Shown here piece after piece: positions 1 to 64,000 of a DNA stretch of 64,000 bases. The stretch lies in NCBI RefSeq assembly GCF_001457415.1, contig NZ_LN881723.1, positions 901,246-965,245 of the forward strand. Direction: 5' to 3'. Within the stretch, counting starts at the first letter, position 1. Every line of letters starts with the position of its first letter. A model generated the notes under the pieces. That model saw nothing but the letters and a program-made list of their open reading frames with translations. It did not search any database and had not been told where the DNA came from. The position numbers were made by a program, and so were the translations under genes. Origin of the DNA: Gorillibacterium timonense (lineage in GTDB: Bacteria > Bacillota > Bacilli > Paenibacillales > NBRC-103111).

Positions 1-102
1 ATGCAGCGCGTCCCGCTTTAATCAGAGTTAGCCCATCACTGACGCCATTCGTTCCATTTGGTAACCGGAAGATGTGAATCGTGGATCGAAACTGATTTAT
101 CG
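1..102. other. Left edge, no confident gene
   Basis: No gene is called here. On the + strand one frame is open from base 3 to a TGA at 75-77 (24 codons, ending in GNRKM), which could be the 3' end of a gene starting outside the window, but nothing in it is recognisable. The - strand also has a short open stretch with no start codon or ribosome binding site. Confidence 0.3.
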
Positions 103-131
103 AAAAAGAGCTTCGGCATTGGCCGAAGCTC
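103..131 (-). terminator. Intrinsic terminator of the kamA-like/SDR/ligase operon
   Basis: A 10-bp perfect stem (GAGCTTCGGC with GCCGAAGCTC, 4-base loop) is followed on the - strand by TTTTT. It lies about 110 bases past the stop of the ligase gene and is the natural end of the three-gene - strand operon. Confidence 0.8.
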
Positions 132-243
132 CTTCGCATCGCAGTCACTTATTCGAAAGCGGGTCTCAGCCCAGGCTGAGTATCGTCTCCTCGATTCCCC
201 ACTTTCCGCCACCCACGCTCTTCCTCAGCTCGTTCTCCATCCG

Positions 244-1809
244 CTACCTCTCGATCCTTCGGCTCTCTTCCACCTTCAACCGCTTCTTGTCCAGCTTCCC
301 GAGCGGCGTGTACGGAAGTTCGTTCACAATCGTGAGCTCCCGAGGCATCTGATAGCGTGCCAGACGGGGCCGCAGCCAATCGAGCAGATCCTCCTCAGCA
401 AGCTCCTCTCCTTCGATCAAGCGGACGATTGCTTTCAGCCGCTGGCCGAACCGTTCGTCCCGCACTCCGATCACCGCTCCGTCCGCAACTCGGGGATGGG
501 TAAGCAGCACCTGCTCCACTTCAAGCGGATATACATTTTCTCCCGCCGAAACCACGAGATCATCGCTTCTTCCGCACAGGTAGAAATGCCCGGATCGATC
601 CATGTAACCGATATCTCCCGTATCGACCCAAACTCGTCGGCGATTGTGCATGGCACCGCTATTCTTGACAGTGAGTCGCCCGATTTGGCCGGGCTGCGCT
701 TTGCGCCCGAGCGCATCTCTGACCTGAAGCCGAACGCCGAAGATGGGCTTGCCAAGCGTCGTCGGCGCTTGCTCCAAGTCTTTCGGAGTAGCGATCAGGG
801 TCAACCCGGCCTCCGATGTTCCGTATAGGTTATACAGCACGGCTCCGAGGAGTCGGGAGGTTTCCTTGACCAGCCTGGGGTTCAGCTCTGCTCCTCCGGA
901 AGCGATGCAAGTGAGGGACCTCAGGTCATTCGCGTTATGCCGCAGCATCTTGTCGATCATCAACGGAACGGCTATCACGACTTGAACCTGATGCTCGCGG
1001 ATCGCCATGCATCCTATCGCCTCGTTGAAGCCTCCACGAAGCACGATCTTCTTCCCTAACGCGAGGAACAGGAACAAGACCGCTATTCCATACCCGTGGT
1101 ACAGGGGAGTCGCTATGTAGGCCGTTTGGGTGTTCATTAGCTTCAAGCGGGTCAGCATCGTTGCAAAAGCCGGCGAATAGGCGAACAGCGAAGGCTGATG
1201 CGCCGCCTCCTTTGCCTTTCCGGTCGTTCCGCTCGTCAGCAGCACCAGCTTCCCCCGAGAAGTCCTGGGCAGATTCTGCACGGGGTGAGCTGGAGGTTGG
1301 AGTAGGCTGGATTTTACCGGAGCGTCACCTATCGACCTGCCTGATCGGTGGAGATCGCCAGACCTGCTCACCCGTGTGGCCTTCGAATAAGCCGAGCACT
1401 CGACCCGGGCGGCGGCCTCGGGGTCATAGATCAGCAGATCAAAATCCTGCCGTTCAATGGCATCGTCAAGCTGGCTTTGGCTCATTTCGGCGTTCATGAG
1501 AACGAGATCGGCACCGCAGCGCGACACCGCAATCACCGTGATGACCAGCTCCGCGTGATTCCGGCACAGAACCCCTGCCTTACTGCCGCTCTTCAACCCG
1601 TAACACGCTCGCAGTTCCCTGGCAAGCCTCTCCGCCGCTTCAGCCAGCTGCTTGTAGGTGAGTGTCTCCCTCTCATCGGTTACAGCAATCCGATCCGGGT
1701 ACAAAGTGGCCGCATATTCCAACAGCGCCAGCAGATTGGTGCCATGCACGCGGATGGCTTGGAGCAAGCGAAACAGGGAAGCGGGTGTCAGCAGCCGGAG
1801 CACGGTCAT
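244..1809 (-). CDS. AMP-forming acyl/aminoacyl-CoA synthetase-like ligase
   Basis: A 521-residue ANL-superfamily adenylating enzyme, expected to activate a carboxylic acid as acyl-AMP and usually pass it to CoA or a carrier thiol. Visible motifs: TSGTTGKAKE (about 192-201), YGTSEAG (about 330), the TGD hinge followed by GRSDDL (about 398-420), and the C-terminal PLGKLDKKRL with the catalytic lysine. The P-loop departs from the usual TSGTTGxPKG (Pro to Ala, Gly to Glu). The N-terminus (LLALLEYAATLYPDR) resembles fatty-acid-CoA ligases of the FadD type. The ATG overlaps the stop of the upstream SDR gene by 4 bases (ATGA), so the two are probably translationally coupled. It is the last gene of the c-di-AMP riboswitch operon. 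Substrate unknown; fatty acid or beta-amino acid are both possible. Confidence 0.85.
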   Translation of the reverse strand: MTVLRLLTPASLFRLLQAIRVHGTNLLALLEYAATLYPDRIAVTDERETLTYKQLAEAAERLARELRACYGLKSGSKAGVLCRNHAELVITVIAVSRCGADLVLMNAEMSQSQLDDAIERQDFDLLIYDPEAAARVECSAYSKATRVSRSGDLHRSGRSIGDAPVKSSLLQPPAHPVQNLPRTSRGKLVLLTSGTTGKAKEAAHQPSLFAYSPAFATMLTRLKLMNTQTAYIATPLYHGYGIAVLFLFLALGKKIVLRGGFNEAIGCMAIREHQVQVVIAVPLMIDKMLRHNANDLRSLTCIASGGAELNPRLVKETSRLLGAVLYNLYGTSEAGLTLIATPKDLEQAPTTLGKPIFGVRLQVRDALGRKAQPGQIGRLTVKNSGAMHNRRRVWVDTGDIGYMDRSGHFYLCGRSDDLVVSAGENVYPLEVEQVLLTHPRVADGAVIGVRDERFGQRLKAIVRLIEGEELAEEDLLDWLRPRLARYQMPRELTIVNELPYTPLGKLDKKRLKVEESRRIER

Positions 1810-2654
1810 CCTCGCACTCTCCTCTTCTCCCTGTGTTCTGCAATCCTCTCAAACAGCCCTCTGAACAAGAGGGAAGCTGTTTGCCCGAAGAAGAGCCACC
1901 AGGGTCGATATCGTCTCTTCTTGGTATACAAGGATTTACAGATGATTCGAGCCGCTCGATCGGCGGACATAGCGGGCATCGTTCGGTATTTAGCAGTCGG
2001 TTCAATCATCGGGGTTCTCACGAGTGGAAGATAGACCGTGGTTGTGGCAATACCCAATGCAGCCAGCTCGGGAGCCGCTGAACGAAACCAAGTATCAAAT
2101 GCAGCCTTGGATGCCTGATACGCGGCCCAATGAGGGAGGGGGAGCAGAAGGGCATTCACCGTCGAGACATTGACGACATGCCCCCCTCTCTCCTTTAGAA
2201 GGGGAATCGTAGACAGCAGCAATCGCACCGGCGCCGAATAGTTAATCGCCATCGTCCGTGAATAATCATGAAAGCGGTCAAGGGAGTCCTGAATCGTCCG
2301 ATGGATGGACAAACCGGCATTGCTGACGATGATGTCCACGCCATGAGGAAGCGCATGCAGGTGATCCAATAGACGTCCCATCTCCTCCTCCTGCCGCAAG
2401 TCCCCCGCCACTACGCTGACTTTTGCCGTCCTCGTCTCAATCTCCTGCTTGAGGGCCGCTAACTTCTCCTCATTTCGCCCAGCCAAAACCAAATGCACCG
2501 GATAATCGGACAATAGAAGCGCTGTCCGCTCTCCGATTCCCGAGCTTGCACCTGTGATGAGGATGGTTTTTCCGCTAATCCGGCGGGCAAGCTTGCGAGA
2601 ATTTAGAGAAGGTGGAGGAAACAGCAGGGTTTCCAGGAAACGATGGTTGGACAT
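1806..2654 (-). CDS. SDR-family NAD(P)-dependent oxidoreductase
   Basis: A 282-residue short-chain dehydrogenase/reductase. The Rossmann motif TGASSGIG is near residue 35, followed by NAG in the SNAGLS segment, the catalytic serine in VNVSTVNA, and the YxxxK pair in YQASK. The frame extends 16 codons upstream, but the ATG at 2654 has AAGGAG five bases before it and is preferred. The substrate cannot be read from sequence; the family reduces or oxidises carbonyl/hydroxyl groups, and SDRs next to FadD-type ligases can act as acyl-CoA or aldehyde reductases. It sits 67 bases after the KamA-family gene and overlaps the ligase gene by 4 bases, so all three are likely one transcript. Confidence 0.88.
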   Translation of the reverse strand: MSNHRFLETLLFPPPSLNSRKLARRISGKTILITGASSGIGERTALLLSDYPVHLVLAGRNEEKLAALKQEIETRTAKVSVVAGDLRQEEEMGRLLDHLHALPHGVDIIVSNAGLSIHRTIQDSLDRFHDYSRTMAINYSAPVRLLLSTIPLLKERGGHVVNVSTVNALLLPLPHWAAYQASKAAFDTWFRSAAPELAALGIATTTVYLPLVRTPMIEPTAKYRTMPAMSADRAARIICKSLYTKKRRYRPWWLFFGQTASLLFRGLFERIAEHREKRRVRG

Positions 2655-2721
2655 GGCGGCTCCTTCGTCACGCAGAGGTCGGGTAGAGCGTAATTCAAAC
2701 AACGAATTCGAGCCGTACGCT

Positions 2722-3888
2722 CTAGGAATTAACGGATTGCTTCCCCCGGGAGGAAGGCGGACACATCACGAAATGATGCTTTTTACCGGGAGCGTTCCAG
2801 TACCGTTCATTCCCCGGCAGATCGTCGAACCAAGAGGCGCCCGGAGGGCAATCCAGAATCATCAGCTTTCCGTAATGGCCTTCTCGGGACTGATGGTATT
2901 TCAAGTAGGCTTTTCCATTCTCGATGGCAAGAATTTCGATTTTCCCGGAAGAATGACTCATGACAAGCCGCACCCGCTTGCCGAGCCCTGAGGTTCGAGC
3001 CTTGGCTTCTTCAACCAAGCGATAGGCATTCTCCAAGGACAAAACGAATTCGCTGTTTCCGGCCACCGGACGATTGATGAAGAAGTAATATGGAGCAATC
3101 CCGCTCCAAGACAGGCGATCAAGCAGGTCGGCAAGCACGGCAGGATCGTCATTGATGCCTCGAAGAATCGGCGTCTGATTCATCACGACCGCGCCGGCAT
3201 CCAGGAGCGCACGGAACGCGGTTCGCGCTTCGGCGGTCAGTTCCCGGGGGTGGTTTACATGCGCCATGATATAGATGCGCTTCTCCGGCGTTGAATAATT
3301 GCGGATGGCTGTGAGCAGCTCTTCGTCCTCATAGATTCTCATCGGCTGAAAGACCGGCATTTTGGAGCCGAGCCGGATGATCTGAACGTGGGGGATCTCT
3401 CTTAGCTTGGCGAGGATCTCGATCAGCCGTTTCGTAGAAAGCATGAGGCTGTCACCTCCCGTGAGCAGCACGTTGCTGATCTCGGGATGGGCGGCGATGT
3501 AAGCCAGCCCCGGTTCCGGATTCGCTGAAGCTTCGTGCACCTCTTGCTGGAACAGCCTCTTGCGGAAGCAGTAGCGGCAATAAGCGGCGCAGACTTCGGA
3601 GACGACCAAGAGCGCAGTTGATCCGTATTTGTGCTGACAGCCGGGCACGACATAATTGGCTTCCTCGTCGGAGGCGTCCCAACGGCCGTATTCCTTGAGC
3701 TCCCCTTCACCGGGGATAACCAGCTTGCGGATCGGGTCGTGCGGATCGCTCCAATCGATCAGATTTGCATAATAATCGTTAATGCGAAAAGCGTAACGGT
3801 CTGTAACCTTCCTTAATTCTATCCGTTTCTCTTCCGGCAGAAAAGCTTCCAGTTTATCCAGATTGGTGAAATAAGTCGGTTTTGACAT
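2722..3888 (-). CDS. KamA-family radical SAM aminomutase
   Basis: A 388-residue radical SAM/PLP enzyme of the lysine 2,3-aminomutase (KamA) family, which moves an alpha-amino group to the beta carbon. The [4Fe-4S] motif C-x3-C-x2-C is at C100, C104 and C107 (CAAYCRYCF). LLTGGDSLM (about 141-150) is the glycine-rich SAM-binding segment, and the lysine of GLGK (about K304) aligns with the PLP lysine of KamA. It is somewhat shorter than clostridial KamA (about 416). By eye, the Asp pair that holds the substrate side-chain amine in lysine enzymes is absent: the first position is Arg273 in INRPVAG. This suggests a different substrate, perhaps an acidic amino acid. GGAGGA precedes the ATG. It is the first gene of an operon behind a c-di-AMP riboswitch. 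Confidence 0.88.
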   Translation of the reverse strand: MSKPTYFTNLDKLEAFLPEEKRIELRKVTDRYAFRINDYYANLIDWSDPHDPIRKLVIPGEGELKEYGRWDASDEEANYVVPGCQHKYGSTALLVVSEVCAAYCRYCFRKRLFQQEVHEASANPEPGLAYIAAHPEISNVLLTGGDSLMLSTKRLIEILAKLREIPHVQIIRLGSKMPVFQPMRIYEDEELLTAIRNYSTPEKRIYIMAHVNHPRELTAEARTAFRALLDAGAVVMNQTPILRGINDDPAVLADLLDRLSWSGIAPYYFFINRPVAGNSEFVLSLENAYRLVEEAKARTSGLGKRVRLVMSHSSGKIEILAIENGKAYLKYHQSREGHYGKLMILDCPPGASWFDDLPGNERYWNAPGKKHHFVMCPPSSRGKQSVNS

Positions 3889-4039
3889 GGATCGTTCCTC
3901 CTCATCCGTGTGGGCAGTGTTGCGCTTGCTGCGCCGGCTGCTGGATCACCGATCCTTCGAACCTCCCTTCTCGCATGAATTGGCTGTTAGGGACAAGAAA
4001 CAGACAGCTGTTGTTCAAGCAGAAGGTCCAAAAAAGCAG

Positions 4040-4062
4040 AAAAAGACCCCGAAGGGTCTTTT
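4040..4062 (-). terminator. Terminator of the c-di-AMP riboswitch expression platform
   Basis: A 9-bp stem (AAAAGACCC with GGGTCTTTT) closed by a UUCG loop on the - strand, followed by TTC. It lies between the riboswitch aptamer and the KamA-family gene, with no gene between, so it is read as the ligand-controlled terminator. The stem is nearly symmetrical and may also work on the + strand. Confidence 0.8.
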
Positions 4063-4095
4063 GTATGCTCGTATCGTGAAGAAGAAAGCGGACCC

Positions 4096-4218
4096 ATCTT
4101 CTGCTGACGAGGTTAGCTGACGGGCTCGGGATGGATGGTTCCCTATGTCGCAGATGCGACGATTCGCCCCAAAGACTTGGTTCCCCCGCTCTCCGGTGCA
4201 AGACCGGAAATTAAGCGC
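4096..4218 (-). ncRNA. c-di-AMP (ydaO/yuaA) riboswitch aptamer
   Basis: On the - strand this segment carries the hallmark blocks of the ydaO/yuaA riboswitch in the right order: GCTTAAT, a GC hairpin, GCGGGGGAACC, TTGGGGCGAATC, ATAGGGAACC, CCCGAGCCCGTCAGC and TAACCTCGTCAGC. The class binds cyclic di-AMP and generally switches transcription off when the ligand is high; it is known upstream of potassium/osmolyte transporters and cell-wall hydrolases. Here it is followed by a terminator and then the KamA/SDR/ligase operon, an unusual cargo. A consensus promoter lies directly upstream. Confidence 0.93.
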
Positions 4219-4224
4219 TCTTCC

Positions 4225-4253
4225 ATTGTATTCGTTTTCATTCGATCTGGCAA
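4225..4253 (-). promoter_or_regulatory. Sigma-A promoter of the riboswitch/kamA-like operon
   Basis: TTGCCA (-35, 4248-4253) and TACAAT (-10, 4225-4230) are separated by exactly 17 bases on the - strand. The predicted start near 4218 is just before the riboswitch P1 strand. The operon therefore has its own promoter, independent of the upstream tRNA. Confidence 0.82.
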
Positions 4254-4277
4254 CCCTGTGCACTTCTGCAAAGCAAT

Positions 4278-4310
4278 AAAAAAGTCCCCCGCAGAATTGC
4301 GGAAGGACTT
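4278..4310 (-). terminator. Terminator of the tRNA-fMet gene
   Basis: On the - strand AAGTCC...GGACTT with an inner CGCA/TGCG pairing is followed by a run of T. It begins about nine bases past the tRNA 3' end and insulates the riboswitch promoter from tRNA transcription. Confidence 0.82.
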
Positions 4311-4318
4311 CTCAGTAA

Positions 4319-4392
<74 letters not shown>

Positions 4393-4786
4393 TCAACTTT
4401 TATAATATATCACAACCGCACTGAGAACACAAGGTCTATTTATTTTCTTTGTATTGTTGTGAAATCGAATGATGGCATCCATTCAATTTTTTTCCCATAG
4501 TATAACCAAACATTCGTTCTTTTTCTGGTTAAAATTTTTCAGTTATGTATTATAATCGTTATATATCACCAGAACACGCATTGGCATTCGTAACCATCCC
4601 CAACGTCTTATCGATTCACTCATGGCCTTGGCCATATGCCTTTGTTTTTGTGGCAACATAACCTTCTGCATGCCCTGGCACAGATAACTCAACATCAACT
4701 TAGTGGTGTTGTACAACTTGACGAATGGGTTATTGCGCTAACCTTCTATTTTCTATACCTATTTTAATTACGGGGGAGTTGCAAAA
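4393..4786. other. AT-rich intergenic region, possible gene remnant
   Basis: About 390 bases, markedly AT-richer than the surroundings. It holds the tRNA promoter at its left end. Between roughly 4569 and 4735 the - strand has an open frame of about 55 codons containing NNPFVKLYNTTKLML and QKQRHMAKAM, entered directly after a stop codon and without a start, which may be the remnant of a longer protein (possibly a transposase; not identified). No convincing promoter for the VOC gene was found. Confidence 0.35.
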
Positions 4787-5269
4787 ATGAAATTTATGGG
4801 TCCTATAATACTGGTTGAGAACCTTGATCTTTCAAGGGATTTTTATGAAAGGATTTTAAAACAAAAGGTAACACATGATTTTGGAGTTAATGTTTCTTTT
4901 GAAAATGGCTTAGCGATACATTCAAGAACTCACTTTGAAGAAATACACAAGATGAAAGGTTCTCATCCCATTTTATACGGGTCTAATAGCGCTGAATTGA
5001 ACTTTGAAACCGAAGAACTAGATGACATCTATAATGAACTCAAACAAGTAAAGGTCGAATTTATCCATGAAATACAAGAAGCACCGTGGGGGCAAAGGGG
5101 TATCACGTTCTATGACCCTGATAAACATGTTGTATCTATAGGAGAAGCAATGGAAGGTGTAGTAAATCGTCTTTATAAACAAGGGCTATCCGTTGATGAA
5201 GTAGTCAGCAAAACTGCCATGCCAAAGGAATTTGTTGAACAAGCAATTAAAAAAACACAAAAATGGTGA
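4787..5269 (+). CDS. VOC-family (glyoxalase/dioxygenase fold) protein
   Basis: A 160-residue vicinal-oxygen-chelate fold protein: IILVENLDLSRDFYERIL at the start, then the second half with GITFYDPDKHVVSIGE, the usual site of a metal-ligand Glu. The C-terminal 40 residues (VDEVVSKTAMPKEFVEQAI) form a helical extension beyond the VOC fold. GGGGAG precedes the ATG. Codon use is clearly AT-richer than neighbouring genes, which suggests horizontal acquisition. The reaction is not predictable; the family includes lyases, dioxygenases and antibiotic-binding proteins. Confidence 0.8.
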   Translation: MKFMGPIILVENLDLSRDFYERILKQKVTHDFGVNVSFENGLAIHSRTHFEEIHKMKGSHPILYGSNSAELNFETEELDDIYNELKQVKVEFIHEIQEAPWGQRGITFYDPDKHVVSIGEAMEGVVNRLYKQGLSVDEVVSKTAMPKEFVEQAIKKTQKW

Positions 5270-5700
5270 GGATGGCCGGTAACCCGGTAATTGTCGTTGC
5301 GATGAAAGGCGTCATTCGTTCCGATCAGGGCTTGCTCCTTGTCAAAAGGGCTCCGAAGGACGAAACGGGTGCAGGCGTTTGGGAATGGCCCGGAGGCAAG
5401 CTGGAATTTGGAGAAGCGTTATCGGAAGGTCTGCATCGAGAGATTCTGGAGGAGACTGCTCTGGATGTGACCATTGACGAGCTGCTTTATGCCACTACGT
5501 TCTTGACAAGCCCCACTCGGCAAGTGGTATTGCTCACATACAAGTGCCAATACTGTGGCGGTTCCGTACGCTTATCGGAGGAGCATACGGACTGGCGATG
5601 GGTGAAGCCGGACGAGCTGCACGGAATCCTAGCGGAGGATATCTGGGAGGATATGAGCCGATATGGGGTGTTGGGGCGTATATTTTTTCCACTCCGATAA
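5263..5700 (+). CDS. Nudix hydrolase (MutT-like)
   Basis: A 145-residue Nudix protein. The Nudix box is readable from GGKLEFGEALSEGL to HREILEETAL (about residues 43-66): the spaced G and E, then RE-x2-EE, bind the catalytic magnesium. These enzymes cleave nucleoside diphosphates linked to another group. The start is uncertain: the ATG at 5263 overlaps the VOC stop and has no clear ribosome binding site; GTG 5266 and ATG 5272 are alternatives. Base composition jumps from AT-rich to the GC level of the rest of the window almost exactly at the gene border, so the native upstream region may have been replaced by the AT-rich segment. Confidence 0.85.
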   Translation: MVRMAGNPVIVVAMKGVIRSDQGLLLVKRAPKDETGAGVWEWPGGKLEFGEALSEGLHREILEETALDVTIDELLYATTFLTSPTRQVVLLTYKCQYCGGSVRLSEEHTDWRWVKPDELHGILAEDIWEDMSRYGVLGRIFFPLR

Positions 5701-5773
5701 CAGCTGGCCTATGAACTTGCAGGACTTTCCTTGCCCTGTCCCCCCTATTCAATCAACAAGCATCCTCTTGTAA

Positions 5774-5810
5774 AAAACGCCCGCTCGGAGTCAAGTCCGG
5801 CAGGCGTTTT
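5774..5810. terminator. Bidirectional terminator between nudix and adhesin genes
   Basis: AAAACGCC pairs with GGCGTTTT, with an inner CGGA/TCCG pairing. A-run on one side and T-run on the other make it usable by the + strand Nudix gene and the - strand adhesin gene. Confidence 0.75.
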
Positions 5811-5859
5811 CTATTGAACGGCAGTAGGGAATGCAGTTTGCTTATGATACGGAAATAGG

Positions 5860-8800
5860 TTACTTGCTCTTTTTGACTCGGAAGCGCAGACCGAACCCGA
5901 GGAAGATCAACCCGATGCCCATGATCTGCAAATACCGGTAGCTGGATTCACCGGTTTGAGGAAGCGTAGCCGGAGGTGTTCCGTTGCTTCCATTGCCGGA
6001 ATCTCCGCCGCCGAGCGGAATTTCATCGACATTGATGTCGACCAGCACTTCCGTTTCGTTGCCATCTTTGTCGCGGACAATGATTTTAAAATCGTCTTTT
6101 CCCGTATATCCCGGGTCTGGTGTATAGGTCCATTTGCCATTATCATCGACGGTTACCGTTCCGTGTTCCGGTTGATCAACCGTTACTGATCCGCCGGGCG
6201 GAACCTTCACTTCACCGGTTACGGGTTTATCTTGTACGGTCTCCTCCTGCTGTTTCGTCGGAGTAGGCGTTACCGTCGGCGTTGCGCTAGGCGCTACCGT
6301 CGGTGTCGCAGTCGGCGTAGGCGTCGACGTTGCTGTCGGGGTTTCGAGCGGTGTCGCCGTCGGTGTTTCAGCCGACGTAGGCGTCGGTGCCGAAGTCACT
6401 ATTGGCGGCGTTGCCGTCGGTGTCGCAGTCGCCGTTGCCGTCGGTGTCGCAGTCGCCGTTGCACTCGGAGACGTGCTCGGCGATGTGCTTGGCGACGTGC
6501 TCGGTGATGTGCTTGGCGACGTGCTCGGTGATGTGCTTGGCGACGTGCTCGGCGATGTGCTTGGCGACGTGCTCGGCGATGTGCTTGGCGACGTGCTCGG
6601 TGATGTGCTTGGCGACGTGCTCGGTGATGTGCTTGGCGACGTGCTCGGTGATGTGCTTGGCGACGTGCTCGGCGATGTGCTTGGCGACGTGCTCGGCGAT
6701 GTGCTTGGCGACGTGCTCGGTGACGATGACGGCGACGGAACAATCACCTTCGCATTTGTCAGTTCCCATTCGATCGGTGTGTTGGATATAATCTCCAAAT
6801 TCTTTTGATTTAATTCGAGCGTATATCCTTCAGGGGCCTCAATTTCCTTTAAGTAGTACTTGCCGGCTAGAAGATTTTCGAACGTTACCTGTCCGTTCAT
6901 ATCCGTAGTTAGCTCATCTACCAGAACGGGGTCAGTATTAAGCAAGCTATAGAGCCCATAAACCGCACCCGGCAAGAGTCGAGTTTTCTCGTCTCGATCT
7001 ACTTTAGTGACGATTAAGCTACCCCGTACTCCCGTGATCGTACCGGAACCACTAGAGAGGGCCACGTTGAATTCCTTGGTGTCACTCTTGGTAACTAGCT
7101 TTGTATTTTTACCGGAGAAGTCAACAGAGTTCCCTACCTTATCACCATCGACTGCGTCAATTACCGATTGATACTCCAAGATATACGGTCTTGTTATTTC
7201 CGTAAAAAAGCTCAGTTCAAATCCTTGCTGTCCGCCTAATCCTGTGGTGATCTCAAGCCGGTAATCCTTGTCTTTCTCTAGCGGTACTCCCTTCTTCGTC
7301 ACCGTCCCATTCGACTGCACATCGGTTGCATACAAGCGGAAGGAAGCTGGCAAGAGCACTTGATTTACTGTAGGTGTATCCTTAATCTTGGCTTGATCTA
7401 CTGTTGATTGCCCCCTATTGATGTAGATCGTCCAGTCTATAATCTTCCCTCTTTGCGAACCCTGCTTTGCAACATATTCGCCACCCTTCTTTACCTCTAC
7501 TGAGAATGTCAAATCCTTAGAAACCCTCGTTGCTCCATCGAAAAGTTTTGCCGTGTTAGAGACCGATTCTGAGCCAATCAGCTTACCAGCCAAGGAAGTC
7601 TTAAAAGTGACATAATACGGTGTGGAGATGGGTTTATTGAAATGAATAGTGAGTTTGTTGTTCGAATAATTTGTGGTATACGCTGTCTTATCCAGCTCAG
7701 CCCCTACGTCATAACCTCCATCAACCTTCACTGTCATGGAGGATACCTTAACAGAATCCAAGTCTAGAACCTGATCCTGCTCTAATTGATCCTCCAGCTT
7801 TCCTTTACTGATCGTCTTGCTATTGTAGTTCAATCCGATATTCCAGGTAATTTGCTTGTCTACCGCGTCATACTTACCATCTTTGAAGCCATTGTCCTGT
7901 GCCTCTTTCTTCGGAGAAAAGGTTGAGGCCTCGTCTTTGGTCCGATCCTTGTTATCCGCGTCATTCCAGGTTACGTGAGCATTATTCATGAAATCAACAG
8001 GATTCGTTACCCAATTTTCCTTCAGCTCATCATTATTAAAGGCAGTCGTGTAGGTGATATCAATCGGTTTTTTGATCGTACCCGGGAAGTTCAAGACAAA
8101 GCCATTTTTCCCCGACGCAACAGGGGTAAACGCGTATTCCCCAGTAGGAACGGGACTGCCATCAGCGAACGTTACTGCCAAAGTACGCTGATCAAGAGTA
8201 AGCCCTTTACTCGGAAAAGTATCGGTCACCGTAACATTGGTCATCGTTTGGCTGTCTCTGTTCAGGGAGATTTTCCATTGGACGGTCTTGTTTTGATAGT
8301 CGGCATCAGACCATTCCTTGTGGACAACCATCTGTTTAATTTCTTGATTAATAGTTTTGGATTCTGATCCCCACTTCACCGTATTGGTGACAGAAGAATC
8401 GGAAATCACTTGCTTGTTCGCCTTCGTCTTGTATTCGATTCGAAGCGGCTCTGTTACATCAGACTCAAATTTCAGACGGAAACCGTTTAATGTATTCCCC
8501 TCATTATCGGTTGATGTAGCGGGAGTTACCGAAAATTTCGGAGCGTCAGACTCTTTCCCCTTTGTCTCATTTCCGTTCGCATCCAGGCTGACCGGATAGA
8601 CATGGACCGAGTCAACCAAATCTTGCGTGGAGTTAAAGAAATCGTCAAGCTCGGCTTTATCCTGTGGAATCGTTTTGCCGTTATAGTTGTACAGAACGGC
8701 CCAACTGATCGTTTGGGTTTTGTTGTCATAACCGTCAGCTTTCTTAGCCAGTGCTTCTCCCTGTTTGGTATCGACTTTTTTACTGTCCGCCAGTTCCACA

Positions 8801-9744
8801 AGAGTTCCCTTTTCTTCCCCGGTAAACCTGGCTCTGTTGGTAAAACTGTCACTTTTCTCAATCGATTTTTCTGTCAACGGCGTGGTATACACTACGCGAT
8901 ATGCCTTTGCCGACAAGCTATTATTGAAAGAAACCTGAAGTTGCTGATCGTTCTTCGTTACTGTATACTCGGATGAACTTATCAAGCTACCTTGTTCGAC
9001 ATTTCCGTCCAGCTTCACCTTCAGTTCATACACAACTGCGGTTACTGGCATGTCCAGCCCAACTGGGATCTCATCCGTCAACACCGCTTTGGTCAAAGAA
9101 CGCAGATCCTTGTTCAGATCTACAGTCCATGTGATCTCTCTCGTGTTGTAGGCGGGGTAGGCTTGTCCAGTTTTGCTCATCGCTTGTGAAACATATGGCT
9201 TGAATGTAAGCTCTATGGATTGAGTTCCACCATTCACGGGGATGGTAATGATCTGGGTTGATTCTTCCTGTATGGCTTCCTTGTTAAATTTCGTCTCAAA
9301 ATGCAATGTTCCATGGATTCCCTTGTCGCCTGATTTGATGTAATCGGTAAAGGTCATCACGACTTTACGAGTTTCGTAATCAGCGTGAAAACTCCCCATA
9401 GGCTTGCCATTAGGAGCAACTAACGGTCCATCTATATCATTAGCCAACACAAACGCCTTCGGAAAATCAAACGTGAAAGTATCTCCCTTATCGTAATCGT
9501 GTTCATCCGGCAATGACCAATTGTAATCAACGTTAACTCTGGCACCTTGCTCGTAAACCACATCCGTGACCGGATTTCCCGCCCCGTCGTAAACGGCGAG
9601 GTTAACACTGGTGATGAGATTCAGTTTATCTTCCGATATCTCTTTGGCAGAAGCGATACTCAACCAGCCTGCCCCGGCAATACACTGCATGAACAAAACA
9701 ACGGCTGCCAGCAGATAGCTGGCTTTTCTCTTCCATTTCCCCAT
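5860..9744 (-). CDS. LPXTG cell-wall-anchored adhesin with SPST stalk
   Basis: A 1294-residue surface protein. Signal peptide: residues 1-34 (MGKWKRK, hydrophobic core, cut near IASAKE). Residues about 40-890 form several related beta-rich modules (collagen-binding/adhesin type) with recurring TISWAV, QITWNI and IIDWTI-like strands. A SpaA/Cna-B prealbumin-like domain follows (about 905-985; KYYLKEIEAPEGYTL), then an SPST tandem repeat (about 1005-1091), a Thr/Ala/Pro stretch, an Ig-like domain of the VTVDDNGKWTYTPDPGYTG type (about 1178-1242), and the sorting signal LPQTG (1261-1265), membrane helix and RVKKSK tail. Sortase should cut in LPQTG and link it to peptidoglycan. GGAGG precedes the ATG. 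The sortase gene and a two-component system lie just upstream on the same strand. Confidence 0.93.
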   Translation of the reverse strand: MGKWKRKASYLLAAVVLFMQCIAGAGWLSIASAKEISEDKLNLITSVNLAVYDGAGNPVTDVVYEQGARVNVDYNWSLPDEHDYDKGDTFTFDFPKAFVLANDIDGPLVAPNGKPMGSFHADYETRKVVMTFTDYIKSGDKGIHGTLHFETKFNKEAIQEESTQIITIPVNGGTQSIELTFKPYVSQAMSKTGQAYPAYNTREITWTVDLNKDLRSLTKAVLTDEIPVGLDMPVTAVVYELKVKLDGNVEQGSLISSSEYTVTKNDQQLQVSFNNSLSAKAYRVVYTTPLTEKSIEKSDSFTNRARFTGEEKGTLVELADSKKVDTKQGEALAKKADGYDNKTQTISWAVLYNYNGKTIPQDKAELDDFFNSTQDLVDSVHVYPVSLDANGNETKGKESDAPKFSVTPATSTDNEGNTLNGFRLKFESDVTEPLRIEYKTKANKQVISDSSVTNTVKWGSESKTINQEIKQMVVHKEWSDADYQNKTVQWKISLNRDSQTMTNVTVTDTFPSKGLTLDQRTLAVTFADGSPVPTGEYAFTPVASGKNGFVLNFPGTIKKPIDITYTTAFNNDELKENWVTNPVDFMNNAHVTWNDADNKDRTKDEASTFSPKKEAQDNGFKDGKYDAVDKQITWNIGLNYNSKTISKGKLEDQLEQDQVLDLDSVKVSSMTVKVDGGYDVGAELDKTAYTTNYSNNKLTIHFNKPISTPYYVTFKTSLAGKLIGSESVSNTAKLFDGATRVSKDLTFSVEVKKGGEYVAKQGSQRGKIIDWTIYINRGQSTVDQAKIKDTPTVNQVLLPASFRLYATDVQSNGTVTKKGVPLEKDKDYRLEITTGLGGQQGFELSFFTEITRPYILEYQSVIDAVDGDKVGNSVDFSGKNTKLVTKSDTKEFNVALSSGSGTITGVRGSLIVTKVDRDEKTRLLPGAVYGLYSLLNTDPVLVDELTTDMNGQVTFENLLAGKYYLKEIEAPEGYTLELNQKNLEIISNTPIEWELTNAKVIVPSPSSSPSTSPSTSPSTSPSTSPSTSPSTSPSTSPSTSPSTSPSTSPSTSPSTSPSTSPSTSPSTSPSTSPSTSPSTSPSTSPSTSPSTSPSATATATPTATATATPTATPPIVTSAPTPTSAETPTATPLETPTATSTPTPTATPTVAPSATPTVTPTPTKQQEETVQDKPVTGEVKVPPGGSVTVDQPEHGTVTVDDNGKWTYTPDPGYTGKDDFKIIVRDKDGNETEVLVDINVDEIPLGGGDSGNGSNGTPPATLPQTGESSYRYLQIMGIGLIFLGFGLRFRVKKSK
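6473..6730 (-). repeat. Nested tandem repeat coding SPST (12/24/120 bp)
   Basis: About 21 copies of a 12-bp unit coding Ser-Pro-Ser-Thr. Alternate copies differ in third bases, giving a 24-bp unit (two 12-mers, one with CTC and one with CTT). A C/T variant in each 24-mer shows a still longer period: 6541-6600 is identical to 6661-6720, and 6481-6540 differs from 6601-6660 only at the first base, that is a 120-bp duplication. The unit length is a multiple of three, so length changes keep the adhesin frame. Confidence 0.95.
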
Positions 9745-9916
9745 GTGATTGCTTCCTCCGTTTTTTTAAGAATATAGATTTTGAACATTATAACGCACAT
9801 TATAATATTTCTAACTAAACAGAAAATGAACATATGATGTTAGATTTTTATCAATACGAAAATAGCTTTCCATAAGGAAAAGCTTGTCGAGAAACTTATC
9901 GATTTGATACAAAGAA
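9745..9916 (-). promoter_or_regulatory. AT-rich control region between sortase and adhesin genes
   Basis: About 170 bases, much AT-richer than its surroundings. On the - strand it holds ATTATAATGT twice within 23 bases (GCG between the copies), either of which could be a -10 region, with weak TTCATT/TTTTCT -35 candidates 16-17 bases upstream. TTGTCGAGAA on the + strand near 9885 is one base off a Spo0A box, and a small hairpin GCTTTTCC/GGAAAGC lies beside it. The adhesin gene may thus have its own promoter besides read-through from the sortase gene. Confidence 0.45.
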
Positions 9917-10585
9917 CTATTCATCGTTTACAGGCTTAGCCTGGACGATGATCCGATGTGTGGCCGATTCGATAGGATCGCAGGTAATGAGGGTGAGAAT
10001 CCGGTCCTTGCCGTTGCCGTCCAGAACGGACAGGTCGGTAGGAAGCACGCGCACTACCCGGAACACCTGATACACTTCACTCTTCCCCTTCATCTCCAGT
10101 TCCATCTCATCGCCTACGGCGATCTCGTTCAACCGGTTGAACAGCCGTCCTTCCGTGCGAGCCCGATGGGCCGCAATCGCTGCGTTGCCCACCTCGCCAA
10201 GCGGCGTCGTCTCGGTCATATGAGCGGCGCCTACCTTCATGTTGGCCTTGGTTGCTCCCTCTAGAACCGGAAGCTCGAGATCGATCTTCGAAATGCGCAG
10301 GATCGCCACCGCTCCTTCGGGAACAGCAAGCTCTGTGGGAGCCGGGCTGGCGGAGGCATCCGGCAGCAGTGTTCCTTCCGCTCCATCCGTCTCCAGAGCG
10401 AATAACTGAGACAGCTCTTCATAGCCAGCTTCTCGCGAATGCGGGCTTGTCTGAGCCGACATCGCGGCTTTCGCATCTCGAAGCAGCTTGTCTTGCTTGT
10501 AATCATCGACCCATTCCCTGGCCTTTGGCCACATCAGGAGGATGAGCCCCATGATGATCAGCAAATAAGCCGTCTTCTTCCACAT
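9917..10585 (-). CDS. Sortase (class D-like transpeptidase)
   Basis: A 222-residue membrane-anchored cysteine transpeptidase. One N-terminal membrane helix (about 5-20), a low-complexity linker, and the sortase beta-barrel from about residue 90. The catalytic triad is visible as His in AAHRAR, Cys in LITCDP and Arg in THRII. It should cleave the LPQTG signal of the adhesin encoded 170 bases downstream. AGGAGGG precedes the ATG. Only 35 bases separate it from the response-regulator gene, so sensor, regulator and sortase are likely one operon. Class assignment is from size and the ITCDP motif by eye. Confidence 0.9.
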   Translation of the reverse strand: MWKKTAYLLIIMGLILLMWPKAREWVDDYKQDKLLRDAKAAMSAQTSPHSREAGYEELSQLFALETDGAEGTLLPDASASPAPTELAVPEGAVAILRISKIDLELPVLEGATKANMKVGAAHMTETTPLGEVGNAAIAAHRARTEGRLFNRLNEIAVGDEMELEMKGKSEVYQVFRVVRVLPTDLSVLDGNGKDRILTLITCDPIESATHRIIVQAKPVNDE

Positions 10586-10620
10586 CCCGGGAATCCCTCC
10601 TTTCCGCGATCCGATGATGC

Positions 10621-11772
10621 TTATACTTTACTATGAAACCAAGTTTCGTACCACTCCACGATCTTCCCGTTCATTTCAATACCGAGGTCTTCCCTCACGA
10701 GATTGACGCAATCCCGATAATGCCCAATCACCATCGTTCGCTCTCCCATTCGGTCGTATGTACGTAACAGCCCCAGATGCCCTTCCTCGGAATAGGGTTG
10801 TAGCTCAAGCACCCGGCGAAATACGGTTACCGTTTGTACCGCATTTCCTTGTTCCCGCAAGTAATCACCCAATTGGAGTGCTTTGTACAGCCAGATTGAG
10901 CTCAACCGCTGACGCTCATTCTCCGCCCACAGGTATCCAGAGGAGCCGAAATAATCTCCTTCGTACCCGTTTAGCAAGTCAAGACAGCGGGAGCTATTGG
11001 ACGAATCGACAGGACCCAGCTCCTGCAGTTCTTTCTCCCAGCCCTCTGCATCGACTGGTACGCCGTTCAGAACGAGCATATAGCCGTCATCTCGGCTGAT
11101 ATTGCGTATTTCAACGGCAAGGTTCGCTTGCTTCAAGCTCCTGCGAACCTGATAAACGGTCGTATAAAGCTGCGCCGCTGCTTTCTTCAGATCGGAATCG
11201 GGCCACAGAAGCTCGATCAGGCTGTCTTTGGAGACAAAGCGCTCCCGGTTATGCAGAAGGTAAGCAAACAGCTCTTGCCCTTTGGCGGTTCTCCAGCGAA
11301 CCGGCTCCGTTCCTTCTCCCTCGCCTTCCACTCGAAGGGGACCCAGGCAACGGATCACTGCGGATGGGCTAGGTTTACTAGGTTTAGGAGCTCCCTGGAC
11401 AATAGTCGAAGGTACAGATCCTAGAAGCCTAGAAACGGTCTTGCCGAGCCTTCTGCGGTCGACAGGCTTCAGCAGGTAATCAAGTGCGTTCAGCTCAAAG
11501 GCTTCGACGGCAAACCGATCATAGGCGGTCACGAAAATAAGCTCCGCAGGCGAATAAGCCTGCTGAATGAAATCCGCCGCCTTCATCCCGTTCATCCCCG
11601 GCATTTGAATATCGAGGAAGACCGCATCCGGCTTCCATCGGGAGATCTCCTGAACGGCCAGCCTCGGATCCGTATACGTCGCCAGAACCTCAATATCCGG
11701 CCACTCCTTTAAGAGCTTTTCCAATTGCAGCAGAGCCAGCTTCTCGTCGTCGATCAGCAAAACCCGGATCAT
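10621..11772 (-). CDS. Response regulator with winged-helix/BTAD output domain
   Basis: A 383-residue regulator. N-terminal receiver domain (1-115) with phosphoacceptor Asp in AVFLDIQMPG and Lys in LLKPVD. After a Pro/Ser linker comes an OmpR-like winged helix (about 140-220; ELFAYLLHNRE, SKDSLIELLWPD) and a helical BTAD region (about 230-380; YREQGNAVQTVTVFRRVLEL). This receiver-plus-SARP/BTAD layout is known in Paenibacillus-type regulators. The frame extends 54 codons upstream, but the ATG at 11772 has AGGAGA and overlaps the kinase stop as ATGA, indicating translational coupling with the kinase. Probable targets are the sortase and adhesin genes downstream. Confidence 0.9.
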   Translation of the reverse strand: MIRVLLIDDEKLALLQLEKLLKEWPDIEVLATYTDPRLAVQEISRWKPDAVFLDIQMPGMNGMKAADFIQQAYSPAELIFVTAYDRFAVEAFELNALDYLLKPVDRRRLGKTVSRLLGSVPSTIVQGAPKPSKPSPSAVIRCLGPLRVEGEGEGTEPVRWRTAKGQELFAYLLHNRERFVSKDSLIELLWPDSDLKKAAAQLYTTVYQVRRSLKQANLAVEIRNISRDDGYMLVLNGVPVDAEGWEKELQELGPVDSSNSSRCLDLLNGYEGDYFGSSGYLWAENERQRLSSIWLYKALQLGDYLREQGNAVQTVTVFRRVLELQPYSEEGHLGLLRTYDRMGERTMVIGHYRDCVNLVREDLGIEMNGKIVEWYETWFHSKV

Positions 11773-14700
11773 ACCGATTCTCCTCTCAGCCAGATGGTAA
11801 AAGACACGCGGGTGCCTACACCTGGTTCGCTTTCGATCTGCAGCCCCTGGCCGCACAGCCGCTTCAAGCGCCGATCCGTGTTGATGATACCAACTCCGCG
11901 ATCGTTGCCGTGCGATGGTGTAAGGAGGCGGCACTTCAACTCGGCATCCATGCCGATCCCATCATCAATCACGCTCAGCTCGACTTCATCACCTTTTCTT
12001 CGGGTACGGATGATGATCGTTCCTCCATCCACCTTTTCCAGAATCCCATGACGGACGGCATTCTCAACTAGGGGTTGGAGAGTCAGCGGAGGCAATTGGA
12101 ACCTCAAGCCCTCTTCCAGGTCCCAGACTACATTCAGCCGCTCACCAAAACGCTCCTGTTCTATGTATAGATAGGCTCGGACCAGATCAAGCTCATGCTC
12201 GATGGGAACAAGCTCTTCGCTGCTCAGGGAATGAAAGCTGATCCGCAAATAGTCGCTCAAGGCATGCAGCAACTCGCCCATTCGGCGGACATCGATCTCT
12301 GCAAGGGCGGAGATCGAGTTCAATGCATTGAATAGAAAATGCGGATGCATCTGAGCTTGAAGATAAGCCGCTTCAAGCTGCAGCCGTTCAGCGATCGATC
12401 GTTTCAGCTTGATCTGAGCATCCACCCGCGTAAGCAGCTCCAAGCCGTCGATAGGCTTCAACATATAGTCGTTAGCACCGGCGCGAAAGCCCTCTTCGAT
12501 ATCCTCGGAACGGGTGCGAGCCGTGAGGAGAAGCACCGGCAGCTCGGTCATCGAATACCTCTTGCGGATTTCCCGCGTCAGCTCATAACCGGACATTTTC
12601 GGCATCATCACATCGGTGATGACGAGGTCCCAGGAACCTCTCTCGAGCAGCCGGAGCGCTTCAACCCCATTGACCGCATACGCCAGCTCATACGTTTCAG
12701 GAGGCAGAAGAGTGGCCAAGACCTTCAAATTGACAGGATCGTCATCGGCTGCAAGGATACGGGGCCTTCGGTCAAACGTTTTAACCGATTCCTTCTCGAT
12801 ACTAACCGGGAATTTTACCACATCTTCCGGGTTGGACAGCTCCCATTCCGACATGTTCCGAGCGACCGTCTCGGTCTGTGCATCGGGTCCGGCAGCCGAA
12901 TCGAACTTCTCTGTGGCAGGAGCCAACGGGAGAGAGAACGAAAAGACGGAACCGTGGCCCGGCTTGGATTTCACGTAAAGCTCACCTCCATGAAGCTTAA
13001 CCAGCATCGAACAGATGCTAAGTCCGAGACCGATGCCGCCCATCGGTTCCGTGAATTCGGAATCTTCCTGCTCAGAGGGACGGAAAATGCGCGACACGGT
13101 CACCTCATCCATTCCGATTCCGGTATCCGATACATGCACGTAAGCGAATCGCTCGTCCTTCTCCGCCTCGATGAGAACGGTCCCTTCCTCGGTGAATTTG
13201 ATGGCGTTATGGATCAAATTGAACAAAATCTGCATGAGCCGCTCCTCGTCAGCGAGCACGCAAGGAAAAGAGTCATCCAAACGTACCCGGAGCTCAAGCG
13301 GCTTTCCATTCTTCGGGAAGCTCAACTGATCGATCATGCGTTCGATAATCGGCTGGAGCGCTACAGCCGTCAGGTTCAGCCGAATCCGACTTTCTTTCAG
13401 CAAGGATAAATCCAGCAGATCATTCAAGAGATGGGTCATCCGGTTGCCGATCGACAAGAGCAGCTCCAAATTCTTCTCGTTATCTGGATCAAGCTTCCCT
13501 CGTTCCTGCTCCAGAACATGCCCAGCGATATTCATCATCCCATGAAGCGGGTTCCGAAGCTCATGGGAAGTGTTGGCAAGAAATCCATCCTTGGCCTTAT
13601 TGGCATTGCGGAGCTCACGAGCGAGCATCTCCGTCCGCATGACGCTTCGCTGAAAACGGCGGAACCAATACGTGGCGAAGCTGAGGAAGGCAACCACAAG
13701 ATCGAACGGGTAAAAGGGAAAGTCCATTCCCCAAAACCAACGCAAGGTTCCCCAGCTCGCACTGGAGACGATGGCTACTGCCGTGATCAGCAGGCACATG
13801 CCGTCTGGATCTGATCTTACATTATAATAGCGGATCAGAATAACGGGGTTCATCAGAAATGAGACGATGATTAGCAGGAAAAAGATGCAGATCAAGCTGC
13901 TGACCACTTCCAACGGAAACGTCATCACCATAACGCTGTAGAGCAAAGCTGCTCCCATTTGCAGTTTCATGCCGAAGCCATTCGCCTTTCGATTCGTGAG
14001 ATGAACCGCCAGGATGTTGATAAACATAAAAAGCCAAAGATACGAGAGAAGGAGCAGCTTCTGTCCCCAAATAAAGCTAAGTCTCCCATCTGCCCAACTG
14101 TTGAGCAGCTTCGCATCGTCGACCAAAAACGCATAGATCGCACAGACGAGCAGCAGCAGAAAATAAAGCATCGTCCGATTCCTGTCCGTAATCAAATAAA
14201 GAATCGCCGCATAGATCGCATGCAGGAACAAGACCACGATCAGCAGGAGTTGCATGCCGACAGCAAGGTTCCACTGATGCTCGATCTTCTTAAACGTACC
14301 AAAATGGATCGGAGACTCCATCACGTTGGACTTGATCTTCAAATTGCCAGAGACCTGCACGAGGATGTCCGCCTCGCCTCGATCCGCGTGGAAGGCCAGC
14401 ATTTGGGAATAGGCTTGCGGTTTGAAACTTCTTGGGTCCGTCGAAGGAATCCCCGCTCCTCCCGCGTATTCCCCATTTACGTATATTCGGGAGGCCATCG
14501 ACAAAGGGGGGAGGGACAACCCATACATCGCTTGCGGAGATGACGAGTCAAATTGAATGCGCAGCCGGTAGGTACCCGCTTGATAAGCCTCATCCGAGAA
14601 GTCGAACGCGAATATATTCCTGGCAGACAGCTCTCTGTAGGTCGGAGCAAGGGCCTTCTCGGTCTCGAGTTCATCAGGCTCAAGTAGAACTCCCGGATAA

Positions 14701-14885
14701 TACTCCCACTCCCCGATCAGGGAGGCTGTGGCATCCTTAAGCGGAAACCCGCGCAGGTCAAATACGCCTTGTCTCGCAGCAGGCTGCGGCGGCTCTTTGA
14801 AATGGTCCAGCCACAATAGCCGAAAGCCGGTTAGCACAAGTAAAGCCAACAAAGGAAGGAGAAGATATTTTTTCATTGTTGTCAT
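11769..14885 (-). CDS. Hybrid double histidine kinase (7TMR-DISM, HisKA, REC, LytS-type)
   Basis: A 1038-residue sensor. In order: membrane helix; extracellular jelly-roll sensor (about 40-185, 7TMR-DISM type); seven membrane helices (about 205-410); HisKA with His441 in TSHELRNP; a first ATPase domain (DTGIGM, GGIGLGLSI); receiver domain with Asp758 in VITDVMMP; then a second, LytS/YesM-type kinase module with His849 in MHPHFLFN and a second ATPase domain (VENAVRHG, DDGIGM). Two kinase cores of different families around one receiver imply an internal phosphorelay. Starts at 14915 (GAGAGG close by), 14903 and 14885 are possible; 14885 (GAAGG eight bases upstream) leads straight into the membrane helix. 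It overlaps the response-regulator gene by 4 bases. Confidence 0.9.
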   Translation of the reverse strand: MTTMKKYLLLPLLALLVLTGFRLLWLDHFKEPPQPAARQGVFDLRGFPLKDATASLIGEWEYYPGVLLEPDELETEKALAPTYRELSARNIFAFDFSDEAYQAGTYRLRIQFDSSSPQAMYGLSLPPLSMASRIYVNGEYAGGAGIPSTDPRSFKPQAYSQMLAFHADRGEADILVQVSGNLKIKSNVMESPIHFGTFKKIEHQWNLAVGMQLLLIVVLFLHAIYAAILYLITDRNRTMLYFLLLLVCAIYAFLVDDAKLLNSWADGRLSFIWGQKLLLLSYLWLFMFINILAVHLTNRKANGFGMKLQMGAALLYSVMVMTFPLEVVSSLICIFFLLIIVSFLMNPVILIRYYNVRSDPDGMCLLITAVAIVSSASWGTLRWFWGMDFPFYPFDLVVAFLSFATYWFRRFQRSVMRTEMLARELRNANKAKDGFLANTSHELRNPLHGMMNIAGHVLEQERGKLDPDNEKNLELLLSIGNRMTHLLNDLLDLSLLKESRIRLNLTAVALQPIIERMIDQLSFPKNGKPLELRVRLDDSFPCVLADEERLMQILFNLIHNAIKFTEEGTVLIEAEKDERFAYVHVSDTGIGMDEVTVSRIFRPSEQEDSEFTEPMGGIGLGLSICSMLVKLHGGELYVKSKPGHGSVFSFSLPLAPATEKFDSAAGPDAQTETVARNMSEWELSNPEDVVKFPVSIEKESVKTFDRRPRILAADDDPVNLKVLATLLPPETYELAYAVNGVEALRLLERGSWDLVITDVMMPKMSGYELTREIRKRYSMTELPVLLLTARTRSEDIEEGFRAGANDYMLKPIDGLELLTRVDAQIKLKRSIAERLQLEAAYLQAQMHPHFLFNALNSISALAEIDVRRMGELLHALSDYLRISFHSLSSEELVPIEHELDLVRAYLYIEQERFGERLNVVWDLEEGLRFQLPPLTLQPLVENAVRHGILEKVDGGTIIIRTRRKGDEVELSVIDDGIGMDAELKCRLLTPSHGNDRGVGIINTDRRLKRLCGQGLQIESEPGVGTRVSFTIWLRGESV

Positions 14886-14932
14886 GCGGGAAGCCTTCGA
14901 CATGAATGCCGTCATTTCCTCTCTCAAACGAC

Positions 14933-14960
14933 AAAAAAACGCCCGGCTCAGCCGGACGCC
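14933..14960 (-). terminator. Terminator between small secreted gene and sensor kinase gene
   Basis: GGCGTCCGGC pairs with GCCGGGCG (3-base loop, one mismatch) and is followed on the - strand by seven T. It stands about 85 bases past the stop of the small secreted protein gene and only 20-50 bases before the kinase start, so it either ends the upstream gene or acts as an attenuator for the kinase operon. Confidence 0.8.
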
Positions 14961-14986
14961 TTGTCCCATGAATGATCGGTTAACAT
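14948..14986 (-). CDS. Possible 12-residue leader peptide before the kinase operon
   Basis: An ATG at 14986 is preceded by GGAGGAG with nine-base spacing, the best ribosome binding site in the intergenic region. It opens a 12-codon frame (MLTDHSWDKASG) whose stop codon lies inside the terminator stem at 14933-14960. This is the geometry of a translated attenuator leader. There is no amino-acid run that would explain ribosome stalling, and no homology to support it. Confidence 0.25.
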   Translation of the reverse strand: MLTDHSWDKASG

Positions 14987-15043
14987 GTTCAGCTACTCCT
15001 CCGTTAACGTTGAGTGAGCCCGAATGAGCCCGGAAAGCTGCCG

Positions 15044-15463
15044 TTACTTCAAAGCCTCGCCATAGACCGATCGGGTCACGATCGCCTCCAGCTCAGCCAA
15101 TTGCGCATAATAGTGTTCAAGAAGCAGGCTTCCGGATTCCAGGCGGGTACGCAGCTGATCCTGAAGCTCCGAAACCTGCAGATCGATGACTTGTTCAGCA
15201 TCTCCGAGATGCCGATCCGCAATTTCGGCCAAAGAACGCCCCTCATAGATCTCTTCGTACAATTGCTCATCCGAGGATACCCCAAGCGCTTGTTGGAGGG
15301 AATCCTTTCGGGCGATGCCTGCCGTACGAACAATAGCTGCGGGGGCTTTCATACGAAGTCCGGAATCCAGAGCACCCGCTTCGGCCGCAGGAGCGGCAAC
15401 ACCGCTTCCTGCGGTGATGGCGGCAGCCATCGAGCCGATGATCAGCATGCGTTTCGGGTTCAT
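15044..15463 (-). CDS. Small secreted protein of unknown function
   Basis: A 139-residue protein not recognised as any family. The first 28 residues are a signal peptide (MNPKRM, hydrophobic core, AAPAAEAGA cleavage region). The mature part is mostly helical and hydrophilic, with regularly spaced hydrophobics (QVIDLQVSELQDQLRTRLESG), suggesting a small coiled or helical-bundle extracellular protein. GAGGAG precedes the ATG. It lies upstream of the adhesin regulatory operon but is separated from it by a terminator. Confidence 0.75.
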   Translation of the reverse strand: MNPKRMLIIGSMAAAITAGSGVAAPAAEAGALDSGLRMKAPAAIVRTAGIARKDSLQQALGVSSDEQLYEEIYEGRSLAEIADRHLGDAEQVIDLQVSELQDQLRTRLESGSLLLEHYYAQLAELEAIVTRSVYGEALK

Positions 15464-15630
15464 AAGATCTCCTCTTTTCGTTTATTATTGATAAGCTTGG
15501 CTCAATTTCTTCTGCTTCCAGAATAACGGTGAAACCTGAAAGGAAGCTGAAATCCGCCTAAACGAATATTAAATTATACCCAAACGAGTCAAATAGCCAT
15601 CATTCGTGTAAACAGAACCATCGCCAAAAT

Positions 15631-15660
15631 AAAAAAGCGCAAGCCAAAGGCTGTGCGCAA
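15631..15660 (-). terminator. Terminator of the MFS transporter gene
   Basis: GCGCACAGCC pairs with GGCTTGCGC on the - strand and is followed by TTTTTTATTTT. It is about 100 bases past the MFS stop and before the promoter region of the small secreted gene. Confidence 0.8.
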
Positions 15661-15672
15661 AAGGAGATCGCC

Positions 15673-15726
15673 ATGAACGAACGCGAGATGATTCAGGTCC
15701 ATATTTCGACGTCGCAAGGAATATGA
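15673..15726 (+). CDS. Possible 17-residue peptide, unknown
   Basis: A short + strand frame (MNEREMIQVHISTSQGI) with an ideal AAGGAG six bases before its ATG. It reads like the intact start of a longer gene whose body is missing, or it may be chance. It lies just past the MFS stop on the opposite strand, in the terminator region. No homology is recognised. Confidence 0.2.
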   Translation: MNEREMIQVHISTSQGI

Positions 15727-15757
15727 GGACGTCTGGCAGCGTTAATCCGACGCAATT

Positions 15758-17017
15758 TCAGCCGGAAGGGGTCACCGCTTTGTCGGGGGCTCGGTCCGGC
15801 TTTCGCTTTTTGCGGTCCTTCAACAGGAAGAGAAAGAGCGCAGTACCGACGAGTCCGCAGAATGACGCACCCATGAGGATGTCGGAATAAGGTACGGTTC
15901 TGACAAGCCCGGTGCTGAGCAGCGGACCAATCGTACCGCGAATTCCGAACAGCATGAGGTGGATGCTGAAGATGCTGGCTTCCCGTCCGGGAGCGATCAT
16001 GAACACAAAGGCGAGAACGCCAATGTCCCATATGGCATCCGCAATGCCTTGTATTCCGCTCGCCACCAGAACGGAGCCGAAGCTCGGAGACAATCCGTAC
16101 AGGAGCGGAACCACGATGACCGCTCCCAGCCCGTAGACGAGAGTCCGCTTCGGGGGATAACGATCGAGCGCCCATCCGGAGACGAAGTAAGAGAGCAGCA
16201 GGAAGGCATAGTACACCACCCTCGCTGTCCCAATCTGGGTGTTGGACAAATTCAATTCCTTGACCTGGATCATCTGATACAGCGGGCTCGAAAGGATGTT
16301 GCCAAAACCGGAGAACGTCGTCGCCAGGAAGAACACGAGCAGCTCGCGGTTGCCTACCAGCAGAGCGAACCGATCACTCCAGCTCGATTGGGGTGCAGCA
16401 GCGGCGGGAGTGGGCGAATCATCGCTTCCATCCTCATTGCGTACTCCGCGGAATATCCATAACGACAGAGCACCGGTCAGTGCCGCTGAAATCAAGGCGG
16501 GCCTCGGCCCGGCGTAGTCGATCCAGTTGCCGATGAGGAATGCCATCGGCATCATGAGCAAGCACATGCCCACGCGAACATACCCGAGCAGCTTTCCTCG
16601 TTGACGCGCCGGATACAACCTCGTCAGCAGCGACGCATACGCAGGCGACTGCATGCCCATCAGAAGCTGGAACACGAGCGCCGTCGCCACATACACGACC
16701 GGCGCTCCGAACAGAGCCGGAAAAATGATCAATAGCCTCCCGATCAGGTTCGGAATGAAAAAGAAGCGGCGGGGTCCGAACCGTTCGATCCCTCCCGTCC
16801 ATAGCGGCGAAAACAAGAGGCCGATGGCAGGAGAAGCCGACAGAAGCCCGATCTCCAGATCGGACGCTCCTTGTCGAATGGCCATCGGCAAGTAAAATTG
16901 ATTGAAGACGACATTAAACAAGCTGAACAGAAGGGTCGCGGAGAAATCGAGCCGGAAATTATTCCAAGCGATTTGACTGATCGGAAGGCCGAGTCGGGCT
17001 TTCATGCCGGATCTCAT
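15758..17017 (-). CDS. MFS transporter, 12 TM
   Basis: A 419-residue major facilitator with about 12 membrane helices and the loop motif ARQRGKLLGYVRVG between the first-half helices. An early GLLSASPAIGLLFSPLWTG segment matches the helix-2/loop region of MFS proteins. Substrate unknown; drug or sugar efflux are typical of this divergent group. The frame also allows an ATG at 17038, but that has no ribosome binding site; the ATG at 17017 has GAGG 11 bases upstream. It is isolated from the sugar ABC genes by a strong terminator. Confidence 0.85.
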   Translation of the reverse strand: MRSGMKARLGLPISQIAWNNFRLDFSATLLFSLFNVVFNQFYLPMAIRQGASDLEIGLLSASPAIGLLFSPLWTGGIERFGPRRFFFIPNLIGRLLIIFPALFGAPVVYVATALVFQLLMGMQSPAYASLLTRLYPARQRGKLLGYVRVGMCLLMMPMAFLIGNWIDYAGPRPALISAALTGALSLWIFRGVRNEDGSDDSPTPAAAAPQSSWSDRFALLVGNRELLVFFLATTFSGFGNILSSPLYQMIQVKELNLSNTQIGTARVVYYAFLLLSYFVSGWALDRYPPKRTLVYGLGAVIVVPLLYGLSPSFGSVLVASGIQGIADAIWDIGVLAFVFMIAPGREASIFSIHLMLFGIRGTIGPLLSTGLVRTVPYSDILMGASFCGLVGTALFLFLLKDRKKRKPDRAPDKAVTPSG

Positions 17018-17122
17018 AAGGGTCGTGTCCTCTTTCATGGGAGCTATTCAATTTTTGCTAAGCTTAGGATACAATGTTTTCCTATTTTGAGGAAGCAGAA
17101 TTTTCGAATAGCCGATGTAACG

Positions 17123-17158
17123 AAAAACAGGCCGTTCGGTTTGAACCGAACGGCCTGC
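17123..17158 (-). terminator. Strong terminator of the sugar-binding protein gene
   Basis: A 13- to 14-bp perfect stem (CAGGCCGTTCGGTT with its complement, two-base loop) followed by TTTTTCG on the - strand, 28 bases past the stop of the SBP gene. Confidence 0.9.
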
Positions 17159-17185
17159 CTCTCCTTATTCGGATATCATCCGAAA

Positions 17186-18484
17186 TTAATACCCAAGTGC
17201 CTTGCGAGCGTCTGCCCACTTTTTGTTCAGGTCGTCAAATGCTTTCTTCAGATCGGGTGCCTTGATCAGATCTTGTTCAACCGAACCGGTGCTGACCGCG
17301 ATCTCAGCCTTATTGGCGATTTCGTTGAATTTCGGATCCGTTGCTACACTTTCGATGAAGTTCGGGTTGTAGGATTTGAATTCGGCCATCTGCTCAACTG
17401 CCGGTTCTTTGTCCTTGTAGATCGGCATGAAACCGGAGTACGTGTCATAGCCGGATTCCTTGACGAAGAATTCTACCCAAGCCGTTGCGAGCTCTTTGTT
17501 CTTGCTGTCTTTGTTTACGCCGATGAAGTAGTCGCCGCCGAGCGGAGCATTGTACTTGCCGCTGTTGTCATAAGGGAGCGGGAAGAATCCGATGTCCTCG
17601 GATGCGGCACCAGCGCCGATAACCTGCGGGATAACCCAGTTGCCGAGGAAGTACATCGCAGCTTTGCCGGATGCAAGTTCACCCTTCGACATTTCCCAGT
17701 TGTTCGTGGACAAGTCTTTTTCAGCCCAGCCCTTTTGTACGAATTCACGAGCGATGCTGATCAGCTTGCCGTAAGGTCCGTCAACCGTGAACGGCGTATC
17801 CGTGGTAACGAGGGTATCCGTGTATTTCGCGTTGCCGTCTACATACCAGTAGGAGTTAACACCCCAGTTGGTCATCGGCCATTGCGCGCCATAGTTCAGG
17901 TACAGCGGAACAATACCTTTATCCTTCAGCTTCTGCGCATCTGCATACAGTTCATCCAGCGTGGTCGGAACTTTGTCGATGCCGGCTGCGGCAAATGCTT
18001 TCTTGTTGTAAACAATCCCTTGCGTATTTACACCGGTCGCAATCCCGTAGCGCTTGCCGTCGATCTCGCGCACATCGGCAAAATAAGCGTTTTCAAACAA
18101 AGAATCTGGCAACGGCTCGTAATATTTCGGCAAGTCGCTCGTCGGCATGCCGCCGTCCAGCATGTTAACGTCACCGGCTTCGCCCGTCGTCAAGCGAACC
18201 TTGATATCCGTTGCGTAGTTCGTCAAGCCTTCGAATTCGACTTGTGCTTTCGGATACTTTTCTTTAAATTTCTTGGCATATCCGTCCAAGGTTCCATCGT
18301 TTACCATATCGGTCCGGTGGGTCAATACCTTGATTTTGCCGCTGAGCTCGCTAGTTGCCGCCCCAGAAGCCGCGGGCGATGTGGAAGGTGATTCTGACGG
18401 TGCAGAGCTGTTGGAGCCGCATGCTGCCAGCAGAGACACCATCATGACGGATGCTAACCCTACCCCAATACTTTTCTTCTTCAT
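17186..18484 (-). CDS. Carbohydrate ABC transporter, substrate-binding lipoprotein
   Basis: A 432-residue family-1 extracellular solute-binding protein. Lipobox LLAAC at about residues 18-22, then a Ser/Pro/Ala linker and the mature domain (KIKVLTHRTDMVNDGT... QGIVYNKKAF, GNWVIPQVI). It should bind a mono- or oligosaccharide and deliver it to the two permeases encoded upstream (18728-20441). The 16-codon extension to 18532 is rejected because the ATG at 18484 opens a canonical lipoprotein signal; GGGGG lies 11 bases before it. It is separated from the permeases by a terminator and has its own copy of a 69-bp control module. Confidence 0.9.
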   Translation of the reverse strand: MKKKSIGVGLASVMMVSLLAACGSNSSAPSESPSTSPAASGAATSELSGKIKVLTHRTDMVNDGTLDGYAKKFKEKYPKAQVEFEGLTNYATDIKVRLTTGEAGDVNMLDGGMPTSDLPKYYEPLPDSLFENAYFADVREIDGKRYGIATGVNTQGIVYNKKAFAAAGIDKVPTTLDELYADAQKLKDKGIVPLYLNYGAQWPMTNWGVNSYWYVDGNAKYTDTLVTTDTPFTVDGPYGKLISIAREFVQKGWAEKDLSTNNWEMSKGELASGKAAMYFLGNWVIPQVIGAGAASEDIGFFPLPYDNSGKYNAPLGGDYFIGVNKDSKNKELATAWVEFFVKESGYDTYSGFMPIYKDKEPAVEQMAEFKSYNPNFIESVATDPKFNEIANKAEIAVSTGSVEQDLIKAPDLKKAFDDLNKKWADARKALGY

Positions 18485-18557
18485 TCCTAGCTCAACCCCC
18501 AAAGAATGGATTAGTGAACCTTTTCGGATCACTTGTCTTGATATCGCTTACAATACC

Positions 18558-18626
18558 CAGTATAAGCGGTTACATATTCAAGAAAAATGGTTTTCGTTTG
18601 TTTTTCTTGTTATGAATTATGCTAAC
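18558..18626 (-). promoter_or_regulatory. Duplicated 69-bp control module upstream of the SBP gene
   Basis: This segment aligns without gaps to 20538-20606 (53 of 69 bases identical by my count). On the - strand it contains GTTAGC, an A-rich stretch with ACAAG and AAAACAAAC, a cre-like site at 18561-18575 (one mismatch to WTGNAANCGNWWNCA), and TATACT as the likely -10. The -35 region is weak, which fits an activator-dependent promoter. Candidate factors are the YesN-like regulator encoded next door and CcpA. Confidence 0.65.
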
Positions 18627-18668
18627 CACCCTTCTTGTTAGCGCTTGCGGACCCGTTCTCCTCCGTAT

Positions 18669-18712
18669 AAAAAAGACTCTCTGCCTGCTTAGCTACAGCA
18701 GGCAGAGAGTCT
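18669..18712 (-). terminator. Terminator of the sugar permease genes
   Basis: A 17-bp perfect stem (AAGACTCTCTGCCTGCT with its complement) followed by TTTTTTAT on the - strand, 16 bases past the second permease stop. It may reduce read-through into the SBP gene, which has its own promoter. Confidence 0.9.
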
Positions 18713-18727
18713 TGTGCTTTTGTCTTA

Positions 18728-19561
18728 TTACCCTTTGACGGCTCCGCTCGTGACTCCCGAGAAAATGAATTTCTGCAGGAAGAGGAAGATGACAACCGTC
18801 GGGATGAAGATGATGAGAATCCCCGCCGAAATGACGTTGATTTGCGCGGCGTTCGGTCCTACGAAGGAATAGATGGCCGTGGAGACAACGCGCAGCTTTT
18901 GACTCGGCATGTACAGGTAAGGCGTGTAAAAGTCGTTGTAGATGGAGATGGTCTTCAGGATGACCAAGGTTGCCGTGGCCGGAGCGAGCAGCGGGAAGAT
19001 GATGGAGCGGTAAATCTTGAAGAGGGATGCTCCCTCCATCATCGCACTCTCATCCAAATCCTTCGGAATGCTGTTGATGAACTGCAAGTAGATGACGATC
19101 TGCAGAACGTCTGCCCCGAGGTAAAGCAGAATCGGCGCGCCCATCGTATTATACAACCCAAGTGCCTTGATAACGCTGAACGTCGATACTTGCGTGGTGA
19201 TGGTCGGGATCAGCTGGGCTCCCAGGTACAGGCCCATAATCGGCGTCCGAAGCTTAAATTTGAAGCGACCCAGAGCGTAAGCAACCATGGTACCGAACAG
19301 GATGTTCCCGCCGAGCGAGATGACCATGATAATGAAGGTGTTCAGGAAGCTCGGTCCCAGCTTGCCGATCTTGAAGACGCGCTGGAAGTTGTCGAAGTTG
19401 AAGAAATCCTTTGGCAGCGACATTCCCGACTGATAATACTCCACCTGGGTTTTGAAGGCTCCGATCACGACCGAATAGATCGGGAAGAACACGATGAAGG
19501 AAGCTGCGATGAGCAGCAGGTATTTCAAAATGGTAATCAGCTTATTTTCACGTACTTCCAT
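18728..19561 (-). CDS. Carbohydrate ABC permease, MalG/AraQ-like
   Basis: A 277-residue inner-membrane permease with six helices. The EAA-loop typical of the family is MEGASLFKIYRSIIFPLLAPA (about residues 180-200), which docks on the ATPase. It pairs with the MalF-like permease whose stop is 2 bases upstream. No ATPase gene is present in the cluster; a shared MsmX-type ATPase encoded elsewhere is usual for such systems in Bacillota. Confidence 0.92.
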   Translation of the reverse strand: MEVRENKLITILKYLLLIAASFIVFFPIYSVVIGAFKTQVEYYQSGMSLPKDFFNFDNFQRVFKIGKLGPSFLNTFIIMVISLGGNILFGTMVAYALGRFKFKLRTPIMGLYLGAQLIPTITTQVSTFSVIKALGLYNTMGAPILLYLGADVLQIVIYLQFINSIPKDLDESAMMEGASLFKIYRSIIFPLLAPATATLVILKTISIYNDFYTPYLYMPSQKLRVVSTAIYSFVGPNAAQINVISAGILIIFIPTVVIFLFLQKFIFSGVTSGAVKG

Positions 19562-19562
19562 C

Positions 19563-20441
19563 TTAATCCTCTCCCCCCGGCAGCAATTTCCGTTGAATCA
19601 AGATGATCACAATGACGATCAGCATGAGCACAACCCCCATGGCGGAAGCGAGGCCCGCCTTCTGGAACTTGAAGGCCGTATCCACCGTCTGGATGACGAA
19701 GGTCGAGGTGCCGTTGGCTCCCAGCATCATGACGTATGGGATTTCGAAGGCGGCGAGTGCGCCGGTCAGCGTCAGAATAAGCTGCAGATTCAGAACGCTA
19801 CGGATACTTGGCAGAGTCAGATAACGGAATTGCTGCCAGCTGTTGGCTCCGTCGATTCGAGCGGATTCGTACATATCGCCCGGGATGGACTGAAGGGCGC
19901 CGATGAAGATAATCATGCTAAGCCCCATGAACTTCCACATCGAAATGAAGGCGAGAGAGAAATTGACCAGATGCTCATTACCGAGCCATGACTGCTGCCA
20001 GGCATCAAGTCCGATCGCCCCAAGGAAGATATTGAGCGAGCCATATTCCATGTGGTAGACGTTCTTGAACATGATGACCGTCGCTACGCTGTGCAGGACA
20101 TACGGCAGAAAGAGGATCGCCCGGAAAACATTTCGTCCCTTTAGCTTGCCACTCAGGATGACGGCGAAGAAGAGGGCCAGAGCGGTCTGGGCAAGTCCGC
20201 CGATAAAATAATAAGCGTTTACTTTAAAGGAGGAAAAAATTTCAGGTCTCGTGAAGATCTCCTTGTAGTTGGCAAAACCAACCCAATTCATATCCCACCC
20301 AATCCCCGTCCAATCGGTGAAGCTGTAGTACACCAGGGATAGAGCCGGGTAGTAGGATAGCACGAGCAGCAAGGCTACGGGCACCGTGAGAAAGCCGATA
20401 AGGATCAAGGTGCGCTGTTTTTTGTAGCTGAAATTAAACAT
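19563..20441 (-). CDS. Carbohydrate ABC permease, MalF/UgpA-like
   Basis: A 292-residue permease with six helices (first near 15-37, LVYYSFTDW following) and the EAA-loop YESARIDGANSWQQFRYLTLP (about 200-220). The frame runs 32 codons further upstream, but the ATG at 20441 has GTGGGG seven bases before it and gives the usual N-terminus MFNFSYKKQR. It is the first gene of the two-permease transcript, preceded by the duplicated 69-bp control module and the regulator gene. Confidence 0.92.
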   Translation of the reverse strand: MFNFSYKKQRTLILIGFLTVPVALLLVLSYYPALSLVYYSFTDWTGIGWDMNWVGFANYKEIFTRPEIFSSFKVNAYYFIGGLAQTALALFFAVILSGKLKGRNVFRAILFLPYVLHSVATVIMFKNVYHMEYGSLNIFLGAIGLDAWQQSWLGNEHLVNFSLAFISMWKFMGLSMIIFIGALQSIPGDMYESARIDGANSWQQFRYLTLPSIRSVLNLQLILTLTGALAAFEIPYVMMLGANGTSTFVIQTVDTAFKFQKAGLASAMGVVLMLIVIVIILIQRKLLPGGED

Positions 20442-20537
20442 GATCGAACCCCACTTTCTAATGGCATACAAAGTCTTTAAAACCGAAAAAAAGAGCCTTC
20501 CCGAAATTGGGGAAAGCCCGGTAATCGCTTTCATCAT

Positions 20538-20606
20538 CAGTATAAACGGTTACATCCGTAATTATAATGGTCTTTGTTTGTTTTCTTTGTCTTCAATTAA
20601 GCTAAC
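20538..20606 (-). promoter_or_regulatory. Duplicated 69-bp control module upstream of the permease genes
   Basis: Same layout as 18558-18626: GTTAGC, ACAAAGAAAACAAAC, a cre-like site at 20541-20555 with one mismatch, and TATACT as putative -10 with a weak -35 17 bases upstream (TTATAA). Conservation of the A-rich blocks between the two copies points to a shared activator site. Confidence 0.65.
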
Positions 20607-20622
20607 GGTACTAACAGGCTCT

Positions 20623-22137
20623 TCAAATGCGCACCCGATCCCTGTACTCCTTCGGCGTAATGCCGACGACCTTCTTGAATACTTTGTTGAAATAAGCCGG
20701 GTCAGAATAGCCGACTCTTTCCCCGACCTCGTAGGTCTTCAGAGCAAGCTCAGATACGAGGAGCCGTTTCGCCTCATCAATCCGCAGCGAAATGATCAGA
20801 TCGGTGATCGTCTCTCCGGTCTTCATCTTGAACAGCTTGCTCAGGTAGCTGGGAGTCAGGTAAACAATCTCGGCAAGCCGATTAAGCTCCAGTTCCTCGA
20901 TATAATGATCAAAAATGTAGCTTTTGACGGTTTCGATCACCCGGTTGTCCTGCTGCATGTCCTTAAGCAGCCGGAATTGTTCTTGAACCAAATGGAGCAA
21001 TGCCCGCGTGAACTCACTCCATTCCGGATAATTCATGGGAAGGAGAGGATCCAGGATTTCATCCCCTTCAGCAAGCAGATTCCGATCCGCCTTTTCTTCC
21101 CGGATCAACGTCTGGAGGAGACTGCCGTGCTCCATCAAGGTGTGCCACTGAAGATGGATTCGTCCCGCCTCCTGCATCCAGGCGCGCAGGGCGGTCTCCG
21201 CTCTTTCGTAATCAACCGTATGAAGCGCCGAGCGGAAATCCCGGTCAATTAACCGGTGTAAGGTGCCTGTATCTTCGATGCGCTTCGCTATGCGCTCTGA
21301 AGCTTCAAAAGCGCGGATTCCCTCTTCATACCAAGTATATTCCAAAGCACTCATCGCTTGTTTATAGCTCTCGTTCAATGACAACGGATCATAAAAGATC
21401 CCGCTCGCCCCCGCGCGTACATGAACGTTTGCCGGAAGCAGCGAAAGCAGACTCGCTCCAAGCGAACGAACGGTCTCCGCATCATCACCGGGATGGATGG
21501 CGACCAGAATAACCAGCTCACCCAATCTCCAAGACAAAACCCGGGTCTCTCGCTGCAAATCCTGGGCCCAACTGCGAATTCTGCTCTGAACTCGATCAAC
21601 GGACGCACGAAGGACTAAGGTCGCATAATAATCCGAGAATAGGGGATGCTCGTGAAGGGCGGCGTCCGCCTCTTCCTTGAGTGCGGCCGGAAGCTTGCCC
21701 GGTTCATTGATCGCAAGGAGTCGGAGATAATCATCCTTGGCCGTAATCTGACGAGACCGTTCGTGGATCAGTTTCGTTCGGACACGCTCCAGAAGTCCCG
21801 TAAGCTCCTCTGTCTCCACCGGCTTCAACAGGTATTCTTCCACCCCAAGCCGAATCGCTTGACGGGCGTATTCAAAGTCGCTGAACCCGCTGACGATTGC
21901 GATAGGCACGTTTGGACGAAGTTCCTTGATCCGTTCGATCAACGTCAACCCACTCATCTGCGGCATTTTGATATCCGTTATGATAAGGTCCGGCTCCATT
22001 CTCTCCAGGTTCTCTAGAAGCTCGTTCCCGCTTTCAAAGATACCGATGACCTGATAGTCTTCGCCTGCTTGCTCGATCAACTTGGCCAAACCGAGCCGAA
22101 TCCGCTCCTCATCGTCAACAACTATGATGCTTAACAT
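20623..22137 (-). CDS. Response regulator, YesN-like with AraC output
   Basis: A 504-residue regulator. Receiver domain 1-120 with Asp in LIITDIKMPQMSG and Lys in LLKPVE; a long central helical linker; C-terminal AraC domain (about 405-500) with two helix-turn-helix units (LNRLAEIVYLTPSYLSKLFK and YEVGERVGYSDPAYFNKVFK). Its partner kinase ends 14 bases upstream. It probably activates the adjacent sugar transporter operon through the duplicated 69-bp module. Confidence 0.93.
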   Translation of the reverse strand: MLSIIVVDDEERIRLGLAKLIEQAGEDYQVIGIFESGNELLENLERMEPDLIITDIKMPQMSGLTLIERIKELRPNVPIAIVSGFSDFEYARQAIRLGVEEYLLKPVETEELTGLLERVRTKLIHERSRQITAKDDYLRLLAINEPGKLPAALKEEADAALHEHPLFSDYYATLVLRASVDRVQSRIRSWAQDLQRETRVLSWRLGELVILVAIHPGDDAETVRSLGASLLSLLPANVHVRAGASGIFYDPLSLNESYKQAMSALEYTWYEEGIRAFEASERIAKRIEDTGTLHRLIDRDFRSALHTVDYERAETALRAWMQEAGRIHLQWHTLMEHGSLLQTLIREEKADRNLLAEGDEILDPLLPMNYPEWSEFTRALLHLVQEQFRLLKDMQQDNRVIETVKSYIFDHYIEELELNRLAEIVYLTPSYLSKLFKMKTGETITDLIISLRIDEAKRLLVSELALKTYEVGERVGYSDPAYFNKVFKKVVGITPKEYRDRVRI

Positions 22138-22151
22138 GGCGCTTTTCCTCC

Positions 22152-24065
22152 TTAGCCGTTCGATTCTTTGAGCGGAAGACGAATCGTGACAACCGTCCCC
22201 TCTCCTAGCACACTATCCACCTGCAGTCCATAGGACGAGCCGTATTTCAACTTAATCCGTTCATGCACGTTTCTCATGCCGATGCCCCTGCCGCTGCTGC
22301 TTTCCTGCCAGCCGGGTGCGTTCAAGGAATCGCGAAGGAGCTCGAGCGTCTCCTCCTCCATTCCCACCCCGTTATCGGCAACGGTAAAGACCTGGTCGTC
22401 GCCTTCTTCCCGGTATCGGATTTCGATATCCATTCGCGTGTTCATGCTGTCCTGCCCATGGTGAATGGAATTCTCCACAATCGGCTGAAACAGGAGCTTA
22501 ATGACCCGTTTGCGGGATAAATCCTCTTCCGGCAGCGTGAGATGAAACCGGCTCCCATACCGGTAATTGAGCAGCTGAACATACATTTCGAGATGCTCCC
22601 ATTCCTGGGGGACCGGAACCGTATCCATCCCCTGATGAATGCTGTAGCGGAGCAGCTTGCCCAGAAGACGCGACATGTCCGCCACTTCCAGATCATCATG
22701 GAGCACAGCCGTCATGCGGATCGACTCCAAGGTATTGTAGATAAAATGGGGATTTATCTGATGCTGGAGCGATTCCAGCTCGACCTGCTTTTTGCGCTGC
22801 TCAATGAAGTGGATTTCTTCGATCAGGCGATTGATCCTCAAGATCATCCGGTTGAAGGCCGTGCCGACAAGACCGGCTTCATCCCTTCGCTTAACCGGAA
22901 AGACCACATTCAAGTTCCCATTCTGCACATCCTTCATCGTACGGACCAAGGACCGCAACGGACGGTTCAGGGCATAGATGAGGATGATCGAGATGACCAT
23001 TGCGAAGGAGACGAAAGCGATACCCGCAAATAAGGTCGTTTTCCGTGTCCGATCCGCATCCGCCATCAGCTGCTTTTGCGGAATGCTGATGAAGATCCGC
23101 CAGCCGGTTTGGGCGGATTGACGATAGATGATCAGTTCCTTCTGCCCGTTGACCGTCGTATGAAAGCTGCCTTCGGAGCCCGTTTCCTTGGCCCATGCCT
23201 CCCGCTCTCCGAGATTTTGCGACAGGTATTGCTTCTGGCTATCATAGACGACCCGATTTTCCTCATCCAAGATAAGCGTCGTGCCTTGCGTCGTCTGGTC
23301 CAAATCCTTCACAATATCTTCGATGACGCTGATATTGGCGTCGATGGCGATCATGCCGATTGGAGCAAAGGACGCATCGATGATTTGCCGAACGACCGTG
23401 AACACGAAGCGTTTGCGGTTGTTGGCGTCGGATACTTCCTGGGTGCTCGTCAAGACCGGCGCCCCGTTCGCATTCTCCGCCAAGCTCCTCCATTCACTGA
23501 ATACCTTCTGCAGGTCACTGCGGACGACGCTGCTCTTCATGACATAATAGGAATTGCCGTAAAGATCGAATAAGTATACCGTGTTCGTTCCCGTCTTCAG
23601 GCTCGTAATGAAATACATGCTGTTCGCGATCTGACTTTGGATGTCCAGCCGCCTTCGCTCCATCTCCGATAGGACCGAGCTGTCTCGGTTAATTCCGCTG
23701 ACACCGCCCATAACCCCGTCGCTGGTTAGCCCGTTGACCGAAGGAACCATTCCGTGCTGATCTCGGTAGAACTCGTTGGAATTGCGAAGCCCGGTTTGAA
23801 TCGCTTCCAAATAAGACGGTATGATCGAGATCTTTTTCAAGTCCTCCATGTAATCGTCCAGCTTGCCGAGCATCTTGTCGGCAATTTGGGATGAATAGGA
23901 AACCGTATTCTCTTCAATCGACTTGGAATAGCGTTCAGCCGACAGTTGGGTAACAACTCCGATGGGGATGATCAGAAGTAGCAAGAAAACGGCAAACATC
24001 TTGGCTTCCATCCGCCAGTCCGGCAAATAAAGCCATCTTAAAACCCGATTGTTTCGCCATCCCAT
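22152..24065 (-). CDS. Sensor histidine kinase, YesM-like
   Basis: A 637-residue membrane kinase: helix near residues 20-40, a large extracellular sensor (about 45-290, dCache-like with FVFTVVRQIID and GWRIFISIPQKQL), a second helix near 305-325, HAMP, then the His_kinase module with phosphoacceptor His in QINPHFIYNTLE and ATPase domain (VENSIHHG, DNGVGM, GRGIGMRN). The TTG at 24110 is an alternative start; ATG 24065 with GGGAG upstream is preferred. Forms a pair with the downstream regulator and probably senses an extracellular sugar, perhaps through the binding protein. Confidence 0.92.
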   Translation of the reverse strand: MGWRNNRVLRWLYLPDWRMEAKMFAVFLLLLIIPIGVVTQLSAERYSKSIEENTVSYSSQIADKMLGKLDDYMEDLKKISIIPSYLEAIQTGLRNSNEFYRDQHGMVPSVNGLTSDGVMGGVSGINRDSSVLSEMERRRLDIQSQIANSMYFITSLKTGTNTVYLFDLYGNSYYVMKSSVVRSDLQKVFSEWRSLAENANGAPVLTSTQEVSDANNRKRFVFTVVRQIIDASFAPIGMIAIDANISVIEDIVKDLDQTTQGTTLILDEENRVVYDSQKQYLSQNLGEREAWAKETGSEGSFHTTVNGQKELIIYRQSAQTGWRIFISIPQKQLMADADRTRKTTLFAGIAFVSFAMVISIILIYALNRPLRSLVRTMKDVQNGNLNVVFPVKRRDEAGLVGTAFNRMILRINRLIEEIHFIEQRKKQVELESLQHQINPHFIYNTLESIRMTAVLHDDLEVADMSRLLGKLLRYSIHQGMDTVPVPQEWEHLEMYVQLLNYRYGSRFHLTLPEEDLSRKRVIKLLFQPIVENSIHHGQDSMNTRMDIEIRYREEGDDQVFTVADNGVGMEEETLELLRDSLNAPGWQESSSGRGIGMRNVHERIKLKYGSSYGLQVDSVLGEGTVVTIRLPLKESNG

Positions 24066-24186
24066 TCGAGCTCTCTCCCTTACGCCGTCCTCTTCGCGGG
24101 GATTCGACAATCCCCGTATCCCCTATCGTATCCCATTGGAACTTGGGCCGCAAGATGGATGCCATTTTTCAGCATCCAAGCGAAAG

Positions 24187-24229
24187 AAAGCAGGCTTGGT
24201 TCGAAGGAGTTTCGAACCAAGCCCGCTTT
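24187..24229 (-). terminator. Terminator of the Lpl-type SBP gene
   Basis: AAAGCGGGCTTGGTTCGAA pairs with TTCGAACCAAGCCTGCTTT (one mismatch) around a 5-base loop and is followed by CTTTC on the - strand. It separates the Lpl-type transporter from the YesM gene. Confidence 0.85.
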
Positions 24230-24336
24230 TCTTAGCCTATCCAGCTATTGGTGAGAGAGCCATCCTTGCGAAGCTTTCGCGCCCCTTCACATCCCGAATT
24301 GGCACCGCTTCGTATCCACGCGATCAAGTCAGCGTA

Positions 24337-26097
24337 TTATTTGTTTTTCCGGTACTCGAACACCTTTTGGCTTTGTTCGGTGTTGAACTTGACGACATCC
24401 TCATAGCCAAGACCTTTGGCTTTATCGACCAATTCCTTCTTGAGCTTGTCAAATTCCGCTTCGTTCTTGGCGAAGATCATCTTCCAGGAATATTCTTTGA
24501 TGACCGTGGCCACTTGGCCTCTCTTTTGCTCCAGATCGTCCGGATAGGTCGCCGGAGCCGTTCCAGTGAAGATGGCCTTTTGGACCGCCAGCATGTTGTT
24601 CTTCTCCAGATAATCCTTCGGAGAGGTTGCGTTCATCGCCTTGGTCCAGCTTTCGTCGACCTTGTTGGACGGCTTGGCAAGCTGCGAAGACCACAATTGA
24701 TAGTCGTACGGTTCACCGGTTTCCGGATTAACGGAAGTAAATTTGAAGGTGTTGGTCAATTGCGAGCGGCCGTCCTTCCAGTTGCCGCCGCCGAACTCAT
24801 CCGGGATCGGCGTGTCGTTGGCCGGGAGGGCCTTTTCACCGAGCTCAGTCAGAACCGGCTTGCCATCCTTCAGCTCATATACCATGCCGGGCAGGCCATA
24901 GTTGGAGGTCATGTAACCTTCCGGGCTGTACAACCAGTCGATGAATTCCATAACGCGCTCTGGCGACTTGGTTTTGGAGCCGATCGACCAGAAGCGGTCT
25001 GCGCCATACGGATTGAAGCCGTTGGAGAAGTTGCGTTCTTCCTTGAAAGGAACCAATTGGAAGCCCTTGCCTTCGGCAAGTCGCTCCGGCGTGCTGTAAA
25101 CGTCATCCTGCCAAGAGAACATGGAGAACAGAACTTGACCGTCCTTCATCTTGTTGCTAGCGTCTTCAAACTTTTGCGTCAAGGAGTCCGGGTCCATCAA
25201 TCCCATTTGGTTGGCGTTGAAATAGAATTTCAAAGCGCGCAGATAGAGGCCGTTATCATCCAGAATCCCTTGTACTTCATCCTTATCGGCGGATATCAGC
25301 GTGAAGCCTCCTGGGTTAAAGCCATCGGTTTCTTCATAGCCGTGAAGGATCGCCCATGCCTTCGTGTGCATCATCATGTTTCCGTCCCAGTCGCCCCAGA
25401 GAGAGAAGGCGTACGTCGGGCGACCGGAATCACTCTTCGGTTGAGCTTCTTGCATTTTCTTCAGAACCGGCAGGTAATCTTCCATCGTCTTGATTTCCGG
25501 GCTGCCGATCTTTTGGTACAGGTCCCAGCGCAGGTTCGGGTGAGCGTTCAGCTCCTTCGCTTCAGAAGGTCCAGCTTGATCAGGACCTACATCAATTCCG
25601 ATCCCATAAACACTGGTACCGCTTCCATAGTTGACCTTGTTCTTTTCGATGGCCTTCGGAGCGTATTTCAACATGTTTTTACCGTAGTTGTCGAGAAGAC
25701 TGTCTTTGGTCCAGTCAAGCAGCATCCCGGCCTTGATGGCATCCTGCCACTTTTGGTCGGCTCCGCCGAAGATGACGATATCGCCGAGGTTGCCGGAAGC
25801 CATCTGTGCGCTGAATTTCGCATCCGCGCCTTCGAGCTGCGGAGAAATAATGTTCAGCTTGATGTTGAATTTGTCTTTTACCACTTTTGCGAACCAGCCA
25901 GGTTGATCGCCGCTGAAGTTGGACGTCAAGGAGAATACATCTAACGTAATTTCTGGGCGCGGTGAAGGCGCTTCCGAACCATTCGTGCCGGAAGCTGAGG
26001 GCGAAGCATCATTTGACTTGTTGGTCGAACAGGCTGCGAGAGAAGTCATCATAACCAAAGAAAGAAGAGTCATTGCGGTTTTTTTCATCTTTGCCAC
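24337..26097 (-). CDS. Lpl-type ABC transporter, large substrate-binding lipoprotein
   Basis: A 586-residue extracellular solute-binding protein of the long Paenibacillus type that pairs with LplB/LplC permeases. Lipobox SLAAC ends at about residue 23, then a Ser-rich linker. The size and motifs such as DNGLYLRALKFYFNANQMGL fit binding of an oligosaccharide. The start is GTG: GGGAGG lies nine bases before it, whereas the ATG three codons later would be 18 bases away. Last gene of the transporter operon 24337-28077. Confidence 0.9.
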   Translation of the reverse strand: MAKMKKTAMTLLSLVMMTSLAACSTNKSNDASPSASGTNGSEAPSPRPEITLDVFSLTSNFSGDQPGWFAKVVKDKFNIKLNIISPQLEGADAKFSAQMASGNLGDIVIFGGADQKWQDAIKAGMLLDWTKDSLLDNYGKNMLKYAPKAIEKNKVNYGSGTSVYGIGIDVGPDQAGPSEAKELNAHPNLRWDLYQKIGSPEIKTMEDYLPVLKKMQEAQPKSDSGRPTYAFSLWGDWDGNMMMHTKAWAILHGYEETDGFNPGGFTLISADKDEVQGILDDNGLYLRALKFYFNANQMGLMDPDSLTQKFEDASNKMKDGQVLFSMFSWQDDVYSTPERLAEGKGFQLVPFKEERNFSNGFNPYGADRFWSIGSKTKSPERVMEFIDWLYSPEGYMTSNYGLPGMVYELKDGKPVLTELGEKALPANDTPIPDEFGGGNWKDGRSQLTNTFKFTSVNPETGEPYDYQLWSSQLAKPSNKVDESWTKAMNATSPKDYLEKNNMLAVQKAIFTGTAPATYPDDLEQKRGQVATVIKEYSWKMIFAKNEAEFDKLKKELVDKAKGLGYEDVVKFNTEQSQKVFEYRKNK

Positions 26098-26206
26098 GCG
26101 TGATTGCCTCCCTTTTTTTACTTAAATAGTGTTCGTCTTAGCCAGTTCCTGATGTCCGTCTACCGTATGAAACGGGTCCGGCATCACCTCCTTGAGAAAC
26201 TCGGGA

Positions 26207-27100
26207 TCAGCCCTTTACCGAGCCTATCAAAATCCCTTTTACAAAGAACCGCTGGAAGAACGGGTAAACACATAGAATGGGGAACACGACGATCATGGAG
26301 ATCGTAGTACGAATCGAATTCGGCGTCTGCATGTTCGTCAAGTCGATGTTAGCCGTCCCTTGCGAACGAATGATGGCGGCTAGCGAGTTGGACTCGTTCA
26401 AGTATTTCAATAGCACGTATTGCAGAGTATGGTACTTCGATTCCGTCATTAGGAAGACGGTGTCCATAAACGAATTCCATTGGCCGACAGCTGCAAAGAT
26501 GGCGGTCGTCGCTGCAATTGGGGTCACAAGCGGGAAAACGATGCGGGTGAACAGAGTCAAAATGCCCGCTCCGTCCAATTCAGCGCTCTCCTCCAGGGCT
26601 GACGGAAGCGACTCGATGAAGGTTTTGATCAGGATCACATAGAAAGGAGATATGATGGCTGGAAGAATGTAAGCCAAGTAATTGTTCGTCATGTGCAGGT
26701 TCATCATGATGATGTACCAGGGAATAATCCCGGCGTTAAAATACATCGTGATGACGACAAAGCGGTACCAGAACCTCCGGCCCCACATCCTTTGCTTTGT
26801 GAACAGGTAAGCCAGGAAGGCCGAACCGAGTACCGTGAGGATGGTACCGATAACCGTTCTGCCGACCGAAACCAAGGTTGCATGCGCGAGTCCCTTGATT
26901 TGCAGAACCTTCACATAGTTGGAGAAATGAATCTCCTTCGGATACCAGGTGACGAGCCCCCGGGCGCTCAGGTCGTTGCTGCTGATCGTCTGGATGAACA
27001 AGTAGTAGAAGGGAAAGACGCAAAGCAGAGTGAATAGGGCAAAGAATGTATAGTTCAGGATCTCGAATAAGATGTCGCCAACGCTGCGCTTCTGTACCAT
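26207..27100 (-). CDS. Lpl-type carbohydrate ABC permease, LplC/YtcP-like
   Basis: A 297-residue permease with six helices and the LplC-type ending FFVKGILIGSVKG. The EAA-loop is around ESAELDGAGILTLFTRIVFP. It lies 23 bases after the LplB-like gene and works with it and the lipoprotein encoded downstream. The ATPase is not encoded here. Confidence 0.92.
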   Translation of the reverse strand: MVQKRSVGDILFEILNYTFFALFTLLCVFPFYYLFIQTISSNDLSARGLVTWYPKEIHFSNYVKVLQIKGLAHATLVSVGRTVIGTILTVLGSAFLAYLFTKQRMWGRRFWYRFVVITMYFNAGIIPWYIIMMNLHMTNNYLAYILPAIISPFYVILIKTFIESLPSALEESAELDGAGILTLFTRIVFPLVTPIAATTAIFAAVGQWNSFMDTVFLMTESKYHTLQYVLLKYLNESNSLAAIIRSQGTANIDLTNMQTPNSIRTTISMIVVFPILCVYPFFQRFFVKGILIGSVKG

Positions 27101-27123
27101 GTTGAGTACCCAGCCCTTTCCAT

Positions 27124-28077
27124 TTAGATGATCGATTCGCCGCGTACGATTTTGGACAATCGGTTAGCGAAGAATAGAAGGGTAATGCTGATCAGGGATT
27201 TCAACATGCCGATCGCTGTAGCGAAGGAGAAGTTGGCCCCGAGCAGACCGACATTGTAAACGTACAGGTCCAGAACCTCAATCGTGGTTTTGTTGACCGG
27301 ATTTTGGAAGACGAAGTATTGATCGAGACCGTTGTTGATCAGGTTCCCGATCGACAGAAGGAGAAGAACGAAGTAGGTCGGCATGACACCCGGTACGGTA
27401 ATATGCCACATCAACCGAAAACGGCCGGCGCCGTCAACCCGGGCTGCATCATAGAGCTCCTGGTCGATCGAGGTAATCGCCGCAATGTACATGATGGCGC
27501 TCCAACCAAGGCCTTTCCACAGTCCCCACAAGGTCATCTTGACCCAGATATGGCTGTCAGAAGCCAAATAGTTGACGCCTTTGTCTTGAAAGCCCAGGTT
27601 GATCATCAGGTGATTAATCAAGCCGCTGTCTACGGAAAACAGCATGAAGGCGATACTGAAGACGAGCACCCAGCTGATGAAATTCGGTAGGGTCGTCAAG
27701 ATTTGCACAGCCTTCTTGAATTTCGTTGCTTTAATTTCAGTCAGCAGAATGGCGAATATGACGGGGAAAACGGATGTGGCAATTCCAAGAAAGCTCATGC
27801 CGAGCGTATTCTTGAGGACCCGGATGACTTCCTTTGATTGGGTCGGGTTAGCCACGATGGCGTGGAACCACTTGAACCTCACGAATTCCGAAGACCAGAC
27901 GGAAAACCCGGGCCGGACGTTAAAAAATGCGTAGACCCACCCGTACAAAGGCAAGTAGCTGAACAGAAAGACGAGCGCAAGCAGCGGCAGAGCAAACAAG
28001 AACAATCGGTAACGTTCTGGAATGTGGAAGCCTTTGGAGCGCGGAGGCTGAATTGGGTTCTCAACAGCCGGTTTCAT
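27124..28077 (-). CDS. Lpl-type carbohydrate ABC permease, LplB-like
   Basis: A 317-residue permease. After a hydrophilic N-terminus (MKPAVENPIQPPRSK) come six helices, with LPLYGWVYAFFNVRPG after the first and the EAA-loop DAARVDGAGRFRLMWHITVPG. The 20-codon extension to 28137 is rejected because ATG 28077 has GGGGGG 6 bases upstream. First gene of the importer operon, divergent from a cupin-AraC regulator that probably controls it. Confidence 0.92.
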   Translation of the reverse strand: MKPAVENPIQPPRSKGFHIPERYRLFLFALPLLALVFLFSYLPLYGWVYAFFNVRPGFSVWSSEFVRFKWFHAIVANPTQSKEVIRVLKNTLGMSFLGIATSVFPVIFAILLTEIKATKFKKAVQILTTLPNFISWVLVFSIAFMLFSVDSGLINHLMINLGFQDKGVNYLASDSHIWVKMTLWGLWKGLGWSAIMYIAAITSIDQELYDAARVDGAGRFRLMWHITVPGVMPTYFVLLLLSIGNLINNGLDQYFVFQNPVNKTTIEVLDLYVYNVGLLGANFSFATAIGMLKSLISITLLFFANRLSKIVRGESII

Positions 28078-28175
28078 GATATCCCCCCTAGTATGGTAAA
28101 CCGCTGGCAGCGGCTGATGGCATGGATGTGATCCCAAGCCTAGTCGAACTTTTCGGAGTCAGCATCTGCTACTGA

Positions 28176-28187
28176 GTTACCGATAAC
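28176..28187. promoter_or_regulatory. Operator candidate GTTACCGATAAC, proximal copy
   Basis: An imperfect palindrome with GTTA/TAAC arms. An identical copy lies exactly 70 bp away at 28246, about seven helical turns, so two bound dimers would face the same side of DNA. This copy is just downstream of the candidate importer promoter. Confidence 0.5.
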
Positions 28188-28202
28188 AAAATAATCGTCA
28201 GA

Positions 28203-28231
28203 ATACTAATTGATTGGAGCCGTTCATGCCA
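28203..28231 (-). promoter_or_regulatory. Candidate promoter of the Lpl-type importer operon
   Basis: TGGCAT (28226-28231) and TAGTAT (28203-28208) with 17-base spacing on the - strand. Both hexamers are imperfect. The position between the two GTTACCGATAAC copies supports it. Confidence 0.4.
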
Positions 28232-28245
28232 CCCTTCCTGAAGAA

Positions 28246-28264
28246 GTTACCGATAACCGATAAC
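28246..28264. promoter_or_regulatory. Operator candidate, distal copy plus overlapping half copy
   Basis: GTTACCGATAAC at 28246-28257 is followed at once by CCGATAAC, so that GATAACC repeats in tandem. It lies just upstream of the candidate -35 of the importer operon. A LacI-type or AraC-type factor could bind. Confidence 0.5.
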
Positions 28265-28393
28265 ATCTTAATTGTCATTCTATTAATCCACCCCGCCCAC
28301 TCTGGGATCGCGATGAAATCAGGAAAGACGATTGATTAATGGATGGGATTCATAGTAAACTTTCCCAAAGAGTCCTTTTTTTGAAACCCTAAA

Positions 28394-28408
28394 TTGCAAC
28401 CGTTTACA
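28394..28408. promoter_or_regulatory. cre site (CcpA catabolite repression), perfect consensus
   Basis: TTGCAACCGTTTACA matches WTGNAANCGNWWNCA at every defined position. It lies between the divergent importer operon and AraC gene and would place either or both under carbon catabolite repression. Confidence 0.7.
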
Positions 28409-28555
28409 TCGCGAGCTACCCTCTATTTCTGTTTTGAACCGATCACTCACATTTATTCTAGGGCACAAGGTAGCAGACGACCTTCACATTTCAGTCACGG
28501 ACTAGCACAAATCAGCCATATTCCTTTCAGGTTATGACAAAAGGAGTGCCGATCG

Positions 28556-29419
28556 ATGAATAAGGTTATGTTGGAATGGTTTACGACCGATGATCAGTTT
28601 CCGTTCTTTATTCAATACGGTGGTCACAAGGAAGACGCCGATCTCCATGTTCATTTGGATTTTTCCGAATTGGTCATTGTCTTGAACGGGACCGCTACGC
28701 ATCTGATCAACGCCGAGGAGACTTTCATCAAGAAGGGCGATGTATTTGTCATAAACGGCTCTACCCCGCACGGCTACAAAGATGCGCGCGATTTTAAAAT
28801 CTGCAATATCATGTACCGGACCCACATGCTGTCTTCGATGAAAACCGATTTAAATCATTCAAGCGGATTTCAAGCTCTTTTCGTTATCGAGCCGTTTTAT
28901 CGCCAAGAGCAGCCGTTCATGAGCCGACTGAGTTTGGATATTGCCAAGCTGGAATACGTCTTGGGGCTGATTTCCCACCTGATCGAAGAGTACATAAACA
29001 AACGCCAAGCCTATCAAACCATGGTTGGCGCTTACTTTATGCAGCTTATTGTCTATTTGTCCAGACTGTACGAAAACCAGGACGATCGACGGCAAGATCA
29101 TCTGCTGCATTTGGCGAAGGCCATCTCCTACTTGGAGGATCACTACCTGGAGCCGCTGACTATGGAGGAGCTTGCGGCCCGATCGCAGCTTTCGGTGAGG
29201 CATTTAAACCGGATGTTCCGATTACACTATAACATCACCCCATTGGCTTATATCCAGAAGCTTCGGTTCGAACGCGCATGCGTCCTGTTGAAAAAAACGA
29301 AGCTGCCGATTACCGATGTCTCCTATGAATGCGGTTTCAACGACAGTAACTATTTCACCCGACAATTTACTAAAACACTCGGAGTGTCTCCTACCAGGTA
29401 CCGGCTCGGCTCCGTATGA
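28556..29419 (+). CDS. AraC-family regulator with cupin domain (copy 1)
   Basis: A 287-residue regulator. The N-terminal cupin sensor (about 10-120: HVHLDFSELVIVLNGTATHLIN, GDVFVINGSTPHGYKD) resembles RhaR/RhaS-type sugar sensors; the C-terminal AraC domain (about 185-285) has two helix-turn-helix units ending in CGFNDSNYFTRQFTKTLG. AGGAG precedes the ATG. It is divergent from the Lpl-type importer and strongly similar to the regulator at 33882-34784, so the pair probably controls the hemicellulose/mannan genes between and around them. Confidence 0.92.
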   Translation: MNKVMLEWFTTDDQFPFFIQYGGHKEDADLHVHLDFSELVIVLNGTATHLINAEETFIKKGDVFVINGSTPHGYKDARDFKICNIMYRTHMLSSMKTDLNHSSGFQALFVIEPFYRQEQPFMSRLSLDIAKLEYVLGLISHLIEEYINKRQAYQTMVGAYFMQLIVYLSRLYENQDDRRQDHLLHLAKAISYLEDHYLEPLTMEELAARSQLSVRHLNRMFRLHYNITPLAYIQKLRFERACVLLKKTKLPITDVSYECGFNDSNYFTRQFTKTLGVSPTRYRLGSV

Positions 29420-29437
29420 CATTTCATTTTCTCGTTA

Positions 29438-29470
29438 AAAAAGGTCAACCAGCGCGCGCTGATTGACCTA
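29438..29470 (-). terminator. Terminator of the Gfo/Idh/MocA gene
   Basis: AGGTCAATCAGCGC pairs with GCGCTGGTTGACCT (one mismatch, no loop counted) and is followed by TTTTTTAA on the - strand. It also ends the convergent AraC transcript region. Confidence 0.8.
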
Positions 29471-29539
29471 AACCTGTAATAATAGTCAACTCATACTTGT
29501 GCAGACGGTTTTGTCCGTAATTAGACCGTTCAGCCGCGT

Positions 29540-30541
29540 TTATACATTCCCTTCCTTCTCAAACGGGTAAGTCAGCTTCCATTGACCGCGAATCGCGTCG
29601 AGGGTTTCCATGATGGCGACGGTCTCAGCCAACGGCATAACGGAGCTTTGTCGTTTCCCTGCCCGCAGGCAGGCCATCGCTTCCTCCGCTTCGAAGCAGT
29701 ACCCTTCCGCACTCCGCTCATCGTGAAATTCGACCGGGTCCTCGCCGTCCACGAACAGGGTCGCGCTCGTGGCATACAGGAACTTGGGTATGTAGATGCG
29801 CCCCTTGGTTCCGACGATCCAGGCATCCTCTCCGATCGCCAGCCTGACCGCTCCATTTAAAGCTGCTGATTTGCCACCCTCGTAGTCAAAGAGAAGGCTG
29901 AAATGCTCGTCCACTCCCGTTTCGCCGATTCGGACCGTGCTTTCGATTCGCTTCGGCTGCTGACCGAAGACATACGATGCGAAGGAAATGGGATAGATCC
30001 CTGCATCCATCAACGCTCCGCCACCTTGGTCAGGGTTCAACAATCGCCCTTCCGGGTTCCAGCCGGCATCGAAGCCGAAATCCGCCTTCAAGAGGCGCAC
30101 TTCTCCAATCTTCTCATCGCGCAGCCATTCCCGCACTTTGCGGATAGGCGGCAGAAATCGGGTCCACATCGCTTCCATCAGGAAGGCCCCATTCTCTTCA
30201 GCCGCACGCGCCGCTACTTCCGCTTCGGCTGCCGTCATCGTGAACGGCTTCTCGCACAGGACGGATTTCCCCGCCTTCAAGCACAAGAGCAGATTCTCCT
30301 TGTGCGCGGGATGAATGGTACCGATATACACAATGTCTACTTCAGGATCTTGCGCCAGCTCCTCATAGCTTCCGTAGGCCCGTGGAATGGAATGCTCAGC
30401 CGCGAACTCCTCCGCTTTGGATAGCGAACGAGCGGCTACTGCCGCAACCTCCGCTCCTTCGGCATACGCCAAATCGCGGACAAATTTGCCGGAAATCCAG
30501 CCCGCTCCGAGGATTCCCCATTTCACTGTCGTGTTCCCCAT
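29540..30541 (-). CDS. Gfo/Idh/MocA-family oxidoreductase
   Basis: A 333-residue NAD(P)-dependent sugar or polyol dehydrogenase. N-terminal Rossmann fold with GILGAGWISGKF (about 9-20), the EKP motif in LCEKPFTMT (about 95), and a C-terminal alpha/beta substrate domain with GGALMDAGIYPI. The frame runs 79 codons upstream, but ATG 30541 with AGGAGG and the correct Rossmann N-terminus is clearly the start. A consensus promoter lies upstream. In this locus it probably processes a sugar released by the GH enzymes; the exact substrate is unknown. Confidence 0.92.
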   Translation of the reverse strand: MGNTTVKWGILGAGWISGKFVRDLAYAEGAEVAAVAARSLSKAEEFAAEHSIPRAYGSYEELAQDPEVDIVYIGTIHPAHKENLLLCLKAGKSVLCEKPFTMTAAEAEVAARAAEENGAFLMEAMWTRFLPPIRKVREWLRDEKIGEVRLLKADFGFDAGWNPEGRLLNPDQGGGALMDAGIYPISFASYVFGQQPKRIESTVRIGETGVDEHFSLLFDYEGGKSAALNGAVRLAIGEDAWIVGTKGRIYIPKFLYATSATLFVDGEDPVEFHDERSAEGYCFEAEEAMACLRAGKRQSSVMPLAETVAIMETLDAIRGQWKLTYPFEKEGNV

Positions 30542-30575
30542 CTGTTCTTCCTCCTTCGGTTGTTTCGACATGTTC

Positions 30576-30605
30576 ATTGTAACGGATAGAGGAGAGCGCT
30601 GCCAA
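30576..30605 (-). promoter_or_regulatory. Sigma-A promoter of the Gfo/Idh/MocA gene
   Basis: TTGGCA (30600-30605) and TACAAT (30576-30581) with 18-base spacing on the - strand, about 30 bases before the start codon. Confidence 0.7.
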
Positions 30606-30755
30606 CCGAGAGGAAATGAAGGGATTTGTGCTCCCGGCAACAGAAGATGGTAAGATACGACATTTTGTAACACAAATGAAATATTACTGTTACGCGTTGT
30701 TAACAGAGTCAGGTTAGAATAACTAACAAGACCCCCTTTTTTCAATACATTGTGA

Positions 30756-30786
30756 ATGCCCGCCCCGTTGGCGGGCATCTTTTTTT
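30756..30786 (+). terminator. Orphan + strand terminator
   Basis: ATGCCCGCC pairs with GGCGGGCAT, followed by TTTTTTT on the + strand. Both flanking genes are on the - strand, and on that strand no T-run follows the stem. It therefore suggests a short + strand transcript; weak boxes TTGTTA and TAACTA 17 bases apart lie about 35 bases upstream. It may still help end - strand transcription of the GH43 gene. Confidence 0.6.
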
Positions 30787-30840
30787 GGGCTTACCGTTAT
30801 CGACTGATCATTCCCAAGAGTCAAATAGATGAAACAGGCC

Positions 30841-32373
30841 TTATCTTTGATAATCGAAATAATCAAAAAACGCCGGTGTTTGAGACGGCATGCCATTCCC
30901 CGTGGCGTACAAACCAAAATAAACGCCGGTAAAGCCTCCGGAAACCTCCGAGGAAAGGTAGGAGCATTCTCCCTCCCCGATTACTCGTTCCTCTTCACCC
31001 GGCCGGGAATAAAGGAAGGTATAGGTTGTCGCATTCGCTCGGATAGCGAGAATAATCTCTCCCCGTTCAAGCGGCTCTTCCCGTTCCATCTTCCACATGC
31101 TTCCGATCCGGCGGCGAAACCGAATCACTTTGATTCCATCCTTCCGAGCGATCGCAATATCGTAATGAGCTTTTTCATTCATATAAGCGGTTAAGCCGGC
31201 TTCCTCCCCGTCCATTTCGGGTTCAAAGGAGACGAGTGTGCTAACGCGGCATTCCAAATCCTGCTGCCTGCGCCCGACAAAGGCTTGCGGCGACTGCTGA
31301 TCCAAGCCGTTCGCTGTCCCGGAAAGAGCGAGCCAGCCCGGTTTTTTCTTGAGCGAAATCGTTCCCTCTTGTGGATTCCGCAAGTGATTCCATTGAAATC
31401 CCAACCGCTCGGTATTGAAGTCATCTCTGGCAAATCGCGACTCTGTGTCCAAGTCTCCCGAATAGAAGGCCGGTCCTTCCATTTCCAGCTGCACCCGGCC
31501 CTGGTCGCCAATCACGGGCCAGCCCGACTCCGTCCATGTCACCGGCGCGAGGTACGTTTCTCTGCCCAAGTGGTGATAGTAGGGGTAGTGGTAGACGCGA
31601 ATGCCCAGAAATACCGCCCACCAACTGCCGTCATGCGCCTGAACCAGATCGGCATGTCCAGTCGCCTGAATCGGACTCTGGATGCTTCGATGGGTCAGGA
31701 TGGGGTTATGCGGACAGGACTCGAAGGGTCCATCCGGCTGCTTGCTTCTCGCAATCGTCACCATATGGCCGTATTCCGTTCCGCCTTCCGCGATAAGCAA
31801 ATAGTAAAAGGATCCGATTCGGTACAGGTGAGGGCCTTCCGGGCATTGCCCACCTGTCCCTTCCCAAATCAGCTTGCGCTCCGAGAGCAAGACTCCCGTC
31901 TCAAGGTCGATCTGCGCCTGGTAGATCCCTGAGTGTTCCTCATAGCTCCCTGTCCCCGAAATATACACCTTCCCATCCTGATCGAACATCAGGGAGGGAT
32001 CGATACCCGGCCAATTCAAAAGAAGGGGATCTGACCAGGGGCCTTCGGGCCGCTCCGCCCATACGTAAAAGTTACCGTTATGCGATACATTAGTCGTAAT
32101 CATATAAAACCGGCCGTTATGGTGGCGAAGCGTAGGCGCATAAATTCCGACAAAGCTGAAAGACTCCCTTTCCGATTTACTGGATAAGGGAAGTTGGCTC
32201 TCTCTGGACAAGCAATGCCCGATCTGTGTCCACTGGACCAAATCCTTGCTGTGAAAAATCGGGACTCCCGGATAATAACCGAACGAGCTGTTCACCAAAT
32301 AGTAATCCTCGCCAACCCTGCAGACGCTCGGATCCGGGTAAAAACCAGGCAAAATGGGATTCGAAAATTTCAT
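30841..32373 (-). CDS. Glycoside hydrolase family 43, beta-xylosidase-like
   Basis: A 510-residue GH43 enzyme without a signal peptide, so intracellular. Five-blade propeller with the general base Asp in GFYPDPSV, the pKa-modulating Asp in GIDPSLMF and the acid Glu in PEGPHLY. The C-terminal half (from about 320: RDDFNTERLGFQWNHLRNP) is the beta-sandwich domain of the beta-xylosidase group. It should cut xylooligosaccharides or arabinosides imported by the nearby ABC system. GGAGG precedes ATG 32373. The second GH43 gene ends 26 bases upstream, so both are co-transcribed. Confidence 0.92.
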   Translation of the reverse strand: MKFSNPILPGFYPDPSVCRVGEDYYLVNSSFGYYPGVPIFHSKDLVQWTQIGHCLSRESQLPLSSKSERESFSFVGIYAPTLRHHNGRFYMITTNVSHNGNFYVWAERPEGPWSDPLLLNWPGIDPSLMFDQDGKVYISGTGSYEEHSGIYQAQIDLETGVLLSERKLIWEGTGGQCPEGPHLYRIGSFYYLLIAEGGTEYGHMVTIARSKQPDGPFESCPHNPILTHRSIQSPIQATGHADLVQAHDGSWWAVFLGIRVYHYPYYHHLGRETYLAPVTWTESGWPVIGDQGRVQLEMEGPAFYSGDLDTESRFARDDFNTERLGFQWNHLRNPQEGTISLKKKPGWLALSGTANGLDQQSPQAFVGRRQQDLECRVSTLVSFEPEMDGEEAGLTAYMNEKAHYDIAIARKDGIKVIRFRRRIGSMWKMEREEPLERGEIILAIRANATTYTFLYSRPGEEERVIGEGECSYLSSEVSGGFTGVYFGLYATGNGMPSQTPAFFDYFDYQR

Positions 32374-32399
32374 TTGTCTCTCCTCCATCATCAGGAATG

Positions 32400-33722
32400 T
32401 TATTTGTGGAAGACAAAGCCATCCAGTTCACAGAGAGGCCTGCCTTCGAAAAACTGCCCGAAGTAACCGCTGTATTCGTCCTCAAAGACAAGGAATACCG
32501 CATGTCTGCCGGTTACGGCCTTAACTGCCGTATGGATCACTTCATGATCGGCTCCGATGTCGCATGTGCCGATGACTTCGCCGTTTTCGCTATGATCAAG
32601 CACGATGTTCATCTTTCCTTTGTTGCCGCAGCCTCGTACCTTCACCGTGAATTCCATGGTTTTGCTGGAGTAATCTTCTCCGAAGTCCAAATACTTGAAC
32701 CCGATCACACATCCGCTGGTAATGTGGACAACGGCTCGATCGATAACATTTCTCTCCGTAATATAGCATCCGCCTTTGAGCACACAAGCGAGATCTGCCG
32801 GGATAAACCGATAAGGGGAAAGGGATTGATCAAAGCCTAATGAAGTCATCTCCACCTGAGGAATGCTTCCATCGGGAAGTATGGAGATTCGTTCCACGCA
32901 GGCGCGTCTCGACATGACCGTGTTATTCGTCATCCGGTGATAAAAGATATACCACTGTCCCTTAATCTGACAGATCGATCCGTGGTTGTTGCCGCCGGGA
33001 TAATCGACTCCATTATCAACAATCGTACCACCGTATTGGAAAGGTCCAACGGGAGATTGGCTCGTCGCATAATCGAGCCTGCTCCCCATCTTAGGAGAAT
33101 AAATCAAGTAGTACGTATCTCCGACCTTGCGAGGCGAGCAGGCTTCAAAGAAGCCGAAGGGCTCATCAACTGGAAGGATATCCGGCTGAAAGGAGTCTGG
33201 CAAAATTTCAAGCATATTGTCGGGATTGATTTCAGCCATGTAGGAGCTGAGGTACCCGCAGTAGAGATAAACCCTGCCGTCATCATCTACCAGCACACCG
33301 GGATCGATAAAGTGTCCCTCTTCCAGAATTTGCGCGCTGTTGTCCGGAACCCGATAGGTTGAAAGCAGCTTGAAGGGTCCTTCGGGCCTGTCGCTTACCG
33401 CAACACAGCCCTTGGATCCAACGATGTAGGCATAGAGGTAATACTGTCCATCCCGTTCAACCACATCTGGAGCATAAAGCTCCCGGTCTGTCCATGAGGT
33501 GTCGCTCTCGTGATCCCGGTCCATGCGTGTGTGAAAGCTGTCTCCGTGACATATCCAGTTGTTCAGATCGTGAATGTCAGCTGACCATACCTTCAACGTA
33601 TAATCACAGAACCGGTCCGAGCCGGCCAAGTCATGAGAGCCGTATACGTAAACACGGTTGCCGAAGACTCTCGGCTCTCCATCAGGGATATACTCCCAAT
33701 TCGGTAGATAAGGATTTGGCAT
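32400..33722 (-). CDS. Glycoside hydrolase family 43 with C-terminal beta-sandwich
   Basis: A 440-residue intracellular GH43 protein. YGSHD (about 28-32), FIDPGVLVDDDG with its Asp, and FFEACSPRK with the acid Glu mark the propeller active site. From about residue 310 a beta-sandwich like CBM6 follows (VIGFKYLDFGED). Members of this type act on arabino- or xylo-oligosaccharides. AGGAGG precedes the ATG. It is the first gene of the two-gene GH43 unit and is divergent from the second cupin-AraC regulator. Confidence 0.9.
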   Translation of the reverse strand: MPNPYLPNWEYIPDGEPRVFGNRVYVYGSHDLAGSDRFCDYTLKVWSADIHDLNNWICHGDSFHTRMDRDHESDTSWTDRELYAPDVVERDGQYYLYAYIVGSKGCVAVSDRPEGPFKLLSTYRVPDNSAQILEEGHFIDPGVLVDDDGRVYLYCGYLSSYMAEINPDNMLEILPDSFQPDILPVDEPFGFFEACSPRKVGDTYYLIYSPKMGSRLDYATSQSPVGPFQYGGTIVDNGVDYPGGNNHGSICQIKGQWYIFYHRMTNNTVMSRRACVERISILPDGSIPQVEMTSLGFDQSLSPYRFIPADLACVLKGGCYITERNVIDRAVVHITSGCVIGFKYLDFGEDYSSKTMEFTVKVRGCGNKGKMNIVLDHSENGEVIGTCDIGADHEVIHTAVKAVTGRHAVFLVFEDEYSGYFGQFFEGRPLCELDGFVFHK

Positions 33723-33881
33723 CGACGCTGTTCCTCCTGAGTTTGTTCATGTATGGAAGCCTAGCCACTCCGTGGCTCAATTTCAGTCTATTGTGATCGC
33801 TCCTTTTGATCCTTGATTTTATGGTCGCCTCTATAGCATGATATAGACATGTTTGTCGTTGCGTCTCGGGGAGGAGAACTC

Positions 33882-34784
33882 GTGGACAAAGTCTACCTGG
33901 ATTGGTTTACGAAGGATGAGCAATTCCCTTTCTTCATTCAGTATGGCGGACACGATGATGATCTGTTCTTGCATCAACACTATGAATTCTCCGAACTGGT
34001 GATTGTGCTGAGCGGGAACGCGACCCATATCGTCAATACCGAAACGTATTTTATCAAGAAGGCGAATGTATTTGTCATCAGCGGCGAAGCTACTCATGCT
34101 TACAAAGACCCCCATGAGTTTAAGATTTGCAATATTATGTACAAGCCCGAAATCCTGCGCTTTATCGGTCCGGACCTTCGCCTTTCAAATGGATTTCAGG
34201 CGCTGTTCGTCATCGAACCGTTCTATCGCAATCTTCATTCGTACTCCAGCATGCTCAATCTTTCCCTCCCCAATCTGGAATACGTCTCTGCTCTCATCTC
34301 GGTCATGATCGACGAATACACCCAAAAGCATCAGGGGTATCAAACGATGGTGCTTTCTCGATTTATGGAGCTCGTCGTCTATTTGTCCAGGCAATACGAC
34401 AGCCAAGAGAAAAGCATGCCCAGCAAGTTGATGCATTTGGCGAATGCGATCTCCTTCATCGAGGATCATTATCTTGAACCGATCACCTTAGAGGATGTGG
34501 CCGACCGTTCAAACGTCTCCGTCCGGCACTTGAACCGGATTTTTCAATCCTATTATCAAACGACACCGATGTCCTATCTGATCCGGCTTCGGTTGGATCG
34601 TGCCTGTGCCTTGTTGAAGCATACCGAGCTCCCGATAACCGTCATTTCCTACCAATGCGGATTCAATGACAGCAACTACTTCACGCGGCAATTTTCCAAG
34701 GTGTACGGGCGGTCGCCTAAGGCTTACAGACTGAATCCATCAGGGATGAAGTGTGATGTCCAATGGAAAAATGAACAAGGGTAA
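33882..34784 (+). CDS. AraC-family regulator with cupin domain (copy 2)
   Basis: A 300-residue paralogue of the regulator at 28556: the N-termini match nearly residue for residue (DKVYLDWFTKDEQFPFFIQ), followed by the cupin (HQHYEFSELVIVLSGNATH) and the two C-terminal helix-turn-helix units (CGFNDSNYFTRQFSKVYG). The start is GTG at 33882: AGGAG lies seven bases before it and the position fits the paralogue; the longer frame from 33849 lacks a binding site. Divergent from the GH43 pair and just upstream of the GH26 gene, which it probably regulates. Confidence 0.92.
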   Translation: MDKVYLDWFTKDEQFPFFIQYGGHDDDLFLHQHYEFSELVIVLSGNATHIVNTETYFIKKANVFVISGEATHAYKDPHEFKICNIMYKPEILRFIGPDLRLSNGFQALFVIEPFYRNLHSYSSMLNLSLPNLEYVSALISVMIDEYTQKHQGYQTMVLSRFMELVVYLSRQYDSQEKSMPSKLMHLANAISFIEDHYLEPITLEDVADRSNVSVRHLNRIFQSYYQTTPMSYLIRLRLDRACALLKHTELPITVISYQCGFNDSNYFTRQFSKVYGRSPKAYRLNPSGMKCDVQWKNEQG

Positions 34785-34819
34785 AGCAATCACATGAAAA
34801 GCAAAAAGGAGCGATTGAC

Positions 34820-35791
34820 CTGAAGAAACCAAATCCGATTCCATGTAATCCCAACGCCTCCGAAGAGGTGAAGGCAGTAATGACTTTTTTGTCCGAAGTA
34901 GCCGGGAAAGGCTTAATCACCGGGCAGCATACGCAAACCCGCGACCAGAAGGAGCTGGGTTATATTCAAGAGGTTACGGGAAAGCTGCCGGCTTTGTGCG
35001 GTTTTGAGCTGCTGAGCTATTCCCCGAATATCAACTACGAGGATAGCGGGGAGGAATGCTTGGTCGAAGTTGAGGAGAACAAGAACACCCTGGAAAAAGC
35101 TTGGGATTGGGTTTTGAACCAGAAGGGCTTGATCACCTTCGCTTGGCATTGGTTTTCGCCAATCGGCGGACGGGATAAAAGCTTTTATACAGAATTTACC
35201 GATTACGACGCTTCGCAAGCGGTGATCGAAGGAACGGTTGAACATCAAGCTTTGATATCCGATATGGATCACATCGCCGAAATTTTGAAGGAGTTCCGTG
35301 ACAAACGAATTCCCCTGTTGTGGCGGCCGTTTCATGAGGCGGAGGGTACCTGGTTCTGGTGGGGAGCCAAAGGTCCCGATGTGGCGAGGAAGCTCTACCG
35401 GATCATGTATGAGCGTTATACGAACGTCCACCACCTGGACAACCTGATTTGGGTTTGGAACTCACCGCTGAAGGAAGGGTATCCAGGCGATGAAGTCGTA
35501 GATGTGATATCCCGGGACTTGTATCCTCCTAAACGCAAGCATACGGCTTTGAAGCCCGAGTACGAGGAGCTCATTCAGATTACCCCCGTTTCAAAAGTGA
35601 CCGCTCTCGGTGAAATCGGCGTGACTCCGAATATCTCAGAGGTAGCGGCAAACGGGATTCCGTGGGCATGGTATATGATCTGGTCCAAGGAATACGGTTC
35701 TACCGACGTTTGGACCTCCGAGAAAGTGCTCTATGCGACGTATCATCATGAGTACGCCATCACCCTCGACAAGCTGCCCCGGCTGTATTAA
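34820..35791 (+). CDS. Glycoside hydrolase family 26 (beta-mannanase-like)
   Basis: A 323-residue GH26 protein without signal peptide. The acid/base Glu is in WRPFHEAEGTWFWWG, the nucleophile Glu in TALGEIGV, and GKGLITGQHT is the typical start of the barrel. It likely cuts mannan or manno-oligosaccharides inside the cell. The start seems to be CTG at 34820: AAGGAG stands eight bases before it and it adds NPNASEEVKAVMTFL, the usual first helix; the only alternative, GTG 34868, has no separate binding site and would cut that helix. It follows the AraC gene by 35 bases. Confidence 0.85.
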   Translation: MKKPNPIPCNPNASEEVKAVMTFLSEVAGKGLITGQHTQTRDQKELGYIQEVTGKLPALCGFELLSYSPNINYEDSGEECLVEVEENKNTLEKAWDWVLNQKGLITFAWHWFSPIGGRDKSFYTEFTDYDASQAVIEGTVEHQALISDMDHIAEILKEFRDKRIPLLWRPFHEAEGTWFWWGAKGPDVARKLYRIMYERYTNVHHLDNLIWVWNSPLKEGYPGDEVVDVISRDLYPPKRKHTALKPEYEELIQITPVSKVTALGEIGVTPNISEVAANGIPWAWYMIWSKEYGSTDVWTSEKVLYATYHHEYAITLDKLPRLY

Positions 35792-35846
35792 TCTCGATTG
35801 AATGCCAGCGTCGGCGCTTTCATTCGATCCGGAAGGAGTTCGCCTC

Positions 35847-36410
35847 ATGTCCCAAATCACCAAAAAGGCTCTGGCCGCCTCCTTGAAAAGCTTGCTTGAG
35901 AAGACCACGCTGGACAAGATCACCGTAAAAGACATCGCGGATGACTGCGAGGTAAATCGGCAGACCTTTTATTATCATTTTCAAGATGTGTACGACCTCT
36001 TGCGCTGGATTCTGGATACCGACGCCGAGCGTGTGCTTGGAGATAAGAAAACCTATGATACCTGGCAGCAGGGCTTCCTGCAGGTCCTTGGATATGTCCG
36101 GGATAACAAATCCTTCGCTACCAACGCCTATCGCTCCCTCGGCCGGGAGCATTTGGAGAGCTACCTCTACAAGATGACCCACGAATTGCTCTACAGCGTC
36201 GTCGAGGAAAGCTCGGCGGGACTGAACGTGACAGACGAGCACAAGACCTTCATCGCGGACTTTTACAAGTATGCCTTTGTGGGGCTCGTCCTCGATTGGA
36301 TTCGCACCGATATGCGCGAGGAGCCCGCCGTCATCATCGCCAAGCTGAGCCGCCTGCTTGAAGGAGAATTCCGCAGCAATCTGGAGAAGTTCGTCGAGCC
36401 CGCCAACTAA
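35847..36410 (+). CDS. TetR/AcrR-family regulator
   Basis: A 187-residue regulator with an N-terminal helix-turn-helix (ITVKDIADDCEVNRQTFYYHF, about 25-45) and a C-terminal ligand domain like that of DhaS-type TetR proteins (FYKYAFVGLVLDWI). AAGGAG precedes ATG 35847; the frame extends 15 codons upstream without a binding site. It is followed by a terminator and then the oleate hydratase gene on the same strand, so it may repress that gene in response to fatty acids. Confidence 0.9.
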   Translation: MSQITKKALAASLKSLLEKTTLDKITVKDIADDCEVNRQTFYYHFQDVYDLLRWILDTDAERVLGDKKTYDTWQQGFLQVLGYVRDNKSFATNAYRSLGREHLESYLYKMTHELLYSVVEESSAGLNVTDEHKTFIADFYKYAFVGLVLDWIRTDMREEPAVIIAKLSRLLEGEFRSNLEKFVEPAN

Positions 36411-36444
36411 TCAGCTAGAAATCGAACCCTCAAGACCTTTTTAC

Positions 36445-36488
36445 AAAAACCGTCCGGTGTTGAAAGTTTAGACACCGGGCGGTTTTTG
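36445..36488 (+). terminator. Terminator of the TetR gene
   Basis: AAAAACCGTCCGGTGTT pairs with GACACCGGGCGGTTTTT, followed by T's on the + strand. It lies 35 bases past the TetR stop and before the oleate hydratase gene. Confidence 0.85.
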
Positions 36489-36570
36489 TCTATAGAACGG
36501 CGGTATGGATCGTCCTAAGATGGGAGATGTAAACGTCAGTGGCATCCATAACTCATAGGAGGTTTGAATC

Positions 36571-38160
36571 ATGACCCATGATCGCGGAACCAAACAGGTG
36601 TATTTCGTAGGCGGCGGTCTCGCATCTCTCGCCGGGGCTGTTTATCTGATCCGAGACGGCGGCATGGACGGCAAGAGCATTCACATTCTCGAGGGTCTGC
36701 CTATCGTAGGCGGTTCCAATGACGGTATAGGAACTCCGCAAAAGGGCTTCGTCGCCCGCGGCGGACGCATGCTTAACGAAGAGACGTATGAGAACTTCTG
36801 GGAGTTGATGTATTCCATCCCTTCCATCCATCAACCGGGCAAGAGCGTCAGCGAAGAGATTCTGGAATTCGACCATGCGCATCCAACCCACGCCAACGCC
36901 CGCCTCATCGACAAGGACGGCCAAGTCCTCGACGTGACGAGCATGGGCTTCAGCATGCAGGACCGGATGGCCCTGCTGAAGCTCGTCCGCACCCCGGAGG
37001 AAAAGCTCGACAACCTGAAAATCTCCGACTGGTTCAGCCCGCATTTCTTTGAGACCAACTTCTGGTACATGTGGCAGACGACGTTCGCCTTCCAGGAATG
37101 GTCCAGCCTGTTCGAACTGCGCCGGTACATGAACCGGATGATCTTCGAATTTTCCCGGATTCATACGCTGGAGGGTGTAACCCGCACTCCTTACAACCAA
37201 TATGATTCCGTTATCCTTCCCTTGAAAGCTTATCTCGACAAGCATGGCGTGGATTTCTCGCTCCACTGTCGGGTAACAGATTTTGACTTCGCGGAAGGCG
37301 AAGGCATCACCGTGACGGCCATCCATTACGAAGACCTGAATGGCAAGGGCATCATCCCGTTAAAAGAAGGCGATCTGTGCATCGCCACGAATGCGAGCAT
37401 GACCGACTCGGCGACGCTAGGGGACTTGCATACGTCCGCCCCTTTCCTTCCGGAGCGTCCGCTCTCGGGAGATCTTTGGGCCAACATCGCCGCTAAGAAA
37501 GCTCCTCATCTGGGTGATCCAAAGCCGTTCTTCGGCAATCCGGAAGAGACGAACTGGACCTCCTTCACGGTTACGATGCAGGGAAACAAGCTGCTGAAGA
37601 AGATCGAGCAGTTCTCCCGCAACGTTCCCGGCAGCGGCGCCCTGATGACGTTCAAGGATTCCAGCTGGCGGATGTCCATCGTCGTGGCCGCTCAGCCGCA
37701 TTTCATCAACCAGCCGGCGGATCAGACGATCTTCTGGGGCTATGGGCTCTACACCGACAAACTTGGAGATTACGTCCAAAAACCGATGCGCGACTGCACT
37801 GGTGAAGAGATGCTGATTGAGCTGCTCCATCATCTGCATTGGGAAGACGAGCTGGATGCCATCTTGAAAGACGTCATCAATGTCATCCCGTGCAACATGC
37901 CTTACATTGACGCCCAGTTCCAGCCGCGGAAGATGACCGATCGTCCGAAGGTCGTACCGGAGGGATCCACCAACTTGGCCCTCATCAGCCAGTTCGTCGA
38001 AATTCCGGAGGACATGGTGTTTACGGAGGAATATTCCGTTCGCGCCGCTAGGATCGCCGTCTACACGCTGATGGGCATCAAGCGGCCGATCGCGCCGGTC
38101 ACCCCGTACCAGCATGACGTCCGTGTTCTGCTGAAAGCCGTCAACACGAGCTTCCGGTAA
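36571..38160 (+). CDS. ohyA: Oleate hydratase (FAD-dependent)
   Basis: A 529-residue protein of the myosin-cross-reactive-antigen/oleate hydratase family, which adds water to the cis-9 double bond of oleate to give 10-hydroxystearate. FAD-binding Rossmann motif VGGGLASLAGA (about 12-22), EGLPIVGGSNDG, and the active-site segment RGGRMLNEETYENFWEL are clear. It is shorter than most described members (about 565-645 residues). AGGAGG precedes the ATG. Hydration detoxifies unsaturated fatty acids. The TetR gene directly upstream is the likely regulator. Confidence 0.93.
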   Translation: MTHDRGTKQVYFVGGGLASLAGAVYLIRDGGMDGKSIHILEGLPIVGGSNDGIGTPQKGFVARGGRMLNEETYENFWELMYSIPSIHQPGKSVSEEILEFDHAHPTHANARLIDKDGQVLDVTSMGFSMQDRMALLKLVRTPEEKLDNLKISDWFSPHFFETNFWYMWQTTFAFQEWSSLFELRRYMNRMIFEFSRIHTLEGVTRTPYNQYDSVILPLKAYLDKHGVDFSLHCRVTDFDFAEGEGITVTAIHYEDLNGKGIIPLKEGDLCIATNASMTDSATLGDLHTSAPFLPERPLSGDLWANIAAKKAPHLGDPKPFFGNPEETNWTSFTVTMQGNKLLKKIEQFSRNVPGSGALMTFKDSSWRMSIVVAAQPHFINQPADQTIFWGYGLYTDKLGDYVQKPMRDCTGEEMLIELLHHLHWEDELDAILKDVINVIPCNMPYIDAQFQPRKMTDRPKVVPEGSTNLALISQFVEIPEDMVFTEEYSVRAARIAVYTLMGIKRPIAPVTPYQHDVRVLLKAVNTSFR

Positions 38161-38198
38161 AAGGTTCCGATGTTCGAGCATGAAGTGTGACAAATAGA

Positions 38199-38245
38199 GG
38201 AGCGTCCTCCCCGGCTTGCAGCTTATCCGGGCGGGCGCTCCTTTT
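38199..38245. terminator. Convergent terminator after oleate hydratase
   Basis: GGAGCGTCCTCCCCGG pairs imperfectly with CCGGGCGGGCGCTCC and is followed by TTTTC on the + strand. It lies between the convergent hydratase and SDR genes. Confidence 0.75.
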
Positions 38246-38253
38246 CAATCGTA

Positions 38254-38994
38254 TCAAATGAGCATGCCATTGTTCGGGCTGATGATCTGACCCGTTAGGG
38301 ATTCCTGGACGAGAATGGCGCAGGCCAATTCGGCAATGTCCTCCGGCGTCGATAGGCGCTGGAGAGGCAAATGACCGCTCAGGCGCAGCATCTTCTCCTC
38401 CTCGCCCTGCCACCAGCGTGTGGCGACGGCGGCCGGGGCGAGAGCGTTCACGCGGATTGCCGGCGCGAGGGCATGAGCCAGCGATTTCGTCAATCCGTGA
38501 ACGGCGGCTTTGGACACCGCATAAGGCAGCGATGACCCGGAGCCGGTCAACCCGGCGATGCTGCCCATGTTGAGGATCGCGCTGCCTTCCTCGCGCTTGA
38601 GGAACGGAGCAGCCGCACGCGCGCAGGAAAACATACCTTTGACGTTCACCGCCATGATCTGGTCCCAGCATTCATCCGTTACCGCCTCCAGATCGGACAG
38701 CTCCAGCTGCTTCGTGATACTGGCATTGTTCACCAAATAGTGGATACCCCCAAACTGCTCCACCGTCCACTCGATCATTCTCTTCACGTCTTCCTCTTTC
38801 GAGACGTCGGCTTGGATCAAGAGAACCTCCGCTCCCCTCTCTTCCATTAGCATGGCCGCCGCCCTTGCTTCCTGCTCGGAATGGGCATAGTTTAGGACGA
38901 TGTTGGCTCCCCTTTCCGCCAGCTTCATCCCGATCGCTCTACCGATTCCCGTCGCTCCGCCGGTGATAACCGCTGTTTTCTTATGACCTTCCAT
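38254..38994 (-). CDS. SDR-family oxidoreductase (FabG-like)
   Basis: A 246-residue classical SDR. TGGATGIG near residue 13, NNAS in the middle, catalytic Ser in LNMGSIAG and YxxxK in YAVSK. Substrate unknown; FabG-like carbonyl reductase or sugar dehydrogenase are typical. GGGGAAG precedes ATG 38994; the 30-codon upstream extension has no support. Divergent from a LysR gene 116 bases away, which probably controls it. Confidence 0.9.
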   Translation of the reverse strand: MEGHKKTAVITGGATGIGRAIGMKLAERGANIVLNYAHSEQEARAAAMLMEERGAEVLLIQADVSKEEDVKRMIEWTVEQFGGIHYLVNNASITKQLELSDLEAVTDECWDQIMAVNVKGMFSCARAAAPFLKREEGSAILNMGSIAGLTGSGSSLPYAVSKAAVHGLTKSLAHALAPAIRVNALAPAAVATRWWQGEEEKMLRLSGHLPLQRLSTPEDIAELACAILVQESLTGQIISPNNGMLI

Positions 38995-39110
38995 GCTGAC
39001 TTCCCCTTTCGGTTTCGTGGTCCACTGTCCCATCGTACCTCGTCGCGAAAGAGAGGTATAATAGGTAGCAATGATCCCATCCATCAGCCAAACTGATAGG
39101 AGGCTGTCTC

Positions 39111-40001
39111 ATGGAAAGCCTGGAGCTTCGCATTTTCCGAGAAGTCGCATATGAACGATCCATCTCTCGTGCAGCCGACAAAATGGGGTATGTCCAATCG
39201 AACGTGACCGCCCATATTCGCAGCCTGGAGGAGGAGCTTGGAACCGCCTTGTTTATTCGCCACAGCAAAGGGGTGACCCTCACCGACGATGGGATGCGTC
39301 TGCTCGCTTATGCAGACCCGATCATCGAGCTGCTGACGAATGCGAAGCAGCAGCTGCAAAAAGCTACACCCGTGCTCCGCATCGGCGCAACCTCGACCAT
39401 CGCGGCCGGCAAATTGCCGGTGTGGTTGGCTTCGTTCCGGGAAGCCTGCCCCCAGGTGCGCATCGCCGTCAGAACGGACACTCAGGCGGCGCTGATCGAA
39501 GCGGTAGCATCACGAGAGCTGGACTGTGCTTTTGTAAATACAGACTATCACCATCCCAAGCTGAAGAGTGTGCTGCTCTTCCGCGAGCCGCTCGTTCTTG
39601 TTGCCCCACAGGAGCGACGCCAAGTCGAGGAGCTCGCTCGTCAGCCGATCATCGTGACCTCAACGCCAGGCTGCCCTTATCGAAGCTTGTTGGAGCAGTG
39701 GGTTCTCCTCAGGACCCTCCGTCAGCCGGAAGCCGTTGAATTTGACACGGTCGAAGCGATTCTGAAGGCGGTCTCGCTCGGCATGGGCGTGAGCCTGCTT
39801 CCGGCCGGAGTGGTGACGGACGCCTATCCACTGACGTCCTTTCCAGCCGACGAGATCGGCGAGACCTATGTTCAACTGGTGATCGCCAAAGCCCAGGACC
39901 ATCCGTTTCTGAACCGCTTTATCGAAAGCGTGGACGAGCAGGTCGCCGGAAGCCAGGTTAAGGAGCTTCCATCTACCGCCGACTCTTCTGCGGACGAGTA
40001 G
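39111..40001 (+). CDS. LysR-family regulator
   Basis: A 296-residue LysR protein: N-terminal winged helix (SISRAADKMGYVQSNVTAHIRSLEEELG, about 18-45) and a two-lobed effector domain (RIGATSTIAAGKLP). AGGAGG precedes the ATG. Divergent from the SDR gene, the typical LysR arrangement. A TATAAT box lies at 39057 in the shared region but its -35 is poor, consistent with an activated promoter. Confidence 0.92.
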   Translation: MESLELRIFREVAYERSISRAADKMGYVQSNVTAHIRSLEEELGTALFIRHSKGVTLTDDGMRLLAYADPIIELLTNAKQQLQKATPVLRIGATSTIAAGKLPVWLASFREACPQVRIAVRTDTQAALIEAVASRELDCAFVNTDYHHPKLKSVLLFREPLVLVAPQERRQVEELARQPIIVTSTPGCPYRSLLEQWVLLRTLRQPEAVEFDTVEAILKAVSLGMGVSLLPAGVVTDAYPLTSFPADEIGETYVQLVIAKAQDHPFLNRFIESVDEQVAGSQVKELPSTADSSADE

Positions 40002-40148
40002 GGACATCGCCATGGATGCCAGGGGCGAGTTATCCGCCGTTTTCCCCTTACCCGATTCCGCTATCCCCCTCTCTCCGACGTCCCCCACAAACTCGATCTC
40101 ACTCTCCCCCCTCTCACCGACGTCCCCCCTTCCTTTGTGCTAAGCTCA

Positions 40149-40177
40149 TTGCCGCTGAATGTCCACTGTGCTATAGT
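40149..40177 (+). promoter_or_regulatory. Sigma-A promoter of helD
   Basis: TTGCCG (40149-40154) and TATAGT (40172-40177) with 17-base spacing on the + strand, about 65 bases before the helD start. Just upstream (40065-40135) is a pyrimidine-rich stretch with a repeated CCGACGTCCCCC block. Confidence 0.75.
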
Positions 40178-40244
40178 GAAATTCTGTCTTTCCATCCAGA
40201 AGGGATCTGGAAGGGCTGAATATGATCCATGGAGGTAACTGATT

Positions 40245-42437
40245 TTGACGGATTCGAATCAAAGTGCCTATCTGGAAGAAGAGCCCCGTCTGCGCATGAC
40301 AGCGGATGAAATCCGCTTGCAGCGGGAGCAGTTGGACCAGGTGCCTCGCTACCGCGGGGACGATTACACCGAGCAGGTGCTGGAAAGCGTCCGGGAAGAA
40401 AACCGGCAGCAGCTGGCCCGGATTGCAGATGAGCCGTATTTCGGACGGCTCGACTATCAGGAACGAGGAGCTCCAACCTCAGCTCCGCTCTACATCGGCA
40501 AAAGAGGGCTGGAGCACTCCGGCGGAGGACGGCTGCTCGTCATCGATTGGCGCGCTCCGGTCGCCGAACTGTACTATTCGTTTACCGGCGGGGAAGATTC
40601 CGCCTCGTACGAGTCGCCGGACGGGACCGTCGAGGGCGACGTTCATCTCAAGCGGAACCTACTCGTACGGCAGGGAGAGCTACAGCGGGTCGTCGACTCG
40701 TATGTGCGCGGGCAGGAGAACCTCGGCGGCGCGGTCGCCGATGAATTTCTGCTCTATCGCCTCGGCGAGAACAAGGACAACAAGCTGCGCGACATCGTCT
40801 CCACCATCCAGGCGGAGCAGGACCGCATCATCCGCGCCGACCGCAACAAAGCGCTTGTCATCCAAGGGGTCGCGGGAAGTGGGAAAACAACCGTCGCCCT
40901 GCACCGGCTGGCTTATCTGCTCTATCGTTACCGCGATAGCATGCGAGCCGAGCGGATGATCATCTTCGCCCCCAACCGGATGTTTCTCGACTACATCTCC
41001 GGCGTGCTTCCGGAGTTGGGCGTCGGACACATCAAGCAGACAACGCTGCCCGAATGGGCTCTCGACCGCCTGCACGATAGCCTGAAGCTGGCTGACGCCA
41101 CCGCTTCGTACGAGGAGCACTTCCGGCTGAAGGATGCCAAGCCGCCAGCCGGAGCCCGCAAAGCGAAAGCCGGCGCAGACGCTTCTGCCGATACCGCCGC
41201 TCTCGCCGAAACCGATCAGACGGAGCCGCCAGCCGGCCGCTTCAAAGGTTCTCTCGCCTTCTCCGAGTTGATCAACGCCGAGCTGGACCGCTTCGAAGCG
41301 GACTTCATTCCGGAGCTGGCTTATAGCCCCTGGGACGGAAGAGTGCTGAAGGCGGAACAGATTCGGAAGTGGTTCTATGAAGACATCCGCCATTATCCGC
41401 TCATGAAGCGTCGGGAACGGGGAGAAGCGCGCATCCGCCGCTGGCTGGAGATGCAGCTGGATCAGATCGGCGACCCGAAGGTGCGCAAGGACCGCAAGCA
41501 AAAAGCAAACGCAAAGCTGAAAACCTACCTGAAGCAGTGGCCCGCTTATACTCCGCTGACGTTTTACGCGAAGCTGTTCGAGCCGGGAGCGCATGCCGCC
41601 GTTCCACCCGGAATCGCCCAGGCGACGCTCAAGCTGCTCCGTAAGAAGACGGTGTCCGAGGAAGACCTCGCGCCGCTGCTTCATATTCATAACCGCTGGT
41701 ACGGGGTTGACGGCAACGATCGCTTCGATCATGCCGTCATCGACGAAGCCCAAGATTTCTCTCCGTACCAGTTGGCCGTCCTTCGGCAGCATGTACCGAC
41801 CGGCTCGTTCACCATCCTGGGCGACTTATCCCAGGGGATACACGATTACCGCGGTATCCACCATTGGGAGGAGTTCCTGGATCAGTTCCCGGAGGACAGT
41901 CAAGGCTTCTTCCGCCTGGACCGGAGCTACCGGTCGACGACGGAAATCATCGAATTCGCCAATAGCGTGCTGACGAATGGCGGCCTGGGAGATTCCCTCG
42001 CCGTTCCGGTCTTCCGCACAGGCGAGCCGGTACAAATTCGCCGGATTCCCTCCACGAAGGAGCGGCAAGCGGTGCTTGCGGAGACCGTGTCCGCCATCCT
42101 CGCTGAAGGCGGCATGAATACGGTCGCTGTCATCACCCGCACGGCGGAGGAAGCAACGGAAGCGCATGACAGCCTGCTCCGGCAAGGGATGACCACAAAC
42201 CTGATCCACGCGGGCAACCTGAGGTATGAAGGCGGCCTGTCGGTCGTCCCCGTCTACCTTGCCAAAGGGCTGGAGTTCGACGCGGTCATCCTGACCGATG
42301 TGGACGAGCGCCATTATCTCTCCGACACACGGGACGCGAAGCTGTTGTATGTGGCTTCCACTCGGGCTTTACACCGACTGGACGTTCTCTACTCGGGCGA
42401 ACCTTCTAAGTTGTTGCCGATTCTGGCAGCCGAATAA
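40245..42437 (+). CDS. helD: HelD, UvrD-like RNA polymerase recycling motor
   Basis: A 730-residue superfamily-1 helicase-like ATPase of the HelD type, which in Bacillus removes stalled RNA polymerase from nucleic acid. Long N-terminal coiled arm (RLQREQLDQVPRY), Walker A GVAGSGKTT (about 208-216), DEAQDFS (Walker B), LDRSYRSTTEI and VASTRAL motifs. An Ala-rich hydrophilic insert at about 300-330 has no counterpart I can identify. The start is TTG with GGAGGT nine bases upstream. It has its own promoter and a terminator downstream. Confidence 0.92.
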   Translation: MTDSNQSAYLEEEPRLRMTADEIRLQREQLDQVPRYRGDDYTEQVLESVREENRQQLARIADEPYFGRLDYQERGAPTSAPLYIGKRGLEHSGGGRLLVIDWRAPVAELYYSFTGGEDSASYESPDGTVEGDVHLKRNLLVRQGELQRVVDSYVRGQENLGGAVADEFLLYRLGENKDNKLRDIVSTIQAEQDRIIRADRNKALVIQGVAGSGKTTVALHRLAYLLYRYRDSMRAERMIIFAPNRMFLDYISGVLPELGVGHIKQTTLPEWALDRLHDSLKLADATASYEEHFRLKDAKPPAGARKAKAGADASADTAALAETDQTEPPAGRFKGSLAFSELINAELDRFEADFIPELAYSPWDGRVLKAEQIRKWFYEDIRHYPLMKRRERGEARIRRWLEMQLDQIGDPKVRKDRKQKANAKLKTYLKQWPAYTPLTFYAKLFEPGAHAAVPPGIAQATLKLLRKKTVSEEDLAPLLHIHNRWYGVDGNDRFDHAVIDEAQDFSPYQLAVLRQHVPTGSFTILGDLSQGIHDYRGIHHWEEFLDQFPEDSQGFFRLDRSYRSTTEIIEFANSVLTNGGLGDSLAVPVFRTGEPVQIRRIPSTKERQAVLAETVSAILAEGGMNTVAVITRTAEEATEAHDSLLRQGMTTNLIHAGNLRYEGGLSVVPVYLAKGLEFDAVILTDVDERHYLSDTRDAKLLYVASTRALHRLDVLYSGEPSKLLPILAAE

Positions 42438-42607
42438 TTCACAAAGTCAACCACTCGGCCGGTACGCTGTCAGCTCATAATAACTCCTAACAGCTCCTAA
42501 ACCGGGATGTCCGCACCCTATCTCCGATCCATTGACGTCGCTTGTTATCAACACGTTCAAGGGTGAGGACGTACGGTTTGACCGGCATGGACCGCTAGCT
42601 AAACAAC

Positions 42608-42660
42608 AGAGCATTCCCTCTTCATCGCAAGTGAACGCGATGACGGGAATGCTCTTTTTA
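42608..42660. terminator. Terminator between helD and sdhB
   Basis: AGAGCATTCCC...TCATCGC pairs with GCGATGA...GGGAATGCTCT (18 bp with mismatches), followed by TTTTTA on the + strand and by a T-rich run on the - strand. It can serve both the helD and sdh transcripts. Confidence 0.85.
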
Positions 42661-42736
42661 GATTGGCTAGTACGCCGTCAGCCCTGATCGTGTGGGTATG
42701 AATCGGCGTCAATGGGGATGAGAAGTTCTGCGTCTG

Positions 42737-43669
42737 CTACATGCCGAACCATTTGCGGAACAGCCGCTTGGTCGTATCCTTGTTCATCTCGGCAATGGAC
42801 GTTGTGAGCGGGATTCCCTTCGGACAGGAGCGGACGCAGTTCTGCGAATTGCCGCAGCCCTCGATGCCTCCGTCTTCCATGAGCGCATCCAGCCGCTCGT
42901 GCTTGTTCATCTCGCCTGTAGGATGGGCATTGAACAACCGAACCTGAGAGATCGCCGCAGGACCGATGAAGCTGGTGCGGTCGTTGACATTGGGGCAAGC
43001 CTCGAGGCACACCCCGCAGGTCATGCATTTGGACAATTCGTAAGCCCACTGTCGCTTGGCCTCCGCCATGCGCGGACCGGGGCCGAGGTCATAGGTACCG
43101 TCGATGGGAATCCAGGCTTTGACCTTCTTTAGTGCGGTGAACATTTGCCCGCGGTCGATGACAAGGTCGCGCACGACCGGAAAGGTCTTCATGGGGGCGA
43201 TCCGGATCGGCTGCTCCAGCTTATCAATGAGCGCACTGCACGCTTGACGCGGCTTGCCGTTGATCACCATTGAACAAGCGCCGCACACCTCCTCCAGGCA
43301 ATTGGACTCCCAGCAGACAGGCGTCGTCTTGCTCCCCGAGGCATTCACCGGATTGCGCTGAATCTCCATGAGCGCGCTGATGACGTTCATATTCGGCCGA
43401 TAAGGAACCTCGAATTCCTCCGTATAAACAGAGGCTTTCGGATCGTCCTGCCGGGTCACGACCAGCTTCACCATCCGGGTGACAGAGGCAGTGAGCGTTA
43501 CCGGATCATCTCGATGCACCGCTTTCTCCGAATCGAGAGGGAGTGCCGCTTCTATCGTGCTCGCCTGGTTCGCCCGCCATACGGTCCCCGGATTCCCATC
43601 CGCTTGGGCCAGATTAGGCGGTGCAGCCGCGCCCGAACCCATTCCTGGTTTCACCACTCTGTCCGCCAT
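42737..43669 (-). CDS. sdhB: Succinate dehydrogenase iron-sulfur subunit
   Basis: A 310-residue SdhB. The [2Fe-2S] cluster cysteines are in CWESNCLEEVCGAC and the [4Fe-4S]/[3Fe-4S] ligands in CMTCGVCLEACP and CGNSQNCVRSCPKG. It transfers electrons from SdhA flavin to the menaquinone site in SdhC. The core aligns with Bacillus SdhB (about 253 residues) from VKLVVTRQDD on, but about 60 residues of Ala/Pro-rich sequence precede it. GGGG before ATG 43669 and a 1-base gap to the sdhA stop support that start; an internal ATG at MVKLVV would give the normal length. Last gene of sdhCAB. Confidence 0.95.
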   Translation of the reverse strand: MADRVVKPGMGSGAAAPPNLAQADGNPGTVWRANQASTIEAALPLDSEKAVHRDDPVTLTASVTRMVKLVVTRQDDPKASVYTEEFEVPYRPNMNVISALMEIQRNPVNASGSKTTPVCWESNCLEEVCGACSMVINGKPRQACSALIDKLEQPIRIAPMKTFPVVRDLVIDRGQMFTALKKVKAWIPIDGTYDLGPGPRMAEAKRQWAYELSKCMTCGVCLEACPNVNDRTSFIGPAAISQVRLFNAHPTGEMNKHERLDALMEDGGIEGCGNSQNCVRSCPKGIPLTTSIAEMNKDTTKRLFRKWFGM

Positions 43670-43670
43670 C

Positions 43671-45431
43671 TCAATGCGCCCCTTTCTTCTTGTCCGTGGT
43701 GTAGTCCCGCTTGCGCGGCGGGATAAGCGAGACATCCACCGGCTCGTATTCGATGGCGGGGCCGTCTGGGGTGAACCTCGCCTTGGTCGTCTTCAAGAAG
43801 TTCTCGTCGTCCCGGTTCGGGAATTCCGGCTTGTAGTGCGCCCCACGGCTCTCGTTGCGAAGCAGCGCTCCTTGGGTCATCGCCTGGGCCAGCTCCAGCA
43901 TGTTCCACAGCTGGCGGGTGAAGGCTACCCCTTGGTTGCTCCAACGCGCCGTGTCCGTCATGCTGATCCGCTTGTATCGTTCCTTCAGCTGCAAGATCCG
44001 GCCGATCGTCTCCTCCAGCCGTTGGTTGTGCCGCACGACCGTCATGTTCTCGGTCATCATCTCTCCCAGCTCGCGATGGATCTGGTAAGCATTTTCGGTT
44101 CCGTCCAGCCGCAACAGCTGCTCGTACTTGTCCGCCTGCCGCTCCCGCTCGCCATCGAACATCCTTGAGCTCATATCCTCCGCTTGCTTGCTCAGCCCCT
44201 GCACATACTCGATCGCCTTCGGACCGGCCACCATTCCTCCGAAGATCGAAGAGACGAGCGAGTTGGCCCCTAGCCGATTCGCTCCATGGACGGTGTAATC
44301 GCATTCCCCCGCCGCGAAGAGGCCGGGAATGTTGGTCATCTGGTTGTAATCCACCCATAGTCCGCCCATGGAATAATGGACGGCGGGAAATATTTTCATC
44401 GGAATCCGACGCGGGTCCTCGCCCATGAATTTTTCGTAAATGTCGAGAATGCCCCCTAGCTTGATATCCAGCTCCTTCGGATCCTTGTGGGACAAGTCGA
44501 GATACACCATGTTCTCGCCATTGATGCCTAGCTTTTGGTTCACACAGACATCGAAGATTTCGCGGGTGGCGATATCTCGAGGGACGAGATTGCCGTAAGC
44601 CGGATATTTTTCCTCCAGAAAGTACCAGGGCTTGCCGTCCTTGTAGGTCCAGATTCGCCCTCCTTCGCCCCGGGCGGATTCGGACATAAGCCGCAGCTTA
44701 TCATCGCCGGGAATCGCCGTCGGGTGAATTTGAATAAATTCGCCGTTGGCATAGTAGACCCCCTGCTGATAGACTGCGCTAGCCGCCGTTCCCGTGTTGA
44801 TGACCGAATTCGTTGTTTTGCCGAAAATAATTCCCGGACCTCCGGTCGCCATAATCACAGCGTCCGCCCGGAACACCTTCAGCTCCATTGAACGCAGATC
44901 CTGCGCCGTAATCCCCCGACATACGCCCTCCTCATCGAGAACAGCCGAAGTAAATTCCCAGAATTCATATTTCGTGACAAGTCCAGCTGCTTCGTGGCGG
45001 CGGACCTGCTCGTCGAGCGCGTACAAAAGCTGCTGCCCAGTCGTTGCTCCGGCGAAGGCGGTCCGGTGATATTTGGTGCCGCCGAACCGGCGAAAATCGA
45101 GAAAGCCCTCCGGCGTCCGGTTAAACATGACGCCCATGCGGTCCATGAGATGGATGATGCCGGGAGCAGCGTCGCACATGGCTTTGACCGGAGGCTGATT
45201 GGCAAGGAAATCTCCGCCGTATACCGTATCGTCAAAATGCTCCCACGTAGAGTCCCCTTCTCCTTTGGTGTTGACCGCTCCGTTGATTCCGCCCTGCGCG
45301 CATACCGAGTGGGATCGCTTCACGGGCACAAACGAGAACAAATCCACCGACACGCCCGATTCCGCTGCTTTGACCGTTGCCATCAGCCCGGCCAGTCCTC
45401 CGCCGACCACAATGATTTTGCTGCTTGCCAT
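43671..45431 (-). CDS. sdhA: Succinate dehydrogenase flavoprotein subunit
   Basis: A 586-residue SdhA of the Bacillus type. FAD-binding VVGGGLAGLMA (about 8-18), the covalent-FAD His in HSVCAQGGINGA, the catalytic-region HPTAIPGDDKL and SESARGEGG, and GLFAAGECD near residue 375. It oxidises succinate to fumarate at the inner face of the membrane. It follows sdhC by 10 bases and precedes sdhB by 1 base. Confidence 0.97.
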   Translation of the reverse strand: MASSKIIVVGGGLAGLMATVKAAESGVSVDLFSFVPVKRSHSVCAQGGINGAVNTKGEGDSTWEHFDDTVYGGDFLANQPPVKAMCDAAPGIIHLMDRMGVMFNRTPEGFLDFRRFGGTKYHRTAFAGATTGQQLLYALDEQVRRHEAAGLVTKYEFWEFTSAVLDEEGVCRGITAQDLRSMELKVFRADAVIMATGGPGIIFGKTTNSVINTGTAASAVYQQGVYYANGEFIQIHPTAIPGDDKLRLMSESARGEGGRIWTYKDGKPWYFLEEKYPAYGNLVPRDIATREIFDVCVNQKLGINGENMVYLDLSHKDPKELDIKLGGILDIYEKFMGEDPRRIPMKIFPAVHYSMGGLWVDYNQMTNIPGLFAAGECDYTVHGANRLGANSLVSSIFGGMVAGPKAIEYVQGLSKQAEDMSSRMFDGERERQADKYEQLLRLDGTENAYQIHRELGEMMTENMTVVRHNQRLEETIGRILQLKERYKRISMTDTARWSNQGVAFTRQLWNMLELAQAMTQGALLRNESRGAHYKPEFPNRDDENFLKTTKARFTPDGPAIEYEPVDVSLIPPRKRDYTTDKKKGAH

Positions 45432-45441
45432 GGAGGATCAC

Positions 45442-46101
45442 CTACCCTTTCAGAGCGACTGCCGCCGCTTGCTCGAAGTCGGAACCGGTGAAGGCGTTCA
45501 GCGTCAGAACGAACATGACCGCCATCACGATGAACAGCCCGAACCAGATGTAACCGGACACCTTCTGCGCCCGCGGCCCGACCGTGATGCCCCAGCTGAC
45601 CAGGAAGGACCACATTCCGTTCGTAAAATGAAAGGAAGCTGCCAATGTTCCGATGATGTAGAGGGCGTAAGAAACGGGCTGGGTGACAATCTCGTGCATC
45701 TGCACGCCAAGCTGATCGTGCGTCACGTTGCCAAGCGCCAGTTGAATTCGCGTTTCATAGACATGCCAGCCGATGAAGATCAGCGTAATGACACCGGTTA
45801 CACGTTGCAGCATGAAAAGGATGTTCCGGTAATACCCGTAGGATTTAACGTTGTTTTTGGCGGTGAAGGCGACATACATTCCATAGATTCCGTGATAGAG
45901 GATCGGCAGCCAAATAAACAGAATTTCCATTCCGAGCAAAAGCGGCAGCTTATTGATCCATTCGATTTTTTGGATAAAACCCTCATGTCCTTCGTTGTAG
46001 GCAGAATAGTTCGTGATCAGATGCTCCAGGAGAAAGAACCCGACCGGAAAAACCCCCAGAAGCGAGTGAATCTTGCGGTAGTAGTACGAATTACCCTTCA
46101 T
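45442..46101 (-). CDS. sdhC: Succinate dehydrogenase cytochrome b558 subunit
   Basis: A 219-residue five-helix membrane anchor of the Bacillus SdhC type (usual length about 202), binding two hemes and menaquinone. His residues in RKIHSLLG, LLEHLITN, LYHGIYG, GWHVYETR and SFHFTNGM are the candidate heme ligands. GGGGGG precedes the ATG. First gene of the sdhCAB operon, divergent from a LysR gene. Confidence 0.95.
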   Translation of the reverse strand: MKGNSYYYRKIHSLLGVFPVGFFLLEHLITNYSAYNEGHEGFIQKIEWINKLPLLLGMEILFIWLPILYHGIYGMYVAFTAKNNVKSYGYYRNILFMLQRVTGVITLIFIGWHVYETRIQLALGNVTHDQLGVQMHEIVTQPVSYALYIIGTLAASFHFTNGMWSFLVSWGITVGPRAQKVSGYIWFGLFIVMAVMFVLTLNAFTGSDFEQAAAVALKG

Positions 46102-46403
46102 GAATCCGTTGCCCCCCGTCCATTTGGATTCTCACGCCTCTTCCAGTGACCGCTTGTAAAAATGACCTCTCCCACGATCCGGTGGCATCCGCTGCGCGCC
46201 AGGTCTTCGGTTCGCCCTGCCCGCTATGCGCAGCATGCTCTCTTACAACAAATAACCAGAGGAAAATCAAATGATGCAAAGTTCACAAAAATGTAAATTT
46301 TCTATCATTCGCTGTGACTATTCTCATCGTACTCTTTTTACACTTATAATGGAAATATCAATCCAGTATAATCAGTTATAACAAATACGCATAAGCAGAG
46401 GGG
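46102..46403. other. Divergent control region of sdhCAB and lysR
   Basis: About 300 bases. The half next to lysR (46270-46395) is AT-rich with several TTATAA/TATAAT elements (46343-46350, 46369-46382) and an ATAATCAGTTAT near-palindrome, fitting LysR-type sites and promoters of both genes. The half next to sdhC is GC-rich, leaving a long untranslated leader if the sdh promoter lies in the AT-rich part. I could not fix a single -35/-10 pair. Confidence 0.5.
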
Positions 46404-47327
46404 ATGCGGGTGAAGGATTGGGAAGTGTTCACCGCTGTAGTCGAGCAGGAGAGCGTCAACCGAGCAGCCGCTCTGCTGAGCCTGTCTCAGCCTGCGGTGT
46501 CGCGGAAAATCATGGTCCTGGAGGATGAGCTGGGCTTGCGGCTGTTCGACCGGGAAGGCAAACGGCTCCGACTGACCCGGGCCGGTCGAATGTACTACGA
46601 GTATGCGGTGAAGATGCGCGCCCTTGATCTGGAGCTGCATGAAGCCTTCGGACGGCTCCGAGAAGGAACCGCACCACTCACCTTGACGATCGGCGCCAGT
46701 CTCACCACGCTGCAGACGACGCTGCCCGACCTGATCACGGCATACGCGGAAGCTTTTCCTGAGACAGACATCAAAGCGATCACCGGCAAAACCCACGAAA
46801 TCATCGGCCTCGTCAAGGAGAAGAAGGTCGATATCGGCCTGATCGCATCCCGAGCGGATCATTCGGGCGTTCTCTGCATCCCGCTCTTTGACGATCATCT
46901 CGCGCTCGTCCTCTCTTCCGGACATCCGCTTGCGGAGCAAGAGGCTGTCGCCATGAAGGAGCTGAACGGCCTGCCGATGATCCTCTTCGCGCGGGGAACC
47001 TGGTACCGGACGCTCGTGGACGAATTGTTCGATGCGAGCGGTCTTCTGCCGGACGTGCGGATGGAGATCGACTCGTTTGAGGCGATCCTCCGACTCGTCT
47101 CCTCGCTTAAGGCCGCGACTCTGCTGCCGATGTCCTATTTGCGACGCCAACTGTTCGAATCGGGCGAGCTCGTGCTCCGCCAGCTGCCGGAGCTGGTGAA
47201 AGCGAAGCGGACTACCTCGCTGATCTTCACCGCGGAAGCCGCTGGATCAGCTCATTTGCAGCTTTTTGTGGAGAAGGCCGAGGAACATCTGTCCCGCAGG
47301 AAAGAAGGCGCAGCCTCGTCCACTTAA
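46404..47327 (+). CDS. LysR-family regulator divergent from sdh
   Basis: A 307-residue LysR regulator: winged helix (SVNRAAALLSLSQPAVSRKIMVLEDELG, about 16-44) and effector domain (LTIGASLTTLQTTLPDLI). The layout resembles CcpC/CysL-like regulators of central metabolism; its divergent position suggests control of sdhCAB. The start may be the codon at 46404 (ATGCGG, with AGAGGGG directly upstream) or the GTG two codons later. No ligand can be inferred. Confidence 0.9.
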   Translation: MRVKDWEVFTAVVEQESVNRAAALLSLSQPAVSRKIMVLEDELGLRLFDREGKRLRLTRAGRMYYEYAVKMRALDLELHEAFGRLREGTAPLTLTIGASLTTLQTTLPDLITAYAEAFPETDIKAITGKTHEIIGLVKEKKVDIGLIASRADHSGVLCIPLFDDHLALVLSSGHPLAEQEAVAMKELNGLPMILFARGTWYRTLVDELFDASGLLPDVRMEIDSFEAILRLVSSLKAATLLPMSYLRRQLFESGELVLRQLPELVKAKRTTSLIFTAEAAGSAHLQLFVEKAEEHLSRRKEGAASST

Positions 47328-47343
47328 CGGATCATCGCGAGCG

Positions 47344-47378
47344 AAAAAAAAGGCGTTCCCCCGCTCAGGGGACGCCTT
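47344..47378 (-). terminator. Terminator of the SH3-like lipoprotein gene
   Basis: AGGCGTCCCC pairs with GGGGGAACGCCT, followed by eight T on the - strand. It lies about 180 bases past the lipoprotein stop and 17 bases past the LysR stop and may serve both. Confidence 0.75.
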
Positions 47379-47445
47379 ACCGCTCGTTCCTTATACCGGC
47401 TGCTCCATTGCTTGCAAACTGCCATTCTGTGGAAGTTCTGAGTTC

Positions 47446-47525
47446 ATTCTGCGGTCATATTGCGGCCACAATGGGACCACTCTACGGCTTATATTGTGGT
47501 CATCGCGAGGTCATTCTGCGGCCAT
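47446..47525. repeat. Degenerate short repeats ATTCTGCGGYCAY
   Basis: At least four related units: ATTCTGCGGTCAT (47446), ATTGCGGCCAC (47459), ATTGTGGTCAT (47493) and ATTCTGCGGCCAT (47513), with further partial forms (ATTCTGTGGAAG at 47424, ATGGGACCAC at 47471). They lie in a non-coding gap between convergent genes. Function unknown. Confidence 0.6.
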
Positions 47526-47558
47526 TCCATTGTCCTAAAACAAGCGGTCACTTCTTCC

Positions 47559-48506
47559 TCAGCGGTTAATAGAATCGACGTTACCCGCTATATCGCTCTG
47601 TTGAAACGGGTTGGGAAAGAAATCCGCTTGCCGGATCAACCCCGTAAAGCCAGCTGGACCGTAGACGCGATAAAAGTCCCCTTTTCCTTCGATTGACAAA
47701 GCCTCGGAGATCATCAAGGGGTAAGCGGGCTGTTCTTGAGTGGCGTTGCCTTTGTCATCGTACATGCTTCCTCCTGCTCGAAGAAGGCCTTCTTTGACGT
47801 CTTCCGCCCGGTATGGACTCAAATCCGCTTTTTTCATCCACCGGTCTCCATAATCCGCTGCTTCAAACAGGCAGAACTCCACCTGCATCCAATCCCCGAA
47901 TTCCGCGGTAACCTGCACAACTCTTCCTCCCTCAAGCGGCAACGGATCTGTTGATGCGGACGATTCCGGATACAGATACAGGGGCGGTCCGGCAGCCGGT
48001 ACGAGCATCAGCTTCGGCTTCCCATTCCGGATCTTCTCCGCTTCCTTCGTCAAATACCAGGTGGGCAGCCATCCTGACTTTCCGTCTGCTTCGATCCGAG
48101 CGTACGGTCCCTTCAATTCTATTACTGTGTAGGTCTCGTCAGGCTTCGTACGGAATCCCGATGCCGTTACGATGTTCTCCGGCTCCTCCTTCACCCCGAA
48201 GGATCCTTTTACCGGATAGGCTTCCCCGATGCGGATGCCGAATGCCTCCGCTTGCTTCGATTCGGGCAAGGGTGTGGTATCCAGACCTTCGGCAGGAGTA
48301 TGGAGCGCTCCCGGAGGATTTGAAGCAGATCCTAGCGGCTCCGTTGGACTGTTCGATGGCAATGAACCCTCCTGTCCAGATACGCTCGCTTGCCCCGATG
48401 TCGGGACCGCATCCTTCGAGGTCTTATCGCCATCCTGATCACAACCAGCCGTAAGAATGGCGGCAAGCGCCAATCCGGCCAACACCTTGGTCCTCATCAT
48501 GCCCAT
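47559..48506 (-). CDS. Lipoprotein with SH3-like segments, unknown function
   Basis: A 315-residue lipoprotein: signal peptide with lipobox LTAGC (about 19-23), a Ser/Pro/Gly linker to about residue 80, then repeated beta-rich segments with SH3b-like features (YTVIELKGPYARIEADGKSGWLPTWYL, VVQVTAEFGDWMQVEF). Bacterial SH3 domains usually bind cell wall. No catalytic domain is visible. GGAG precedes the ATG. It follows the ABC exporter genes at some distance on the same strand; no functional link is evident. Confidence 0.8.
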   Translation of the reverse strand: MGMMRTKVLAGLALAAILTAGCDQDGDKTSKDAVPTSGQASVSGQEGSLPSNSPTEPLGSASNPPGALHTPAEGLDTTPLPESKQAEAFGIRIGEAYPVKGSFGVKEEPENIVTASGFRTKPDETYTVIELKGPYARIEADGKSGWLPTWYLTKEAEKIRNGKPKLMLVPAAGPPLYLYPESSASTDPLPLEGGRVVQVTAEFGDWMQVEFCLFEAADYGDRWMKKADLSPYRAEDVKEGLLRAGGSMYDDKGNATQEQPAYPLMISEALSIEGKGDFYRVYGPAGFTGLIRQADFFPNPFQQSDIAGNVDSINR

Positions 48507-48660
48507 CTCTTCTCCGCTCCCCGTTTTCTCAACCTTTTCCCTAATGTCAACCTTTTATCCCATGCGAAGCTTCTTCCTTAATAGACTGTCGGAAGCTGGA
48601 TCAGGTTTCCAATCTCAAGAAAAAAGTTGAGCGAAGGAAGAGGAAGAGTCGGGATTCCCC

Positions 48661-50289
48661 TTATTTCAAGCGAAAGGTCCGTGCTCCGTACTTCCCGAGC
48701 ACTCCATACACGACTCCTCCATAAAGCAAGGTTGCCGCAAAGCATCCCGCCGCGAAAGCAGAGGATTCCGGAATCCAGAGAAAAAGGCAAGCCGCAACAG
48801 GAACAACGAGCGAGCTGATCACATGGTAAAACGGGCTTTTTACATTCATTTCCGTCGAATAGGGCTGAAACAGATAGTACAGGGAGAGATAATGCACCGA
48901 GTAAAAAGCGGCGAGCGCCGGAAGGGTCAGCAATTGGAACAGCCAATCCTGAGTGAGCGAAATGTCCGCCATCAGGAGCAGCAGGAGAATGCCCAGAGCG
49001 AGAACCACGGCAATGAGGAGATTCGCTGCCAGCAGCTTGCCAAGTCGAATCCGGTAGTTCTCCAGAATGGCCGAACGCGAGCGGTAGAAGGAATAGCGCA
49101 GCAAGCTTCGATCGCAATGGTAGAACAGGTTCTTGATGTAAGGCTCGCCCAAAACGAGGAACGCCATGGCGATCAGAAAAATCAGCTTCAGGTTTCCCCA
49201 TTTCACCGTGTTTATGGCCTTCTGGACAGCCGACAAGTCCGGGGTGAGAAGAAGCACGAGCGTCCCCAACAAGACGGCGATGCCGATTCCCATCAGCCTT
49301 TTCTTCAGAGGTACGATCAACAGATGCCGGTACCTGGCAAAAAACAAGGCATTCAAATAGCGGTAGCCTGTCAATCGGGCATGCTTCCCGGAGTCTGCGG
49401 GATCTAGCGCCATGTCTCCTTCTTTCACCCGTAGGGACTCCTTCTGGGCTTCGCGCATCATCTTTCCGAGATCCAGAAGAGGTTCATCCACCCGCGTTAC
49501 CGCATCGACGGCTGCTGGATAACGGTTGAATCTCCACAGGTAGAATGCGCTTCCGATTCCGATGGCGATGATTGCCGCTGCCACCGGCCAGCTGAATAGA
49601 ATCGTACGGACCGCCGGAGTAAAATCTTTTACCGCAAATAGAGGGACATAAGCAAGCCCATAACCTGCAAGAATTGCCGTCCATACCACACCGTTTCGTT
49701 TGATCAGATTGATACCGGTCCGGTCGAACAGCTTCAAATGAAAGGCTTCGGCAGCAAGCCGCCAGGACGTTATCAGAAGCGACAGAAGAACCCCCATCCA
49801 GACAGAGGCTCCCAGGGTCGTACAAGCCACAAGGAGAACCGGGAGAAATTGCAGGAGGAATCCCGCATACCGCAGGGATAGACTCGAGCGCATATAGAGG
49901 GTGGGAGGAATTCTCATCAGCTTTACCATCAAATACTTGTCCCTCTTCGGCTCCATGACGACGACATTGGAGAAGAAGCCCACTCCGAAGCTGAGAACGA
50001 CGAACAGATAGAGAAATCGTTCCAAAGCCGCTTCGGCCGTAAGCTCCGAAGCGAGTTCCGCCGCAGGCAGGTAGAGCAGAAGCCACACATAAGCGGCCTT
50101 CGTTAGAGTTCCTCCTGCTGCCGTCAACAGCCGGACAAGGATTCCGAGCCTCCGCTTATGGTCGACATGGGCGTAGATTCCATCCTTGATCCCCTTTCCC
50201 ACTATTGGCAGCTTCTTCGTATAATAGATCAGCCGGTTGGCTCCAGCCGATGAACGGATTCCCCAGATGGCGCGGACCGCATCAAGCAT
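48661..50289 (-). CDS. ABC exporter membrane subunit
   Basis: A 542-residue polytopic membrane protein with 10-12 predicted helices, hydrophilic N-terminus (RAIWGIRSSAGANRLIYYTKKLP) and a charged cytoplasmic stretch near 270-300. It has no known domain that I recognise, but its start overlaps the stop of the ATPase gene by 8 bases, so it is almost certainly the permease half of a two-gene ABC exporter. Substrate unknown. Confidence 0.85.
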   Translation of the reverse strand: MLDAVRAIWGIRSSAGANRLIYYTKKLPIVGKGIKDGIYAHVDHKRRLGILVRLLTAAGGTLTKAAYVWLLLYLPAAELASELTAEAALERFLYLFVVLSFGVGFFSNVVVMEPKRDKYLMVKLMRIPPTLYMRSSLSLRYAGFLLQFLPVLLVACTTLGASVWMGVLLSLLITSWRLAAEAFHLKLFDRTGINLIKRNGVVWTAILAGYGLAYVPLFAVKDFTPAVRTILFSWPVAAAIIAIGIGSAFYLWRFNRYPAAVDAVTRVDEPLLDLGKMMREAQKESLRVKEGDMALDPADSGKHARLTGYRYLNALFFARYRHLLIVPLKKRLMGIGIAVLLGTLVLLLTPDLSAVQKAINTVKWGNLKLIFLIAMAFLVLGEPYIKNLFYHCDRSLLRYSFYRSRSAILENYRIRLGKLLAANLLIAVVLALGILLLLLMADISLTQDWLFQLLTLPALAAFYSVHYLSLYYLFQPYSTEMNVKSPFYHVISSLVVPVAACLFLWIPESSAFAAGCFAATLLYGGVVYGVLGKYGARTFRLK

Positions 50290-51043
50290 GGTTCTCCTCC
50301 TTCAGCAGCTCCACCAGCTCCGCTTCGAAGCTGCTGCTCGTCAGCCGATCGGCAGAGATCGGCTCCAGCTTCCCCTTGTGAAGCAGCACGACCTCATCGC
50401 ATAATTCAGCCGCGAGCTGGAGGATGTGGGTGGAGAAGAGGATGATGTGATCCCGCTTCATCTCCAGCAGCAGCTGCTTGATCTCATGCGCGACTACGAC
50501 ATCGAAGGAGGTCAGCGGCTCATCCAGCAGAATTACCGGAGGCTTCGCGATGAGGAAGCAGAGTATCTGAATCTTGTTCTTCATGCCGTGGGAATAATCC
50601 TTGATCAGCCGATGCCGGTCTTCGCGCGTCAGCCTGACCAGGTCGAGGTAATCGTCCGGGCTTTGCCCCGATCCTTGAGCCTGAGGGTGAATCTCCCGAT
50701 AAAATTTGACAAACTCATACCCCGTCAGAAATTCGGGCAGGATGGGCTGGGAAAAGACATACCCGACGTCCTCCGGCGATAGCGGGCTTGACCTGCTGTA
50801 TGGTTCCTCTCCGCTTGCTCCTTCGGGCCTCACCTGTTCATCAGGGAGGCCGATGATCCGGGCTCCGCCCGCTTCGGCTTGCTGTTCTCCGCTCAGACAA
50901 TTAAAAAGCGTAGTCTTGCCCGCCCCGTTTCGCCCGAGAAGCCCGTAGATCCGTCCTTGCTCAAACGTGTAATCGACTCGATCCAGAACCCGCTTATCTC
51001 CAAACGATTTCTCCAATTGCTCGATCACCAGTTTTAAGGTCAC
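50282..51043 (-). CDS. ABC exporter ATP-binding subunit
   Basis: A 253-residue ABC ATPase. Walker A GRNGAGKTT (about 37-45), a degenerate signature SHGMKNK (instead of LSGGQ), Walker B VILLDEP and the switch His in STHIL. This set is typical of CcmA/EcsA-type exporter ATPases. The start is GTG with GAGGAG ten bases upstream. It is translationally coupled to the membrane subunit downstream. Confidence 0.92.
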   Translation of the reverse strand: MTLKLVIEQLEKSFGDKRVLDRVDYTFEQGRIYGLLGRNGAGKTTLFNCLSGEQQAEAGGARIIGLPDEQVRPEGASGEEPYSRSSPLSPEDVGYVFSQPILPEFLTGYEFVKFYREIHPQAQGSGQSPDDYLDLVRLTREDRHRLIKDYSHGMKNKIQILCFLIAKPPVILLDEPLTSFDVVVAHEIKQLLLEMKRDHIILFSTHILQLAAELCDEVVLLHKGKLEPISADRLTSSSFEAELVELLKEENHA

Positions 51044-51463
51044 CCCAGCTTCGCTCCTCTCAAGTGTCTCTCTTCAAGTACCTCTCTTAATGCACCTCTA
51101 CGAAAAAAGCAACAACCGGTTTCGAAGGCATGCAAATATACCCATATGAAGGCAGAAACAACAGAATGAAAGCTTTTCAGCATAGACATTCATTCACTCG
51201 CAACCTAGCACGGTATGTTCAAGGTCTTTTGGTTGAATGCAACCATGCACGCTATTGCCTTTAGCACGGGCGGCTCCAAACCTCAAGCACTACCTTTGGT
51301 GTAGAGCCAAAATAAGACAGGACTAAAATTATCCTGTCTTAAGGTGGGTCAAACCCTTGTTGCTATTGCTAATATCAATACTCATAGGATGGATTAACTG
51401 TCTCACCCATGTTGAAAGTGCTTATTGGAAGTCTATTTTAATTGTAACTGAATGATCCTCTAA
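51044..51463. other. Intergenic region with one inverted repeat
   Basis: About 420 bases. A perfect inverted repeat (AAGACAGGA with TCCTGTCTT, 51314-51340) lies in it; on the - strand it is followed by ATTTT and could be a terminator or an old element end. The stretch from about 51120 to the methyltransferase remnant is AT-richer and shows no intact gene. No promoter for the exporter genes was fixed. Confidence 0.4.
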
Positions 51464-51952
51464 TTGCTTTTCCATCATGTTAGCGCAAGTGATAATTATC
51501 AACGTTTTGTGAAAGCAGGCGTTGATGATAGGGTTTTCCCTATTCAAGCAGAAGCCCACAAATTGCCCTATGCGGACGGCTTTTTTGATTCCGCAATCAG
51601 CATTGATTCCTATCACTATTTTGGTACCGACAAATGCTATCTGTGCGATCATTATGCAAGATTGGTTAAGCAGGGCGGTCAGTTTGGCCTTGTGAATCCC
51701 GGCTTAACCCGCGAGTTTGAAAAGGGATTGCCAGAATCCATGAAACCTCTGTGGGAAACGAATATGTATGCATGGCATAGCGCCGGGTGGTGGAAGGATC
51801 TGTGGCAAAAGTCGGGTTTGGTTGATGTAACCTATGCAGAAGAAATACTTGACGGAAAATCAATTTGGCGCGCAACAGCCGACGATGAACTCCATGATGC
51901 GGACGCGGAAAATTATCTAACACTCATGCTAATGACAGCAGTCAAAAAGTAA
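51464..51952 (+). pseudogene. Truncated SAM-dependent methyltransferase
   Basis: An open frame of 162 codons that encodes only the C-terminal part of a class I methyltransferase: QAEAHKLPYADGFFDSAISIDSYHYFG is the segment around motifs II-III, but the N-terminal SAM-binding motif I (usually DLGCGxG) is absent. The frame begins right after a stop codon (TAA at 51461) and no ribosome binding site is present. Sequence upstream does not continue the protein in any frame that I can see. Composition is AT-richer than the neighbours. A terminator follows. Confidence 0.75.
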
Positions 51953-51959
51953 TATTTTT

Positions 51960-51985
51960 AAAGGGAGGGCTTAGGCTCTCCCTTT
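51960..51985 (+). terminator. Terminator after the methyltransferase remnant
   Basis: AAAGGGAG pairs with CTCCCTTT around a 10-base loop; it also faces the convergent ktr gene. Confidence 0.7.
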
Positions 51986-52075
51986 AGCTGTATCGAAAAA
52001 CGATTGTGTTATCCGGCTTTTCGTTTTCGTTGTGGATTGAAGTTAACCAGTTGCTTTCAGCATGCGCATGATGAC

Positions 52076-52741
52076 TCAGCTGCCTATCGCTTCCTCAAAG
52101 CGCTCGATCTGATCGTTCGTGCCGATCACGACCATGACATCGTCCGCATCGACGATGTCGTCTGCGCTCGGGGCGATGCTCACCTTCCCCGATTTGTTGA
52201 AGAGCGCCACGACGCTGCAGCCAAAGCGAGCGCGGGGATTGATCTGCCGCAATGTTTGGCCCGCAATTCGCACGGTCGCTCTCAGCTCCGCAATCGTGTA
52301 CTCCGAAGACAGCTCGATGTAATCGAGCAGGTTCGGCGTTCCGAGCTGATGGGCAACGCGGATGCCCATGTCGCGCTCCGGGAAGACGACCCGGTCGACT
52401 CCGATCTTATGCAGCACCTTTCCGTGAATCTTGGATACCGCTTTGGCGACGACGGTTTTCACGCCAAGGTCCTTCAGCAGAATGGCGGTCATGATGCTCG
52501 CCTGAACATCGCTGCCGATGGCAACGACACCGCAATCGAAATTGCGCAGGCCAAGCGATCTCATCGCTTCTTCATCGATGGATTCAGCGACGACCGCATG
52601 GGTCAGATAGGGGCTCATCTCGCTCACCCGCTCCTCATCCCGGTCGATGCCGAGCACCTCATACCCGAGCTGATAGAGCTCCCGAGCCAGACTCGCTCCG
52701 AACCTCCCAAGCCCGATGACCGCGAACTGATTTTTGCGCAT
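52076..52741 (-). CDS. ktrA: Ktr potassium uptake regulatory subunit (RCK)
   Basis: A 221-residue KtrA/KtrC-type protein, the same length as the Bacillus proteins. N-terminal RCK_N Rossmann fold with VIGLGRFGASLARELYQLG (about 8-26) binding ATP/ADP, then RCK_C (about 135-221; ELRATVRIAGQTLRQI), a domain that binds c-di-AMP in known members. The octameric ring gates the KtrB channel. ATG 52741 with GAGAGGAAG upstream is preferred to a 33-codon longer form. It follows the ktrB gene by 31 bases. Confidence 0.93.
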   Translation of the reverse strand: MRKNQFAVIGLGRFGASLARELYQLGYEVLGIDRDEERVSEMSPYLTHAVVAESIDEEAMRSLGLRNFDCGVVAIGSDVQASIMTAILLKDLGVKTVVAKAVSKIHGKVLHKIGVDRVVFPERDMGIRVAHQLGTPNLLDYIELSSEYTIAELRATVRIAGQTLRQINPRARFGCSVVALFNKSGKVSIAPSADDIVDADDVMVVIGTNDQIERFEEAIGS

Positions 52742-52772
52742 ACGACTCTTCCTCTCAATTCCTCTATTGAAG

Positions 52773-54149
52773 TTACCCGATCGTGATTTTGCCTTCCGGG
52801 TACCGGTATAATTCCTTTTCGGGTTTGGGCTGAAGCGCATAGGCGAGCGTCAGCGGGCCGAGGCGCCCGAGGAACATCATGAAAATGATCAGGATTCTCC
52901 CCACGAGGGTCAGTTGCGGGGTCAGACCCATGGTTAAGCCTACGGTTCCGAAACCGGACGTCACCTCAAACAGGATTCGCAGGAAATCGACATCCTCCGT
53001 CGTCGAGAGCACCATGGACACCAGAATGACCAGGATGAGAGCGAACAGCGTCAACGTGATCGCTTTGTTGATCCGATCCTTGGCCAGCCGGTTCCGGAAG
53101 TAAACGATGTCCCCCTTGCCTCGCAGCATGGCGATCATCGCTCCGATCAGAATGGAGAAGGTCGTCGTCTTGATCCCGCCGCCGGTTGAGCCGGGAGAGG
53201 CTCCGATGAACATCAGGATGATCGTGAAAAATTGCGAGGCCTGCCTCATCCCGGTGATGTCGATGGTGTTCGCTCCCGCCGTTCGCGGGGTAACCGAAGC
53301 GAAGAAGGATGCGAGCACCTTCCCACCGGGACTGAGCGGACCGAGCGTATGAGGATTGGTATATTCGAACACGTAGAAGACCAATGCGCCGATGCCGATC
53401 AGAAGACCCGTAGAAGCCAGCACAACCTTGCTGTGCAAGGACAGCTTCTTCTTAAAACGGTAGTCGTGCACATCCGATATGACGATAAAGCCGATGCCGC
53501 CGATGACGATCAGCAGCATAACGACGATATTCACGAGCGGGTCCTGCGCATAAGAGGTTAAGCTGGTGAAGGGACCCGTGAGAGGTCCGAACAGATCGAA
53601 GCCCGCGTTGTTAAACATAGATACCCCATGAAACAGGCCGAAAAACAGGGCATCCCCTAGAGGCATGTCATAGGCGAAGCGCAACGCGAGCAGCAGCGCC
53701 CCGGTTCCTTCCACGATCAAGGCATACAGCAGCACCTTGCGGATCAGCCGCACGATTCCTTCCATGCTGCTTTGATTGAGGGCCTCCTGCAAAATAAGCC
53801 GCTCTCTTAGCGAAATCCGCCGACGGAAAACCAGCATGATCAGCGTGGCCATCGTCATGAACCCGAGTCCGCCGATTTGCATGAGCAGCAGGATGATGAC
53901 CTTCCCCTGCAGGCTCCAGTGAATGCCCGTATCCACGACGACGAGCCCGGTCACGCAAGTTGCCGATGTTGATGTAAAAAGAGCGTCGACGAACCGGGTC
54001 GGCTCGCCTGAAGCGGAGGAGGAAGGCAGCATCAACAGACCCGCTCCGAGCAGAATGATCAAAGCAAAGCCGATGACGAGAATTTGCGGGGGTGTCAGAC
54101 GAATGAACAAGCGGGCCGATACCCGCTCTCTTCTGCTTCCAATGCTCAA
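52773..54149 (-). CDS. ktrB: Ktr/Trk potassium uptake membrane subunit
   Basis: A 458-residue KtrB/TrkH-type potassium translocator with four pseudo-repeats of helix-pore-helix; selectivity segments include SATCVTGL, FNNAGFDL and TPRTAGANT, and GSTGGGIKTTT is the intramembrane gate-loop region. The start is uncertain: TTG 54149 has AGGTGG six bases upstream and gives a length near KtrB/KtrD (445-449); ATG 54173 lacks a binding site. The gene has its own promoter at 54309-54338 and a terminator within the leader, so expression is probably attenuated. Confidence 0.92.
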   Translation of the reverse strand: MSIGSRRERVSARLFIRLTPPQILVIGFALIILLGAGLLMLPSSSASGEPTRFVDALFTSTSATCVTGLVVVDTGIHWSLQGKVIILLLMQIGGLGFMTMATLIMLVFRRRISLRERLILQEALNQSSMEGIVRLIRKVLLYALIVEGTGALLLALRFAYDMPLGDALFFGLFHGVSMFNNAGFDLFGPLTGPFTSLTSYAQDPLVNIVVMLLIVIGGIGFIVISDVHDYRFKKKLSLHSKVVLASTGLLIGIGALVFYVFEYTNPHTLGPLSPGGKVLASFFASVTPRTAGANTIDITGMRQASQFFTIILMFIGASPGSTGGGIKTTTFSILIGAMIAMLRGKGDIVYFRNRLAKDRINKAITLTLFALILVILVSMVLSTTEDVDFLRILFEVTSGFGTVGLTMGLTPQLTLVGRILIIFMMFLGRLGPLTLAYALQPKPEKELYRYPEGKITIG

Positions 54150-54207
54150 AGCTCTACCACCTGCTCCTTCCATTATTCCGCGTTCACGGCGACCCTTCCA
54201 TATCCGC

Positions 54208-54236
54208 AAAAAAAAGGCACGGGAGCTCCCAATGCC
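54208..54236 (-). terminator. Intrinsic terminator inside the ktrB leader
   Basis: GGCATTGGGAG pairs with CTCCCGTGCC, followed by eight T on the - strand. The only gene upstream on this strand side is divergent, so nothing else needs a terminator here: it sits between the ktrB promoter (54309-54338) and start codon. Upstream in the leader are an ATCTAT/ATAGAT inverted repeat (54256-54274) and TATGC, which can pair with the GCATT of the terminator stem, hinting at an alternative fold. No known riboswitch class is recognised. Confidence 0.65.
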
Positions 54237-54308
54237 TGCGGTGCATACCTGATCAATCTATGAACTCGATAGATGAGCTTGAACGATGAAATTCAATCAA
54301 TGCTTTCG

Positions 54309-54338
54309 ATTATAGCTTCCTCTAAGGCTGCATGACAA
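54309..54338 (-). promoter_or_regulatory. Sigma-A promoter of the ktr genes
   Basis: TTGTCA (54333-54338) and TATAAT (54309-54314) with 18-base spacing on the - strand. The predicted start near 54302 gives a leader of about 150 bases. The rest of the gap to the CPBP gene (54340-54645) shows no other clear element on the - strand. Confidence 0.7.
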
Positions 54339-54645
54339 AGCTGGATTTCCTCCATTTTCAGGCGATTGATCTTGGTTTAAGGCATTTTGGAATGTCTAGG
54401 GAGATCACGCCGATCCTCGGGCGTTATTTTTGACGAAGGCCCTTGTTTTCATCCTTTTTCCCCCAAAAAGGTGTCTTCAAACGGGGTGAAACGCGAAGCC
54501 ATGCTCCAACTTTGCCTCAACGGTTTGGGAAGACGTCGGCTTCTCGGTTGCTGTCTCTGAAGGGAACATGGACTCCACGGATTACCTGCGGTTATAATAA
54601 ATGGGAAGGAATTCAGGCTGTACGATGATTGAAGGAGGAACCGTA

Positions 54646-56355
54646 TTGTTCTCAATTCGCTTTAACCGCAATCTCCTGATTATGGCGCTGATCGGCGTCG
54701 CCCTTTATTTATCGGTCGTTGCCTGGTACGGAATCCGCGGGGAGACCAACCCCGACACGCTCTCTTCCGTGCCTCCCGTTACCAAGGAAATGGCCGAGAG
54801 CACGGCCTTGGACTGGTTCCGGAACGAAACCGGTACTACCGCCGAAATCGAGGGAACCGTCTACATCACGGACAAACAGGTTCAGGGCTATTTGGAAAAA
54901 AACGATCTCACCAAAGAGTATGAGAAAACGCTCGAAGCCGTGGTTCCGCTCGATTACTGGCGGGTCGCTTTAAAGGCTGATAATGAAAGCCGGATCTACG
55001 TGCGGGTGGGCTTGGACGAAGCCAAGGTGTACGGGTTCCAAACCCCAAAGCCGCGTTCCGACAATGCCGTCTCGATCAAAATTAATGACGCGGACGAAGC
55101 GGTCAGCATGTTCGGGTATTCACGCGCTGACTTTGAAATCGGACCCCCGCCCTCGGGTAAAGGGTATTCGATAGACACAGCCCCTATGTTCCGGTTTACC
55201 AGCAAGAGCCAGCATATTGGCGAAGCCAAGCTCGTTATCGACATCAGCAGCAATGACAAAGGACTCACGGAAATCCTGCCTTCTCTTGAGCCCCCGGCCG
55301 ACTTCATCAGCTGGATGAATAAGCAGGATACCGGAGCTGGACTCTACAGTATCCTCTACATAGCAGGCGCTCTCATCTTCGGGATCGTCGGTCTTATTCT
55401 CATCATCCTCAAGCGCAAGCAATCCCGGTTCAGCCGCGGCATTCTGTTCAGCCTCGTCTTCTTGTCGGCGATCGGTATTTATACCTATAACAGCCTGCCG
55501 GCTCAGTTGGCGAGCGTCGAACCCAGCCAGCTCGGAATCATGAGCAGCTCCAATTTCCTATTCATCACCAGCATGATCATCTATGTCCTGCTGGCGGTAT
55601 CCTTGTATTTCAATGCTGTCTCCGGAGATGTGCTCTGGCGGGAAAGAGGCTGGAATCCTTGGCCACGCTGGAAGGATGCGAACTTCGGCAACCATGTCTA
55701 TGCGAGCATGGGTAGAGGTTATCTCCTCTGCATCTTCGTCATGGGCGTCCAACAGGTGCTGTTCCTGTTCGCGTACAATGTCTTTGATACCTTCTCCGTG
55801 AACGATCCGTCTCAATCGATGGAGAATCTCTACTGGCCTTGGCTGTTTCCCACCTTGGCCTGGTATGCCGGAATCGGCGAGGAAATCGTGTTCCGCCTCT
55901 TCGGCATCTCGCTGTTCCGCAAGATGCTGCCCGAAGGCCGCAGCCGCGTCAGCCAGAACATCATCCGCTTTCTCTCTGTACTGCTTCCCGCTCTGATCTG
56001 GGCGGCGGGCCATGCGGCGTACGCGTTCTATCCCAACTATACCCGCCTGTTTGAAGTCGCGGCGCTCGGACTCATCTTCGGCTTCGTGTTCCTGCGCTAC
56101 GGTCTCTACACCGCGATCTTCACCCATGTCTCGATGGACATCATTCTCATGAGCCTGTCGTACATGGTGGACGAGAAAACGATCGGCGCCACTCTGCTCG
56201 GCATCTTCTACATGGCGACTCCATTTCTCGTCGCCGCGATTATTCTGTTCCTTCACCGGACCTTCCGGAAGACTCCAGTTGATCCGCCAGCTCAGCCGCT
56301 TCCAAATCCAAATCTATATCCATATCCGAATCCGGGTCCGGTACAGAATCCGTAA
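54646..56355 (+). CDS. CPBP-family intramembrane metalloprotease
   Basis: A 569-residue membrane protein. One N-terminal helix (about 8-28), a 220-residue extracellular domain, then eight or so helices carrying the CPBP motifs: EEIVFRLFG (paired Glu), the His of [10 protein letters not shown] and the FTHVSMD segment. CPBP (Abi/Rce1) proteases cut in the membrane or act in protein maturation. The start is TTG with AGGAGG seven bases upstream; the longer frame from 54601 has no binding site. The last 115 bases, coding a Pro/Asn/Tyr-rich tail, overlap the 3' end of uvrC in antisense. Confidence 0.9.
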
Positions 56356-58474
56356 GCTCTTGCTCCTGACGGAGCGACCGAAGGATGGTACCCGCCAGCT
56401 TGTCACCGATTCCGAGAGGCCGAAAGTCATCGACTGCGGCCTCTCGGATTTTTTTGAGAGAGCCGAAATGCTTAAGCAACTGCTTGCGCCGCTTCTCGCC
56501 GATTCCGGGAATGGAATCGAGCTGCGAGGCGACCATCGACTTGCCGCGAATTTCGCGATGGAAGGTGATCGCGAAGCGGTGCACCTCATCTTGAATCCGC
56601 TGCAGCAGATAGAACTCCTGGCTGTCGCGCGGCAGGGGCACGACCTGCGGCGGGTCGCCCGCCATCAGCTCAGCCGTCTTGTGCTTCGCGTCCTTCACGA
56701 GCCCGCAGACGGGCAGGAACAGCCCGAGCTCATTCTCCAGCACATCCACCGCTGCGGAGATATGCCCGCGGCCACCGTCGATCACGATGAGATCGGGAAA
56801 TGGCAGCCCCTCCTTCAGCACGCGCTCGTAGCGCCGCCGGACGACCTCCCGCATGGTTTCGTAATCGTCCGGCCCCTGTACGGTCTTGACCTTGTACTTG
56901 CGGTATTCCTTCTTATCCGGCTTGCCGTCGGTGAAGACGACCATCGCGGACACCGGGTCGCTGCCCCCAATGTTCGAGTTGTCGAACGCTTCAATGCGGT
57001 GGATCGTCCCCGTTCCGAGATACTCGCCAAGGTTCTCCACCGCCTTGACGGTACGGGATTCGTCCCGCTCGATCAGGCGGAACTTCTCGTCGAGTGAAAC
57101 CCGCGCGTTCTTGACGGCCATGCTGACCATGTTCTTTTTGCGGCCGCGCCGGGGAATGTGGAGCTTCACGCCAAGCCAGGCTTCGAGTGTTTCCTTCAGG
57201 TCTCCGGTGCTGCGCACCGCGCCTTCCACATCTTCGCCAGCTTGAGAGGCGTCTTCATCCTCGGACGTCTCGTCGTCATCCTCATCGGCTTCTTCGGAAT
57301 CGTCGTCGGCATCCAGATCCAGCTCGATACCGTCCCGATCGGAACGATCCGTCCGGCTGGCTACTTCAGACGCATCGGCTTCTGCCGCTGAAGTCTCCCC
57401 GCCTTCAACCGCTCCTTCCACGGCAGCTCCGGCATCATGCGTCTCTGCCTCCGCTTTCGTCGCCGTCGTTCCGTCAACGGCCCCATTCGCTGCTGCAGTC
57501 TCTGTTTCCTCCTCCGGCATTTGCGAGCCGGGTGCGGCCGGAAGCAGAACCTCGCGCGGAATCGCCGGGTTGCTGCTGTAATACTGGGTGACGAACGACA
57601 AGAAATCGTCGTATTCCTCACCGTAGTACGGAAAGACCGAGGCGTGGCGCTCGATCATCTTGCCTTGGCGCATGTACAGCACCTGCACGCACATCCAGCC
57701 TTTATCCACGGCGTAGCCGAAGACGTCCCGGTCCACCCGGTCCGATGTCGTGATCTTCTGCTGCTCGATGACGGCATCGATGCTGGCGATCTGATCGCGG
57801 AACTCGCGAGCCCGCTCGAACTCCAGATTTTCCGCCGCCTCCAACATTTTCTTCTCGATCTCCTTACGGATCTCTCGATGTCCGCCGCCAAGGAATCGCT
57901 GAATATCTGTCAGCATGTCGGTGTACGTGTCGGGAGACACCTCATACTCACAAGGAGCGAGGCATTGCCCGATGTGATAATACAGGCACACCTTCGGCGG
58001 CATGGTGCGGCATTTGCGCAGGGGATAGAGCCGATCGAGCAGCTTCTTGGTTTCGTGCGCGGCATAAGCATTGGGATAAGGACCGTAATATTTCGCCTTG
58101 TCCTTGGCCACCTTGCGGGTGACCTCGAGGCGGGGGTGCTCTTCACTCGTTATCTTGATATACGGATAGGTTTTGTCATCCTTCAGCAGCACGTTGTAGC
58201 GCGGCGAATGCTTCTTGATCAGGTTGCATTCGAGAATGAGCGCCTCCATGTTGCTTGCGGTGACGATATATTCAAAGTCCCGGATTTCACTCACGAGCCG
58301 CTGCGTCTTGCCGTCATGGCTCCCGGTAAAATAAGAGCGAACCCGGTTCTTCAGCACCTTGGCCTTGCCCACGTAGATAATCTTGCCATCCTGATTCTTC
58401 ATCAGGTAGCAGCCGGGCTGGTCCGGCAGCAGGGCGAGCTTGTGGCGAATGTTTTCCGGTACGGATGCGATCAT
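56240..58474 (-). CDS. uvrC: Excinuclease ABC subunit C with acidic insertion
   Basis: A 744-residue UvrC, which makes both cuts beside DNA lesions in the UvrABC complex. GIY-YIG nuclease (about 15-95), a four-cysteine-type segment ([13 protein letters not shown]), UVR motif (about 205-240), RNase H-like nuclease ([19 protein letters not shown]) and a helix-hairpin-helix pair ([14 protein letters not shown]). Family members are about 590-610 residues; the excess is an Ala/Glu/Asp-rich, very acidic insert at about 314-425 between UVR and RNase H-like parts, plus an acidic tail. GAGGTG precedes the ATG. The tail overlaps the CPBP gene. Confidence 0.96.
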
Positions 58475-58591
58475 ATGTTCACCTCGTTGGGTTAAAAAAG
58501 AGCAGGGGAATCGTCCGGCAGCGCCGCCGGTATCCTCCGCCTGCTTTTGTGCGCCTTGCTATGCCGTTCGTCCATCGAACATCGTGACGAG

Positions 58592-58640
58592 AAAAGTTCC
58601 GCTGTTGAAGGCAAGGTTATCCCTTATCTTCAACAGCGGA
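58592..58640 (-). terminator. Terminator of trxA
   Basis: A 13-bp perfect stem (TCCGCTGTTGAAG with its complement) around a 17-base loop, followed by AACTTTTC on the - strand, 22 bases past the thioredoxin stop. It separates trxA from uvrC. Confidence 0.8.
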
Positions 58641-58661
58641 GCCGTATCTCCTCGCAAGTCC

Positions 58662-58979
58662 TTATTGATGGCGGGAAACGACGTTTTTCAGCGCGTCTTT
58701 GGATTGGAAGCCGACGATCTTGTCGACCGGTTGGCCATCCTTGAACACGATCAAGGTAGGAATGCTCATTACTCCGAAACGGGAAGCGGATTCGGGGTTA
58801 TCATCCACGTTCACCTTCGCGATTTTGACGCTATCTCCAAACTCTTGGTCCAGCTCTTCAAGGACAGGCGCGATCATTTTGCAAGGGCCGCACCAAGGTG
58901 CCCAGAAATCCACCAGTACGGTTCCTTTGCCTTCCACTTCACCGCCGAAGGTTTGGTCCGAGACATTGACGATTGCCAT
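58662..58979 (-). CDS. trxA: Thioredoxin
   Basis: A 105-residue thioredoxin with the redox motif WCGPCK at residues 29-34, the buried Asp in LVDFWA and cis-Pro in MSIPTL. It reduces protein disulfides in the cytoplasm using thioredoxin reductase. AAAGGAGG precedes the ATG. The position beside uvrC is common in Bacillales. Confidence 0.97.
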   Translation of the reverse strand: MAIVNVSDQTFGGEVEGKGTVLVDFWAPWCGPCKMIAPVLEELDQEFGDSVKIAKVNVDDNPESASRFGVMSIPTLIVFKDGQPVDKIVGFQSKDALKNVVSRHQ

Positions 58980-59209
58980 GGTTGATCCTCCTTTTCTTTT
59001 GTAAGTGACACTTCTTTTCTATCTTACCCATTTCCGTGCGACAAGTAAAGCAGAGTGAGAACCCGGCTATGCTCGACTTCTCTTTGCCCCCCCCATCGAC
59101 CTCCCTTTTCGGATGAAACTCATATTCTCGTTGGCTGTCTTTATGATATTATACAAATTAACCCAGATTCCCCCAGTATCCTTGAAGCATTTTACCCACG
59201 GAGGATTCC

Positions 59210-59785
59210 ATGAAAAAAAGGTATATTCTCGCCCTTATTCTCGCTGCTCTTGTTCTTTCGGTCTTTCTCTATAAACGGTACTACTCCATTCCGCAGCAGC
59301 TTTCCCGCTTGGGCTTCTCAATGACAGATATTCTAGGGGAGGAGCGCCTTCCCCTTGAAATGGAAAGAAAGCCGGATATCCGAATTCTCCTTACGGCAGA
59401 CGAGCAGCACTTCGGCTTGATCGGGCTTGACGAGCGTGTGTTCAGCATTTGGAAAAGGAGTGATCGAGTCCCGCCTTATATCCAGGCTGATGTAGGTGAT
59501 GGAAGCTATGCACTCACCTCCACATTTGTGCCATTTATTATGAATGGTTTGCCCTATCATCAGTTTAATCTTTTCTTCGCTATATCTCTGGCGAAGGATT
59601 CTCCCCGTCCGCCTCTGAAGGGAACCGACCAATTCGACCTGACGTATGCCTATTACGACTGGAACGAAAAAACGCTGCTCTATGCTCATGCCCTTCACGT
59701 CCCCGGCAAGCATTCGAAGGTGCTGAGCAGTTCGGAGGATGTTCTTCGCTCGATCAAAGCCCAGATTGAGGAAGCGGCGCGTTAA
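59210..59785 (+). CDS. Membrane-anchored protein of unknown function
   Basis: A 191-residue protein not recognised. One N-terminal helix (about 5-20) after MKKRY suggests a signal anchor or secretion signal; the rest is a mixed alpha/beta extracytoplasmic domain (RILLTADEQHFGLIGLDERVFSIWKRS). GGAGG precedes the ATG. It is followed by an inverted repeat shared with the convergent MFS gene and has no evident operon partner. Confidence 0.75.
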   Translation: MKKRYILALILAALVLSVFLYKRYYSIPQQLSRLGFSMTDILGEERLPLEMERKPDIRILLTADEQHFGLIGLDERVFSIWKRSDRVPPYIQADVGDGSYALTSTFVPFIMNGLPYHQFNLFFAISLAKDSPRPPLKGTDQFDLTYAYYDWNEKTLLYAHALHVPGKHSKVLSSSEDVLRSIKAQIEEAAR

Positions 59786-59787
59786 GC

Positions 59788-59836
59788 AGTGAATAGCATT
59801 TGGAAGATAGCGCCCTCACCGTGTTGCTATTCACTG
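59788..59836. terminator. Inverted repeat joining hypothetical and MFS gene ends
   Basis: CAGTGAATAGCA pairs perfectly with TGCTATTCACTG. The right arm contains the MFS stop codon (59827-59829) and its last codons. The position between two convergent stops suggests a shared terminator, although there is no strong T-run on either side. Confidence 0.5.
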
Positions 59837-61023
59837 GGCTGCTGGGCCTTATGCGGCTCCAGGCGCAGCCAATAGGCGACGGCTGCCGTCACCAGCAGAA
59901 GCAGTCCCGTCGCCCAGAACACGCTGTGAATACCTGCCACACCGCTCACCGCGCCACCGACCATAGGCCCCAGCATGCTGCCCGCCTGATTCGCGGTCTG
60001 GTTCAAGCCGAAGGCTCGCCCGCGGAAATCTTCAGTCGTCGAATGAACCACGAGTCCGTTCAAGGCGGGGAACACCGCACAGAAGAATATCCCGTAGATA
60101 AACCGTATGACGGAGAAGCCCATTATCGTGTTCATGGGAATCTGCGCCAGTGTCCAGAGCCCGCCAAAGAACAACCCGATCAGGAGCACCTTGCGAAAAC
60201 CGACCCGATCGGCCCACTTGCCCCAGCGCGAGGCAAACAGAATCGCCGCCACCCCGGACAAGGAAAAGACGATGCCCGCCAGAAGAGAAGCATCCTTCAC
60301 CGAACCGCCAAGCTGGACAATGTACAGCGTCAGCACCGGTTCGATGGTCATGACGGACAGTGAGGTAAGCAGGGTGAGCACGAGGACATTTCGCAGCGGC
60401 CGATTAAGCATCGCATCCTTCATGGAAGCTACGATGGAGCTGCGCGTTTTCGCTGGAACGAACTTTTCCTCGTTAACCAGGAACATGACCAGCAGCGTCG
60501 CGAAGAAGATCATGACGCCTGCGCTCCCGAAGGCGACCCGGTTGCTCATTACCCGGGCAATAACGCCACCCAACAAAGGGCCCATGATGCTTCCGGTAGC
60601 CGTTGACGTCGAAATCATCGACAAGGCGTAGCCGACCTTGTCCTCCGGCGTGTTCGTACCGACCAAGGCGATGGAGCCAGGAATGAATCCGGACAGCAGC
60701 CCCTGCAAAATGCGCAGAACAAGGATCTGCCAAGGATGAACCACAAAGGCCATCAGCCCATAGATCACGAATAGCACAAAACCCGCGCGCACGACCATCG
60801 GCTTGCGCCCGTATTTATCCGCAACCGAACCCCAGAAGGGAGCCGAAATGGCCCCCGCAAGAAAGGCCGCGCTGTACAAAAGCCCAGACCACATCTCCAC
60901 ATGTTCCGTCTGCCCGATCTGCAGCAGAAACAGCGGTAAGAAGGGAATGACCATGGAAAAGCTTGCAGACGTGATGAAACAGCCGATCCATAGCACCAAC
61001 AGATTTCGTTTCCAAATTTCCAT
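59827..61023 (-). CDS. MFS drug-efflux-type transporter
   Basis: A 398-residue major facilitator with 12 helices. The loop 2-3 motif GSVADKYGRKP (about 65-75) and antiporter motif C-like GSIMGPLLGGVIA (about 143-155) mark a proton-coupled drug exporter of the Bmr/NorA/YfmO class. GGAGAG precedes the ATG by about ten bases. No regulator gene is adjacent. Substrate not predictable. Confidence 0.9.
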   Translation of the reverse strand: MEIWKRNLLVLWIGCFITSASFSMVIPFLPLFLLQIGQTEHVEMWSGLLYSAAFLAGAISAPFWGSVADKYGRKPMVVRAGFVLFVIYGLMAFVVHPWQILVLRILQGLLSGFIPGSIALVGTNTPEDKVGYALSMISTSTATGSIMGPLLGGVIARVMSNRVAFGSAGVMIFFATLLVMFLVNEEKFVPAKTRSSIVASMKDAMLNRPLRNVLVLTLLTSLSVMTIEPVLTLYIVQLGGSVKDASLLAGIVFSLSGVAAILFASRWGKWADRVGFRKVLLIGLFFGGLWTLAQIPMNTIMGFSVIRFIYGIFFCAVFPALNGLVVHSTTEDFRGRAFGLNQTANQAGSMLGPMVGGAVSGVAGIHSVFWATGLLLLVTAAVAYWLRLEPHKAQQPSE

Positions 61024-61620
61024 TTTTTGTTTTCTCTCCTGTCTGACCTCCGTGTATGGAATACCGAGTTTCCGATGAAATCCGTCAGTTGCATTCCAAA
61101 ACCGTGGGTATTGCTTGCATGATGACCGTTACGTTCCGGGAAGGGCCGATCCGATCGACAATTCGATTCTTGGGATCCAACCGAATTTCCGAATACGAAG
61201 AAGCTTCCAATGTCCCGCCGGAGACGAATTGGAAGCTTCTTTAACATCCGTTTAACCGTTCGTTTGGTTTCTGCCGCTCGGGCGAGGTAGTCTCGCAAGC
61301 GCAATAGTGACGCTTGTGCTGCTGCTTCATGTGATCCCTTGCTCGTATGGCGGATGTGCTTCATCCATTCTCCAAGACGTTCATCTTTTCATTTTACCAC
61401 ATCGATGCAACCCCCTTTCGCTTATCACAAAGCAAAAAGGATTTTTGCTCATGCGCTGGGTCTGAGAGAGGCAACAGCCCCTTCGCTTCAGAACGGCTTT
61501 TCCGACTCGAAATCGGTGAATTTCTTCACAAAATTCGGTATACGAAGTTTGTCGAATTATGGTAATGTATAGCTACTATTATTCAGATGTGAATAAAGGA
61601 GATGCGAGAGGAGTTTAAGA
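61024..61620. other. Divergent intergenic region between MFS and FIST genes
   Basis: About 600 bases. It holds an inverted repeat (GAAGCTTCCAAT with ATTGGAAGCTTC, 61200-61239) and TTTGTCGAA at 61548-61556, a match to the core of the Spo0A box, about 65 bases before the FIST start. Weak -10-like sequences (TATAGC, TACTAT) follow it. Open frames of 50-60 codons exist on both strands beside the MFS start but have no ribosome binding sites. Confidence 0.45.
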
Positions 61621-62682
61621 ATGAAGGCCATCCGATTCAATAACGCCGAAGAGGCGGCGGCGCATGTCACCCATCAGGCGGACCCGGAGACCTCGTATGT
61701 GCTATTCGCTTCCGTCCGTCATGTGAAGGAGCTGGCGGAGGCGAAGCTTCCCCGGACCGTTCTCTGTTCGACCGCCGGTGAATATTCGACGCGAGGCTAT
61801 GAGAATGGCGTCGTGTCCGGTTTTTCCTATCCTACCCGGTTAGCGGAGATCGTGGAGATCGGCATTCCACCCATTCGCAGCTTGGAAGCTCTGGAAAAGG
61901 CTTATTCGAAGGTTGAAGCCAACCCGAATGCGTTCATGCTGCTGCTCTGCGATGGGCTAGGCGGAACCGAGGAAAGTGTTCTCAGCACCTTTTTCCCCCT
62001 GCATCCCGACTTCAAGATCATCGGCGGAAGCGCCGGAGACAACCTGGAATTTCAAGAAACCTGCATCTACCTAAGCGGAAGACGAGTCAAAAATGTGGCC
62101 CTGCTGTTCTCCCCCACCGCTAAGACCCATCTGATCAAGGAAAACATCTACACCCCGACGGGAACGACCCTGCTGGTAACGAAGGCGGATGCGCTGGGAC
62201 GCCGCGTGTACACCTTCAACAATAAGCCAGCTGCCGCCGAATACGCGCGAGTGCTCGGAGTGGAGGAAGCCCGTTTGGCCGACTCTTTTATCCATCATCC
62301 GCTCGGGAAGGAATACCATGACGATATCTTCATCGCATCCCCGATGAAAGTGAATCAAGACCGCTCCATTACCTTCTATTGCGAGCTCATGGCCAACACC
62401 TTCGTCCATCTTCTGAAGCCTCTGGATTCCATTGAAACGCTAACCGAAACGCTGACGCAGGCGCCGGCCAAGCCGTCCTTTGTTTTTGCGGTCCATTGCA
62501 TTCTGCGGAGCCTCAAGTTCCAACAAGAAGGTCTCTGGCCGCTAACGGATTCCAAGCTGCTCGCTTATTGCCCGAATACGACCGGTTTCGTCAGCTACGG
62601 AGAGCAATATTACAGACGGCACGCGAATCAGACCATGGTGATGCTGGTGGTGGAAGGAGAGGAAGCGGCATGTTCGGCGTAA
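61621..62682 (+). CDS. FIST-domain sensor protein
   Basis: A 353-residue soluble protein with FIST N (about 25-215; [29 protein letters not shown]) and FIST C (about 220-340; [17 protein letters not shown]) domains. FIST domains are input modules thought to bind small ligands such as amino acids and are found in signalling proteins. Here it stands alone and its gene overlaps by 13 bases a soluble methyl-accepting protein, suggesting the two form a sensor-transducer pair. GAGGAG precedes the ATG. A Spo0A-box-like site lies upstream. Confidence 0.92.
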
Positions 62683-63665
62683 AGAACAAGAATTCGGAAC
62701 AAAACGGAAAGCGGTTCTCGAATCTCTTACCGAGAGAATCGGAGGCTTCGAACACAGCCGAGGGAAGCTCGGCAGCAACGACCAAGCTTCTCTATGCGTT
62801 AAGCGAGCAGATTGAATTGGAAACGAGCCGGCTGCTGGACGAAGAAGGGGTCATGACTGGGAGAGTCGACAGCCTTTTGAAGGGCCGAGAGGAAACCGGG
62901 CAGCAAATCCATGAGGTTCAAGGCCATCTCGAAATTCTTTCCCAGAGCAGCAACCAGACGACCGCCTACATCAGTCAGGTGATCGACAGCTTTGAAGAAA
63001 CGACGGTCAAGGCCAGCCAGGCCAAGCGCGAGAACGAAATCATTGCAGCTCAGATCAACGAAGTATCGGGCATGTTTCATGCGTTCATGGACGTGTTTAA
63101 AGAATTGGTCGACCATTACCAGCAGATCGACGGATTCGCCTCCATCATCTCGGGGGTTGCCAAACAGACCCAAATGCTTTCCCTGAACGCTTCCATCGAA
63201 GCGGCTCGCGCTGGAGAGCATGGCAAGGGCTTCGCCGTCGTCGCCGAGGAAATCAAGAAGCTGGCCGATATGACGAAGCACAACGCAGCAGACATCATCG
63301 GCTCGCTTGGCAAGATGACGGGAGCGATCGCGCGACTGGAGCAATCCTCGACCTCCGGACTGACGATGGTGGAAGGAGCGAACCATTTGGTCGGCGGGTC
63401 GGCCAAATGGATGGATGCGATCCTCCATTCGCAGAAGGAAGCCAACCTGCTGCTCGGACACGTTCGGGATTCCCAGAACCGAAACCTGGACGAAATCGCC
63501 GGCATTCATGCCAAAATGGAGGAATTGACCGTTCGCTCGAATCAGAACAGCGATCAGTTCGAGGTGCTGATGCGGAGTGTTCAGAACAAGGCGGACAGCT
63601 ACCTGAATCTTCTTCATCATCTGCAGCAGATCCGCGAGCTGCGCGATCAGGGAGAACAAGCGTAA
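62670..63665 (+). CDS. Soluble methyl-accepting chemotaxis-type protein
   Basis: A 331-residue protein without membrane helix. The conserved hairpin of MCP signalling domains is clear: [20 protein letters not shown] and [15 protein letters not shown] (about 170-205), flanked by long coiled coils. It lacks an input domain, which the coupled FIST protein probably supplies; output would go to CheA/CheW. GGAG precedes ATG 62670, which lies inside the end of the FIST gene; the frame is open farther upstream but has no better start. Confidence 0.9.
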
Positions 63666-63696
63666 CGGAACCGATTCTTGGTTATGATGCAACCAA

Positions 63697-63743
63697 ACAA
63701 AGCTTCCTCAGCCGGGTATTGTCCGGATTTGAGGAAGCTTTGT
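63697..63743. terminator. Bidirectional terminator after the FIST/MCP pair
   Basis: ACAAAGCTTCCTCA pairs perfectly with TGAGGAAGCTTTGT (14 bp). T-rich sequence follows on both strands, serving the FIST/MCP unit and the - strand gene at the right edge. Confidence 0.85.
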
Positions 63744-63832
63744 TATGACTCCTAGTGAAAATCCGTGCTTAACTCTTGCGAGGAGCAGCTTCGGATACTA
63801 CCTTCTACGATGAGCCTCTTTTATTCATCTCT

Positions 63833-64000
63833 TCATTCCTGCGAACGCGCAATGCCGCGCTTGTTGCTGCCGCTTAAGGTGACCACCTGTACGAAAGGAC
63901 GGATGCGCTCCATCAATCTCCGTCCGCGCGATTCGTCCTCTCCGTCGCGGTTCGTAAAGCTGAAGTGGCGCTCCAGCGTGTCCAGGTCGTGGTTGGAGGT
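63833..64000 (-). CDS. Unidentified protein, C-terminal 55 residues only
   Basis: A - strand frame enters from the right edge and ends at a TGA (63833-63835). The visible part (from TSNHDLDTLERHFSF through RGRRLMERIRPFVQVV to KRGIARSQE) is charged and globular-looking, GC-rich in the codon pattern of the neighbours, and is followed by a terminator at 63697-63743. The family cannot be told from this piece. Confidence 0.6.
   Translation of the reverse strand, partial: TSNHDLDTLERHFSFTNRDGEDESRGRRLMERIRPFVQVVTLSGSNKRGIARSQE

Follow-up and report, generated by a model that had tools for sequence, protein, structure and literature searches.

c-di-AMP binds proteins of the KtrA/TrkA type. It also acts on RNA leaders of potassium importers: in the available part of one account, binding of c-di-AMP to the kdpFABC riboswitch of Bacillus thuringiensis promotes termination, while low potassium leads to read-through, and c-di-AMP riboswitches are also said to control kimA and ktrAB in the B. 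subtilis and B. cereus groups (PMC6488665). The Na+-I riboswitch is sometimes found in tandem with c-di-AMP riboswitches, according to the accessible portion of its description (PMC9337991). Here we analyse the leader of a ktrB gene in Gorillibacterium timonense, located in a stretch of 64,000 nucleotides that we refer to as the window. The leader is probably a former c-di-AMP (ydaO) riboswitch of ktrB that has lost its aptamer and an antiterminator-like arm, has kept its promoter and terminator, and would now serve as a fixed attenuator.

Anatomy of the ktrB leader

The features of the locus are as follows, with coordinates in the window.

52076-52840, minus strand: ktrA-like TrkA-domain regulator, longest frame, overlapping the end of ktrB (PF02254, PF02080)
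52773-54149, minus strand: ktrB, TrkH/KtrB potassium transporter subunit (PF02386, TIGR00933, synteny; start by eye)
54208-54236, minus strand: intrinsic terminator GGCATTGGGAGCTCCCGTGCC-T8 (match to model R1, 23.8 bits)
54237-54302, minus strand: leader between the presumed transcription start and the terminator, probably an eroded c-di-AMP aptamer region
54253-54300, minus strand: 15-codon TTG frame ending in TGA and encoding LIEFHRSSSSIEFID, judged to be a chance frame
54309-54338, minus strand: promoter TTGTCA-18-TATAAT (scan, 11 of 12 matches; GCTATAATCGAAA in common with leader L120)
54601-56355, plus strand: Rce1-like (CPBP) gene of a protease family, divergently oriented and with conserved synteny in relatives (PF02517)

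The original prediction, made from the sequence alone, described an attenuator-like leader between ktrB and a divergent gene, and both neighbours hold. The downstream gene belongs to the TrkH/KtrB family by PF02386 and TIGR00933, with a probable start at the TTG at 54149, preceded by AGGTGG as judged by eye, and the upstream gene is the Rce1-like gene that begins at 54601. The genome also contains a second ktrB (C5, locus L004), whose fetched flanks lack the c-di-AMP riboswitch family RF00379.

The anatomy of an attenuator is likewise present, with a promoter, some 95 nt of leader and a hairpin followed by T8. The promoter consists of TTGTCA (54338-54333), a spacer of 18 bases and TATAAT (54314-54309) on the minus strand. 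Since 4 kb contained two promoter-like sites compared with 1.8 expected from shuffles, the promoter does not exceed chance when taken by itself. A family-wide profile of 68 sequences did not match the promoter block of the window, and the case for its homology thus comes from pairwise comparison with near relatives. Counted from the presumed start at approximately 54302, the hairpin is reached after about 66 nt and the T run ends after about 95 nt, which makes the predicted leader of about 90 bases a fair estimate.

The strong terminator with eight T that had been noted before ktrB was recovered as a hairpin of -10.3 kcal/mol, compared with a shuffle mean of -5.4 (sd 2.1), and 55 of 2000 shuffles were as stable. 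The T8 run ends 58 bases ahead of the likely ktrB start, and the leader thereby has both elements of an intrinsic terminator, a stable hairpin and a subsequent U-run. Runs of at least seven T occur 15 times on the two strands of the window, and five of these, including the ktrB terminator, are preceded by a hairpin of at least that stability class (-9 or better). A simple terminator scan did not list the ktrB hairpin, probably because of a bulge in its stem.

The remainder of the leader is less distinctive. For the stretch 54173-54302 (130 nt), folding is at the level of shuffles (z -0.37), 65 of 200 of which did equally well. A search of the family genomes, in which 26 of 104 genomes matched and at most six candidates were scored per genome, returned no match to the leader, and all matches outside the window's own genome fell in the coding part of ktrB. 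RF00379 did not match the leader even at E 10, let alone at its gathering score, and in the Rfam search that had been suggested as a check none of 4227 families reached its gathering score in the leader, where eight chance-level matches lay below it. A new riboswitch class is disfavoured by the missing Rfam match, the shuffle-like folding and the unmatched leader.

The 15-codon TTG frame and the competing pairing that had been pointed out in the leader both exist, but neither is convincing as a regulatory element. Frames of this length or longer occur in 31% of shuffled leaders, and no Shine-Dalgarno sequence was seen by eye in front of the frame. A leader-peptide attenuator was rejected on these two observations and on the unmatched leader in the family genomes. 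The fold with the competing pairing AAGCUC:GAGCU is less favourable than that of the terminator by about 9.6 kcal/mol, which makes the pairing weak as a switch. With a weak pairing, an ordinary frame and an unmatched leader, the suggestion of a new cis-regulator of potassium uptake finds no support. The same energy difference, the shuffle-like folding and the lack of a leader match among the few candidates scored per genome also speak against the idea that the terminator was kept under a new signal, such as an RNA-binding protein, another ligand or the AAGCUC:GAGCU pairing itself, a possibility to which we return below.

Orthologous leaders in Paenibacillaceae

KtrB relatives were collected as the best 80 of 179 from named genomes, plus those of 104 family genomes, 100 of which contained a KtrB match at E 1e-100; a plasmid search with KtrB (178 records) was left aside. 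RF00379 is present in most of their leaders, usually with a terminator behind it that reads GGCATTGG-N4-CCAGTGYC-T6+; in L016, L035, L152 and L199 the aptamer motif is present and the common terminator absent by pattern. All six close relatives that were scanned have RF00379 before ktrB (77.6-98.6 bits). For five of these (L198 left out), synteny with the window was checked, and GGCATTGG-like terminators are located downstream of RF00379. The gene order trx-uvrC-CPBP(divergent)-ktrB of the window is shared by G023, G003, G021 and G103 (L257, L259, L260, L261), and also by G022 (L258), in which the ktrB match in one piece comprises only 217 residues. RF00379 is present in the ktrB leaders of all five syntenic genomes (L120, L121, L122, L125 and L226). 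The short match in G022 (L226/L258) may reflect a frameshift or an assembly error, and the riboswitch before it is intact.

To compare the terminators, we used R1, a model of the 3' end of the riboswitch leaders in 44 relatives from which the window was excluded; 44 of 46 sequences were used, with L192 and L195 left out for their long insertions. With filters off, the best match of R1 in the window was at 54236-54208 (E 0.00035), and the next best scored 8.9 bits. In a search of the whole genome (5.26 Mb) that scored 150 of 1500 candidates, the window terminator again came first (E 0.028), followed by a match of 16.9 bits. The match covers the terminator hairpin and the T run only (model positions 29-56). 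In the 44 relatives, the terminator helix covaries when cells are counted, with seven changed on both sides and none of 500 shuffles having as many, while the count by pairs was two, a number reached by 34 of 500 shuffles. By the R1 matches, the terminator of the window leader is homologous to the one in the expression platform of the orthologous RF00379 loci. A lack of hairpin conservation in relatives had been named as refuting the original prediction; the hairpin is conserved and the prediction is not refuted on this point, but the conservation is that of a known riboswitch.

The significant similarity is limited to the terminator and does not extend by identity scoring to the rest of the leader, as would be expected if an unrelated new leader had acquired a similar terminator by convergence. 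However, the best R1 match among the candidates scored in the genome sits exactly at the orthologous place, which makes convergence very unlikely.

The window leader also differs from those of its relatives upstream of the terminator. In the 44 relatives, a CAGGAACC arm located directly after the aptamer hardly varies and is able to pair with the strands of the terminator (alignment A1, columns 16-25 with 45-56). In the ktrB riboswitch of Paenibacillus it is likely to serve as the antiterminator arm, as indicated more by conservation than by covariation, since 93.9% of the cells in the antiterminator columns were paired in the 44 relatives compared with 93.0% in shuffles. The arm reads CAGGTATGCACC in the window and is thereby broken.

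The middle of the leader is only about 66 nt long in the window, compared with about 150 nt in L120. It contains a possible shred of the aptamer, GTTCAAGCTCATCTATCGAGTTCATAGATTGA, at a place collinear with ACCCGAATCCGTCAGCTAACCTCGTAGGCTGA of L120. Compared with the 3' segment of the L120 aptamer over 32 columns, 14 are identical, 16 are transitions and two are transversions. With a transition-friendly scoring, which was picked after the alignment had been seen, 3, 6 and 10 of 2000 shuffles were as good for the templates L120, L121 and L009. Under three other scorings, 36 to 1451 of 2000 shuffles were as good, and the best placement was sometimes elsewhere. An aptamer remnant in the middle of the leader is therefore suggestive only.

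The leader was originally described as belonging to no recognised type and unlike ydaO, which is true of the window sequence alone, but the relatives indicate an expression platform derived from ydaO. A c-di-AMP (ydaO) riboswitch before the orthologous ktrB of related Paenibacillaceae would represent the ancestral state. The window would since have lost the antiterminator-like arm and the greater part, if not the whole, of the aptamer, with the promoter and the intrinsic terminator staying in place. Since the aptamer and the antiterminator-like arm are missing, the terminator should form nearly always, and RNA polymerase starting at the leader promoter would usually stop there. The ktrAB genes would then be expressed by read-through at a low and fixed level, with no response to c-di-AMP at the RNA level, and c-di-AMP could still exert control by binding to the KtrA protein. 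In ensemble folding, the terminator pairs of the window have a probability of 1.00, but this does not discriminate a fixed brake from a working switch, because of 14 intact riboswitch leaders that were likewise folded without ligand, 11 also had terminator pairs with probabilities of at least 0.95. That the brake is probably fixed is what we infer from the missing sensor, and is not a computed result.

Seven other RF00379 elements over the cut-off and two DAC-domain (c-di-AMP cyclase) genes were identified in the genome of the window, and c-di-AMP signalling is predicted from this gene content to persist. An intact c-di-AMP riboswitch (80.8 bits) is located in the window itself at 4089-4227 on the minus strand, and downstream of it is a radical-SAM gene (2722-3888) that by eye resembles lysine 2,3-aminomutase.

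Loss of aptamers and terminators at ktrB loci

The KtrB tree contained 164 tips, obtained from 191 loci by removing 27 second copies of the same protein and L226, which was too short, and by adding the window. For the counts, L003 (the window itself) and 18 lower-scoring second-copy KtrB tips were also left out, leaving 145 tips. The aptamer motif was present in 93 of these, half an aptamer in one (L007) and the terminator alone in two (the window and L208), while 49 had neither. Of the 93 tips with an intact motif, 38 were scanned with Rfam and 37 matched, the exception being L193 at a contig edge. All 49 tips with neither were scanned, in their own or a same-protein copy, and had no RF00379 at the gathering score in the leader. 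Parsimony gave 16 changes for the loss of the aptamer on one rough tree. Because the 18 second copies formed no single clade, this number is to be read as approximate, and other copies may still be present in a few cases among the 145 tips.

A search with R1 at default filters against 53 loci (the 49 with neither, L208, L145, L016 and L004) gave clear matches in L145 and L208 and marginal ones in L207 (E 0.12) and L080 (E 0.93). Retention of the terminator after loss of the aptamer is thus unusual, and the terminator usually goes too. In L007/L145, the c-di-AMP aptamer is of half length (86 nt, 46.5 bits) and the terminator is kept (R1, 46.3 bits), a state that appears to be an intermediate of riboswitch decay.

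The second terminator-only locus, L208 in G001 (R1, 32.9 bits), resembles the window in that the aptamer is gone, a TATAAT box, ATCAATTGAATA and the terminator are kept, and trx and uvrC are located upstream. It differs in belonging to a distant, weakly placed lineage with a genome of 2.4 Mb, in showing no CPBP match in a stretch of 9.5 kb, and in having a clearer aptamer-like shred, AGCTAACTTCGAAAGCT, which is identical at 14 of 17 positions (11 and 10 of 1000 shuffles as good for two templates, by identity). A tree of 35 sequences places the window with L120, L030, L016, L005 and L011 in one group of six (bootstrap 91). Of these, L005 and L011 are without a riboswitch, which speaks against the former-riboswitch reading, and no UvrC or CPBP match was found in the 3 kb flanks of L016, L005 and L011. 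Since L208, whose own placement is weak, falls apart from the window in this tree, two separate origins of the terminator-only state are probable. As a separate observation, G001 has two DAC-domain genes and only one RF00379 element was found in it, compared with six to nine in three relatives, as expected if c-di-AMP riboswitches had been lost throughout as the genome was reduced.

The kept terminator may reflect either a recent loss of the aptamer or a retained function. That it is a dead relic with no selected role, ktrAB being transcribed by simple read-through or from another promoter, would agree with the frequent loss of the aptamer at ktrB loci and with the terminator usually being lost along with it. 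However, the hairpin and T8 are intact in the window though the aptamer is past recognition, and the promoter scan listed no other site between the terminator and ktrB, so we regard a relic as unlikely. The re-purposing of the terminator under a new signal, introduced above, draws on an intact terminator in the window, compared with no clear one at 49 other ktrB loci without an aptamer, on its retention in two distant lineages (the window and L208), and on the open reading frame of ktrB; weighed against the poor competing fold and the unremarkable leader, it is improbable. We put forward as a speculative extension of the former-riboswitch reading that on at least two occasions in Paenibacillaceae (in the lineage of the window and in G001) aptamer loss may have turned a riboswitch into an attenuator of potassium uptake that has no sensor but is under selection, possibly responding to a new signal.

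Reduction is also seen in a clade of 26 Paenibacillus tips (L017, L020, L021, L022, L029, L031, L037, L039 and their relatives) with shrunken ktrB leaders, 25 of which were aligned, six of them partially. These leaders keep the promoter, remains of the terminator and, in most cases, a remnant of the 5' part of the aptamer similar to GAATTTC...AACGGGGAACC, the possible role of which is worth asking about. In the available parts of the literature on c-di-AMP riboswitches, ktrAB and riboswitch loss, such decay of ktrB leaders is not described.

Comparison with described riboswitches

An apparently new attenuator can in this way be explained without invoking a new regulator. The ktrB loci would also provide a natural series of riboswitch death, from aptamer present to half-deleted, terminator alone and neither, and they make it a testable question whether ktrAB transcription has been uncoupled from c-di-AMP in a genome where seven other riboswitches remain.

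Among the described systems, the Na+-I riboswitch (DUF1646 motif), as far as its accessible description goes, is similar to the window in being an ion-related leader with a terminator (PMC9337991), and differs in that the window leader matches no Rfam family. The kdpFABC leader of B. thuringiensis, in the available part of its account, likewise places a potassium importer behind an intrinsic terminator, but it has an aptamer and responds to c-di-AMP, whereas the window leader has lost the aptamer (PMC6488665). The ydaO/yuaA riboswitch (RF00379) before ktrB in Paenibacillaceae has the same locus, synteny, terminator and U-run as the window leader and a similar promoter. The window differs from it in having no aptamer detected at E 10 and a broken antiterminator-like arm. 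Because it has no RF00379 match, the window leader falls outside the c-di-AMP riboswitches, from one of which it most likely descends.
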